A stretch of DNA of 43,384 bases from Williamsia sp. 1135 (GTDB lineage: Bacteria > Actinomycetota > Actinomycetes > Mycobacteriales > Mycobacteriaceae). The stretch's first letter is position 1. Each line of letters begins with the position of its first letter. Below are positions 1 through 43,384 of the stretch, piece by piece. Under the pieces are notes generated by a model. It was not told the origin of the DNA. It saw only the letters and a list, made by a program, of their open reading frames with translations, and made no database searches. Location: the NCBI RefSeq assembly GCF_002095395.1, contig NZ_MJEI01000064.1, positions 1 to 43,384 of the forward strand, written 5' to 3'. The translations under genes and the position numbers were made by a program.

Positions 1-197
1 CCTCGTCTGTCCAGACGACGCGGGCCGCCTGCCGGGCGGTGCGAGTTCGCCTTGCTCACCGCCTCCAGGCGGGTTCCGTCGACCGGGCCGATATCGCCGC
101 CGAGCGTGCCAAAGATGCCGTCGACCGTGCCGCTATCGCCGTCTTTGCTGCACGTTCGCCGACAAGAAGGGCACGTTCGGCGTGGTGGGGGTCTTGA
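1..197. repeat. Intergenic repeat cluster, copy A of the CGTCGANCGTGCC family
   Basis: No convincing gene is visible here; the open frames have no recognisable product. The stretch carries several copies of a short motif: CGTCGACCGTGCC near 118-130, a variant CGTCGACCGGGCC near 78-90, GAGCGTGCC near 102-110, and an inverted copy AGGGCACGTTCG near 169-180. The same motif recurs at about 10443-10530 and 12597-12643. All three sites lie just beyond the 3' end of a gene, here the minus-strand glycosyltransferase. It is probably a REP-like or terminator-like dispersed element. Confidence 0.5.
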
Positions 198-1460
198 TCA
201 CACGGCGTGTGGATAGACCGTCAGCATGTGGGCGCCGAACCACGAGCTGAACGTGATCACGACGAGAGATGCGATCACCTGTGTAGACATCGAACGCTTG
301 GCCAACCCGATCGCGATCGGGATGAGCAGGACGAAGGCGGGTAGCAGCAGGCGCGGCCGGCTCATCATCAGGCCACTCGATGCCACGATCGACACCACTA
401 CCAGTGCGCCGTACACCGACACCGGCCACGGGACGCGTTCGACGAAACTGAACAGCGCCAACCCGATGGTCAGCACGATGATCCATGCCGTCGCAACGGG
501 CGCGATCTCGGACGAGTTGACCAGCGCGTAGTTGACGAACTCCCAAGCGGCTTTGCCGTAGTCGACTCCGGTGTTCCAGCCCTCGGTCTGGATCCGGAAC
601 CAGCCCAGGGGCTCGCCGGTCTTGTGCCACACAACTGCCAGATATCCCAGATAGCCGAGCGGGCTGAGGACGATCGCTGTCCACGCCCGCCATCCGTCGC
701 GACGATGCAGCAGCGCCGCGAGTATCACCACGGCGATCAGCACGCCGGCCGTCGGGCGAGACAGTCCGGACAGCAACGCGCACACGCCCGCCAGTAGCCA
801 TCGGTGCTCGAGCACTCCGACCAGTGCCCATGCCGCCAGCGCGCAGAACAGGGCCTCGGTGTACGCCATGGACAGCACGATGCCCATGGGCGCCGCAGCG
901 AACAGCACCGCCAGCAACAGGCCGGCCCGTCGTGGGTCGGCACGCCCGGTCGGCGGTTTCGGTTCGGAGGCATCCGATTCTTCAGCGAACCAGCCGCTGA
1001 TACGGGCAGGCATCCACCGCGGCCGTGTGGCGCGGTCCTGCATCTGCGTACAGCAGAGCGCACCGATGCGGGCCACGCCCACGGCCGCCAGTGACCCGAG
1101 CACCACGTTGACGGTCAGCGCCGCTCCGAACGGGCTGAAACCGGGGATCTTGTCGACGGCACCGGCGAGCAATGGGTAGCCGGGGAAGAATGCGTACGGG
1201 GTGTCGGAGTCGCGCATGCCCTGGGCGTCGGTCTGGGTCAGCGGAACCCCGCCGTACCCGTGTTCGGCGATGGCCAGCATCCACTTGCCGTCCCACGCCG
1301 ACAGGGCGGACCCGAGACTGCCGCCGCGCAATTGGGTGAACCGCTCCAGAGCGAGCATTCCGATCAATCGGATCACGAGGAACACTGCGATCGGTTCGAT
1401 CCAATCGCGCCGTTGGTACAGCCGATCGCTGATGGTGTCGATCGTCGCTCGGCGCAGCAC
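198..1460 (-). CDS. PIG-V-like integral membrane mannosyl/glycosyltransferase
   Basis: A polytopic membrane protein of 420 residues, probably a GT-C glycosyltransferase that uses a polyprenyl-phosphate sugar on the outer face of the membrane. The N-terminal third has WDGKWMLAIAEHGY followed by PYAFFPGYPLL. This pairing of WD..W..IA..GY and FFPxYPLL is typical of PIG-V-type mannosyltransferases, and the rest is a series of hydrophobic segments. The open frame runs further upstream to 2114, but that part lies antisense to aspartokinase. I chose the GTG at 1460 (VLRRATIDTISDR) because it avoids that overlap. It is transcribed away from ask. The exact sugar and acceptor cannot be told from sequence; actinobacterial relatives work in cell-envelope glycolipid or glycoprotein synthesis. 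Confidence 0.75.
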   Translation of the reverse strand: MLRRATIDTISDRLYQRRDWIEPIAVFLVIRLIGMLALERFTQLRGGSLGSALSAWDGKWMLAIAEHGYGGVPLTQTDAQGMRDSDTPYAFFPGYPLLAGAVDKIPGFSPFGAALTVNVVLGSLAAVGVARIGALCCTQMQDRATRPRWMPARISGWFAEESDASEPKPPTGRADPRRAGLLLAVLFAAAPMGIVLSMAYTEALFCALAAWALVGVLEHRWLLAGVCALLSGLSRPTAGVLIAVVILAALLHRRDGWRAWTAIVLSPLGYLGYLAVVWHKTGEPLGWFRIQTEGWNTGVDYGKAAWEFVNYALVNSSEIAPVATAWIIVLTIGLALFSFVERVPWPVSVYGALVVVSIVASSGLMMSRPRLLLPAFVLLIPIAIGLAKRSMSTQVIASLVVITFSSWFGAHMLTVYPHAV

Positions 1461-1528
1461 GTGAGCGATCCTAGTGCCACCTCGTACCGGACCGCGGACA
1501 CCTCGGTGCACGAGAAAATGCAGGTCGC

Positions 1529-1534
1529 TATCCT
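1529..1534 (+). promoter_or_regulatory. Possible -10 box of the ask promoter
   Basis: TATCCT lies about 84 bases before the ask start and is the best -10-like hexamer in the ask leader. It would place the transcript start just before the 14-bp palindrome at 1550-1563. Assignment is by eye. Confidence 0.3.
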
Positions 1535-1549
1535 TGCACGGGGCGGACG

Positions 1550-1563
1550 ACGGTACGTACCGT
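1550..1563. promoter_or_regulatory. Perfect 14-bp palindrome in the ask leader
   Basis: ACGGTACGTACCGT is a perfect palindrome 55 bases before the ask GTG start and just downstream of the likely -10 box. It could be a repressor operator or the foot of a 5' UTR structure. A second inverted pair, CTCGCT (1570-1575) and AGCGAG (1598-1603), follows and reaches the Shine-Dalgarno area. No known regulator can be named. Confidence 0.4.
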
Positions 1564-1617
1564 TGCCCGCTCGCTGATTTCAAAGAAGCTCGACACAAGC
1601 GAGAGAAGGGAAACTGC

Positions 1618-3911
<2,294 letters not shown>

Positions 3912-3923
3912 CTCGGCAGCGAG

Positions 3924-4862
3924 TTGTCTCCCATCTCGGTCGACGAGATCGTCGCCGCGCGGGTTCGGATCAGTTCGCTGATCCGGCCCACGCCGGTCTT
4001 GCACGCCGACATCCCGACACCGTCCGGACCGGTCACCGTCGCCCTCAAGCTCGAGTATCTCCAGCGCGGCGGATCGTTCAAGATCCGCGGCAGTCTGAAC
4101 GCGATCCTGCACGCCCAGGAAGGTGGCAGGCTCACCGACTCCGGCGTCGTCATCGCGTCAGGCGGTAACGCCGCCATCGGTGCCGCGACGGCCTGCAGGA
4201 TGCTCGGCCTGAGGTGCAGCGTCGTGGTGCCGACCACTGCCCCGGGGGTGAAGGTTGCGCGCCTGAACGTCCTCGGCGCCGACGTCCACCAAGTCGGCGA
4301 CCGGTTCGCGCTCAGTGCCGAAGCGGCCGCGGTGATGGCGGAACAGACCGGGGCACTGCAGCTTCACGCCTACGACCTCCCCGACATCGTCGCAGGGGCC
4401 GGCACCATCGGACTCGAACTCCGCGAACAGCTCGACTCCCCGCTGGATGTCTTCGTGGCCGTCGGGGGCGGAGGTCTCGTCGGCGGTCTGGTCGCTGCGC
4501 TGGCACCGGAACACGAAGTCACCGGAGTCGAGCCCGTCGGCGCCTCCGCGCTGCACCAGGCCCTTGCCGCGGGCAGTCCGGTTCCCGTGGACCTCGACAG
4601 CATCGCCTCGGACTCTCTCGGGGCCACCCAGCTGGGTGAAATCTGCTGGGACACCATCTCTGCCTTGCCCATTGGCAGTATCACCGTCACCGATGACGAA
4701 TTGATCGCGGCACGGAACCTGCTGTGGGACGAATTCCGCATCGTCGTCGAACACGGGACAGCAGCGGCATTGGCGCCACTCCTGTCCGGTGCGGTGGAGC
4801 CCGATCCGGGCCGGCTGCCCTGCGTGATTCTCTGCGGCGCCAACACGTCTGTTACTCCCTGA
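3924..4862 (+). CDS. Threonine/serine dehydratase-like PLP enzyme
   Basis: A 312-residue fold-type II PLP enzyme, most like biosynthetic or catabolic threonine dehydratase or serine racemase without a regulatory ACT domain. The PLP lysine is in GGSFKIRGSLNA, the substrate loop is SGGNAAIGA, and the phosphate-binding glycine loop is VGGGGLVGG. An in-frame stop at 3909-3911, shared with the asd terminator codon, means the start must lie at or after TTG 3924, which is chosen. The 12-base spacing after asd suggests the gene belongs to the ask-asd transcript, where it would draw on threonine made by the pathway. The substrate (threonine, serine or another hydroxy-amino acid) is inferred only. Confidence 0.8.
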   Translation: MSPISVDEIVAARVRISSLIRPTPVLHADIPTPSGPVTVALKLEYLQRGGSFKIRGSLNAILHAQEGGRLTDSGVVIASGGNAAIGAATACRMLGLRCSVVVPTTAPGVKVARLNVLGADVHQVGDRFALSAEAAAVMAEQTGALQLHAYDLPDIVAGAGTIGLELREQLDSPLDVFVAVGGGGLVGGLVAALAPEHEVTGVEPVGASALHQALAAGSPVPVDLDSIASDSLGATQLGEICWDTISALPIGSITVTDDELIAARNLLWDEFRIVVEHGTAAALAPLLSGAVEPDPGRLPCVILCGANTSVTP

Positions 4863-4929
4863 AAACCGGCAAATAGCAGTCCGCCGAGGGTGAATAGCCC
4901 TCGGAGGCTCGTTATTTGTCAGTTTTCAG
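4859..4929. terminator. Long three-part hairpin after the ask-asd-dehydratase operon
   Basis: Nested inverted repeats share one centre: CTGAAAAC (4859-4866) with GTTTTCAG (4922-4929), CAAATA with TATTTG, and CCGAGGG with CCCTCGG around a 7-base loop. The internal loops are the same size on both sides (3/3 and 8/8). The outer arm overlaps the stop codon of the preceding gene. It probably ends the upstream operon, though its 71-base length is unusual for a simple terminator. Confidence 0.7.
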
Positions 4930-4953
4930 GGCGCATCGTGTTTGTATGTCTGG

Positions 4954-6360
4954 ATGAAATGGGTCCGGGGGATTGCGGCAGGTCTGGCACTGGTGGCGTT
5001 GATGGCGACGGTGAATCCGGCTTCGGCCGCACCCGTCGGCCCCGATGTGGGCCCGCCCGGGACCTCGCTGATCCACGGTGACCTGGCGTCCACCGACTCG
5101 ACGCCGCACCCCGGACCGGGTCCGGCGGGAAAGCTCACCGCTTCGTCGTTTCCCGCAGGCGCCTGCGCGGCGACGTTCATAGGCAGCGACTCGCTGCCGG
5201 TCGCGTTGTGCACCGGCTACGTCGGCGCCAACCCGGTCAATGTCGCGGTCCCCACCGTTCAACTCTTCGACCCCGCCACCGCACAGCCGGTTGCGTCCCT
5301 CCAGCTGACCAAAGGCGGGCTGCTCGGTGGGGTGTACGGCTACCTCGACAATCGCAACCGCGTCGTGGTCGCCGACGGGTCGGGCTCGATCCTGAAGGTT
5401 GCTCACCGCAAGAACCCCGACGGCCGCTGGCAGCTCTACATCGACCAGCGCATCGACGTCCGTGGGCACATCCCGACCGGTGATGCGATCACCGGTCTTG
5501 CGCCGGATTACCAGGGCCGCATCTGGTTCGCGACGACGAACGGCGTGATCGGGACCGTCGACCCGGCCGGTGTCATCGGGTCGGCGCAGCTACCCGCAGG
5601 TGAGAAACTGACCAACGGCCTGAGCATCAGGCCGGGTGGCGCATCGATTCTGACCAGCCGCGCACTGTACGAGATGACAGCCGACGCGACCGGTACCCCC
5701 ACGACCGTCTGGCGGCAGGCGTACGACGCGGGCGATGCCCGACGCCCGGGCCAGCTCGCGCCCGGATCCGGGACGACCCCTACTTATTTCGGCCCCGGCG
5801 GCGACGAGTGGGTGGCCATCGTGGACAACGCGGACCGCCCGAACCTGGTCGTCTACCGCAGCAGCGACGGCACGCAGGTCTGCTCGACCCCAGCGTTCGG
5901 CACGTCCGGGCAGGGCACTGAGAACTCCCCGATGGCGTGGGGCAACTCGATCGTCATCCCGAGCACGTACGGGTTCGGGTACCCACCGTTCGCGACGTCG
6001 GGCCCGAGCGATCCACCGGCCGCGGCCTTCACCGGCGGAATGACCCGCATCGACGTCTCGCCGGCCGGATGCCACCGGGTCTGGGAGAGCAACGATCGGG
6101 TGGCGACCCTGCCCAAGCTGTCCCGCGCCGACGGCTTGATCTACGCACTCGCGTACGGCCCGCTGCCCGCCGGCGGAGGTATTCAGCAGGTCGGACCGGT
6201 CTACTTCACGGCCGTCGACTTCGAGACCGGTCACCGCAAGGCGTTCAAGCAGGTCGGTACTGCGCCGCTGGACGAGCCACTGCAGCTCACCGGCACCATT
6301 GGTGCCAGTGGAGCTCTCTGGCAGGCCACCGTCGGGCGCATGCTGAAGATAACGCCGTAA
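4954..6360 (+). CDS. Secreted protein of unknown function, propeller-like
   Basis: A 468-residue protein with a clear Sec signal peptide: MKWVRGIAAGLALVALMATV followed by an NPASA/AP cleavage site. The mature part has repeated short beta-type segments such as LDNRNRVVVADGSGSIL, LAPDYQGRIWFATTNGVIG and LYEMTADATG, which suggests a beta-propeller of the NHL/PQQ-like kind. No catalytic motif is evident. The ATG at 4954 is preferred to TTG 4942 because it begins the signal peptide directly. The gene follows the long hairpin at 4859-4929 and so has its own promoter. A second, unrelated secreted propeller-type gene lies at 12669-13634. Confidence 0.75.
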   Translation: MKWVRGIAAGLALVALMATVNPASAAPVGPDVGPPGTSLIHGDLASTDSTPHPGPGPAGKLTASSFPAGACAATFIGSDSLPVALCTGYVGANPVNVAVPTVQLFDPATAQPVASLQLTKGGLLGGVYGYLDNRNRVVVADGSGSILKVAHRKNPDGRWQLYIDQRIDVRGHIPTGDAITGLAPDYQGRIWFATTNGVIGTVDPAGVIGSAQLPAGEKLTNGLSIRPGGASILTSRALYEMTADATGTPTTVWRQAYDAGDARRPGQLAPGSGTTPTYFGPGGDEWVAIVDNADRPNLVVYRSSDGTQVCSTPAFGTSGQGTENSPMAWGNSIVIPSTYGFGYPPFATSGPSDPPAAAFTGGMTRIDVSPAGCHRVWESNDRVATLPKLSRADGLIYALAYGPLPAGGGIQQVGPVYFTAVDFETGHRKAFKQVGTAPLDEPLQLTGTIGASGALWQATVGRMLKITP

Positions 6361-6382
6361 GGCATGCCGCTACCGTGCAGTC

Positions 6383-6901
6383 ATGGCCATGGAACCGAGA
6401 AGAATGCAGGTATCGGACAGCATCGACATCGCCGCCACCGCCCAGGCGTTGTACTCGATGGTCAGTGACCCGACCCGGATGGGAGAGTGGAGTCCCGAGA
6501 ACCTCGGCGCGACCGTCGTCAATCCAAGGCCTGACGGTGAGGCCTTCGTCGGAATGGTGTTCGAGGGCACCAACCGCCGAGGGCGGGCACGGTGGATCAC
6601 CCGATGCACGGTGACCGCCGCCGACGTCGCGGAGAGATTTGCCTTCCGCGTCCACGCGATCGGACGTAAGGCGCCGAAGATCAACGGTGCCAACGCATCG
6701 TGGGAATACCGGTTCGAGGCGAATGATTCCGGCGGCACCACGGTGACGGAAACCTGGATCGAAGACCGCCGCCGGTGGCCTCGCGCGGTCGTAGAGATCT
6801 TCGATCGCGTCGTCACATCTGGGAAGACCTTTCCCGAGTTCCAGGAGAAGAACATCGCGCGGACCTTGCAGGCTCTGAAGTCGGCGGCCGAAGCGTCCTG
6901 A
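6383..6901 (+). CDS. SRPBCC (START/polyketide cyclase-like) family protein
   Basis: A 172-residue single-domain protein. The segment VSDSIDIAATAQALYSMVSD and then DPTRMGEWSPE is typical of SRPBCC/polyketide cyclase 2 proteins, which form a hydrophobic ligand cavity. The central part GMVFEGTNRRGRARW and the end TFPEFQEKNIARTLQALK (C-terminal helix) fit the fold. The natural ligand is unknown. Two in-frame ATG codons (6383, 6389) could start it; the first is used. It sits 22 bases after the secreted propeller gene and 58 bases before a membrane protein gene, on the same strand. Confidence 0.75.
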   Translation: MAMEPRRMQVSDSIDIAATAQALYSMVSDPTRMGEWSPENLGATVVNPRPDGEAFVGMVFEGTNRRGRARWITRCTVTAADVAERFAFRVHAIGRKAPKINGANASWEYRFEANDSGGTTVTETWIEDRRRWPRAVVEIFDRVVTSGKTFPEFQEKNIARTLQALKSAAEAS

Positions 6902-6959
6902 CAGCGCCCACGCACCGGCTGGGTGGGGTCCGAACGGACCGAGTGCAACAATCGGGGGT

Positions 6960-7697
6960 GTGACGCAGGACCCAGAAGAGCAGCCGACCGATCCGCAGCC
7001 CGACCGCCCGAACCTCGAGAAGTCGAGCGCCGGGCCCTCGGACTCGTTTTACGTGCCGCCAGATCTGTCTGGAATGCCGACACTCGCTGAGCTCGACGCC
7101 CTCGACATGGCCGAATTGGCCGCCGGGCGGAAGTCGAAGGACAAAGACCACGCCAACTTCGACGAGCCGGCCCCGCCACCTGCGTCTCTGCATCATGCGA
7201 GGCTGCTATGGATCGGCGCCGCCGTCGCCGCGCTGGTCAGCGTCGTCTACGGGTTCGCCAATCTCGGCGCGATCAGCGATCTGCTGAACGAGCGTCTGCA
7301 GCTCGGTGTCGCCCAGGATCCCAACAACGCGGCTCCCGCCGATCGCATCGATTCCCTGTCCGGACTCTTCCCGCCGGCCTTGCTGATCACCACGCTAGTG
7401 ATGCTCGCGATCCAGTACCCGCTACTCGTCGCGACGTCGCGGCGCCGTAGCCGCGGCGCCCGCAACCTCTACGTCACGATGGTCGTGGTGACGCTGCTCT
7501 GCATCCCGATGGGGATGGACCTGCTCTTCGACTACCCATCGGTCCCTGGTGCCCTGCGGATCGTCGGTTGGGTCCAGTTCGCGTTGCTCTTGTTGTCGGC
7601 ACTGTTCACGCTGCGCCGCAGTGTCGACCGTTGGTTGCCGCCGTCCGAGCGGATGAAACCCAGTCACCTGATCAGGCCGGGTAATCGCCTCAAGTAA
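6960..7697 (+). CDS. Four-TM membrane protein of unknown function
   Basis: 245 residues with a long acidic and proline-rich cytoplasmic N-terminus (about 1-80, including KSSAGPSDSFYVPPDLSG). Four hydrophobic segments follow near residues 83-105, 135-155, 168-188 and 195-215. The C-terminus is basic (RRSVDRWLPPSERMKPSHL). I recognise no named family. GTG 6960 is the only sensible start before PEEQPTDPQ, preceded by a G-run that may serve as a weak ribosome site. Its stop lies 8 bases from the convergent gntR stop. Confidence 0.7.
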   Translation: MTQDPEEQPTDPQPDRPNLEKSSAGPSDSFYVPPDLSGMPTLAELDALDMAELAAGRKSKDKDHANFDEPAPPPASLHHARLLWIGAAVAALVSVVYGFANLGAISDLLNERLQLGVAQDPNNAAPADRIDSLSGLFPPALLITTLVMLAIQYPLLVATSRRRSRGARNLYVTMVVVTLLCIPMGMDLLFDYPSVPGALRIVGWVQFALLLLSALFTLRRSVDRWLPPSERMKPSHLIRPGNRLK

Positions 7698-7705
7698 GGG
7701 GTTCT

Positions 7706-8419
7706 TCAGCCGGATCGGGTCGGATCTTGTACCGCGGCAGCGGCTTCGACGATGATTTCCCGCATCGCGAGTTCAGCCGCTTCGGGATCTCGGAGTCTGA
7801 TCGCCCGTGCCACATCGTCGTGCAGCGCGATCGCCGCCGGGTTGGGGCGGGTCGGCATCATGCCGTGATGGGTCCGTCCGGCGAGCACCTCGCCCACCAC
7901 ATCGCTGAGAGCGCGGAACATCTCATTGCCGCTCGCCTCGAGCAGGGTGCGGTGAAAGATTTTGTCGGCCAAGAGGTACTGCGTGAGATCGCCGGACCGT
8001 CCGTGCACAACCATGTCCGAGACCGCCGCCGCGAGAATGCGGCATTGGTGTTCATCGGCACGATCGGCCGCCAAGGCGGCTGCGACGGGTTCGAATCCGC
8101 GACGTAGTTCCGAGAGGGTCAGTAAGAAGTCGGTACGTTCGCCGGCGTCCAGTCGCCAGCGGATGAGCCGTGGATCGAAGACGTTCCAGCGGTCTCGTGG
8201 TTGAACGGTGATGCCGACGCGTCGACGTGAGGCGACCAGTCCCATGGATTCGAGGACGCGGATGGCCTCTCGGGCGACCGTGCGCGAGACCCCGTACTCG
8301 ACGCCGACGCTGTCGAGGGTCAACACCGCACCGGCCGCGTGCTCACCGGACACGATCCTGGTCCCGATTCCGGTCAGAACACTGCCATGGAGTTCGCCGA
8401 CAGCTGCATCCGAAGCCAC
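7706..8419 (-). CDS. GntR/FadR-family repressor of the gluconate genes
   Basis: A 237-residue regulator with an N-terminal winged helix (LDSVGVEYGVSRTVAREAIRVLESMG, ending in RRRVGITV) and a C-terminal all-helical FCD domain (LSELRRGFEPVAAALAA, DKIFHRTLLEASGNEMF, ALHDDVARAI). Conserved Asp/His positions in the FCD domain would bind a metal and a small acid. Divergence from gluconokinase and gluconate permease makes gluconate or 6-phosphogluconate the likely effector and this the local repressor. The start is GTG 8419, with little room upstream; the -10-like GATAAT directly in front suggests a leaderless or nearly leaderless mRNA. It would bind the shared 125-bp gap, where a dyad lies at 8509-8526. 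Confidence 0.85.
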   Translation of the reverse strand: MASDAAVGELHGSVLTGIGTRIVSGEHAAGAVLTLDSVGVEYGVSRTVAREAIRVLESMGLVASRRRVGITVQPRDRWNVFDPRLIRWRLDAGERTDFLLTLSELRRGFEPVAAALAADRADEHQCRILAAAVSDMVVHGRSGDLTQYLLADKIFHRTLLEASGNEMFRALSDVVGEVLAGRTHHGMMPTRPNPAAIALHDDVARAIRLRDPEAAELAMREIIVEAAAAVQDPTRSG

Positions 8420-8508
8420 AATAATTATCTTCTCATTCGGAGGCGCTGCGAGTAAACAACTGCCTTAAAGAGGGCGGGGGTTGCAAAAGTATGATCTTTG
8501 AAGCAATA

Positions 8509-8526
8509 TGTGTGACCGGTAGCACA
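8509..8526. promoter_or_regulatory. 18-bp dyad upstream of gntK, candidate GntR operator
   Basis: TGTGTGACCGGTAGCACA is a dyad with matching TGTG/CACA ends and a perfect ACCGGT centre. It lies 18 bases before the gluconokinase ATG, inside the gap between the divergent repressor and the gluconate genes. Repression by the GntR-family protein is inferred from position. Confidence 0.4.
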
Positions 8527-8544
8527 GATGGGCAAGGAGAAGCT

Positions 8545-9045
8545 ATGGGATCGCCACTGGTCGTGATGGGTGTGTCCGGTTCGGGTAAGTCAACGGTCGG
8601 GGCCGCAATCGCCCAGCGCCTTCGGGTCCCGTTCGCGGATGCGGACGACTTTCATCCAGCGGAGAACATCGCCAAGATGTCCTCTGGTCAGGCGCTCGAC
8701 GACACCGATCGATATCCCTGGTTGGACACGATCGGTGAATGGCTCGCCGATCACTCCCAGGGCGGCGTCATGAGTTGCTCGGCCCTCAAGCGCAAATATC
8801 GAGATCAACTGCGGGCGCATTGCCCCGACGTCCGCTTCGTGCACCTGGACGGCACCCACGACGTCATCACCAGGCGGCAGGCCAGCAGGCCGGGGCACTT
8901 CATGCCACCGTCGCTGCTCGCGTCGCAGTTCGAGACCCTCGAGGCGCTCGGCGACGACGAACGCGGCGTGGTCATCGACATCGATCAATCCATCGACGAC
9001 ATCGTCGAGAACTTCGTCGCCACAACCACAACCGAGGAGAACTGA
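8545..9045 (+). CDS. gntK: Gluconokinase
   Basis: Phosphorylates gluconate to 6-phosphogluconate with ATP, feeding the pentose phosphate pathway. 166 residues, normal for the thermoresistant GntK family. The P-loop is MGVSGSGKSTVG near the N-terminus, followed by FADADDFHPAENIAKMSSGQ, the family's substrate region, and CSALKRKYRDQLR. The open frame extends upstream to 8491, but ATG 8545 has a good AAGGAGA four bases before it and starts next to the P-loop, so it is used. The stop codon overlaps the ATG of the gluconate permease by one base (TGATG), indicating coupled translation. Confidence 0.93.
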   Translation: MGSPLVVMGVSGSGKSTVGAAIAQRLRVPFADADDFHPAENIAKMSSGQALDDTDRYPWLDTIGEWLADHSQGGVMSCSALKRKYRDQLRAHCPDVRFVHLDGTHDVITRRQASRPGHFMPPSLLASQFETLEALGDDERGVVIDIDQSIDDIVENFVATTTTEEN

Positions 9046-10442
9046 TGTCCGCACAATCGGTGGTCTTGCTGGCCGCCGACACCGAACTACCGGAGCCTGT
9101 CGCGGCCGGTTGGCAACTGATCGTGGCAGCGCTGGCCGGTATCGCGGTCATCGTCGTCCTCATCACGATCGCAAAAGTTCACCCCTTCCTGGCGCTGGTC
9201 TTCGGCGGTCTGACGGTGGGTGTGGTTGCCGGGGAGGCGATCCCGACTGTCCTCGAATCCTTCACCGACGGCTTCGGATCCACGGCAGCGGGTGTCGGCA
9301 TCCTGATCGCGCTGGGCGCGATGTTCGCCAAATTGCTCGCCGATTCCGGCGGCGCCGACGAGATCGTCGACACCATCGTCGGCCACGCCTCGCCGCGTAT
9401 GTTGCCCTGGGCGATGGCCCTGGTCGGCGCCATCATCGGTTTGCCGATGTTCTTCGAGATCGGCCTCGTTCTGCTCATGCCGGTCATCTACCTGGTGGCC
9501 CGACGCTCGGGTCTGTCGCTGATCACGGTCGGCATCCCTGCCCTTGCCGGCCTTTCTGCCATGCATGGCTTCGTGCCACCACATCCGGGGCCGCTGGTGG
9601 CGATCGACGCGCTCGGTGCTGACCTGGGCACCACGCTCGCACTCGGTGTCGTGGTGGCGGTACCGACGATCATCGTCGCCGGCCCCCTGTTCGGGAAGCT
9701 CGCAGGCAAATGGGTCGTACTTCCGGTGCCGACCACTTTCGACGCCGACCCCGCCGATGGTGAGACCACCAAACGGCCGTCCTTCGCGATCACGCTCTTC
9801 AGCGTTCTGCTCCCGGTTGTGTTGATGCTGGGCAAGGCCATTGCCGAGATCTTCATCGAGAACGATGACCAGATCGTGCGCCAGATCCTCGACGTCTTGG
9901 GTACGCCTGTCATCGCCCTCCTGATCGCGGTGGTGGTCGCGATGTTCACGCTTGGCCGTGGGTCAGGGATGGACCGCGACACCATCGCGAAGTGCACCGG
10001 TGCAGCCCTCCCGGCCATAGCCGGGATCCTGCTCATCGTTGCTGCGGGTGGTGGCTTCAAACAGGTGCTGGTCGACAGCGGGATCGGCACGCTCCTGGCC
10101 GACTGGGCGAGCGACGCGAACGTGTCGGTGCTCCTGCTCGGCTGGGTTCTCGCGGCACTCATCCGGCTCGCGACAGGCTCGGCGACGATTGCGACGATCA
10201 CCGCGTCCTCGCTGATGCTCGGACTGATCGACGGTCTCAGCAGCGGTGAGATCTCCCTGCTGGTGCTGGCGATCGGAGCCGGCTCGGTGTTCTTCTCCCA
10301 CGTCAACGACGCCGGCTTCTGGCTGGTGAAGGAGTACTTCGGTATGAGCGTCGGGCAGACGATCAAGACCTGGTCGATCATGGAGACGGTGTTGTCCGTG
10401 AGCGGTCTGATCGTGGTGCTGCTGCTCGGGTTGGTGATCTAA
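9045..10442 (+). CDS. gntP: Gluconate:H+ symporter, GntP family
   Basis: A 465-residue polytopic permease for gluconate uptake. It is hydrophobic throughout with about 12-14 membrane segments. Family features include LALVFGGLTVGVVAGE, GLPMFFEIGLVLLMPVIYL, HGFVPPHPGPLVAIDALGAD, and FSHVNDAGFWLVKEYF near the C-terminus. It starts within the last codon of gluconokinase (ATG 9045, GAGGAGAA upstream). With gntK and the divergent GntR regulator it forms a compact uptake-and-phosphorylation module. Just downstream, repeat copy B may serve as terminator. Confidence 0.93.
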   Translation: MSAQSVVLLAADTELPEPVAAGWQLIVAALAGIAVIVVLITIAKVHPFLALVFGGLTVGVVAGEAIPTVLESFTDGFGSTAAGVGILIALGAMFAKLLADSGGADEIVDTIVGHASPRMLPWAMALVGAIIGLPMFFEIGLVLLMPVIYLVARRSGLSLITVGIPALAGLSAMHGFVPPHPGPLVAIDALGADLGTTLALGVVVAVPTIIVAGPLFGKLAGKWVVLPVPTTFDADPADGETTKRPSFAITLFSVLLPVVLMLGKAIAEIFIENDDQIVRQILDVLGTPVIALLIAVVVAMFTLGRGSGMDRDTIAKCTGAALPAIAGILLIVAAGGGFKQVLVDSGIGTLLADWASDANVSVLLLGWVLAALIRLATGSATIATITASSLMLGLIDGLSSGEISLLVLAIGAGSVFFSHVNDAGFWLVKEYFGMSVGQTIKTWSIMETVLSVSGLIVVLLLGLVI

Positions 10443-10530
10443 CGACCGTCGATCGTGCCGTTATGAACGTCGATCGTGCCCTACTGAACGTCGATCGTGC
10501 CGTCGACGGGCAGTAGGGCACGTTCGGTCG
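10443..10530. repeat. Intergenic repeat cluster, copy B of the CGTCGANCGTGCC family
   Basis: Three direct copies of CGTCGATCGTGCC (starting near 10447, 10469 and 10490) are followed by an inverted copy, AGTAGGGCACGTTCGG, near 10512-10527. The block fills the gap between the convergent gntP and TetR genes. The inverted copies can fold back on the direct ones, so the block may act as a two-way terminator. Related blocks lie at 95-181 and 12597-12643. Confidence 0.75.
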
Positions 10531-10607
10531 TGCCACTCTCGTCAGGAGTGCGTTCAGTTTGAACACCCTCAGTGCACCCTTCGCCGTCGCGTGCTCAGGC
10601 GCCGGCA

Positions 10608-11249
10608 CTACGTCGTGGCTACCGTTGGTTCGTCTGTCTCGTCGATCGCATTGAGGTAGTGGGTGGCCAGTTCGCCGAGGCCGGCTATGCCTTCGGCGAT
10701 TTGGCGGGTCAGGAGGTTGGGGTCCTCGCCGATTCTGCCGCGCAAGTTGCCGGTACGCCACAGTGTGGCCATGCCATGGGACATCGACCAGCCGGCCACT
10801 ACGACGCCGGTGATGTCGTCGGTAGGCGACGCTGCCAGGCTGGTTCGAGCGCTGTCGTAGAGGACCGCGAAGGCGGCGTCGCGGGCCTCGACAAGTGCTG
10901 GGTCTGCATCGCTGTACAAGTCTGGTCGGAACATCACCTCGTAGTACCCGGGGTGTGTGAGGGCGAACATGACGTAGGCCATGCCGCCGGTGACGAAGCC
11001 CTCAGGCCCGACCGCCACCGGCTCGATCGCGTCAACGGCCAGCCGAAAGCCCGCTGCGGCAATCGCGGTGAACAATCCAGACTTATCGCCGAACTGGTAT
11101 GCCAAGGCCGCATGCGTCACGCCTGCGCGCCGCGCGACCTCCCGCACGCTGACCGCGGCAGCGCCAACCCGCTCGACCTCTGCGACGGCTGCTGCGATCG
11201 CTGCCTCTCGCAGGTTGCCGTGGTGATAGGACCGGGGACCGACCGTCAT
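10608..11249 (-). CDS. TetR-family regulator next to a FAD monooxygenase
   Basis: 213 residues. The N-terminal helix-turn-helix is clear: GAAAVSVREVARRAGVTHAALAYQFGDKSGL. The C-terminal ligand domain (AYVMFALTHPGYYEVMFRPDLY) resembles the WHG subfamily of TetR C-terminal domains. ATG 11249 is the natural start. It is divergent from the FAD monooxygenase, and two near-identical 19-bp dyads lie in the 94-bp gap, so it most likely represses both genes and is released by the monooxygenase substrate or a related aromatic/drug-like compound (inference). Confidence 0.85.
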   Translation of the reverse strand: MTVGPRSYHHGNLREAAIAAAVAEVERVGAAAVSVREVARRAGVTHAALAYQFGDKSGLFTAIAAAGFRLAVDAIEPVAVGPEGFVTGGMAYVMFALTHPGYYEVMFRPDLYSDADPALVEARDAAFAVLYDSARTSLAASPTDDITGVVVAGWSMSHGMATLWRTGNLRGRIGEDPNLLTRQIAEGIAGLGELATHYLNAIDETDEPTVATT

Positions 11250-11268
11250 GGCGTGAGCGTAACGCAGG

Positions 11269-11287
11269 AACTAACCATTGATAAGTT
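11269..11287. promoter_or_regulatory. TetR operator site 1
   Basis: AACTAACCATTGATAAGTT, an imperfect 19-bp dyad that matches site 2 (11303-11321) at 16 of 19 positions. It begins 20 bases before the TetR start codon. The two sites are 34 bp apart, about three helix turns. Confidence 0.65.
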
Positions 11288-11302
11288 TGGCCGCTTGCGG
11301 CA

Positions 11303-11321
11303 AACTATCCACTGGTAAGTT
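11303..11321. promoter_or_regulatory. TetR operator site 2
   Basis: AACTATCCACTGGTAAGTT, the second imperfect 19-bp dyad, 22 bases before the monooxygenase ATG. Shared ends AACT and AGTT and the CCA/TGG half-sites mark it as the same binding site as 11269-11287. Confidence 0.65.
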
Positions 11322-11343
11322 TTCGAGGACCGGGACGGATCAC

Positions 11344-12582
11344 ATGGCACAGGACTTTGATGTCGTGGTCGTAGGAGCGCGCTGCGCCGGCTCGCCGCTG
11401 GCGGTGATGCTCGCCCGTCGCGGGCTGAGTGTCTGTGTCGTGGACAAGGCGGAATTTCCGTCAGAGACGCCCCCTACCCACGTCATTCAGCCATGCGGGG
11501 TGTCCATCCTCGACCGCATCGGGGTCCTCGACGCTGCGCTCGCCGCCGGTGGCGTGTTGATCGACCAGATCTCGCTGGTGAACGACGACGTTCGTGTCAA
11601 CGGAACACTCGATCCCGGGGTGTTTCCGCAGCCGGGTTTGTGCGTGCGAAGGCTGACGCTCGACGCGTTGCTCGTTTCTGCGGCCGTCGCGGCTGGTGTG
11701 GACGTGCGAACTGGCGTGAAGGTGACGAGTCTGATCACCGTCGGGGGTCGTGTGGTCGGCGTCGAGACCGCGCATGGGCCGATCCGGGGCCATGTGGTGG
11801 TTGGTGCCGACGGTCGGCAGTCCAAAGTTGCTGCCACCGTTGGGGCGCAGGAATATCTGAGCACTCCGGGTCTCCGGACTCCGGCGTGGGCCTATTTTGA
11901 GGGGGTGCCAGACCGGTCGGGTCGGTTGCGGCTGGGCCGCATTGGTGAATGTGCATTCCTTGCCAGTCCGACGGACTCAGATCTTTACATGGTGTGCATT
12001 GCCACCGGCAGTGGGTTCGGCAAGGATCGTGCATCGGCGTTCTCTGCCGCACTCGACCACTGGCCCGAGCTCGCCGGCCTCCTGGTTGGGGCGAATCGGG
12101 TTGGACCCATTCGGGTGATGACCAACTGGCACGGCTACTTTCGTCAAGCGGCAGGACCCGGATGGGTCCTGCTCGGTGATGCCGGACACTTCAAGGACTT
12201 CTCGCTGGCGCAGGGCATCTCCGACGCTCTGCGGCAAGCCGTGCGCCTCGCAGACATGATGCCCGACGACCTGTCCGATCACGAGGCACTCGACGCGGCA
12301 ACGCGCAAGTGGTGGAATTGGCGCGACGGCGACGCGCACGCGATGTACTGGTTCGCAACAGACTCAGGCGCTCCCGGACCGCCTACGCCGTTGGGCCACC
12401 GAGGTGCTTCGGCACATCTCCGCGGATCCGTTGTCTACGATTACGTTGTTGCAGACTCTCAACCACGAGGTCCACCCGAGAACGCTCCTGACTCCACAGC
12501 GCATTGCCCTCGCCATGATCCGCGGGCTCCGGAAACATCCTGTTCTGACCACCAAGGAAGTTGGCACCACGCTCCGGAATGA
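11344..12582 (+). CDS. FAD-dependent monooxygenase, probably frameshifted near the C-terminus
   Basis: A class A flavin monooxygenase/geranylgeranyl reductase-like enzyme that would hydroxylate or reduce a small organic substrate with NAD(P)H. The FAD-binding start is VVVGARCAGSPLAVMLARRG, the DG motif is VVGADGRQSKVA, and the second FAD motif is LLGDAGHFKDFSLAQGISDA. The frame as it stands encodes 412 residues, but after MYWFATDSGAPGP (near 12380) it turns into unlikely sequence. The +1 frame then gives LRRWATEVLRHISADPLSTI and LNHEVHPRTLLTPQRIALAM, the usual family ending, up to a stop at 12649. One extra C near 12374-12383 explains this. It is either a real mutation or a sequencing error. 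The gene is divergent from its likely TetR repressor. Confidence 0.8.
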   Translation: MAQDFDVVVVGARCAGSPLAVMLARRGLSVCVVDKAEFPSETPPTHVIQPCGVSILDRIGVLDAALAAGGVLIDQISLVNDDVRVNGTLDPGVFPQPGLCVRRLTLDALLVSAAVAAGVDVRTGVKVTSLITVGGRVVGVETAHGPIRGHVVVGADGRQSKVAATVGAQEYLSTPGLRTPAWAYFEGVPDRSGRLRLGRIGECAFLASPTDSDLYMVCIATGSGFGKDRASAFSAALDHWPELAGLLVGANRVGPIRVMTNWHGYFRQAAGPGWVLLGDAGHFKDFSLAQGISDALRQAVRLADMMPDDLSDHEALDAATRKWWNWRDGDAHAMYWFATDSGAPGPPTPLGHRGASAHLRGSVVYDYVVADSQPRGPPENAPDSTAHCPRHDPRAPETSCSDHQGSWHHAPE

Positions 12583-12596
12583 AATCCTTCGTGCCC

Positions 12597-12643
12597 GGGG
12601 ACAGCAAGGGCACGCTCGACGGCAACAAGGGCACGCTCGACGG
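12597..12643. repeat. Intergenic repeat, copy C of the CGTCGANCGTGCC family
   Basis: Two tandem copies of AAGGGCACGCTCGACGG (about 12606-12622 and 12627-12643), spaced by four bases. The reverse complement CCGTCGAGCGTGCCCTT matches the motif in copies A and B. It lies between the convergent monooxygenase and secreted-protein genes. In the restored monooxygenase frame, the repeat is translated into the last residues (QQGHARRQQGHARRL), so the element may have been acquired at the gene's end. Confidence 0.7.
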
Positions 12644-12668
12644 TTATGAATGCCCGGTCGGCGCAGGC

Positions 12669-13634
12669 CTAGGGTGCGGCGGTACGGGCGTTCGGGTCGA
12701 AACCGCCCGGGATCTCGTAGATGTCGCCATCGAACCCGGCGCGGAACAACCGGCCGTCCGAGAACCCTGCGCCGCCGCGGCCGTAGGTGACCACACTCGA
12801 GCCCGGGAGCCCGGAGGCCAACGCGCAGAACTGGTTCGGTCCGGTGACCCGAAGGATCTCACCACTGATGTCGGTCGGCACGATAGGACGGTTGCGGGAA
12901 TCGAGCGTCAAACCGTCGGCGGCAGCGATGACGTCGCCGCCCCCGAAGGTCACCAGCGACTGGGGGGCTCCGGGGTTTCGCAACGGGATGCGACTCACGC
13001 CGGGATTGACGAAGGTGCGGGACACGTAGAGGTAGGAGTCGTCGTTGCCCAGGACAGCACCGTTGGCACTGGGTAGGCTCGCCCAATCCGCCTGCACCGC
13101 GCCGTTCGGGAACACTCGGCCTATCAGCGATCCGAAATCGTTGGTGGCGTAGGTGACCCCGTTCGCGGCCACCGCCAGACCGTTCGCGGCGCTGAGCCCG
13201 CCGACGAACGGAGTCAGACGCCTGGTCGCCGGATTGAACTTCGCGATCGACGCCGCGCGTATCGCGTCGCCGACCAGGACCCGAGGATCCGCGCCGTAAC
13301 CGACCAGCAGCGTGCCGTCTGGAGTCCAGGCCAGGGCGCCGCCTCCGTTACCGCCGGGGACGGTCGCGACCGGTATCGCCCTGGCTCCCGGGCGGTCGAC
13401 CCGGTAGAGACGGCCGGTGACGATGTCGGTCGTGTAGAGCCTGCCGGCCGGATCGACGGTCACGCCTTCGAGGGCCGCCCCGGGGATGCGCGCGACGAGT
13501 ACGGGGGCCTGCCCGGCTCCGGGGCAGATGCCCGCGGCATTCGCCGCCGGGATGCTGACCAAGGACACGGTGACCGCGACCAGCGCACTGACCATCGCGA
13601 GACGGAGAACCGATCGCACGGATGACTTCGACAT
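12669..13634 (-). CDS. Secreted NHL/SMP-30-like beta-propeller protein
   Basis: 321 residues with a Sec signal peptide (KSSVRSVLRLAMVSALVAVT, cleavage near ANAAG). The mature part has propeller-type repeats: LEGVTVDPAGRLYTTDIVTG, GGALAWTPDGTLLVGYGAD, NGLAVAANGVTYATNDFGS and DGLTLDSRNRPIVPTDISG. These resemble SMP-30/gluconolactonase and NHL proteins; whether it is an enzyme is unclear. ATG 13634 is chosen because GGAGG stands just upstream and the signal peptide begins there; the frame extends to 13718 without support. It is convergent with the monooxygenase and divergent from the Fur-like regulator gene. Confidence 0.8.
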   Translation of the reverse strand: MSKSSVRSVLRLAMVSALVAVTVSLVSIPAANAAGICPGAGQAPVLVARIPGAALEGVTVDPAGRLYTTDIVTGRLYRVDRPGARAIPVATVPGGNGGGALAWTPDGTLLVGYGADPRVLVGDAIRAASIAKFNPATRRLTPFVGGLSAANGLAVAANGVTYATNDFGSLIGRVFPNGAVQADWASLPSANGAVLGNDDSYLYVSRTFVNPGVSRIPLRNPGAPQSLVTFGGGDVIAAADGLTLDSRNRPIVPTDISGEILRVTGPNQFCALASGLPGSSVVTYGRGGAGFSDGRLFRAGFDGDIYEIPGGFDPNARTAAP

Positions 13635-13722
13635 GGTTGCCTCCAGGCTGAGCTGAGAGTCCAAGACTATGTGAGGGCGGTCACCGACGACCTGCCTGTC
13701 GGTTTTGTCGCGATTCACGCGT

Positions 13723-13751
13723 CTCTTTTCTGGACTGATTCCAGAAAAGAG
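13723..13751. promoter_or_regulatory. Perfect 12-bp inverted repeat before the Fur-like regulator
   Basis: CTCTTTTCTGGA (13723-13734) and TCCAGAAAAGAG (13740-13751) form perfect arms around a 5-base spacer. The dyad ends 14 bases before the ATG of the Fur-family gene, where a promoter would be. It is most likely the autoregulatory site of that regulator, controlling it and the catalase behind it. Confidence 0.75.
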
Positions 13752-13765
13752 CGTACGTTTGTGTC

Positions 13766-14206
13766 ATGACTCCGGAACACGATCACCACGACGTGCGGCA
13801 ACAGCTGCGCGCGGTGGGGCTCCGGGTCACTGTGCCGAGGCTGGCCGTGCTCGGTGTCCTGGAACTGCACCCGCACTCGACGGCTGACTTCGTGGCTGCC
13901 AGGATCCGTGGGCAGCTGGGCGGCGTGTCGACCCAGACCGTCTACGACGTCCTGCGGGTGTGTTCGGAGCACGGCCTGCTGCGCCGGATCGAACCCGCCG
14001 GTTCGCCGGTCCGATACGAGAACCGAACAGGCGACAATCACCACCACCTGGTCTGCCGAAACTGTGGTGACATCAGGGATGTCGACTGCGCGAAGGGGGC
14101 GGCTCCCTGCCTGACGCCGGACGTCGACCACGGTTTCGTCATCGACGAGGCGGAAGTCACCTACTGGGGACTGTGCTCGGTCTGCCACGCGGCTGCCCAG
14201 CACTGA
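13766..14206 (+). CDS. Fur-family regulator (FurA/PerR/CatR-like) upstream of catalase
   Basis: 146 residues, typical for Fur proteins. The winged helix is in the first half ([54 protein letters not shown]). The metal and dimer domain follows: [18 protein letters not shown] with its histidines and CxxC, and a second CxxC in [13 protein letters not shown], which would hold structural zinc. Its position directly before a catalase gene matches FurA-katG of mycobacteria and CatR/FurS systems of Streptomyces, which sense peroxide by metal-catalysed oxidation. It therefore probably represses itself and katA through the dyad at 13723-13751. The ATG at 13766 lies close to the dyad, so the leader is short or absent. 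Confidence 0.88.
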
Positions 14207-14245
14207 CAGCACTCTTCAAGCAATTCCGGTCGCAACATTTCACTC

Positions 14246-14270
14246 GTCCGACGAACACCCTTCGTCGGAC
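14246..14270 (+). promoter_or_regulatory. Perfect hairpin between the Fur-like gene and catalase
   Basis: GTCCGACGAA (14246-14255) and TTCGTCGGAC (14261-14270) form a perfect 10-bp stem with a 5-base loop CACCC. No T-run follows, and the catalase ribosome site AGGAGG begins a few bases later. It may be an RNA processing or stability element, or a weak attenuator, that sets the catalase to regulator ratio. Confidence 0.6.
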
Positions 14271-14288
14271 TCGAACAGGAGGCAGGCA

Positions 14289-15743
14289 ATGACCCCGAAA
14301 ACCACGACGAACTCCGGGATCCCCGTTGTGAGTGACAACGAGTCGCTGACCGCCGGTACCCAGGGGCCGATTCTGCTGCACGATCACTACCTGATCGAGA
14401 AGCTCGCGCAATTCAACCGCGAGCGGGTGCCGGAGCGGGTCGTCCACGCCAAAGGTGGTGGCGCATACGGCGAACTGGCGATCACCGGCGACGTGTCGAA
14501 GTACACGAAGGCCAAGTTCCTGCAGCCGGGAAAGACCACGGAGTCGCTGGTGCGGTTCTCGACGGTCGCCGGCGAGCAGGGGAGCCCCGACACCTGGCGC
14601 GATCCTCGCGGGTTCTCGATGAAGTTCTACACAGAGGACGGCAACTACGACCTCGTCGGCAACAACACGCCGATCTTCTTCATCAAGGACCCGATCAAGT
14701 TCCCCGACTTCATCCGGAGCCAAAAGCGGCTTCCCGGTTCAGGTTTGCGCGACCACAACATGCAGTGGGACTTCTGGACGCTGCGTCCGGAGACGGCGCA
14801 TCAAGTGACCTGGCTGATGGGGGATCGCGGTATCCCCAGGAGCTGGCGGCACATGGACGGGTTCGGCTCGCACACCTACCAGTGGGTGAACGAAGCGGGA
14901 GAACGGTTCTGGGTGAAGTACCACTTCAAGACAGACCAGGGCATCGAGTTCCTCACCCAGGCGAAGGCCGACGAACTCGCGGGCACCGACCCGGACTACC
15001 ACCGGCAAGATCTCTACGAGGCGATCGAGCGGGGCGAGTTCCCCACCTGGACCCTGAAAATTCAGGTCATGCCCGTCGACGAGGCGGAAGGGTACCGGTT
15101 CAATCCCTTTGATCTGACCAAGGTCTGGTCGCAGCAGGACTATCCGCTGATCGAGGTCGGCAAGTGGACGCTGAACCGCAACCCGGCCAACTTCTTCTCC
15201 GACATCGAGCTCGCCGCCTTCGAACCATCGAACGTGGTACCCGGCATCGGGTTCTCCCCGGACAAGATGCTGCTCGGACGTGTCTTCAGCTACGCGGATG
15301 CGCATCGTTACCGGATCGGCGCCAACTATTCGCACCTACCGGTGAATTCGGCCAAAGCGGCCGTCGTCAACACCTATTCCAAGGAAGGTGCGATGGCGTA
15401 CAACTTCAGCGCACCCGACGTGCCGGTGTATGCGCCGAACTCCTTCGGTGGACCGCATGCGGACCCGAACGCCGCGGGCGACGAAGGTCTCTGGGAGTTC
15501 GACGGGCAGGCGGTGCGGGCCGGTTACATCGACCATCCCGAAGACGGCGATTTCACTCAGGCCGGCACCCTGTATCGCGAGGTGCTCGACGACGATGCGC
15601 GAGAACGACTGGTGGGCAACATAGTCGGACACGTACTGGGTGGTGTCACCGAGCCGGTCCTGTCCAGGGTGTTCCAGTACTGGAGCAATGTCGACCCGGA
15701 ACTGGGCAAGAAGGTCGAAGAAGGTGTGCGCGCCGGGGCATGA
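14289..15743 (+). CDS. katA: Monofunctional heme catalase
   Basis: Disproportionates hydrogen peroxide to water and oxygen. 484 residues, the size of small-subunit (clade 3) catalases. The catalytic histidine is His53 in [11 protein letters not shown], the active-site asparagine lies in [13 protein letters not shown] (about 125-126), and the heme-ligand tyrosine is in [14 protein letters not shown] near residue 335. [20 protein letters not shown] is the heme-distal signature region. AGGAGG stands six bases before the ATG. It follows the Fur-like regulator and precedes dps, which forms a peroxide-defence set: sensing, peroxide removal and iron sequestration. Confidence 0.96.
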
Positions 15744-15797
15744 ATCGTGCCGCCGCAGCGTTGAAACACACAGCAACAGAGCAAGGAGAGGATCCCT

Positions 15798-16271
15798 ATG
15801 ACAAACCCCATCACCAGCACCTTGAACAAGGACCAGCAGGGCGTCGCCGGAAAGGCGTTGCAGGACACCGTTGTCGATCTGATCGACCTGTCCCTCATCG
15901 CCAAGCAGGCGCATTGGAACGTGGTCGGCCAGCAGTTCCGGTCGGTCCACCTGGAGCTCGATGAGCTCGTCACCGCGGCGCGTGACTTCACCGACGCCGC
16001 AGCCGAGCGGGCCACGGCGATCGGTGTGAGCCCCGACGGTCGCTCCGAGACGGTTGCAAAGACCGCAGGCACCAAGGGTTTCGGTGCAGGCTGGACGAAA
16101 GACGTCGACGTGGTGACGGCAATCGTCGCCAACATCAAGACCGTGGTCGACGGACTGCGCCAGCGCATCGAGGCGACCGAGAAGGCCGACCCTGTCACAC
16201 AGGATCTGTTGATCTCGATCGCAGCACGTCTGGAGCAGCTGCACTGGATGTGGCAGGCGCAGGTCGCATGA
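15798..16271 (+). CDS. dps: Dps-family DNA-binding/ferroxidase protein
   Basis: 157 residues. Dps forms a 12-subunit shell that oxidises and stores Fe2+ using peroxide and can coat DNA. The inter-subunit ferroxidase ligands are visible: His39 in AKQAHWNVVG, then His51 and Asp55 in FRSVHLELDEL. The four-helix bundle ends in LEQLHWMWQAQVA. AAGGAGAGG precedes the ATG. It lies 54 bases after katA without a terminator, so it is likely co-transcribed with it, and the strong hairpin at 16326-16364 closes the unit. Confidence 0.93.
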   Translation: MTNPITSTLNKDQQGVAGKALQDTVVDLIDLSLIAKQAHWNVVGQQFRSVHLELDELVTAARDFTDAAAERATAIGVSPDGRSETVAKTAGTKGFGAGWTKDVDVVTAIVANIKTVVDGLRQRIEATEKADPVTQDLLISIAARLEQLHWMWQAQVA

Positions 16272-16325
16272 CCTGACCTCGAAGACCGACAGGTGTCATC
16301 CCCCCCGGTGATGCCTGTTGTCGAG

Positions 16326-16364
16326 AGCCCCTTGCGGCCCAGCCCGATGGCCGCAGGGGGCTTT
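16326..16364 (+). terminator. Strong intrinsic terminator after dps
   Basis: A 14-bp stem, AGCCCCTTGCGGCC (16326-16339) with GGCCGCAGGGGGCT (16349-16362), has one G-U-type mismatch, a 9-base loop and a short T-run (TTTCGTG). It ends the Fur/katA/dps transcript before the crcB pair. Confidence 0.85.
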
Positions 16365-16417
16365 CGTGTATCCGTGTGCGGTTCGTGGACTCGCATGCAC
16401 GGTGAGGCTCGTCGACG

Positions 16418-16423
16418 TACATT
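16418..16423 (+). promoter_or_regulatory. -10 box of a probably leaderless crcB transcript
   Basis: TACATT stands six bases before the GTG at 16430, the distance expected if transcription starts at the start codon itself. No Shine-Dalgarno is seen. This fits a leaderless mRNA, which is common in this group. Confidence 0.5.
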
Positions 16424-16429
16424 CTTGTC

Positions 16430-16912
16430 GTGGTAAATCCGCAGGACTCACATCCCGAGTTGCCCTCGGACCCCGACGTCGGGTCCACCCGGCCTCTGCA
16501 CCTACGCCCGGGTGCACTGGCGTGGATCTTCGCCGGAGGCGTCATCGGTACCAGCGCTCGGTACCTGCTCGAGAAGGCCTACCCCTTCCACGCTCCCGAG
16601 TGGCCGTGGGCGACTTTCGTGATCAATCTGATCGGCGCATTCATGCTGGGAGTCGCGCTGGAAGGTCTGGCCCGCCTCGGTGACGACACCGGATGGCGCC
16701 GGCGAACCCGCCTGCTGTTCGGAACCGGATTCTGCGGCACGTTCACCACCTACAGTGCGTTTGCGCTGGAGACGTCGTTGATCCTTCGTGAAGGAGATGT
16801 CGCGACTGCGGCGGGCTATACGGTCGCAACAGTGGTCGCGGGCGCGCTGCTGGCCTGGGCGGGCATCTCGGTGGCCGCGGCCATCCATACGCGAGCGGCG
16901 GCAGACCGGTGA
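16430..16912 (+). CDS. crcB: Fluoride exporter subunit CrcB/Fluc, first copy
   Basis: A 160-residue small membrane protein of the Fluc fluoride channel family, with four hydrophobic helices. The N-terminus is an extra polar tail of about 30 residues before LAWIFAGGVIGTSARYLLE. Family signatures are WATFVINLIGAFMLGVALE (with the conserved Asn) and FGTGFCGTFTTYSAFALET (the TTYS/Phe-box region that lines the pore). A second CrcB gene overlaps by four bases (GTGA). In Gram-positive bacteria, adjacent crcB genes usually make a two-gene channel in which the two proteins pair. GTG 16430 follows a -10 box, so a leaderless start is likely. Confidence 0.92.
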   Translation: MVNPQDSHPELPSDPDVGSTRPLHLRPGALAWIFAGGVIGTSARYLLEKAYPFHAPEWPWATFVINLIGAFMLGVALEGLARLGDDTGWRRRTRLLFGTGFCGTFTTYSAFALETSLILREGDVATAAGYTVATVVAGALLAWAGISVAAAIHTRAAADR

Positions 16913-17274
16913 TCGTCTGGGTGGCGCTGGCAGGCGCGTTCGGTGCGGTTGTGCGTTTCGTGATCGATTCCGAGTGCAAGCGGCGCCTGCCGTCGCCGTT
17001 CCCCTGGGGCACCGCGATCATCAACGTCACCGGATCCCTGATCATCGGTCTCATCGCGGGGATCGTCGTCTTCCACGCCGGCGCGTCAGAGTTACAGGCC
17101 ATCGTCGGTACCGGATTCTGCGGCGGCTACACCACTTTCAGCACGGCCAGTTTCGAGACGGTACGTCTGATCCAGCAGGGTCGCTCAGGCCTGGCCGTGG
17201 GCTATGCCGCCGGATCCCTGGTGATCTCTGTGGCCGCCTGCGCCGCCGGCCTGGCGCTCGTCTACGCCGTGTGA
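16909..17274 (+). CDS. crcB: Fluoride exporter subunit CrcB/Fluc, second copy
   Basis: 121 residues, the minimal Fluc length, with four membrane helices. It has GAFGAVVRFVIDSEC at the start, WGTAIINVTGSLIIGLIAG with the conserved Asn, and GTGFCGGYTTFSTASFETV with the TTFS box. The start GTG overlaps the stop of the first copy by four bases, so the two chains would be made in similar amounts and probably form a heterodimeric fluoride channel. The stop lies 12 bases from the convergent AIM24 gene. Confidence 0.92.
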   Translation: MIVWVALAGAFGAVVRFVIDSECKRRLPSPFPWGTAIINVTGSLIIGLIAGIVVFHAGASELQAIVGTGFCGGYTTFSTASFETVRLIQQGRSGLAVGYAAGSLVISVAACAAGLALVYAV

Positions 17275-17286
17275 GCGACGACTGCG

Positions 17287-18045
17287 TCAATAAGCCTGCT
17301 GCTGACCGAGCTGTTGCTGAATACGTTGATTGAGACGCTGCAGGCCCATGGACGACAGTCCCGGGATCTGGCTCTCCAACGTGCGCACCAGGTTGTGGTC
17401 GTTGATGACCTTCTCACTCGACTGGATCAAGACCGTGCCCGAGCCGGTGAAGTCGAATTGCTGTTCCTCACCACTCGCGGCCCCCATCATCGCAGCGCCG
17501 GCCGCCATGAAGCCGGTGATCCAGCTCTGGTCGTAGTGGTGGCTGGGTGACGGGCAATCTGCCCATCCGACAAGGGCTTCGGGATCCACGCGCAGCGGGG
17601 GTTCGGCGAACATGACCGGTCCGTTCGACGAGGCGAGGAACTTGCCGGTGCCGATGAGCGTCAGGTAACCGGGCACGATCGACTGATTCAGCTGCAGCCC
17701 TGGTTCGAAGGCGAGGAGATTGGCCGCCCGCACCGTGAGGTTGCCGTCCTCGAGGTCGTAGGAGTTGATGTCGTAGCCACGGTCGCCGATGATCAGAGTG
17801 CCTTGACCCTGGGCGATGATGTAGTCGCCCATGTACAGCGGGGCGCTGATCGTGCCGGCGAGCTGCTGCATCATCGCTGTCTGCATACCCTGGATCAGCG
17901 CTTGGAACTGCATCTGCCCGTAGTACGCGATCATCGCGCCCTTGGACATGATCCACGGCTTGGTCAGCTGCATGTAGTAGGCGTAGGTGTTGCCGGGGAT
18001 GTTGTCGTCGCCCTGCAACATGGACGGATTCAAGATGTCGCTCAT
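17287..18045 (-). CDS. AIM24-family protein, third gene of the trio
   Basis: 252 residues. AIM24 (also called TraT/DUF124-like) proteins have a repeated beta-strand fold; bacterial members have no settled function. Diagnostic stretches here are MIAYYGQMQFQALIQGM, IIAQGQGTLIIGDRGYDINS, LTLIGTGKFLASSNGPVMF, and DPEALVGWADCPSPSHHYD. The C-terminus is glutamine-rich (LNQRIQQQLGQQQAY). It lies nine bases after the second AIM24 gene and is the last of three. Lengths and sequence differ between the three, so they are diverged paralogues with probably distinct roles in one complex (inference). Confidence 0.85.
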   Translation of the reverse strand: MSDILNPSMLQGDDNIPGNTYAYYMQLTKPWIMSKGAMIAYYGQMQFQALIQGMQTAMMQQLAGTISAPLYMGDYIIAQGQGTLIIGDRGYDINSYDLEDGNLTVRAANLLAFEPGLQLNQSIVPGYLTLIGTGKFLASSNGPVMFAEPPLRVDPEALVGWADCPSPSHHYDQSWITGFMAAGAAMMGAASGEEQQFDFTGSGTVLIQSSEKVINDHNLVRTLESQIPGLSSMGLQRLNQRIQQQLGQQQAY

Positions 18046-18054
18046 GGCTTTCCC

Positions 18055-18783
18055 CTACAGCTTCTCTTCGGAGGCTTGCACGAATACGGTTCCCTGACCT
18101 TGGCATTGCAGCTGCATCGCCTCGCCGGCGCCGCGGCCGACAGCATCGCGCCAGCCCGCCGTCGACTTCAACTGGGTTTGCACATTGCCGAACGTGCCGA
18201 CGAATGCCTGCGGATCGACGATCACCGGGTATTGGCCGCCGACCTGGATCTCCAGTACTTCTCCGTGCGCGAGGAGCACCACCGACCCCGTGCCCTGCAG
18301 TTGGGTGGTGAACATGCCGTCCCCGGTCAGAGCGCCGGTGGCCGCGCCCCGCAAGGCTCCCATCAGACCGCCGCCGCGTCCTCCGCCGCCTCCGCCCCCG
18401 CCCTGAGACGTCATCGAGACGATCGATGCCTGTAGCCCTGCGGTGTACCCAAGTGTGCGTGAGGCGTCTGCGGTCACCGTGCCTCCCTGTGGCATGTCGA
18501 TGACATGTACTGCGAGACCGGCGAATCCGTAATGGACCTCTCCGTTGCCCTGCGCCATCATGGTGGCCTCGTGTTCGCCGCGCATCATGCGCCCGGCCAT
18601 GCCGGCGATCGCGCCCATGCCACCCATCCCCGGCATACCGCCGCCCCCGGCGCCTGGGATCTGATGGGGTGAGAAATGGACCTGTCCGGTGTAGAAGAGC
18701 ATCGCGCCCTTGCGCGCCACCACACCACCGGCATGTCCGACGTTGACCTTCACGACCTTCGAGTTGATCTTCTGGAATACCAT
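18055..18783 (-). CDS. AIM24-family protein, second gene, with glycine-rich inserts
   Basis: 242 residues with family features VVKVNVGHAGGVVARKGAML, YGFAGLAVHVIDMPQGG, GTGSVVLLAHGEVLEIQVGG and DPQAFVGTFGNVQTQLK. Two low-complexity inserts stand out: PGAGGGGMPGMGGMGAIAGM near residues 43-62, and a run of eight glycines before RGGG near residue 130. They could be flexible loops or assembly segments. ATG 18783 is preferred because GGTGAG precedes it. A GTG at 18792 that overlaps the upstream stop (GTGA) is an alternative and would add three residues. The gene lies between two other AIM24 genes. Confidence 0.83.
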   Translation of the reverse strand: MVFQKINSKVVKVNVGHAGGVVARKGAMLFYTGQVHFSPHQIPGAGGGGMPGMGGMGAIAGMAGRMMRGEHEATMMAQGNGEVHYGFAGLAVHVIDMPQGGTVTADASRTLGYTAGLQASIVSMTSQGGGGGGGGRGGGLMGALRGAATGALTGDGMFTTQLQGTGSVVLLAHGEVLEIQVGGQYPVIVDPQAFVGTFGNVQTQLKSTAGWRDAVGRGAGEAMQLQCQGQGTVFVQASEEKL

Positions 18784-18788
18784 GCCAC

Positions 18789-19412
18789 TCACCGTTCCGC
18801 GGGTTGGATCGACACGACGCCCTGGCCCTGCCAGCGCAGGGAAAATGCCTCGCCACCGTCTTGGCCGATCATCGAACGCCAGCTGACGTCGGTCACAAAC
18901 GATTGCTGCAGTTGGCCTTTGGCGGAAACGAAAGCGTCCGGATCCACGACGAGGGGCAGATTGGGATTGACCTCGAGGTGAATCAGCGGCCCGCCCGCCG
19001 ACAGGAGGGCGACCTGTCCGGTTCCGGTCACGGTGGTGGTGAAGAGCCCTTGTCCGCTGGACATCCCGCCCAGTCCGGAGAACTGGACATTCGTTTGGAG
19101 ATTGCCTGCCATCGCGAGCAGCTGCCGCGATTCCACCTGGATGGTCTCGTTGTTGAGCTGCAGCACGGTTGTGTACTGAGCCTGGATGGCGAGGTGCACG
19201 ATCCCGTTTCCGGTGCACTCCATCAGTTTCAGTGACTCGCCGGTGGCCTTCTGTTTCAGGCCGGCAACCAGGCCTGATCCGCCACCGAATCCGGCCGACT
19301 TGAACTCGACCTGACCCTGGTAGGAAACCATCGATCCGCTGACCGCCTTGATCGAGGAGTTGTTGAGCCGCGCCTCCACGATGCGCTTGGTCAATCCTAG
19401 TAACTCGGCCAT
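18789..19412 (-). CDS. AIM24-family protein, first gene of the trio
   Basis: 207 residues. AIM24 features are VSGSMVSYQGQVEFKSAGF, GIVHLAIQAQYTTVLQLNN, GTGQVALLSAGGPLIHLEV and DPDAFVSAKGQLQQSF. The N-terminus MAELLGLTKRIVEARLNNSS is short and charged; no signal peptide is seen, so it acts in the cytoplasm or at the inner face of the membrane. It begins the operon, at most a few bases before the second gene. Its promoter would lie in the 225-bp gap that also carries the tandem 35-bp repeats at 19538-19618. Confidence 0.85.
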   Translation of the reverse strand: MAELLGLTKRIVEARLNNSSIKAVSGSMVSYQGQVEFKSAGFGGGSGLVAGLKQKATGESLKLMECTGNGIVHLAIQAQYTTVLQLNNETIQVESRQLLAMAGNLQTNVQFSGLGGMSSGQGLFTTTVTGTGQVALLSAGGPLIHLEVNPNLPLVVDPDAFVSAKGQLQQSFVTDVSWRSMIGQDGGEAFSLRWQGQGVVSIQPAER

Positions 19413-19537
19413 CTCACCGATTTCCTTCCAGAGGTCATCCCTGCATCTGCGATACCGGAGTTATCGTAGGCACCCCGGCCCCAGCTGAACAGCGCAATAG
19501 ACAGTTCAAATGACCGTGCGAGACGCAGGTCGGAGCC

Positions 19538-19618
19538 GAGCTCGACCATTTCGCGGAGACGAAGCGGAGCGGAGCTCGACCATCGCTGTGAAGACGTAGC
19601 GGAGCGGAGCTCGACCAT
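19538..19618. repeat. Three tandem ~35-bp repeats with GAGCTCGACCAT core
   Basis: GAGCTCGACCAT occurs at 19538-19549, 19572-19583 and 19607-19618, with spacing of 34 and 35 bases. The linkers GGAGACGAAGCGGAGC and GAAGACGTAGCGGAGC are near-identical, and a more worn unit lies upstream (GAGACGCAGGTCGGAGC). The array sits in the divergent promoter gap between the AIM24 operon and the membrane protein gene. It could be a regulator-binding array or a species-specific dispersed repeat. Confidence 0.75.
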
Positions 19619-19636
19619 TTCTGTAACGTGTGTCAG

Positions 19637-20110
19637 GTGGATGACGTTGCGTGGGGTGCGGTTGGTGCGGGGATCTTCGTCGTGGCGTTGGTGATCAGCG
19701 TCGGGCTGTACGTCTGGTACCGCCAGCAGGAGACGGTCCGACTGGACCGTGACGTCGATCTGGCAAAGAAGTTGCGGGCGGTCGCGGCTGAGGATCCGGT
19801 GCGCGGTGCGGCTGTCGACGAGTTCGAGACCGCCATCTACGAGCGCCTGTTCTACGTCTCCACGGTGGGCCCGCGGGCCAGGGGTGCGGCGTGGGCCCTG
19901 CTGGGCGCCGTTCTCGGGGCCTCCGGATCGCTCTGGGTGGCCGACGGTTCCGCGATTGTCCAGAAGTCCGTCCATTACGGTTTCGCCGCGCTGGCAATCG
20001 GTTTCACCCTGACGTTCCTGGTGTTCCTGGCGCTGACGATCTACGCGGCCACCAGCTTGCCGAGGATCTCGTTCGAGGATTCCTATCAGGCCGAAGCTGA
20101 CGCCGACTGA
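19637..20110 (+). CDS. Membrane protein with three TM segments, unknown function
   Basis: 157 residues. The first hydrophobic helix is AVGAGIFVVALVISVGLYVW near the N-terminus, followed by a charged stretch of about 60 residues (RLDRDVDLAKKLRAVAAEDP). Two further helices are GAAWALLGAVLGASGSLWV and YGFAALAIGFTLTFLVFLAL. No family is recognised. GTG 19637 is chosen because TAACGT, a -10-like hexamer, lies seven bases before it, which suits a leaderless start; GTG 19628 is the alternative. It is divergent from the AIM24 operon. Confidence 0.65.
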   Translation: MDDVAWGAVGAGIFVVALVISVGLYVWYRQQETVRLDRDVDLAKKLRAVAAEDPVRGAAVDEFETAIYERLFYVSTVGPRARGAAWALLGAVLGASGSLWVADGSAIVQKSVHYGFAALAIGFTLTFLVFLALTIYAATSLPRISFEDSYQAEADAD

Positions 20111-20117
20111 TCTGGCC

Positions 20118-21083
20118 TCAACTGGCCGCGGTACCGAACCGGGTGCGGAAGGCGGTCGGTGTGATGCCGACGATCGCCGCGAAGTGATGGCGCAGTAGCA
20201 TCGCCGAACTGAAACCGACCTGGCGGGCGACCTCTTCGATTCCGAGATCGGTGGTCTCGAGCAGACTTTGGGCGGCGAGCACACGTTGCTCGGTCAGCCA
20301 GCGCAGGGGACTGGTGCCCACCTCGTCGGCGAACCGGCGGGCAAACGTTCGGGAGGACATGTGAGCCCGGGTCGCCAGGTCGGCGATGGCGATGTCTGCG
20401 CTCAGGTTCTGCAGCATCCAGCCGAGGACCTCGCCGAAACCATCTGTGTCACACACGGGGACGGGCGCTTTGACGAATTGTCGTTGGCCGCCCTCGCGCT
20501 GCGGGGGTACCACCATCCGGCGCGCGATCTTGTTCGCGATGGTGGGTCCGTGTTCTTTCCGGACCAGGTGCAGGCTGGCATCGATCCCGGCGGCGGTGCC
20601 TGCGCTGGTGATGATGTTGCCCTCTTCCACATAGAGGACGTCGGTGTTGACCTGCACGTGCGGGAACAGCTCGGACATCTCCTTGCCGTATCGCCAGTGG
20701 GTGCTGGCCGATAGGCCGTCGAGCAGGCCGGCCGCGGCGACCACGAAGGACCCGGTGCACACCGACAGGATGTACGCGCCTCGCGCGTCGGCGGCCCGCA
20801 GGACGTCGAGGACCTCTTCGTTGAAGTCGGCGCGCACCTGGCCGGCGGGGATGGCGATGAGGTCGGCGTCGGCGCACGCGTCGAGTCCGTACTGGGGGAT
20901 CACCTGGGCCCCGGTGGTGAAGTTCAGCGGTGTGCCCGGATTGACGGCGCAGACCCGGAGATCGAAGCGCGGTACTCCTTCGTCGGTCCTATCGACGCCG
21001 AACACCTCGCAAATGACGCCGTACTCGAAGGCGGCGACCGGTTCTTGCAGGATGACGGCGACGGAGCGAAGCATGCCAGCCAT
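20118..21083 (-). CDS. GlxA-type AraC-family regulator with DJ-1/PfpI domain
   Basis: 321 residues in two parts. Residues about 1-190 form a DJ-1/PfpI-like (class I glutamine amidotransferase fold) sensor, with DLIAIPAGQVRAD and the nucleophile-elbow sequence AYILSVCTGSFVVAAAGLLD, whose cysteine is retained. Residues about 215-315 form an AraC DNA-binding domain with two helix-turn-helix motifs (IADLATRAHMSSRTFARRFA and IEEVARQVGFSSAMLLRHHF). The target is unknown; relatives control amino acid or amine catabolism. ATG 21083 (MAGMLRSVAV) is preferred to the long upstream frame. The start codon lies inside the small palindrome GCCATTATGGC (21079-21089), a possible own operator. Confidence 0.85.
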   Translation of the reverse strand: MAGMLRSVAVILQEPVAAFEYGVICEVFGVDRTDEGVPRFDLRVCAVNPGTPLNFTTGAQVIPQYGLDACADADLIAIPAGQVRADFNEEVLDVLRAADARGAYILSVCTGSFVVAAAGLLDGLSASTHWRYGKEMSELFPHVQVNTDVLYVEEGNIITSAGTAAGIDASLHLVRKEHGPTIANKIARRMVVPPQREGGQRQFVKAPVPVCDTDGFGEVLGWMLQNLSADIAIADLATRAHMSSRTFARRFADEVGTSPLRWLTEQRVLAAQSLLETTDLGIEEVARQVGFSSAMLLRHHFAAIVGITPTAFRTRFGTAAS

Positions 21084-21089
21084 TATGGC
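21079..21089. promoter_or_regulatory. 11-bp dyad over the GlxA-type start codon
   Basis: GCCATTATGGC has perfect 5-bp arms around one base and covers the chosen start codon of the AraC-type regulator. It may be an autoregulatory site, but it is short and could be chance. Confidence 0.25.
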
Positions 21090-21133
21090 AGAAAATTTGT
21101 GAAGACTGTCAAAATGGCCAGTGGTGGCGAAAA

Positions 21134-21337
21134 TTGTTCGGGCGCATAGTTTCAGGCATAAAATTTTTGTACATCTTGGTCCCGGCATTCATCGGCATTT
21201 TCATGGTCTTCAAGGAGAACGCAAAGAAAACCGCCCACCTGCCGCGAGCTCCCTTCGGCGCCGACGCGGAGGACGGGCTCGAGGAATGGCGGAGGTGGGC
21301 GGAAATCGAGGAACTGGACCGTCAGCGGAAGGCCTGA
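21134..21337 (+). CDS. Small single-TM membrane protein
   Basis: 67 residues. A hydrophobic helix (IKFLYILVPAFIGIFMVF) is followed by a charged tail (KENAKKTAHLPRAPF, then DGLEEWRRWAEIEELDRQRK). This is a typical layout for a small membrane-anchored protein with a cytoplasmic tail; no family is recognised. The start is uncertain: TTG 21134 has GGTGG upstream, and TTG 21167 would also keep the helix. It lies divergent from the GlxA-type regulator, and ends eight bases from the convergent protease gene. Confidence 0.55.
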   Translation: MFGRIVSGIKFLYILVPAFIGIFMVFKENAKKTAHLPRAPFGADAEDGLEEWRRWAEIEELDRQRKA

Positions 21338-21344
21338 GTGCAGG

Positions 21345-22010
21345 TCAGGCGACCCGGAACTCCGTGACGCCGTGCCGCTTCATGTCGTCGAGGATCGGCT
21401 TGATGTTCGTTCCGGTCTCCGGCCCGATGCAGCCGATGAAGTAGTAGGCGTTGACCATCCCGATGAGCTTGTCTCCGACAACGACCGGACTGCCCGAGTC
21501 GCCTTCGACGACGCAGATCTGGCTGTAGTGGGCGAAACCGTCAGAGAACCAGGTGATACCGCAGGTGTTGGCGGTAGTGCGTCCCTCTTTGCAGCTGATC
21601 TCGGGGAACTGCGGTGCCTGCGTACGGAGGCTGCGAATCGTGACGCCGCCGATCTTCTGGACCGGGTTCACCTTGTTCGCGTCGAATCGGATGATCGCGT
21701 AGTCGAGATCGGCGTTCTTGTAGGTGACCTCACCGACGGGGCCGGCACTCTGGGCCGCCTCCGCGAAGACCTGGGTGCCGGCGGGGCCGCAGTGACCGGC
21801 GGTCAGACCGACGAGTGCGTTGTTCTGGTCGCGACCGATCGTCGTGAGGGTGCACGCCGAGGCTTCTCCGTTGCGTTCCGGCAAGAGAATTCCGGATCCA
21901 CCGCCGAGGTTGACCTTCGCGGGCGCGGCGGATGCGGTGGACACCCCCAGGGCTGTCAGTGCCAGTACAGCGCACAGAGCTGCAAAGAAGGTGCCGGTCT
22001 TCTTGATCAT
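21345..22010 (-). CDS. Secreted S1-family (trypsin-like) serine protease
   Basis: 221 residues with a Sec signal peptide (MIKKTGTFFAALCAVLALTA, cleavage after STASA). The catalytic triad is visible: His in LTAGHCGP, Asp in NADLDYAIIRF, and Ser in GDSGSPVVVG. Cysteine pairs surround them (ACTLTTIG...GHC, SCKEG...TCGITW, ICVVEGDSG...GCIG), as in alpha-lytic/streptogrisin-type enzymes. There is no long pro-region, so the enzyme could be made with little or no propeptide. ATG 22010 has GAGGAA upstream and starts the signal peptide; the open frame further upstream is not used. Exported, so it probably acts on peptides outside the cell. Confidence 0.9.
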   Translation of the reverse strand: MIKKTGTFFAALCAVLALTALGVSTASAAPAKVNLGGGSGILLPERNGEASACTLTTIGRDQNNALVGLTAGHCGPAGTQVFAEAAQSAGPVGEVTYKNADLDYAIIRFDANKVNPVQKIGGVTIRSLRTQAPQFPEISCKEGRTTANTCGITWFSDGFAHYSQICVVEGDSGSPVVVGDKLIGMVNAYYFIGCIGPETGTNIKPILDDMKRHGVTEFRVA

Positions 22011-22165
22011 CAATTCCTCACGGTGGAACTCGGGTGGTGACATGAGGAACCTACCAGGGAGAGTGCGCGCATCAGTCATCGTCGGAGCCGCACGCAGCAG
22101 CTCCGACGATGACCTCCCAGCCTAGTGATGAGTCGGGATTTTGCGCGCTGAGAACACTTTTCGGC

Positions 22166-22645
22166 TCAGGCCGGTGGGCGGCTCACGCATTGGGCGAGAT
22201 ACAGATTTTCACCCAAGGTCGTCATCAGCTGGAGCTGCGTTTGCAGGTAGTCGACGTGCTCTTCCTCGTCTGCCAGGATCTTCTCGAGCAAGTTGGCGCT
22301 CGTGGTGTCCTGTTTCTCACGACACATGACGATGCCCGGCTTGAGGCGGGCGACGACGTCGATCTCGATCTGCAGATCACTCTCGAACTGCTCGCGGAGA
22401 GTTTGCCCGACCTTCAGCGAGAACAACCGCTGATAGTTGGGCAAGCCGTCGAGGAGCAGTATGCCATCGGTGATCGCCTCCGCGTGGTTCATCTCCTCGA
22501 AAGACTCTGCGCGGGTGTGCGCCGCGACTTCGGTGAAGCCCCAGCTGTCCTGCATCTTGGAGTGCAGAAAATACTGGTTGATCGCCGTCAATTCGCTGGT
22601 CAACTGCTCGTTGAGCAGCTTGAGAACTTCCGGATCGCCTTGCAT
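22166..22645 (-). CDS. bfr: Bacterioferritin
   Basis: 159 residues, the usual Bfr length; 24 subunits form a shell that oxidises and stores iron with heme between subunit pairs. Metal ligands are in place: Glu18 (TSELTAINQY), Glu51 and His54 (FEEMNHAE), and EEEHVDYL near residue 130. The heme ligand is Met52 in EEMNHAE. GAGGAGA precedes ATG 22645. It is divergent from the two-repeat protein gene and the Bfd-type ferredoxin, which fits Bfd's role of returning electrons to Bfr to release iron. A dyad at 22657-22676 lies in the shared gap. Confidence 0.95.
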   Translation of the reverse strand: MQGDPEVLKLLNEQLTSELTAINQYFLHSKMQDSWGFTEVAAHTRAESFEEMNHAEAITDGILLLDGLPNYQRLFSLKVGQTLREQFESDLQIEIDVVARLKPGIVMCREKQDTTSANLLEKILADEEEHVDYLQTQLQLMTTLGENLYLAQCVSRPPA

Positions 22646-22656
22646 GGTTTCTCCTC

Positions 22657-22676
22657 ACGTCAATGACACCTGACGT
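22657..22676. promoter_or_regulatory. Inverted repeat upstream of bfr
   Basis: ACGTCA (22657-22662) and TGACGT (22671-22676) are perfect 6-bp arms around eight bases. The dyad starts 12 bases before the bfr ATG and lies in the divergent gap toward the two-repeat protein. It does not look like an IdeR box; the binding protein is unknown. Confidence 0.4.
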
Positions 22677-22793
22677 CACTCATCGGGAGGGCTGTTCCTG
22701 ATGGGGCTGTGGACATCACGTGTGAAATCAATTTATCTCGGTACGATGCAGTTCGGGTGACATCCACCGGCACCGACGAGCAGGGATTGAATA

Positions 22794-23411
22794 TTGTCCG
22801 AGCATTCGCGCATCCTGGCCTCTGATTTCTCGCTGCCCAGCGGGGAGGGAATCGTCGAGCGACTGTCCGAGAACAACGACTCTCTGGCCCGGCTCGGCGC
22901 CCGCCACCTGGTGGTCTACCGCGGCCTGGACGATCCTCGTCGGGTGTTCGCGACCCTCGGGCTGCACGATCGCGGCTCGATAGAGAAGCTGGTTCGCAAT
23001 CCGGCGGTGTTCGATTGGTTCGACGCGGCGAACGTGGACGAGATTCCCCCGCTGTTTGTCGGCGAGGTGGTGGAGAAAATCGATCTGGCGTCGGCGGAGT
23101 CCGATCACTCGGGCATCCTGGTCGCCGCGATCGCTCCGGTGGAGAGCGTGCCCGCTCTACTCGGCGCGGTACGGAAGAGTCTGCGGAGGTTCATCTCCGC
23201 CGGCGTTCGCAGGGTCTGGATCTACCAGGCTCTCGACGACCGCCAAGAAGTGATGATCTTGCAAGAACTCGACACCGAGGAAAATGCGGTTGCGTGGGTG
23301 GAGCATCCCGACGCGGCCGCCGAGTGGATGTCGGGGGCCGGTGTCGGGGTGTATCCGCCGTTGTTCGTAGGGAAGCTACAGCGGATCATGGACCTGCAGC
23401 CGCAGACCTAG
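22794..23411 (+). CDS. Protein of unknown function with two ABM-like repeats
   Basis: 205 residues made of two similar halves. In the first, HLVVYRGLDDPRRVFATLGL is followed by IPPLFVGEVVEKIDL. In the second, RVWIYQALDDRQEVMILQEL is followed by YPPLFVGKLQRIMDL. The pattern of strand, helix, strand resembles a fused pair of dimeric alpha-beta barrel (antibiotic biosynthesis monooxygenase/Dabb-like) domains. No heme or catalytic residue can be assigned. TTG 22794 is the earliest start in frame with AGGGA upstream. It lies 13 bases before the Bfd-type ferredoxin gene and is divergent from bacterioferritin, so a link with iron or heme handling is possible (inference). Confidence 0.7.
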   Translation: MSEHSRILASDFSLPSGEGIVERLSENNDSLARLGARHLVVYRGLDDPRRVFATLGLHDRGSIEKLVRNPAVFDWFDAANVDEIPPLFVGEVVEKIDLASAESDHSGILVAAIAPVESVPALLGAVRKSLRRFISAGVRRVWIYQALDDRQEVMILQELDTEENAVAWVEHPDAAAEWMSGAGVGVYPPLFVGKLQRIMDLQPQT

Positions 23412-23424
23412 TCCGGGACCCCTC

Positions 23425-23604
23425 ATGTACGTCTGCCTGTGTCAAGGAGTCACCAGCCACGTCGTCGAACAGTCGGTGGCCGATGGCGCCCGGACCTCGA
23501 AGGAGGTGGCCATCGCGTGTGGTGCGGGCGCGGATTGCGGTCGATGCCGCAAGACGGTCCGGGCCATCATCGAGGCCCACTTCGCGAACAGTCCCGCCGG
23601 ATGA
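23425..23604 (+). CDS. bfd: Bfd-type [2Fe-2S] bacterioferritin-associated ferredoxin
   Basis: 59 residues, too short to be found by a usual ORF cutoff. The start MYVCLCQGVTSHVVEQ matches Bfd closely, and the four cluster cysteines are Cys4, Cys6, Cys38 and Cys41 (CxC, then DCGRCRKTV), the Bfd pattern. Bfd reduces the ferric core of bacterioferritin so that iron can leave. The bfr gene lies about 780 bases away on the other strand, supporting the assignment. ATG 23425 follows the two-repeat protein gene after 13 bases. Confidence 0.88.
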   Translation: MYVCLCQGVTSHVVEQSVADGARTSKEVAIACGAGADCGRCRKTVRAIIEAHFANSPAG

Positions 23605-23653
23605 CGGCGGCCAGGAATGACGTGGCGGCCGCGCCACACTAGTGTCAGCGGGT

Positions 23654-25654
23654 ATGGCGTATTTTGTGACGGGGGCCACAGGTTTCATCGGTCGAAATCT
23701 GCTCGGCGAACTACTGAACAATCGCGACGGCGAAATCTTCGTGCTGGTGCGCAGAGGTTCGCGACGCAAGATCGAACGACTCATCCGACAGTGGGATACC
23801 GACCGGGTCACCCCGGTCGTCGGGGACCTGCAGGCGGACAGCCTCGGAGTCGACCCGGCGTGGATCGCCGACCATCGCGGCGACATCGACCACTTCTTCC
23901 ACCTCGCGGCGATCTACGACATGACCGCATCCGGCGAGGCCAACGAGATGCCGAACGTCGGGGGCACCCGGGCGGCACTCTCTCTCGCCGAGGCCCTCGA
24001 CGCGGGGTGCTTCCATCAGGTCTCCTCCGTCGCGGCGGCAGGTGAATTCCGTGGCCGGTTCGACGAGTCGATGTTCGACGAGGGCCAGGAACTGCTCTCG
24101 GCGTACCACCGCACCAAGTTCGAATCCGAACGCATCGTCCGTGACGAGGCCACCGTTCCCTGGCGCGTCTACCGGCCGGCGATCGTCCTCGGACACTCGG
24201 AAACCGGCGCGATGGACAAGATCGACGGGCCGTACTACTTCTTCCCGTTGTTCAAGCGGATGCGTGACGCGCTGCCGGGGGCCCTACCGCTACTCGGTGT
24301 CGACCTGGGGGACACCAATGTGGTCCCGGTCGACTATGTCGCACGGGCGATGGATCACCTGGCGCATCTGCCCGGCCGAGACGGTGAAGCCTTCCACCTG
24401 GTGAATCCGAAGCCGCAGAACACCATCGGGATGGTCAACACGTTTGCCGCAGCCGCGGGCGCACCCAAGTTCGCGGTACCCGTCGACCGGTCCGTGACCG
24501 ACCTGGTGCCGACGTATCTCCTGCCCCGCGCGCTGCAACCGAGCTCCCTACTCGGCACCGTCGTGCGGTCGGGCCCGGCGCAGTTCGCGCTCCGGCAGAC
24601 CATCGGGAGGCTAGGAATACCACCCGAAGTCCTTGCGCACGTGTCATTCCCGGGAACCTTCTCCTCGTATGCGACGGAGGAGGCGTTGGCCGGATCCGGC
24701 ATCTCTGTACCCGAACTGGACACGTACGCGGCCAACCTGTGGACCTACTGGGAACAGTTCCTCGACGACTCGATCAAATCCGATCGCAATGTCGTGAAGG
24801 AGCTGTCGGGCAAAACGGTGGTGATCACCGGTGCCTCGTCCGGTATCGGCCTGGTGACGGCCGTCAAGGTCGCGAAAGCCGGCGGCATCCCGATCCTGGT
24901 GGCGCGCGGACTCGACAAACTCGAGGCGACCAAGAATCTGATCGAGGGGCAGGGCGGCACCGCCTACGCATACGGCTGCGACCTGTCTGACCTCGACGCC
25001 ATCGACGCGCTGACCAAGCAACTCGGCGACGACTTCGACCACATCGACTTCATCGTCAACAATGCCGGCCGGTCGATTCGCCGGTCGTTGAAGCTGTCGG
25101 AAGACCGGTTCCACGATTTCGAACGGACCATGCAGCTCAACTACTTCGGTGCGATCCGGCTCGTGATCGGTCTGTTGCCGACGATGCGTGCACAGGGCGG
25201 TGGCCACATCGTCAACGTCTCATCCATCGGGGTGCAGACCAATCCGCCACGGTTCAGTGCCTACGTGGCGTCGAAGGCGGCGCTGGACTCGTGGTCGAAC
25301 GTGGTGTCGTCGGAGTTGGTCGGCGACGGGATCTCCTTCACCGGGATCCACATGCCACTGGTGCGGACACCGATGATCGCCCCCACCAAGCTCTACGACA
25401 GATTCCCGACCATCAGTCCGGGCCAGGCCGCCGACAAGGTGATCACGGCACTGGTCGACCGACCGCACGAGATCAACACTGCCCTGGGCAATCTCGGGTC
25501 CGTCGCGCACACCGTGACGCCCAAGCTGGCGTTTCGGATCCTGCATTTGGCCTATCAGGTGTTCCCGGACTCCGCCGCTGCGCGCGGCGATCAGGGCCGC
25601 AGCGAGTCCGAGCAGATCCTGCTCGCTCGCGTCCTCAAGGGCGTGCACTGGTAG
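23654..25654 (+). CDS. Fatty acyl-CoA reductase, two-domain SDR (AcrA1-like)
   Basis: 666 residues with two dehydrogenase domains. The first (about 1-370) is an extended SDR with TGATGFIGRNLL at the N-terminus and the YxxxK pair in LSAYHRTKFE. The second (about 385-640) is a classical SDR with VITGASSGIGLVTAV, a serine in IVNVSSIGVQ, and YVASKAALDSW. This arrangement matches mycobacterial multidomain fatty acyl-CoA reductases (Rv3391/AcrA1 type), which reduce acyl-CoA to aldehyde and alcohol for wax ester or related lipids. ATG 23654 starts MAYFVTGATG; GTG 23642 is an alternative that adds four residues. It is convergent with the thiolase gene. Confidence 0.85.
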   Translation: MAYFVTGATGFIGRNLLGELLNNRDGEIFVLVRRGSRRKIERLIRQWDTDRVTPVVGDLQADSLGVDPAWIADHRGDIDHFFHLAAIYDMTASGEANEMPNVGGTRAALSLAEALDAGCFHQVSSVAAAGEFRGRFDESMFDEGQELLSAYHRTKFESERIVRDEATVPWRVYRPAIVLGHSETGAMDKIDGPYYFFPLFKRMRDALPGALPLLGVDLGDTNVVPVDYVARAMDHLAHLPGRDGEAFHLVNPKPQNTIGMVNTFAAAAGAPKFAVPVDRSVTDLVPTYLLPRALQPSSLLGTVVRSGPAQFALRQTIGRLGIPPEVLAHVSFPGTFSSYATEEALAGSGISVPELDTYAANLWTYWEQFLDDSIKSDRNVVKELSGKTVVITGASSGIGLVTAVKVAKAGGIPILVARGLDKLEATKNLIEGQGGTAYAYGCDLSDLDAIDALTKQLGDDFDHIDFIVNNAGRSIRRSLKLSEDRFHDFERTMQLNYFGAIRLVIGLLPTMRAQGGGHIVNVSSIGVQTNPPRFSAYVASKAALDSWSNVVSSELVGDGISFTGIHMPLVRTPMIAPTKLYDRFPTISPGQAADKVITALVDRPHEINTALGNLGSVAHTVTPKLAFRILHLAYQVFPDSAAARGDQGRSESEQILLARVLKGVHW

Positions 25655-25676
25655 GCCGGAGCTGGTCGCGGGCCAC

Positions 25677-26879
25677 TCAGCGATCGGCGGGACGGTAGGC
25701 GGTCACCACCACGGCGCCGCCGAGCCCGATGTTTTGTTGTAGCGCGATCTTCGCCCCGTCGACCTGACGTTTGTCGGCGGTGCCGCGGAGTTGCCAGGTC
25801 AACTCGCTCGCCTGCGCCAGGCCGGTGGCTCCGAGGGGATGGCCTTTCGAGATCAGACCACCGGACGGGTTCACGACCCAGCTGCCCCCGTAGGTCGTCT
25901 CCCCGCCGTCGATCAGCTTTCCACCGTCGCCCTCACCGCACAGGCCCAGCGCCTCGTAGGTGAGCAGCTCGTTCACGGAGAAGCAGTCGTGCAGCTCGAT
26001 GACGTCGACGTCGGTCGGCTCGATCTCCGCCTGCTCGTACACCTTTCGGGCTGCGTGACGGGTCATGTCGGCGCCGACGATGGTGATCGCACTCTTGTCG
26101 GTGAAGGTGGTCTCGAGGTCGGTGACCATGGCCTGTCCGACGATCTCGACGGACTGCGCAGCCAGACCGTGCTCGTCGACAAAACGCTCGCTCGCGAGGA
26201 CCACCGCGCCGGAGCCGTCGGAGGTCGGTGAGCACTGGAGCCTGGTCAGCTCGATCGGCTCGTAGATCATCTTCGCGGCCTTGATCTCGTCGAGCGAGTA
26301 CTCGTCCTGGAACTGGGCGTACGGGTTGTTGATCGAGTGCCGGTGGTTCTTCTCGCCGATCTTGGCGAAGTGCTCCGCGGTGGTCCCGTAACGCTGCATG
26401 TGTTCGAGGCCTGCGGCACCGAACATCCACGGCGCAGCCGGGAATGCGAACTCGAACAATTCCGACTCCGCGGCGATGTGGCGCATCAGCGGCTGTTCGC
26501 GATCTTGGGCGCCGCCGGCCAACGAGCCCGGCTGCATCTTCTCGAATCCCAACGCCAGCACACAATCTGCCAGTCCGCCGCGAATCGATCGAGCTGCCAG
26601 ATAGAGCGCCGTCGAGCCAGTGGAACAGTTGTTGTTCACGTTCGTGATCGGGATACCCGTCATGCCGAGCTCGTAGATGGCACGTTGACCACAGGTCGAA
26701 TCGCCGTAGACGTACCCGACGTGCGCCTCTTCGATCTGGTCGAAGGTGATCCCGGCATCCTCGAGCGCTCGGGTGCCCGATTCCTTGGCCATGGCCGGAT
26801 AGTCCCAGCCCTCCTTGCGACCAGGCTTCTCGAACTTGGTCATCCCGACACCGATCACAAAGACACGATTTCCGCTCAT
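25677..26879 (-). CDS. SCP-x-type thiolase / lipid-transfer protein
   Basis: 400 residues with thiolase fold and no separate SCP2 domain. The acyl-accepting cysteine is Cys85 in NNNCSTGST. The second active-site region is [13 protein letters not shown], and the C-terminal part carries [17 protein letters not shown] and [13 protein letters not shown]. These match the nonspecific lipid-transfer/SCP-x-like thiolases of actinobacteria that cleave or make beta-ketoacyl-CoA, often from sterols or branched lipids. ATG 26879 ([10 protein letters not shown]) is used; an upstream in-frame ATG would add a few residues. It is convergent with the acyl-CoA reductase, and the broken epoxide hydrolase fragment lies just upstream. 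Confidence 0.87.
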
Positions 26880-26919
26880 CGTGTCAGCGTCCCACATACG
26901 GATCGACGGGATGTGCGGA

Positions 26920-27122
26920 TCAGCGGTAGGGGCGAAAGAACTCCCGGAGTTCCTGTGCGTACAGCTCGGGCTCCTCGAACGGCGCGAAATGCTCGCCTTC
27001 ACCAAAGACGAAACGATCCACGCGGCGAGGCCCGCCGGTGAGTCGTTCAGTCCGATTGCAGCGGTCTGTGGTTTGGTGCGGTGTATCGCAGCGTAGGCGC
27101 CCTCGGACTGTCCCCAGGCCAC
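26920..27122 (-). pseudogene. Remnant of an epoxide hydrolase-like alpha/beta hydrolase
   Basis: Two fragments in different frames on the minus strand. The upstream one, from 27122, reads [20 protein letters not shown] followed by [11 protein letters not shown], a hallmark of bacterial epoxide hydrolases. The downstream one, ending at 26920, reads [20 protein letters not shown] and [10 protein letters not shown], the histidine-containing tail of alpha/beta hydrolases. The roughly 80-100 residues normally between them are missing and the frames change near 27015. The N-terminal half is also gone. It is a decayed copy left between the thiolase and HNH genes. Confidence 0.65.
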
Positions 27123-27158
27123 GCGCCGTCGACCCTGTTCTGTTCGGATGGGGTGAGC

Positions 27159-27293
27159 CGTTGGCAGGCGGTCGGCGTGAGCGTTTTCAAGGTCGGATTC
27201 GAGGTCTGGATCTCCGGCGGCTGCACCGACGACTTCGACGTGTGCGTCCGACGCATGCTCGCTGAGCTGCGCGAGATCTCCTCCGGCGATTGA
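27159..27293 (+). pseudogene. Probable C-terminal remnant of a TetR-family gene
   Basis: The frame ending at 27293 reads [20 protein letters not shown], then [17 protein letters not shown]. This resembles the last two helices of actinobacterial TetR regulators. There is no helix-turn-helix upstream; sequence before 27159 in this frame does not fit the family. It is therefore probably the tail of a deleted regulator. The rest of the 26880-27433 gap holds the epoxide hydrolase fragment and the long dyad at 27312-27370, and no intact gene. Confidence 0.4.
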
Positions 27294-27311
27294 TTTTTCG
27301 CTTCACAGATG

Positions 27312-27370
27312 CACCCGTTTCGGTCAAATGCTCCAGCTGCATGCAACCGGAGCGTTTGACTGAACGGGTG
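27312..27370. repeat. 59-bp dyad upstream of the DUF222/HNH gene
   Basis: Arms CACCCGTT (27312-27319) and AACGGGTG (27363-27370) enclose GTCAAATGCTCC (27323-27334) and GGAGCGTTTGAC (27349-27360), 11 of 12 matched. The centre holds the palindrome TGCATGCA (27338-27345). All parts share one centre near 27341. It lies 63 bases before the HNH start. It could terminate the remnant gene upstream, serve as an operator, or be a recombination or endonuclease target. Confidence 0.65.
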
Positions 27371-27433
27371 GATTTGCAGTTACTTTCGGCCAGGGCGGCT
27401 GAATTGTCAGAGGCCCGTGGCATAGTCGACAGT

Positions 27434-29593
27434 ATGTTCGAAGAGCGGGTGGAAGCAGCGTTCCGGGGCCTGGGGGTGTCGACCCCAAGTCTGCTGCGTC
27501 CGCGCGAACTCACCACATCGATGCAGCAACTCGCTCACGTGAAAGGTCTTGCCGCCTGGTCTGAATATGCGACCGCGGCCGAGATTCATCGGCAGTTGGC
27601 CCAGCCCACGGCCGAGGTCGACGTGCGCCAACTAGACGGATGGGCACATTGCTCGGCGCGTGTCGGAGCTGCGCTGGGAGTCACGCCGGGTTGGGCCGAC
27701 AACGTGATCCGCCGGGGCCTGGCCTTGCGCGACCGACTGCCGCAGGTGAACGAGGCACTGCGAGCAGGCCGGGTCGCACCCCATCACGTCGGCGATATCG
27801 TCTCGCGCACCGAACTGGTCGACGGCATGCCGTGGTCGGCGTCGGTGGACGCGGAGATCGCAGAGATGTTGTGGCGCGACGGTGCCTGGTCCGCAGACCG
27901 GATGCGCAACATGGTCGACCAGATCGTGTTCCGCCACGACCCCGAGGGGGTCCGGGAACGCCGGTCCCGGGCCAGAGACGGCCGGAACTTCAAGCGGTAC
28001 GCGACCGCCGACGGGATGGCTGATGTGGTGGCGTCGATGACCGCCGAGAACGCCCTGCTCTTGGAGAAGCGGGTGCAGCAGTTGGCCACTCAGGTCTGCG
28101 CGAACGACCCCCGCACCACACCCCAGCGTCTGTCGGATGCGATGTTCTGCGCCACCATGGACGTCGACTTCCTCTGCCAGTGCGGAGATTCCGAAGGTTG
28201 TGAGTTCGCGCGTCCGCACGACGGTGACAGTGACGGTGACAGTGACGGTGACAGCGATGGCGGCACACAGTTCGTGGTTCACGTCGTGATGGACCAAGCG
28301 ACCGTCGAAGGGCGCGCCAACAACGCCGCACTGATGGACGGTCATGGAGTGATCTCCGGTGACCACGCCCGCGAGATCGCCCGCAGACCCGACGCCCGCC
28401 TGGCTCCGCTCGGTGGCGAACTGGCGAAGGACGTCCTCGATCAGCCGTCATCGGTGCCCGACTCCGCCGCCGATGACCTGCATACGCCTCGGGCGAAAGA
28501 ACTGAGCCCCGAGGAGCTGCTCGAGGAGATCAAGCGCCTGGTCAAAGCCAAAGAAGACGCCAAACGTCCACCGGCGAAAGAATCAGACGTCCGCGCAGAC
28601 GAAAATGGCGCTCGGGCAGAGGAATCCTCGTCTGCTGACGTTGACGATTCGATTGATGACGAGGGTCGCGCCGAACACGAAGAGGACCACGACCACGATC
28701 GTGCGGACAACGATCGTCTTCCGCAGCCCGAGGGAGAGGCCGACTCGACCCATCCGGCGCACGGTGCCCAAGCTCCGGAGGATGTGCCGCCCGACAACAG
28801 TTCCGAAGCAGCGGAATCTGGGCACACCGACACGGCCAAGGCCAGTAATACTGCCGAACCCGAGGATCCCGTCGACGCACACACCGAGCATCCGAGAACT
28901 GAATCGACAGAGCCGGAAGACAAAAACTCACCGCCGAACACACCGGAGCCGGAGCCTACCGCGCCAGAAGCAGAACCCGGATCTGAGCGCCCGAACCGGG
29001 CCGAACGTCGCCGGCGGCGCAAACGGAAAACCCAGACAGCGCTGCCGACGTCTCAACCGGGCAACGCCTACCGGTTGTCCGCTGCCCTCAACAGGTTTGT
29101 CCGGATCCGTGATGCCTACTGCACCTTCCCCGGCTGCCGAAGGCCCGCTTGGAAATCGGAAGTCGACCACACCGACGAATACGACCACGACAACCCCGAC
29201 GCGGGGGGACAAACCAGCGCCGAAGGCACCAAGTGCCTGTGCAAGTTTCATCACCTGCTCAAGACATTCGGCAACTGGATCGACTTCCAGGTCACCGACG
29301 AAAACGGACGCACCCGCATCGTCTTCATCAGCCCCGAAGGAGTTCGATTCCACGGACCGGCATGGTCAGGAGAAGACCTCTTTCCTGCGCTGTTGGACAT
29401 GACGTGGCGCGACCCTGGACCTCCCCGGGGAGCGCCGCCCGACATGCCAACGCGCGGGCGAACCCGACTGGCGGATAAATACGCCCGCCGCCGCGCAGAA
29501 CGGAACCGCAACCGTCGACGGATCGAAACGCCGACACCGCCGCCGCCTCCGGAACAGTTCGTCGAACACGACGGCCCGCCGCCACCGTTCTAG
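27434..29593 (+). CDS. DUF222/HNH endonuclease domain protein (REP13E12 family)
   Basis: 719 residues. The N-terminal DUF222 domain (about 1-320) includes HVKGLAAWSEYATAAEIHRQ and GWADNVIRRGLALRDRLPQV. A long acidic, low-complexity linker (about 322-520) follows, rich in D, E, S and P. The C-terminal HNH domain has AYCTFPGCRRPAWKSEVDHT and KCLCKFHHLLKTFGNW, with its zinc cysteines and HNH histidines. Three tandem 12-bp units at 28220-28255 encode a GDSD repeat. These proteins are abundant in mycolata and are suspected mobile or homing-type elements. ATG 27434 (MFEERVEAAF) is used because sequence before it does not fit the family. Its stop TAG shares the CTAG palindrome with the convergent stop at 29590. 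Confidence 0.85.
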   Translation: MFEERVEAAFRGLGVSTPSLLRPRELTTSMQQLAHVKGLAAWSEYATAAEIHRQLAQPTAEVDVRQLDGWAHCSARVGAALGVTPGWADNVIRRGLALRDRLPQVNEALRAGRVAPHHVGDIVSRTELVDGMPWSASVDAEIAEMLWRDGAWSADRMRNMVDQIVFRHDPEGVRERRSRARDGRNFKRYATADGMADVVASMTAENALLLEKRVQQLATQVCANDPRTTPQRLSDAMFCATMDVDFLCQCGDSEGCEFARPHDGDSDGDSDGDSDGGTQFVVHVVMDQATVEGRANNAALMDGHGVISGDHAREIARRPDARLAPLGGELAKDVLDQPSSVPDSAADDLHTPRAKELSPEELLEEIKRLVKAKEDAKRPPAKESDVRADENGARAEESSSADVDDSIDDEGRAEHEEDHDHDRADNDRLPQPEGEADSTHPAHGAQAPEDVPPDNSSEAAESGHTDTAKASNTAEPEDPVDAHTEHPRTESTEPEDKNSPPNTPEPEPTAPEAEPGSERPNRAERRRRRKRKTQTALPTSQPGNAYRLSAALNRFVRIRDAYCTFPGCRRPAWKSEVDHTDEYDHDNPDAGGQTSAEGTKCLCKFHHLLKTFGNWIDFQVTDENGRTRIVFISPEGVRFHGPAWSGEDLFPALLDMTWRDPGPPRGAPPDMPTRGRTRLADKYARRRAERNRNRRRIETPTPPPPPEQFVEHDGPPPPF
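28220..28255 (+). repeat. Three tandem 12-bp repeats inside the HNH gene
   Basis: GACGGTGACAGT is present three times (28220-28231, 28232-28243, 28244-28255; the last differs by one base). It encodes a DGDSDGDS-type acidic run between DUF222 and HNH regions. The 12-bp unit keeps the frame, so copy number can vary without loss of the gene. Confidence 0.85.
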
Positions 29594-30459
29594 GTCGTCG
29601 GCCAATGGACGAGCACGTCGTCGCGAAAACGTTTGAGGTCGAGAATCTTCTGCTCAGTGGAAACATCGCCGCCGCTGTAGAGGAGCCACGGCATCGTCAG
29701 GATGTGGGTGATCCCGGCGGCCTCGGCGTACCGGTAGTGGTCGGTGGTGAAGGCGTCGGTGAGGGGCGCGATGATGGAGAAGTCGGTGCTCGTCCTTCCG
29801 TATTGCTCTCGGAGTTCGCGCAGGCGGACCGTTGTGGTGATCGCCTCGTCCGTGGTCATGAGGTCGCCGATCCAGCCATCGTGCTGGGCGGCCCGGTGGA
29901 ACGCGCGGTCGGACAGTCCACCGATCAGAATAGGGATTCGTGGTGGTCTAGGAGACATCTCCACTCGCGGGACGCTGTAGCTCTCGCCGTTGAACTCGGT
30001 CCAGCCCGGAGTCCACAGGGACTTCATCAGTTCGACCATCTCGTCGGTCCGCCGGCCGCGGCCCTCGAAACGCGCGCCCATCAGCTCGAACTCATCTCGA
30101 CTCCAGCCCACCCCGAGGCCGAGTTCCACCCGGCCACCGCTGAGTACCGACGCCGTCCCAATGGCCTTCGCTGCGGTGAAGGGATCGCGCAACGCGGCGA
30201 CGTACACCGTGTTCACGAATCGGAGCCGCCGGGTGCACTGGGCGAGGCTGCCGATCAAGACCCACGGATCAGGCCAGTCGGTGAACCGATCCCAGCGTCG
30301 CGCTCCGTCCTCGGTGTAGGGGTACGGCGTTGCCATCTCTTCGAAGTCGACGACGTGGTCGGGAATGCCCAACCCGTGATAGCCGAGTTCATCTGCTGCG
30401 CGGGCGATTTCGATGACCTCTGCGGTGGGAAGAAACGCAGTGCTGATGTAGAACTTCAC
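29590..30459 (-). CDS. LLM-class F420-dependent oxidoreductase
   Basis: 289 residues of the luciferase-like monooxygenase (LLM) family, an (alpha/beta)8 barrel binding F420 or FMN. Family features are ISTAFLPTAEVIEIARAADE, LGYHGLGIPDHVVDF, ELGLGVGWSRDEFELMGARF and IPILIGGLSDRAFHRAAQ. Actinobacterial members of this type mostly use F420, an assignment by family rather than residue. The substrate is unknown. GTG 30459 (MKFYISTAFLPT) is chosen because TACTGT lies at 30467-30472 on the minus strand, seven bases before it, as for a leaderless mRNA. The frame continues upstream to 30504 without a ribosome site. Confidence 0.85.
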   Translation of the reverse strand: MKFYISTAFLPTAEVIEIARAADELGYHGLGIPDHVVDFEEMATPYPYTEDGARRWDRFTDWPDPWVLIGSLAQCTRRLRFVNTVYVAALRDPFTAAKAIGTASVLSGGRVELGLGVGWSRDEFELMGARFEGRGRRTDEMVELMKSLWTPGWTEFNGESYSVPRVEMSPRPPRIPILIGGLSDRAFHRAAQHDGWIGDLMTTDEAITTTVRLRELREQYGRTSTDFSIIAPLTDAFTTDHYRYAEAAGITHILTMPWLLYSGGDVSTEQKILDLKRFRDDVLVHWPTT

Positions 30460-30466
30460 AAAGTGG

Positions 30467-30472
30467 ACAGTA
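30467..30472 (-). promoter_or_regulatory. -10 box of the F420-type oxidoreductase gene
   Basis: TACTGT on the minus strand, seven bases before GTG 30459. Spacing suggests transcription starts at the codon (leaderless mRNA). Confidence 0.45.
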
Positions 30473-30522
30473 GTCCATTTTTCGGCCCGAGCAGATGTCC
30501 CCACTGACCCACTGTCGAGGCG

Positions 30523-31671
30523 TCAGAATCCGAGGTCTCGCCCGATCAGATCTTTCATGATCTCCGTGGTTCCACCGAAGATCGTCTGGATACGTACGTC
30601 GACGTAGGCCCTGGCCACTGCGTATTCATTCATGTAGCCGTAGCCGCCGTGTAGTTGCAGGCAGTTGTCGATGACCTTCTTGCCCAGCTCGGTACACCAC
30701 CACTTCGCCTTGGCTGCGTCGACCGCGGTCAGCTCGCCGGCCACCACCCCCGCGAGGCAGCGGTCCACGAACTGCTCGGCGATGTCGAGTTCGGTGGACA
30801 TCTCGGCGATGGTGAAACGGTTGGCCTGAAAAGAACCGATGGGCTGACCGAATGCCTTGCGGTCCTTGGCGTACTGAAGTGTCTCCTCGTAGATGGCCCG
30901 GGCGCCGGCAATGGCCCCGATGGCGATCGAGAGGCGTTCCGACGGAAGGTTCTGCATCAGGTGGTAGAAACCCCGGTTCTCGGTTCCCAGCAGATTTGTT
31001 GCAGGAACGCGGACGTCGGTGAAGTGCAGTTCGGCGGTGTCCTGGGCCTTCTGTCCCATCTTGTCGAGCTTGCGGCCACGCTCGAAGCCGGGCATGTCGC
31101 GTTCGACCACCAGCAACGAGAATGCTTTGTGCTTGGCGGCCGGGTCGGGGTCGGTGCGACAGACCACGATGACGAGGTCGGAGTTGATGCCGGCGGAGAT
31201 GAAGGTCTTGGAACCGTTGAGAATCCAGTCGTCGCCGTCACGCTTCGCTGAGGTCTTGATCCCGGAGAGGTCGCTGCCCGCCCCGGGCTCACTCATCGCG
31301 ATCGCCCCGATGATCTCGCCGGAGGCGAATCCGGGGAGCCATCGTTGCTTCTGTTCATCGGTGCCCAGTGATACGAGGTATGGGGCGACGATGTCGTTCT
31401 GGAGGCTGAAAGACGGTGATGCGGAACCGAACTTGGTCAACTCCTCGACGATGACGGCGTTGAAGCGGAAGTCGTCTACTCCGCCGCCGCCGTATTCCTC
31501 GGGGATGTTGAAACCGATCAGCCCGACCTCCCCGCCCTTCTTGTACACCTCGCGATCAACCTGTCCCTCGCGTTCCCAGGCGTCGGCGTAGGGCTTGATC
31601 TCGCGTTCGATGAAGTCTCGCGCCGTGGCGCGGAGTTGTTCGTGCTCGGTCTCGAAAACAAGTCTCTTCAT
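30523..31671 (-). CDS. Acyl-CoA dehydrogenase
   Basis: 382 residues, the standard size. Acyl-CoA dehydrogenases introduce a trans-2 double bond with FAD. Features are EQLRATARDFIEREIKPYAD at the N-terminus, IAMSEPGAGSDLSGIKTSA (FAD-binding loop), CLQLHGGYGYMNEYAVARAY, and IQTIFGGTTEIMKDLIGRDL with the catalytic Glu at the family position. Substrate chain length cannot be told. ATG 31671 has GGGAGAG five bases upstream; sequence before is not used. The gene is divergent from the P450 gene and 63 bases upstream of the F420-type oxidoreductase, likely a common neighbourhood for lipid or hydrophobic compound oxidation. Confidence 0.93.
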   Translation of the reverse strand: MKRLVFETEHEQLRATARDFIEREIKPYADAWEREGQVDREVYKKGGEVGLIGFNIPEEYGGGGVDDFRFNAVIVEELTKFGSASPSFSLQNDIVAPYLVSLGTDEQKQRWLPGFASGEIIGAIAMSEPGAGSDLSGIKTSAKRDGDDWILNGSKTFISAGINSDLVIVVCRTDPDPAAKHKAFSLLVVERDMPGFERGRKLDKMGQKAQDTAELHFTDVRVPATNLLGTENRGFYHLMQNLPSERLSIAIGAIAGARAIYEETLQYAKDRKAFGQPIGSFQANRFTIAEMSTELDIAEQFVDRCLAGVVAGELTAVDAAKAKWWCTELGKKVIDNCLQLHGGYGYMNEYAVARAYVDVRIQTIFGGTTEIMKDLIGRDLGF

Positions 31672-31847
31672 CGAAGCTCTCCCGTGCCGGTGCGGTTGCG
31701 GCCGCGGTCCGGCCAAAACCTGAGATCAGATTCACTTTACAGGTAGACTTCCGTCTTGGAATGAAAAATTAAGTTTGTTCCATTGTGGGTAGAGTCCTGA
31801 TGTGGCCGCTCGATTGGTCGGCCCGAAGCGATGGGGATGGTCACGCA

Positions 31848-33278
31848 GTGCAGACAGAAACGAAGATGAAGCTGCAGGCAGCCGCGGCAGCAGTCGTGGA
31901 GAAATACCCGAGCTCGCCACATGCGTTGGCGCAGCCACCGGCCGGTTCTGACCTCAAGCCGGTGATGGGCGACTTCGGTGCTCCCGGGATCGGCCACACG
32001 CTGGCCGGTCTCGCCGACCCACTTCGGGTCGCGAGGGACCGATACTCCGAGTTCGGGCCGGTGTCCTGGTCCGGGTCGCTCGGGATGAGGATAGTGAATC
32101 TGGTGGGCCCCGAGGCCCTGCAGCAGGTCTGGTCCAATCGCGACAAGGCCTTCTCCAGTGAAGAGGGCTGGGAACCGATGATCGGCCCGTTCTTCCGTCG
32201 CGGAGTGATGCTCATGGATTTCGAAGAGCACCTGCACCACCGCCGGATCCTGCAGCAGGCCTTCACCCGGCCGCGGCTCGTCGCGTATCTCGACATGATG
32301 ACGTCGCGGATCGTGACGACCATGGATACCTGGGAGCCGGCGCCGGACTTCCCGGTCTACACGCGGAGCAAAGAAATGCTCCTGGCGATCGCGACCGAGG
32401 TCTTCGTCGGCGCCCAACTGGGGCCGGAGGCGTCCAAGCTGGAGCATGCCTTCGAAGATGCCGTCAAAGGTGGACAGGCGATCGTCCGGGCCAACATGCC
32501 CGGTGGCACCTGGTCGAAGGGTTTGAAAGGGCGGCGGATTCTGCAGGAGTACTTCCGTTCCGAGCTGCCGGCCCGTCGTGCAGGGAACGGTGACGACCTC
32601 TTCAGCGTGCTGTGTCACAGCGAAAGCGAGGACGGGCACACCTTTTCCGACGAGGACATCGTCAACCACATGATCTTCGCGATGATGGCGGCGCACGACA
32701 CCAGCACGCTCGCCGTGTCGATGCTCACCTACTACCTGGGAATGAATCCGGAGTGGCAGGACCGGCTCCGCGCCGAGTCGTTGGCGCTGGGCAAACCGAC
32801 GCTCGAGTACGGCGACCTCGATTCGCTGCCGAGTCTCGATCTGGCCTTCAAAGAAGCCCTGCGATTGAATGCCCCGGTCGGCATGCTGTTCCGAAAGACG
32901 GTGAAAGACACCGATGTGATGGGTCACTTCATCCCTGCAGGGACATTGGTCTCGATCAATCCCTACGCCACCATGAGGATCGCCGACTTCTGGCATGACC
33001 CCGACGTGTTCGATCCCGAGCGATTCACCCCCGATCGGGCTGAGGACAAATCTCATCGGTTCGCTTGGGCGCCGTTCGGCGGTGGCGCGCACAAGTGCAT
33101 CGGGCTGTACTTCGGTGGCATGACGGTGAAAGCCACCATGCACCAGCTCCTTCAGCGTTTCGAGTGGAGTGTGCCCGAAGACTATGTGATGCCGCTGGTC
33201 TGGGGCACCGGGCCGACGCCTGCGGACGGCCTGCCGATCACCCTGCGCCGGAGGACCACCGATCGGGTGACGTCATGA
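31848..33278 (+). CDS. Cytochrome P450, CYP136-like
   Basis: 476 residues. Heme cysteine is Cys417 in FGGGAHKCIG; the I-helix has MMAAHDTST, and the ExxR helix is KEALRLNAPVG. Upstream motifs QPPAGSDLKPVMGDFG, VIGPFFRRGVMLMDFEEH-like and DIVNHMIFAMMAAHD are very close to mycobacterial CYP136 as I remember it (recall, not a search). The substrate is unknown, probably a sterol or lipid. GTG 31848 has GGGGATGG upstream; GTG 31785 would add 21 residues and give a length nearer to CYP136 relatives, so the start is open. The ferredoxin gene follows after ten bases and should supply electrons. Confidence 0.92.
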   Translation: MQTETKMKLQAAAAAVVEKYPSSPHALAQPPAGSDLKPVMGDFGAPGIGHTLAGLADPLRVARDRYSEFGPVSWSGSLGMRIVNLVGPEALQQVWSNRDKAFSSEEGWEPMIGPFFRRGVMLMDFEEHLHHRRILQQAFTRPRLVAYLDMMTSRIVTTMDTWEPAPDFPVYTRSKEMLLAIATEVFVGAQLGPEASKLEHAFEDAVKGGQAIVRANMPGGTWSKGLKGRRILQEYFRSELPARRAGNGDDLFSVLCHSESEDGHTFSDEDIVNHMIFAMMAAHDTSTLAVSMLTYYLGMNPEWQDRLRAESLALGKPTLEYGDLDSLPSLDLAFKEALRLNAPVGMLFRKTVKDTDVMGHFIPAGTLVSINPYATMRIADFWHDPDVFDPERFTPDRAEDKSHRFAWAPFGGGAHKCIGLYFGGMTVKATMHQLLQRFEWSVPEDYVMPLVWGTGPTPADGLPITLRRRTTDRVTS

Positions 33279-33288
33279 GGAGCCACCG

Positions 33289-33480
33289 ATGAGGGCGATC
33301 GCGAACCGGGAAGTCTGTGAGGGCCACGGGATCTGCGAGTCCATCGCGCCTGATGTGTTCCAGGTCGACGACGACGGAGAGGTGTCGGTGTTGGCCGACA
33401 ACCCTCCCGAATCCGAAGCCAACGCGGTGCGTCTCGCCGTCGAGAGTTGCCCCGTTGCGGCGTTGCTCGTCGAGGACTGA
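33289..33480 (+). CDS. P450-partner ferredoxin with His in the cluster motif
   Basis: 63 residues, one cluster. The motif is CEGHGIC, where His takes the position of the usual second cysteine, and the third cysteine is in ESCPVAALL. Actinobacterial P450 ferredoxins of this CxxHxxC(n)CP type often hold a [3Fe-4S] cluster. It should pass electrons to the P450 just upstream, with which it is coupled by position (GAGGAG before ATG 33289). Reductase genes are not in the window. Confidence 0.92.
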   Translation: MRAIANREVCEGHGICESIAPDVFQVDDDGEVSVLADNPPESEANAVRLAVESCPVAALLVED

Positions 33481-33492
33481 CACCACAAACGC

Positions 33493-34794
33493 TCAGCCCA
33501 GGTGCTGCAACAACGCCCGGGCTGCCGCGACCACCGTCAGGCGATCATGGGTGATCGCATACGTGAACTCGCGGTCCGGCCCGTTCTCGGGTCCCGGATC
33601 GAAAGCGATCAAAGCGGCGAAGAAGTGTCTGCCCAAGACGATCACCGTCCACTCGCGGGTGAGTGGATGGTCATTCGGTATCGCTGTGCCCCGCACGCCG
33701 GGCGCGGGTTCGGTCGGCATGTCCACGGCAACCACGGCGACAAGGGAGTTCGACGCGGCCAGCTCGCCGTATCGTCGCTGATCGGCGCCGGTGAAGTGAA
33801 CTGCCTGTTGAAAACTCGCCAAAATCGTCAGGGGCTCCCCTGACGCGAGTGCCTGCTCCTCGAAATAACGCGAATAGCGCACAAGAACGGGACGGGTCGC
33901 CGTACGGGGTGGGTCGGCGTCGAGCAGATCTGATGGTTTCGCCGGAATGTGCAATGGGTTCCCGCTGAGATGCACCCTGCGGCCGGCAGGCACCGGTGGC
34001 CAACGCGTCGGTGGTAGTTCGGCGGGCATGCCGAGTAGCCATCCCTGCCCGAGCGTCGCGCCGAGATCGACGGCGCGCTGCAGGTGGGCCTCGGTCTCGA
34101 TACCTTCGGCAAGGATTACCGCGCCGGTGGCCTCGGCGTAGGCAGACACGGCCATGATGATGTGTAACTGCTCGTGACTGGGTGAACCGGCGATGAGGGT
34201 CCCATCCAGTTTGACCACGTCCGGGGCGATGAGAGACAACAGCGTCAGGGAATCGGCATTACGCCCCACATCGTCGAGAGCAATGCCCAGCCCACGCCGT
34301 CGGGCATCGGCGACCACGTTCAGCAATTGCGCCGGGTCGGAGAGAAGTGCCCGCTCAGTCAACTCCAGTACCACCCGTAGACCGCTCGTCGAGGTGTCGA
34401 AAATGTTCCCCGACTCCGGCGGCCGCTCGATGAGCGCGTCGGGTTCGACGTTGACGAAGATCGTCATCCCGTCGTCGAGGTAGCCCAGAGCGGTCACGGT
34501 GTCGAGCGCGGCATTCCGGCATGCCCGATCGACCTCGGAGACGCGACCGAGTTCCCGGGACCGTTCGATGACGAGGGACGGATCGACCCCCGGAGCGTGC
34601 GGCCACCGGGCCAGTGCCTCGGCTCCGACCACCGAATCGGTCCGCAGATCGACGATGGGCTGGTACACCGGGCGAACCTGCAGTACCGAGGCCGTTGACC
34701 GCAGAACGCGTTCGACCAGGATCTCTTGCGTGAGATCCTGGCGCGGCGAGCCAGAGCGCTGCACGGGGTCGTCCCCACGATTTCCCACGAACAC
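33493..34794 (-). CDS. EAL-DICT protein, c-di-GMP phosphodiesterase-like
   Basis: 433 residues. The first part (about 35-275) is an EAL domain: VGAEALARW, then NVEPDALIER, LELTERALLSD, IALDDVGRNADSLTLL, VVKLDGTLIAG, AEGIETEAHLQRA and LGQGWLLGMP. The acidic metal ligands and the KxD lysine appear to be present, so it could hydrolyse cyclic di-GMP. The loop DDVGRN differs from the usual DDFGTGYSS. The C-terminal part (about 310-430) matches the DICT sensory domain (VRYSRYFEEQALASGEPLTI, AVVAVDMPTEP, FFAALIAFDPG). There is no GGDEF domain. GTG 34794 is the start as far as seen. It is divergent from the 134-residue protein. Confidence 0.85.
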   Translation of the reverse strand: MFVGNRGDDPVQRSGSPRQDLTQEILVERVLRSTASVLQVRPVYQPIVDLRTDSVVGAEALARWPHAPGVDPSLVIERSRELGRVSEVDRACRNAALDTVTALGYLDDGMTIFVNVEPDALIERPPESGNIFDTSTSGLRVVLELTERALLSDPAQLLNVVADARRRGLGIALDDVGRNADSLTLLSLIAPDVVKLDGTLIAGSPSHEQLHIIMAVSAYAEATGAVILAEGIETEAHLQRAVDLGATLGQGWLLGMPAELPPTRWPPVPAGRRVHLSGNPLHIPAKPSDLLDADPPRTATRPVLVRYSRYFEEQALASGEPLTILASFQQAVHFTGADQRRYGELAASNSLVAVVAVDMPTEPAPGVRGTAIPNDHPLTREWTVIVLGRHFFAALIAFDPGPENGPDREFTYAITHDRLTVVAAARALLQHLG

Positions 34795-34963
34795 CGGCTT
34801 TCCGGTAAGTCGCTCTCGAACGAAATGATTGACAAATCATCGACGCGCTGGTCCACAGGATAGTCCGCGCACGCCGCGAGGGAGCGTAAACGGTGCGCTG
34901 GCCGCGGCTGCCACCGGGGCGAGAGGTGCACACTGGAGAGCAACCCATCGACAGGAGACACCC

Positions 34964-35368
34964 ATGAGCAACAACGGACCGTTCGGATTCGACCCCGACG
35001 ATCTCGACCGTATCGCCCGCGAGGCCAGTGAGGGCTTTCGCGACATGCTGGGTCAGGTGGCCAAGGGAATGGGCCAATCGGGAGGTGGGGGCAACCCGCT
35101 CGCGGCGATGTTCGGTGAGACGATGTTCCGGGGCGCGACCCAGCAGACCAGGCAACCGGCGCCGACGCGTGAGACGGCAGGGGAGACCGGTGACGGCGTG
35201 TGGGCCATCTACACCGTCGACGATGATGGGACTGCCCGCATCGACCAGGTCTTTTCCACCGAACTCGACGCCCTGCGCGCGCACAAGGACAACGTCGACG
35301 TGCGCCGCCGAGTTCGTTTCTTGCCTTACGGTGTCTCGGTCGGAGTGCTCGACGACGGCGAGTCGTGA
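34964..35368 (+). CDS. Conserved-looking protein of unknown function
   Basis: 134 residues. An acidic N-terminal helix region (PDDLDRIAREASEGFRDML) and a glycine-rich linker (GMGQSGGGGNP) precede a compact C-terminal domain (GVWAIYTVDDDGTARIDQVF, RRRVRFLPYGVSVG) that looks like a small beta-rich fold. No family is recognised. The start is ATG 34964 with ACAGGAGA upstream. It is divergent from the EAL-DICT gene and convergent with the 66-residue membrane protein. Confidence 0.75.
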   Translation: MSNNGPFGFDPDDLDRIAREASEGFRDMLGQVAKGMGQSGGGGNPLAAMFGETMFRGATQQTRQPAPTRETAGETGDGVWAIYTVDDDGTARIDQVFSTELDALRAHKDNVDVRRRVRFLPYGVSVGVLDDGES

Positions 35369-35376
35369 GCTAGCCG

Positions 35377-35577
35377 TCAGCTCGACCCGGCGGCCTTCCT
35401 GTCTTTCCGGAACGCCGTCACGACGCCCACGGCGCCGACGATCAGCAGGACGATCCCGAGTGGTTGGCCGCGGAACCAGAAGAACTCTGTGTCCCGGAAG
35501 AACAGCAATAACACGATGCCGGCGATCATCGCGGCAACATCAGCGGCCAGGCTGATGGTCAGAGTGCGTGTGAACAT
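35377..35577 (-). CDS. Small two-TM membrane protein
   Basis: 66 residues with two hydrophobic helices (LTISLAADVAAMIAGIVLLL and LGIVLLIVGAVGVVTAF) joined by FRDTEFFWFRGQP and ending in KDRKAAGSS. No family is recognised. ATG 35577 (MFTRTLTISL) is used rather than the longer frame to 35616, because the extra residues are polar and no ribosome site supports them. It is convergent with the 134-residue gene, and lies apart from the response regulator operon, which ends 84 bases away. Confidence 0.6.
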   Translation of the reverse strand: MFTRTLTISLAADVAAMIAGIVLLLFFRDTEFFWFRGQPLGIVLLIVGAVGVVTAFRKDRKAAGSS

Positions 35578-35661
35578 GTCTTCAGCATGACGGGCATACC
35601 CTGCCGTGGCGTCCACCGAAGTGATGATTGGCGAGTCGTCGAAAGGGATGGGTCCGGGGCT

Positions 35662-36282
35662 TTAGATCCAGCCGTGTTTGCGCGCTTTGAGCGCCGCCTC
35701 GTACCGGTTGGACGCGCCCAGCTTCGCCATCGCCGAGGACAGGTAATTGCGGGCTGTTCCGGGGGACAGGTGCGCGCGTTTCGCGATCTCGTCCACCGAG
35801 GCACCGTCGATGGCGAACTCCAGGACGTCGGCCTCTCGGGCGGTGAGGATGGTGTCGCCCGCACTGATCGCCTCGGCGGCCAACTGTGGGTCGACGTGGC
35901 GGCCACCGCTGTGGACGGTGCGGATCACCTCGGCCAGGGTCGCCGCTGATGCCGTCTTCGGAAGGAAGCCGCGCACTCCGGCGGTCAGTGCTCTCTTCAG
36001 ATAGCCCGGTCGGCCGTGACTGGTGACGATCAGGATCCCTGCGCCCGGGGTGAGTGACAGGATCTCGATGGCGGTGTCGATGCCGTCCAGACCAGGCATC
36101 TGTAGGTCGATGACCGCGACCGCCACCGCCTCGTCGTCGGCGATGCGGGCGCGCCAAGCGGTGAGAAGGTCCTCGCCGGAGTCGACGTGAGTGACGACCT
36201 CGAGGTCGTCCTCGAGGTCGAGCAGCGCGGCCATCGCAGAGCGGATGAGGGTTTCGTCATCGGCCAGGAGTACTGGAATCAT
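35662..36282 (-). CDS. NarL/FixJ-type response regulator
   Basis: 206 residues. The receiver domain has VLLADDETLIRSAM with paired acidic residues, the phospho-acceptor Asp59 in VIDLQMPGLDG, and LPKTASAATL with the conserved lysine. The C-terminal LuxR-type helix-turn-helix is LTAREADVLEFAIDGASVDE and IAKRAHLSPGTARNYLSSAM. ATG 36282 lies 26 bases before the end of the kinase gene, so translation is coupled. The kinase and the ABC exporter in the same operon make it likely that the regulator controls its own exporter (inference). Confidence 0.92.
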   Translation of the reverse strand: MIPVLLADDETLIRSAMAALLDLEDDLEVVTHVDSGEDLLTAWRARIADDEAVAVAVIDLQMPGLDGIDTAIEILSLTPGAGILIVTSHGRPGYLKRALTAGVRGFLPKTASAATLAEVIRTVHSGGRHVDPQLAAEAISAGDTILTAREADVLEFAIDGASVDEIAKRAHLSPGTARNYLSSAMAKLGASNRYEAALKARKHGWI

Positions 36283-37441
36283 CTTTCTCCCATAGTATTT
36301 CGAGTTTGAAACCGTCGCCGGTGACAGCGGTGTCGAGACGTGCGCCGACCGCGGTGAGTCGCTCGGCGAGCCCGACGAGCCCCGAACGTTCATCGGTGGC
36401 CAACGATGCATCGGGGGCGCCGTTGTTGCGCAACGACATTCCGCCGTCGCCGAGGGTGAGTGTCGCGGACGTCGCGGCGGAGTGTTTGACGATATTCGTG
36501 GTGCCCTCACGAACCACCCACGCGGCGACCTCGTGGAACGCCGCAGGCACTCTTGCCGGGTCGCCCTCGACGACGAGGTCACAGCCGGCCGCCGCCAACA
36601 GCGAACGGGCGCCCGCGACCTCGGACCCGAGGTCTATGCCGCGATAGCCCCGCACGAGCTCCCGCATCTGGTCCATCGATTCCACGGCGAGCGCCTTGAC
36701 CTCGTCGATCTCCGCGGTCGCGCGCTCGGCTGCCCCCGCTCGGGAAAGCGTTGCCGCCAGTTCGCTTTTCACCGCGATCGCCGAGAAGCTGCGCCCCACC
36801 ACGTCGTGGAGGTCGCGGGCGAAACGCAGTCGTTCCTCGGCCACTTGCAGCCTGGCCTCGACGGTCTTGGTGCGTTCCAGCTCGTCGACCACCTTCAGTC
36901 CCCACAGCGTGAGCAGGGTGGTCAGGACGATGAAGCCTCCGGTGAAGAAGATGACCGCGGTCAGCTGCAGCCCCGCGGTCGCCGTCGATCCGAATCCGCA
37001 GCCGGTCGCGATGCTGATGGCCGCCAGCACCCACCATTTGCGGCGCACGAACGACACCACCGACAAGGTCGCCAGCAGAGTGATGTAGGTGCCGGTCGTC
37101 CGTGCCGCATCGACCGTGGCGTCGTCGGTTGCGCGATTCGCGACGATCGCACAGATCGTCCACGCGACGATTGGCACCCCGATGCCGATCGGTAATGCCC
37201 AGCGCTGCAGTGTTTTCGGTGTCCAGGAGGACAGTTCGGGCTGAGCCTGGATGGCCACGATGGCGGTGATGCCGGCCACGGCGATCGTTGCCGCCGACCA
37301 CCGAACGTCGATGGCGGCGATCGCCGCAACGACCGCCACCACGGCAATGGCCCCCTGGAGCGTGAGCAGCGTGTACAACCGGAACTTGTCCGGCGCAGAC
37401 AGCTCGCGCCACCAGGAGGCCACCGAGACCACTGGGTTCAC
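36257..37441 (-). CDS. DesK-type sensor histidine kinase
   Basis: 394 residues. The N-terminal half has about five or six hydrophobic segments, such as LQGAIAVVAVVAAIAAIDVR and TAVIFFTGGFIVLTTLLTLW. The HisKA_3 phospho-acceptor is in RFARDLHDVVGRSFSAIAVK. The ATP-binding domain has VREGTTNIVKHSAATSATLT and SGLVGLAERLTAVGARLDT. This is the layout of DesK-like kinases that sense membrane state or envelope drugs. GTG 37441 overlaps the permease stop by four bases (GTGA) and is used as start; sequence before is in another gene. The response regulator follows with a 26-base overlap. Confidence 0.92.
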   Translation of the reverse strand: MNPVVSVASWWRELSAPDKFRLYTLLTLQGAIAVVAVVAAIAAIDVRWSAATIAVAGITAIVAIQAQPELSSWTPKTLQRWALPIGIGVPIVAWTICAIVANRATDDATVDAARTTGTYITLLATLSVVSFVRRKWWVLAAISIATGCGFGSTATAGLQLTAVIFFTGGFIVLTTLLTLWGLKVVDELERTKTVEARLQVAEERLRFARDLHDVVGRSFSAIAVKSELAATLSRAGAAERATAEIDEVKALAVESMDQMRELVRGYRGIDLGSEVAGARSLLAAAGCDLVVEGDPARVPAAFHEVAAWVVREGTTNIVKHSAATSATLTLGDGGMSLRNNGAPDASLATDERSGLVGLAERLTAVGARLDTAVTGDGFKLEILWEKDDSSTPGR

Positions 37442-38262
37442 CTGCGGTCGTCCCACCGGAAGCTTGTCGCGATCACGGCGAACGTCAGCACGGTCCATAG
37501 ACCCAGTGTCGCAAGAGGCTGCCCCATCTCCGTGAAGGTACCCGCGAAGTCCGTCGCAGCGGTGCCCTCGTCGGCCGTGGCGAGCTTGCCTGAGGCGCCG
37601 AGGGAGATGAGATCGGACAAGGCGGCGAACGGCGTCCAGTCGACGATTCCTGCCATCCGGTCGGGCAACACGTCGCGAATGGAGGTGAGACCGACGAACG
37701 CGAGGATCATGACCGGCATCGACGTGATCTGCGCTGCCTCGGCGTTCTTGGTGACGGCGCTCGTCGCCAGGCCCAGTAGCGAGAAGACGATGATGCCTGC
37801 GACCAGCGCGATCACCAGGGCTGCCGCGTTGATCGGTGCCGGCGAACCCGCACCGTAGATCACGCCGGCGACAACGGCGCCGCCGATGACGGTGAGCAGC
37901 GCGCTGGGTACCGCCGGGGCAGCCTGGATCTGCCAGTCCGAGGCCTCACCTGTGCGCAGGCGTTTGAGCACCCCTTCACCGCGGCGGGTGGTGATCAGCG
38001 ACAGGACCGAGTAGTACTGCACGAACAGAAATGCCATCAGCGCGAACATCTCCAGCCCGGTGGTCGCGACCTCGGTGGTGGTCCCAGAGTTGTTGCGTGC
38101 CAGGAAGAACGTGATCAGCGGAAGCGCGACCGGGAACACCGTACCCATGATCACGAGCGTCTTGTTTCGACGGAACTGGCGGTACTCGGCCTTGGACAGG
38201 GCGGTCAGGGGACGTCGGCCGAAGCCGACACCGGCGGTGGTGGGTGGGCTCATGGTGGTCAT
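37438..38262 (-). CDS. ABC transporter permease, DrrB/ABC-2 type
   Basis: 274 residues with six hydrophobic segments. After an N-terminal RRPLTALSKAEYRQFRRNKT comes LVIMGTVFPVALPLITFFLA, then FALMAFLFVQYYSVLSLITT followed by RGEGVLKRLRTGE, a signature of ABC-2 type permeases. The rest (VIYGAGSPAPINAAALVIAL, IIVFSLLGLATSAVTKNAEA, ITSMPVMILAFVGLTSIRDV) fits. ATG 38262 overlaps the ATPase stop by four bases (ATGA). It pairs with the ATPase upstream and probably exports a lipophilic drug or lipid. Confidence 0.9.
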   Translation of the reverse strand: MTTMSPPTTAGVGFGRRPLTALSKAEYRQFRRNKTLVIMGTVFPVALPLITFFLARNNSGTTTEVATTGLEMFALMAFLFVQYYSVLSLITTRRGEGVLKRLRTGEASDWQIQAAPAVPSALLTVIGGAVVAGVIYGAGSPAPINAAALVIALVAGIIVFSLLGLATSAVTKNAEAAQITSMPVMILAFVGLTSIRDVLPDRMAGIVDWTPFAALSDLISLGASGKLATADEGTAATDFAGTFTEMGQPLATLGLWTVLTFAVIATSFRWDDRR

Positions 38263-39200
38263 CGTGATGCTCCGATCATGTCGGGGGTGGATGCCGATGT
38301 GTCGGCAGGGTCGTCGGCGATGTCGAGGAACACCGACTCGAGTGAGGCTGCGCGCGCTTCGAGACCGTTCAGCTGTAGTCGGTGCGCGCCGGCCCAGGCC
38401 AGCAGCTCGGACAGATGGGCCTGGAGGTCGTGGGTATAGATCGTCACTCGCGACTGCGCGTCGATGCCCGCGCCCTGAAGCGGTGGCAAGGGCAATCCCG
38501 GGTGATCGAACACGATGCGCGCCGGGTGCTGGTCGACGATCTCGCGCAGCGAACCGCGGCGGGCGATCTGCCCCTTGAGCATGATCGCGATGGTGTCGGC
38601 GAGGGCCTCGGCCTCGTCGAGGTAATGGGTGGTCAGGACCATCGTGACGCCGGCGGCTTTGAGGCCGGCGAGCAGACGCCACGTGGCGCGGCGACTCTCT
38701 GGGTCGAGCCCGGTGGTGGGTTCATCGAGGAAGAGCAGCCGCGGCTGCCCGAGCAGGGCGCAGGCCAAATCGACCCGTCGCCTCTCGCCGCCGGACAACG
38801 ATCCGACCCGGACGTCCGCCCGGTCTGTGAGATTGACCTGTTCGAGTACTGCTTCGGCGGTCGTGGGGTTGCTGCAGGTGCCGCGCCACATCTCGAGAGT
38901 CTCACTGATGGTCAGCTCGGCAGGCAGGCCGCCGGACTGCAGCATGATGCCGACCTGCGGGCGGACCAGCTTGCGGTCCTTACGAGGGTCGAGGCCGAAG
39001 ACGTCCACGTCACCCTCGGTGGGTGCTTCGAGACCTTCTAGAAGGTCGAACGTCGAGGTCTTGCCTGCGCCGTTGGTGCCGAGCAAGGCGAACACCTCGC
39101 CTTCCCCGACGTCGAGATCGATGCCCTTGACCGCTTCGAATGCGGAGTCGCCCTGGCCGTAGACCCGGCGGAGGCCGCGTGCGGTGATCACGTTGCTCAT
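38259..39200 (-). CDS. ABC transporter ATP-binding protein, DrrA type
   Basis: 313 residues. Walker A is LLGTNGAGKTSTFDLLEG, the Q-loop region QVGIMLQSGGLPAEL, the signature VGSLSGGERRRVDLACALLG, Walker B RLLFLDEPTTGLDP, and the H-loop VLTTHYLDEAEALAD. A C-terminal extension of about 90 residues is as in DrrA-like exporters. ATG 39200 overlaps the stop of the small membrane protein (ATGA), and the permease starts within its own stop. It is the second gene of a five-gene operon with a two-component system. Confidence 0.93.
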   Translation of the reverse strand: MSNVITARGLRRVYGQGDSAFEAVKGIDLDVGEGEVFALLGTNGAGKTSTFDLLEGLEAPTEGDVDVFGLDPRKDRKLVRPQVGIMLQSGGLPAELTISETLEMWRGTCSNPTTAEAVLEQVNLTDRADVRVGSLSGGERRRVDLACALLGQPRLLFLDEPTTGLDPESRRATWRLLAGLKAAGVTMVLTTHYLDEAEALADTIAIMLKGQIARRGSLREIVDQHPARIVFDHPGLPLPPLQGAGIDAQSRVTIYTHDLQAHLSELLAWAGAHRLQLNGLEARAASLESVFLDIADDPADTSASTPDMIGASR

Positions 39201-39436
39201 CGCGAACCCCACTTCCGGCTGCCGACGGCCCAGCGGATCGCAAAGTTCACGACGATCGCTGCTGCCGCGATCGCCATGAAGATGACGGGCGGCGTGACGA
39301 TGGCGAGGACGATGGCGAGTAGGACGAAGGTGCACGCGATGACGGCGAGTTCGCGGCCTCGAGTCGGGGCCGGACCGAAGCGCATCGAATCCGACAGGAG
39401 ATTGCCTAGTGGTGAGTCGTTCTGTGTTGTGGTCAT
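39197..39436 (-). CDS. Small two-TM membrane protein at the head of the ABC operon
   Basis: 79 residues. Two hydrophobic helices are joined almost directly (LAVIACTFVLLAIVLAIVTP and VIFMAIAAAAIVVNFAIRWA), with a polar N-terminus (MTTTQNDSPLGNLLSDSMRF) and the basic end VGSRKWGSR. No family is recognised. ATG 39436 is used. The stop overlaps the ATG of the ABC ATPase gene, so it is translated with the exporter and may be an accessory subunit. Confidence 0.7.
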   Translation of the reverse strand: MTTTQNDSPLGNLLSDSMRFGPAPTRGRELAVIACTFVLLAIVLAIVTPPVIFMAIAAAAIVVNFAIRWAVGSRKWGSR

Positions 39437-39575
39437 GGCAATAACCCTGGTCGAGTTCAGCCGCAGGCAGTAGTGCGCGCAATCATCGATAAGGCCTGGT
39501 TGTTGCACTACTGAGCCATGACAAAAGTCATCGCGCGTGAAGGTCGCTCCAGGCTTTACTCGAGTGTAAGTATCG

Positions 39576-39591
39576 TTCTCTATACTGAGAA
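39576..39591. promoter_or_regulatory. Inverted repeat in the ABC operon promoter region
   Basis: TTCTC (39576-39580) and GAGAA (39587-39591) flank TATACT. The dyad lies 140 bases before the small membrane protein gene, between a TetR gene and the ABC operon, both on the minus strand. It also contains a -10-like hexamer (TATACT/AGTATA). Response regulator or TetR binding are both possible. Confidence 0.4.
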
Positions 39592-39604
39592 AGTCGTTCT
39601 TTTT

Positions 39605-40258
39605 TCAGGAACTGGCGAAACCGGTCGCGCAGAATCGCCACACCTCTTCAGAACTGATCGGCTGTGCTGCTCTGGCTTCATCTTGGCCGCTTGACTGGGC
39701 GATGAACATGACCGCCTGCATGGTCATCGATGCGGTCCGTGTCGGATCGGCATCAGGACGCAGCTGGCCGGCCACCGCGGCGCTCTCCATGAACTCCGCG
39801 AAGAGCAGCAGCAGCGGCGCGTAAGCGATCTTGACCTCGGACGGATGGGTCAACAACAGCTGTGGCGCAATGTTGTTGAACATCGGTCGCTTGGCAGCGG
39901 GATCGGGACGGCAGAGCTCGAAAAGCAGCTGGACCGCAACTTTGAGACGGTCGATGGGTTCCGTCTGACCCGATGCTGCGGCCCGGATCTGGTCGGCGGA
40001 CCGGCTCAGGGCGTCTTCAAAGAGTGCAAGCAACAGCTCGTGCTTGCCGTCGAATTGCAGGTAGAAGCTACGCAACGACTGCTTCGACCGATCGACGACC
40101 TCTTGTACTGTGAACTCGGTCGTACCCTTCTCGGTGATTATGGCCTGGGCGGCGTCGAGGAACTTTTGAACGCGCTGCTCGGCCCGAAGCTTCGCGGTTT
40201 TGATGGACCGCTCGACGGCCCGCTGCTTCCATGCGGGCTCTTCGTTGGGAATGGTCAC
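39605..40258 (-). CDS. TetR-family regulator
   Basis: 217 residues. The helix-turn-helix is FTVQEVVDRSKQSLRSFYLQ in a longer N-terminal region (AWKQRAVERSIKTAKLRAEQ) that many mycobacterial homologues share. The C-terminal domain (FELCRPDPAAKRPMFNNIAP, PLLLLFAEFMESAAVAG) is a ligand pocket of unknown specificity. GTG 40258 (MTIPNEEPAWKQ) is used; a further seven residues at 40279 are possible. It is upstream of the ABC operon on the same strand, so it may influence that operon, but the 168-base gap makes co-transcription unlikely. Confidence 0.82.
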   Translation of the reverse strand: MTIPNEEPAWKQRAVERSIKTAKLRAEQRVQKFLDAAQAIITEKGTTEFTVQEVVDRSKQSLRSFYLQFDGKHELLLALFEDALSRSADQIRAAASGQTEPIDRLKVAVQLLFELCRPDPAAKRPMFNNIAPQLLLTHPSEVKIAYAPLLLLFAEFMESAAVAGQLRPDADPTRTASMTMQAVMFIAQSSGQDEARAAQPISSEEVWRFCATGFASS

Positions 40259-40282
40259 GACGCGACCGCATTGTGGCACGTA

Positions 40283-40298
40283 CCGGATGCCGATCCGG
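40283..40298. promoter_or_regulatory. 16-bp dyad upstream of the 217-residue TetR gene
   Basis: CCGGAT (40283-40288) and ATCCGG (40293-40298) are perfect arms around GCCG, 25 bases before the TetR start. A candidate autoregulatory operator; the rest of the gap 40259-40444 shows no gene. Confidence 0.35.
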
Positions 40299-40444
40299 GG
40301 CCCAGCTCCGATGTCGATCGGCGACCGGAATTGGGGAACATGGCTGGCACCCTACCGGAACTGAGGTTCGACAAACTCGGTTGGGGACGTCGCAGACAGT
40401 GCGAGTAGATCGACCACCCACGCATCGGGCTACGCAGCGGTGCC

Positions 40445-40987
40445 TCACATAAGCTCATCAGAGTTGGTGATGCGGTCGACGAGTAATTCGATGATGTTCC
40501 GTCGCTCGGTTTCGTCGGCAGGATGCGTCAGTAGACCTTCGACCACGAACGCAATGATGTGGCTCGCCGGCCCTGCATCGTCGGTTGGCAGATCGGCGCG
40601 GGTGAGGGCGTCGGCCATCGTGTGGAAAGTGTTGTGCCACTCGTCGATCACCGGTGAGCTGGCGCGTCGCGAGTGGACGGTGTCGACGAGGTTGCGCATC
40701 GCGGACAACTCTTCGACCGCGAACATGATCTTGTCCGCCAGGGGACGCTGTGCCATTGGTTCGTACCGCGCCATCGCCTCGGCAAGTAGTTCTTCCAGGA
40801 CAGCCACCAACACGTGGTCTTTGTCGGGGAAGTACCAGTAGACGGTGTTCGCGGTGACGCCGGCATCGGCCGCGATCCTACTCAGCGCGGTGTCGTCGTA
40901 GCCGTTGTCGACAAAGAGTCGGCGAGCGGCGGTGACGATCTCGTCCCGCTTTTCCGCCCGTGCTCGTGGACGACGATTGGCGGGCAT
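40445..40987 (-). CDS. TetR-family regulator divergent from the hydrolase
   Basis: 180 residues. The helix-turn-helix is TALSRIAADAGVTANTVYWY preceded by IVTAARRLFVDNGYDD. The C-terminal half is a small-molecule domain of no recognised subgroup. ATG 40987 is the natural start. It is divergent from the alpha/beta hydrolase gene, and two 17-bp dyads (CTTGA, seven bases, TCAAG) lie in the 74-base gap, so it probably represses both itself and the hydrolase. Confidence 0.85.
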   Translation of the reverse strand: MPANRRPRARAEKRDEIVTAARRLFVDNGYDDTALSRIAADAGVTANTVYWYFPDKDHVLVAVLEELLAEAMARYEPMAQRPLADKIMFAVEELSAMRNLVDTVHSRRASSPVIDEWHNTFHTMADALTRADLPTDDAGPASHIIAFVVEGLLTHPADETERRNIIELLVDRITNSDELM

Positions 40988-40999
40988 GCGAACACCTTA

Positions 41000-41016
41000 C
41001 TTGATCGCCGTTCAAG
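41000..41016. promoter_or_regulatory. TetR operator site 1 for the hydrolase pair
   Basis: CTTGATCGCCGTTCAAG, a 17-bp dyad with perfect CTTGA/TCAAG ends and a near-symmetric core. A second site with the same ends lies 30 bp away (41030-41046). Confidence 0.6.
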
Positions 41017-41029
41017 AAGACGGTACCGT

Positions 41030-41046
41030 CTTGAACACCAATCAAG
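41030..41046. promoter_or_regulatory. TetR operator site 2 for the hydrolase pair
   Basis: CTTGAACACCAATCAAG, a 17-bp dyad with the same CTTGA/TCAAG ends, 15 bases before the hydrolase GTG. Between the two sites lies GACGGTACCGTC (41019-41030), also palindromic, so the whole gap is symmetric at more than one scale. Confidence 0.6.
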
Positions 41047-41061
41047 AAAGTGGGGGGCATC

Positions 41062-41994
41062 GTGTCGAGTGGTAACGAGTACACCCAGGCCGAAGAGTTC
41101 TTCTCCAGCCACGGAGTCAGGTGCGCCGCGACTGTGTACCGGCCCAGCGCACCTGTGGGCCCGGTGCCCGTGGTCGTCATGGCTCATGGTTTCGCCGCGA
41201 CGAGGGGGATCCGGCTACCCGCCTACGCGGAACGTTTCGCGACCGCCGGGTACGCCGTGGTCTTGTTCGACTATCGCTAGTTCGGCGACAGTGAGGGTGA
41301 GCCCCGCCAACTGCTCGACGTCCGATCGCAACTCGACGATTGGCGCGCAGCGATCACGTTCGCCCGGTCTCTGCAGTGTGTCGATGCCGAGCGTGTCATC
41401 GCCTGGGGCACATCATTTGCCGGAGGTCATGTGCTGACGTTGGCCGGCCATGGTGAGCGGCTGGCCGCGGTCATCGCTCAGGTACCCCATGTCAGTGGTC
41501 CGGCGGCGGTGCGCGCCACGGGTCTGCGGCAGGCGTTGCGTCTGGCGCCGGTGGGGCTGACCGATCTGGTCGGATCCTACTTCGGGCGACCGCCTCGATA
41601 CGTCGCGGCGGTCGGATCCGAAAACTCGGTGGCGGCTCTTGCTGCCCCGGGCGCGATGGCCGCGTTCGAGCGACTGATTGTCGAATCGAGTATTCGGCGC
41701 GAGGATTACCCGGAGACCGTCGCCGCACGAATCCTGGTCAAGATCGGGCTCTACTCGCCGGCGCGAACGGCCCGGAAGATCACCTGCCCGGTGTTGATCC
41801 AGGTGGCGACGTCAGACAACATCGCGCCGGCTCCCGCTGCGATGAAATTCGCCCGCGCCACCCCGGATTCGACGTTGCTGCGCTACGAGTGCGGTCACTT
41901 CGAGCCCTACGTCGAGCCTCTCTTTCCCGGCGTGGTCGCCGACCAACTCGCATTCCTGAATGAGATGGTGCCCGTCAGCTCCCGAAAGAATTAG
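41062..41994 (+). pseudogene. Alpha/beta hydrolase interrupted by an in-frame TAG
   Basis: One reading frame from GTG 41062 to the stop at 41992-41994 would encode 310 residues, but codon 73 (41278-41280) is TAG. The sequence around it is VVLFDYR-stop-FGDSEGEPRQLLD; relatives have DYRYFGDSEGEPRQ, so one C-to-G or T-to-G change in a tyrosine codon would make the TAG. All else is intact: VVVMAHGFAATRG (oxyanion), nucleophile AWGTSFAGGHVL, the Asp region TSDNIAPAP, and the His region YECGHFEPY. It may be a fresh pseudogene, a sequencing error, or rarely a read-through. The divergent TetR regulator with two operators shows it was a controlled gene. Confidence 0.85.
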
Positions 41995-42145
41995 GTCTGA
42001 CTGACAGTGATCGTCAGCACTCTCGTCGGGCGGAACTTCGCGATTGCTGAGCACTCGCCTAACGTGAGGTGAATCGTGGACCATGTTGCTCGGGCGATTC
42101 GGCGGCGGTTCCACCAGGCGAAGTAGGATGGAGGAGGTGACGGTT

Positions 42146-42784
42146 GTGGCGTCGCCACGCAGGCTCGGCGCACCGGATGCGAAGAATCGAACCGTGCTCT
42201 TGGACGCCACCGAACGATTGATGGTCGAGCAGGGGTACGCCGCGGTCAGTTCAAGACGAGTTGCCGAGGCGGCGGGCCTCAAGCCGCAACTCGTCCACTA
42301 CTACTTCCGTACCATGGATGAGCTTTTCTCGGCGGTGTTCGCGCGCAGCGCCGAGCGGGGAATCGAAATCCACACGCTCGCTTTGCGGGCTCCTCAGCCG
42401 CTGTGGGCATTGTGGCGATTCAGCATCGATCCCGCAGTGACTGCGCTGACCATGGAGTTCATCGCACTGGCGAACCACCGAAAACGATTGCGGACAGCGA
42501 TCGGGCACTACGCCGAGCGACTCCGGGTCGACGCAGCGCGCGTGATCGAAGAATTGTTGACGCGCTATGGAGTCGACCCCGAGGAGATATCGGCGGTTGT
42601 GGCCATCACGCTGATGACGAGTGTCTCACGGGTGCTGATCGTGGAGAAGTCGCTCGACATGAACGCGGGACAGACGGAGACCTTCGAGTTCGTCGAGTCG
42701 TACCTCCGCAAGCTGGAGGGCGAGCCTTGTATCGACGAACTTGAAGCGCTGATGAGCATGCCCTTCCCGAATCACCCTGCGTAG
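42146..42784 (+). CDS. TetR-family regulator downstream of the broken hydrolase
   Basis: 212 residues. The helix-turn-helix is AAVSSRRVAEAAGLKPQLVH, followed by YYFRTMDELFSAVFARSAE, and the C-terminal domain has VTALTMEFIALANHRKRLRT. The ligand is unknown. GTG 42146 is chosen because GGAGGAGG lies eight bases upstream; ATG 42128 and the frame to 42083 are alternatives. It lies 150 bases after the hydrolase on the same strand and may have its own promoter in that gap, where I see only scattered short repeats. Confidence 0.82.
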   Translation: MASPRRLGAPDAKNRTVLLDATERLMVEQGYAAVSSRRVAEAAGLKPQLVHYYFRTMDELFSAVFARSAERGIEIHTLALRAPQPLWALWRFSIDPAVTALTMEFIALANHRKRLRTAIGHYAERLRVDAARVIEELLTRYGVDPEEISAVVAITLMTSVSRVLIVEKSLDMNAGQTETFEFVESYLRKLEGEPCIDELEALMSMPFPNHPA

Positions 42785-42805
42785 AGCCGGTTTAGGCGGC
42801 CGTCC

Positions 42806-42821
42806 GGTAGGGCCCTCTACC
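42806..42821. terminator. Short hairpin between the TetR and small-peptide genes
   Basis: GGTAG (42806-42810) and CTACC (42817-42821) around GGCCCT. It overlaps the stop codon of the small minus-strand ORF and follows the TetR stop by 21 bases. Weak, no T-run; possible two-way terminator. Confidence 0.3.
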
Positions 42822-42906
42822 CCGCGCTACCCGTGGTCACGGCGTCGACGATGACCCCAAAGGTGTTGGCGATGACGTCGAAGAGATAGAAGATTGTGGA
42901 GAGCAT
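42817..42906 (-). CDS. Possible 29-residue hydrophobic peptide
   Basis: A small ORF overlapping the last 70 bases of the globin gene in another frame. The peptide MLSTIFYLFDVIANTFGVIV, ending DAVTTGSAG, is hydrophobic and amphipathic. AAAGGA lies eight to nine bases before its ATG, a good ribosome site. Small amphipathic peptides of this kind (PorA/PorH) form channels in corynebacterial cell walls, but nothing here proves that. It could also be a chance ORF, although the globin's tail in this stretch looks unnatural, which hints that the peptide frame is the conserved one. Confidence 0.35.
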   Translation of the reverse strand: MLSTIFYLFDVIANTFGVIVDAVTTGSAG

Positions 42907-43322
42907 GTTGTTTCGTCCTTTGCTTCTTTTGGATAGGCGTCGAGCATGATCACGGTCACCGCGGTGAGCGCTTCGTTCCAGGCAGCCGACATGTCGTCAG
43001 TCCATTTGTCGCCGCCGACGGCGGCCATGGTGGTCACCAATGTTGTTGCGACCCAGCCATACATCTGAGGGGTGACCCCCAGCGAGGCGTGGACTCGCCC
43101 CAGCGACCCCACCGACTCTTGCAGCCAGCCAGGGTCATCGAGATGGTCCAGTACGGCGACGATGGCCTGCTGCAACATGGCAGCCTGCGGGCGTATGTTC
43201 GTTCCGAAAAGATCTCGCACCGAGGGATGTTCGTCGAACAACCTCTCGTAGAAGCGAACGGTGAAATCCGGATCGCCTGCCCCGACCAGTGTCAGGCTGT
43301 GTTCCAGGAGATCTTTGTCCAT
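42837..43322 (-). CDS. Globin-domain protein
   Basis: 161 residues. The globin fold is seen in LVGAGDPDFTVRFYERLFDE, followed by HPSVRDLFGTNIRPQAAMLQ, LQESVGSLGRVHASLGVTPQ with the proximal histidine candidate, and WVATTLVTTMAAVGGDKWT. It resembles the globin part of flavohemoglobins or single-domain globins that handle oxygen or nitric oxide. The last 25 residues (after AYPKEAKDETT) are serine- and proline-rich and unlike globins. ATG 43322 overlaps the stop of the gene upstream by one base (TGATG). No reductase domain is attached. Confidence 0.82.
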   Translation of the reverse strand: MDKDLLEHSLTLVGAGDPDFTVRFYERLFDEHPSVRDLFGTNIRPQAAMLQQAIVAVLDHLDDPGWLQESVGSLGRVHASLGVTPQMYGWVATTLVTTMAAVGGDKWTDDMSAAWNEALTAVTVIMLDAYPKEAKDETTCSPQSSISSTSSPTPLGSSSTP

Positions 43323-43384
43323 CAGGGGTGGTTGGGGTTGTTGATGACGGGGATGCTGATGTTGATGGGCATGCGTAGTTCTGA
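43322..43384 (-). CDS. C-terminal end of an upstream gene or a small peptide, cut by the window
   Basis: Twenty residues are visible before the stop: SELRMPINISIPVINNPNHP. The frame is open to the window edge, so this is either the tail of a longer gene or, from the internal ATG, a peptide of 16 residues. The stop overlaps the globin start (TGATG), so the two are co-translated. No family is recognised. Confidence 0.35.
   Translation of the reverse strand, partial: SELRMPINISIPVINNPNHP

Follow-up and report, generated by a model that had tools for sequence, protein, structure and literature searches.

Introduction

In the textbook view, transcription in bacteria ends at an RNA hairpin or else through Rho. 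In eukaryotic rDNA, the terminators of TTF-I (the Sal box) and Reb1 consist of repeated, oriented protein sites past the gene end which stop the polymerase. For REP/BIME elements, roles in Rho-dependent termination and gyrase binding have been reported, and the tandem BIME-2 arrays of E. coli are reported to bind gyrase (PMC2817692). CGTC-tagged repeats are short intergenic sequences that fold as single hairpins, with an invariant unpaired CGTC at one end, and have no dedicated transposase known; the five phyla from which they are reported do not include Actinobacteria (PMC3733652). Additionally, Rho has been reported to define mRNA 3′ ends in M. tuberculosis (PMC5379054).

The stretch of DNA analyzed here, referred to as the window, is a whole contig (positions 1-43384; 43,384 nucleotides) of the 5.98-Mb genome of Williamsia sp. 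1135, which is in 107 contigs. It carries three sites of a repeat that resembles REP/BIME elements in being dispersed, extragenic, high in copy number and clustered in direct and inverted order. In contrast to the palindromic REP unit, the Williamsia unit is 21 bp long, not self-complementary by consensus and mostly found in sense after stop codons. The original prediction had called the sites REP-like and had proposed looking for a linked RAYT-type transposase. That likeness was not borne out, as one-sided arrays, in sense, fold on average no better than shuffled sequence and the RAYT/Y1 transposase family (PF01797) is absent from all nine Williamsia genomes while matched in 5 of 14 control genomes. 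A REP element with its RAYT was rejected on the absence of PF01797.

With the CGTC-tagged repeats the Williamsia repeat shares shortness, an intergenic location and a CGYC stretch, but the variable base is C at a frequency of 0.50 and T at 0.48 (214 units), half of the units thus reading CGCC, and there is no hairpin per unit. The arrays resemble rut sites in being C-rich, unfolded and just past the coding region, and differ in their exact 21-bp period, fixed core and helical phasing. Indeed, the RNA features of a Rho-dependent terminator (more C than G, and no structure after the coding region) are found in the arrays; with regard to the downstream stem-loop of an intrinsic terminator, two-sided arrays fold strongly and one-sided ones do not. 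Like the sites of TTF-I and Reb1, the units are repeated and oriented just past the gene end; those factors belong to another domain of life, and a likeness in the letters GTCGACC is no test. A search of the literature on Williamsia and Gordonia repeats and on actinobacterial intergenic repeats, judged by titles and the start of abstracts and covering few subscription papers, returned no description of this repeat.

Materials and Methods

Nine Williamsia genomes were compared: the query and eight others, namely W. faeni DSM 45372 (G106), W. soli C17 (G119), Williamsia sp. 1138 (G076), W. muralis BULT 1.1 (G010), W. limnetica DSM 45521 (G059) and three referred to by code (G092, G040 and G131). 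By the gntP gene, the closest relatives of the query are W. soli C17 and Williamsia sp. 1138 (96%). The record NZ_JNYV01000003.1, titled Kitasatospora arboriphila NRRL B-24581, corresponds to the Williamsia-placed G092 and is probably mislabelled. Genus g9 of the family sample is Gordonia: locus L324 of G256 has 27 exact 100-mers in common with L180 of Gordonia araii NBRC 100433.

For gene calling we used a purpose-written codon-usage script in place of a standard caller. About 2.02 of the 5.98 Mb of the query genome was covered, made up of a 1.61-Mb sample (seven contigs, whole or nearly so, that were selected by length with their core hits known beforehand) and 0.41 Mb chosen around hits. 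From W. faeni and G. araii, 8-kb loci were used, every one selected by a triple-unit match. This search yielded 98 stretches, all of which were used in the counts of orientation, spacing and phase except duplicates of a centre. For the ortholog comparison, 12 gene ends were hand-picked from 24, and 68 of the resulting ortholog 3′ ends were read.

Results

The repeat unit

The unit is a non-palindromic sequence of 21 bp, about CCGYCGASCGTGCC plus seven variable bases, arranged head to tail. Over 214 units the consensus reads C C G Y C G A S C G T G C C, with the seven variable bases after it. The core, CGTCGANCGTGCC, occurs 10 times in the window with at most one mismatch, against 1.5 expected, and 0 of 100 shuffled sequences reached 10. 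The genome-wide count called for by the original prediction gave 65 exact cores in the query genome against 1 for the reversed pattern, and 141 tandem dimers (at most three mismatches) against 0. Similarly, a position weight matrix (PWM) applied to 1.61 Mb recovered 122 units, and 6 when the sequence was reversed. Because solitary cores are also fairly common in array-free genomes of the family (mostly 0 to about 50, with 96 in G018), a core by itself makes a poor probe, and the single exact core was discarded for this use as too common in the family's coding DNA.

Adjacent units differ at a mean of 5.0 of their 21 positions. A change of length was seen in 4 of 153 adjacent pairs, against 750 substitutions over the other 149. 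The repeat family is real, and we regard its description as very secure.

Three sites in the window

The original prediction had placed copies at 78-181, 10443-10530 and 12597-12643. All three sites were recovered, but their limits had to be redrawn (Table 1), and site 3 holds one unit more than had been listed. As predicted, two of the sites lie between convergent genes: site 2 between the GntP permease gene (end 10442) and the TetR gene (end 10608, minus strand), and site 3 between the FAD-enzyme gene (end 12582) and the SGL-like gene (end 12669, minus strand). Site 1 follows the end, at 198, of a minus-strand gene; on the other side of the site the neighbour falls beyond the contig end. The inner arms of site 2, 29 bp apart, are in helical phase, and its RNA, with the degenerate arm included, folds with a z of -4.4 over 93 nt. 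Site 3 is one-sided and in the sense of the SGL-like gene, with an RNA fold z of +1.1. Rfam 15 gave no match in the window at gathering score.

Table 1. Repeat sites and neighbouring genes in the window (> and <, units on the plus and minus strand)
Feature	Position	Strand	Evidence or remark
Site 1, three-unit array (>>>)	76..138	+	PWM units; exact core 119-131
Site 1, one-mismatch cores	77-89, 98-110	+	core match
Site 1, single opposing unit (<)	163..183	-	PWM; 14 nt past stop of minus-strand gene ending 198
GntP family permease gene	9060..10442	+	PF02447, E 4.9e-138; 3′ end bears site 2
Site 2, three-unit array (>>>)	10446..10508	+	begins 3 nt past GntP permease stop, in the gene's sense
Site 2, degenerate opposing arm (<)	about 10517..10530	-	29 bp from innermost > core
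Two-gene block, TetR regulator (-) and FAD-binding enzyme (+)	10608..12582	.	between sites 2 and 3
Site 3, three-unit array (<<<)	12602..12664	-	4 nt past stop of minus-strand SGL-like gene
SGL-like gene (weak, below Pfam cut-off)	12669..13718	-	3′ end bears site 3

W. soli is without the TetR/FAD-enzyme block at this place, and the flanking genes there are about 25 bp apart. A stretch 71% similar to the pair (10608-12582) is found elsewhere in W. limnetica. Arrays may be entry places for cassettes, as with this pair standing between two of them.

The contig itself begins inside a copy of another dispersed repeat, which measures about 130-175 bp (GAGCGAGCGAAGCGA-type; window 1-75). With a 176-nt query for this repeat (G000:C30:68454-68629), blast returned 12 hits in 2.02 Mb, the query itself among them; array units stand within 400 bases of 9 of the 12.

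Arrays follow stop codons in the sense of the gene

In the 2.02 Mb covered, we found 60 runs of at least two units, 55 of which are intergenic; 35 single PWM hits, 27 of them within genes, represent background. Thirty of the 55 intergenic runs lie in convergent gaps and 15 behind a gene whose next gene is codirectional. Nine more (6 and 3) run against the upstream gene, and one has no called upstream gene. Thus, where an upstream gene was called, 45 of 54 intergenic arrays run in its sense (binomial p 7e-7), in keeping with the predicted placement next to gene 3′ ends. From the stop codon to the first unit of these 45, the median distance is 14 nt; it is at most 25 nt in 27, and the longest is 557 nt.

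Convergent gaps hold 13 of 22 classifiable intergenic arrays in the 1.61-Mb sample, while making up 10% of intergenic bases (p 3e-8). The original prediction of a dispersed, lineage-specific and mostly intergenic family at gene 3′ ends is supported, with enrichment between convergent genes. The core is not equally frequent inside genes: 17 of 21 exact cores in this sample sit in arrays, all 17 intergenic, and the other four are solitary and inside genes, at a gene coverage of 91.5%. The predicted direct plus inverted arrangement arises where both genes of a convergent pair have a sense array of their own; this is so in 8 of 19 convergent array gaps, whereas 9 are one-sided and 2 have a single unit. 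Arrays are unevenly spread along the genome, with 2 runs in the 453 kb of contig C58 and 6 in the 140 kb of C15.

The sense orientation also predominates elsewhere, among arrays with a called upstream gene: 65 of 72 in W. faeni, 15 of 18 in other Williamsia, 14 of 19 in other Gordonia, and 28 of 37 in G. araii, on which the gene script was untrained and where it placed 14 of 52 runs within genes. Closeness to the stop codon is weaker in W. faeni and other Gordonia, where about half of the distances are at most 25 nt.

Spacing and helical phase

Successive same-strand hits (n=138) are 21 bp apart in 129 cases and 42 bp in 6, with one case each at 18, 20 and 22 bp. In W. faeni, steps other than 21 bp include 30-32 bp, equal to three turns, at some five distinct loci, and 14 bp and 23 bp at a single locus each; in addition, two loci show nested core matches, at 9 and 12 bp. 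Once the arrays are removed, 3′ regions show no general 21-nt periodicity (lag 21, z 0.7).

Where arrays oppose each other, the distance between inner cores falls near multiples of about 10.5 bp minus 2, in classes of 19-20, 29-33, 38-43, 50-51, 61-63 and 71 bp (R 0.83 over 44 distinct centres, which are left of 75 once similar ones are dropped). The period was first noticed in the query genome and then tested on other genomes. Because the centres of the W. faeni 40-bp class are related (mean identity 0.53), these sites are not independent. Without the 38-42 bp class, 26 centres gave R 0.81 (p 4e-8) and a best period of 10.5-10.7 in a scan from 5 to 20; additionally leaving out the discovery genome gave R 0.77 (n=20, p 7e-6). 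Counting each distance once gave a simulated p of 2e-5 (n=14). The three opposing centres available in Gordonia gave no significant phase (p 0.19). An overlooked degenerate unit would shift a distance by 21 bp, and therefore leaves the phase unaffected.

The phasing of opposing arrays, together with the 21-bp step, speaks for a protein bound along one face of double-stranded DNA. Such binding predicts the phase, which neither RNA pairing nor Rho loading does.

Folding and orthologous 3′ ends

One-sided runs make up 32 of the 60, and their sense RNA is less folded than shuffles (mean z +0.75). Among convergent 3′ ends with only a sense array, 0 of 18 reached z<-2, against 64% of 124 ends without an array (57% at z<-3). 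This comparison used 70-nt windows, so the lack of hairpins is partly built in because the windows are mostly array. A fairer test, limited to 8 array gaps, looked for stems of at least 10 bp in whole gaps of 60-200 nt, and found them in 0 of 8 one-sided array gaps and in 26 of 57 array-free gaps (p 0.018). In contrast to one-sided runs, sites with a >< junction fold: of 13, one of mixed order was omitted, and in each of the other 12 z was below zero for both strands, ranging from -1.1 to -11.0.

Behind gntP, arrays are present in the query and in W. faeni, the latter unfolded (z +1.8). Six of the eight relatives (G131, G040, G092, W. muralis, Williamsia sp. 1138 and W. limnetica) fold strongly in the first 80 nt, with z of -4.6 to -9.3; in W. 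soli the gap is about 25 bp and z is -0.9. The gap between the HSP90 and class-V aminotransferase genes (Pfam) likewise holds arrays in the query and W. faeni. There, a single hairpin with array-core arms occurs in W. limnetica, W. soli, Williamsia sp. 1138, W. muralis and G040, and other hairpins in G092 (z -3.9) and G131 (z -6.1). At the gap labelled A/B, the query has 13 units, W. faeni has arrays, W. soli has a core hairpin and W. limnetica has neither. One-sided arrays at the ends labelled C and D keep their place and sense in the query, W. soli, Williamsia sp. 1138 and W. limnetica.

Over the 68 ortholog 3′ ends, at least two sense units were found in 14, and in 0 of the 24 from W. muralis, G040, G131 and G092. 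Of the other 54, a stem of at least 10 bp is present in 12 (8 gap-genome cases), leaving 42 with neither array nor stem. A simple rule by which array and hairpin replace each other is weakened because many relatives are without a visible terminator at these ends.

A simple core hairpin was also considered as the dispersed ancestral form and was rejected: the exact pattern, with a gap of 2-22 nt, occurs in 14 of 401 genomes (reversed, 1 of 401). Four of nine Williamsia genomes have one each, always in the HSP90 gap, and two Gordonia genomes have 14 (G387) and 6 (G151). Because the exact pattern is rare, the hairpin is not the common form of the core. As a separate observation, some 3′ gaps have long hairpins in which a direct repeat about 9 nt long recurs in each arm at a period of 19 nt. 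Twelve gaps in 2.02 Mb passed a lag-19 test, and 8 are alike by eye (G000:C48:40294, C48:228683, C30:26979, C54:48441, C54:13536, C48:316900, C35:128474 and C30:113719).

Distribution and turnover

Tandem dimers occur in all nine Williamsia genomes, at 2-386 copies, G040 (9) and G131 (2) being array-poor. In the family sample, 260 of 401 genomes have at least one dimer match, mostly 0-7 per genome. Several Gordonia genomes are rich in dimers (G256, 354; G141, 178; G387, 156; G399, 137; G129, 80; G151, 66; G201, 48), and a looser pattern matched at least once in 45 of 59 Gordonia genomes, with counts of 0 to 271. In addition, 49 dimers were found in G016 (g16) and 19-26 in three g18 genomes. 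In a class sample, at no more than two mismatches, the query has 91 dimers, and each of the 196 other genomes has 0-2. Williamsia and G. araii, together with a few others, have units ending in GTGCC, and several other Gordonia have the variant GTGCG or GTGCA.

Between species, arrays turn over fast by gain, shrinkage and loss. At one gap, W. soli has >>>><<<< where the query has two degenerate units (seen by eye). Near-identical arrays stand at unlinked loci. A plasmid- or phage-borne mobile element was discarded as a source, one 90-nt array query having matched neither the plasmid nor the phage collection.

Discussion

A role for the arrays in 3′-end formation is likely. We think that they may well be, at slightly short of an even chance, a lineage-specific and protein-dependent 3′-end or terminator element served by a putative DNA-binding protein. 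Of the possible mechanisms, this is the one best supported by the phasing of the sites, as read from sequence. The 21-bp sites follow one another head to tail, keep to one face of the helix, and stand just past stop codons in the gene's sense; in about half of the array-bearing convergent gaps each gene has its own array, the two facing at whole helical turns. Set against this reading are the nine arrays that run counter to their upstream gene and the many ortholog ends with neither array nor stem. A candidate sequence-specific protein would bind the units cooperatively and, once bound, would block or end transcription, the array doing the terminator's job. Where opposing arms are close, the RNA could additionally form a hairpin. 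The original prediction had suggested two-way termination or protection of mRNA 3′ ends; the evidence for 3′-end formation, although indirect, agrees with this, while the helical phase suggests that the DNA duplex is what is recognized, and not solely an RNA hairpin.

A different reader of the same sequences would be Rho. In that account the arrays are modular loading (rut) sites, providing C-rich, G-poor and unfolded RNA where ribosomes leave, and Rho ends transcription downstream. We consider this unlikely, but have kept it alive because the sense arrays are C-rich, G-poor, YC-rich and unfolded. Their sense strand has C at 0.389 and G at 0.294, against 0.320 and 0.307 in other 3′ regions, and YC dinucleotides at 0.204 per nt, against 0.163 in other 3′ regions and 0.105 in antisense; in G. 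araii units, C is 0.454 and G is 0.247. On the other side, Rho is not known to need an exact 21-bp step, a near-invariant core or an opposite-strand helical phase. Less probable still is a role as pads for gyrase or a nucleoid protein, similar to BIME-2, which would relieve supercoils between convergent genes while transcription is not ended. Enrichment in convergent gaps, phased tandem sites and the gyrase binding reported for BIME-2 arrays fit this, yet it does not lead one to expect closeness to stop codons, sense orientation or a lack of hairpins, nor the 15 arrays in codirectional gaps.

We give lower standing again to plain bidirectional RNA hairpins, with opposing units paired in RNA and acting as terminators or mRNA 3′ protectors. 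The negative z of all 12 folded >< sites on both strands, the simple hairpin built from the array core in the HSP90 gap, and the W. faeni centres, which lengthen the stem of opposing arms, are what such hairpins would produce. However, more than half of the runs are one-sided and on average no better folded than shuffles, those at ends C and D are unchanged in position and orientation across the query and three relatives, and hairpins do not need a 10.5-bp phase. Finally, the arrays could be selfish or neutral repeats spread by recombination between arrays and tolerated in 3′ gaps, as the fast gain and loss between close species, the near-identical arrays at unlinked loci and the 42 of 54 array-poor ortholog ends that also lack a strong stem might suggest. 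This seems improbable, since the sense bias, the few length changes despite many substitutions and the phase across arrays need either selection or an odd insertion mechanism; in addition, no RAYT-type transposase was found in the Williamsia genomes, and the 90-nt query had no plasmid or phage match.

A protein-dependent 3′-end element thus remains our preferred reading, and a bolder form of it is possible though doubtful. A helix-phased row of a putative reader protein on tandem 21-bp sites past stop codons would halt RNA polymerase and replace intrinsic terminators, site and reader having diverged together between species. Just as doubtfully, it would serve dozens to hundreds of genes across Williamsia and in some Gordonia. 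If true, bacteria would have a further way to define 3′ ends, by DNA and protein. The phase rule makes a direct prediction: insertion of a half turn would break the element, and insertion of a full turn would not. The fast turnover of arrays between close species would also be a natural experiment in terminator replacement.
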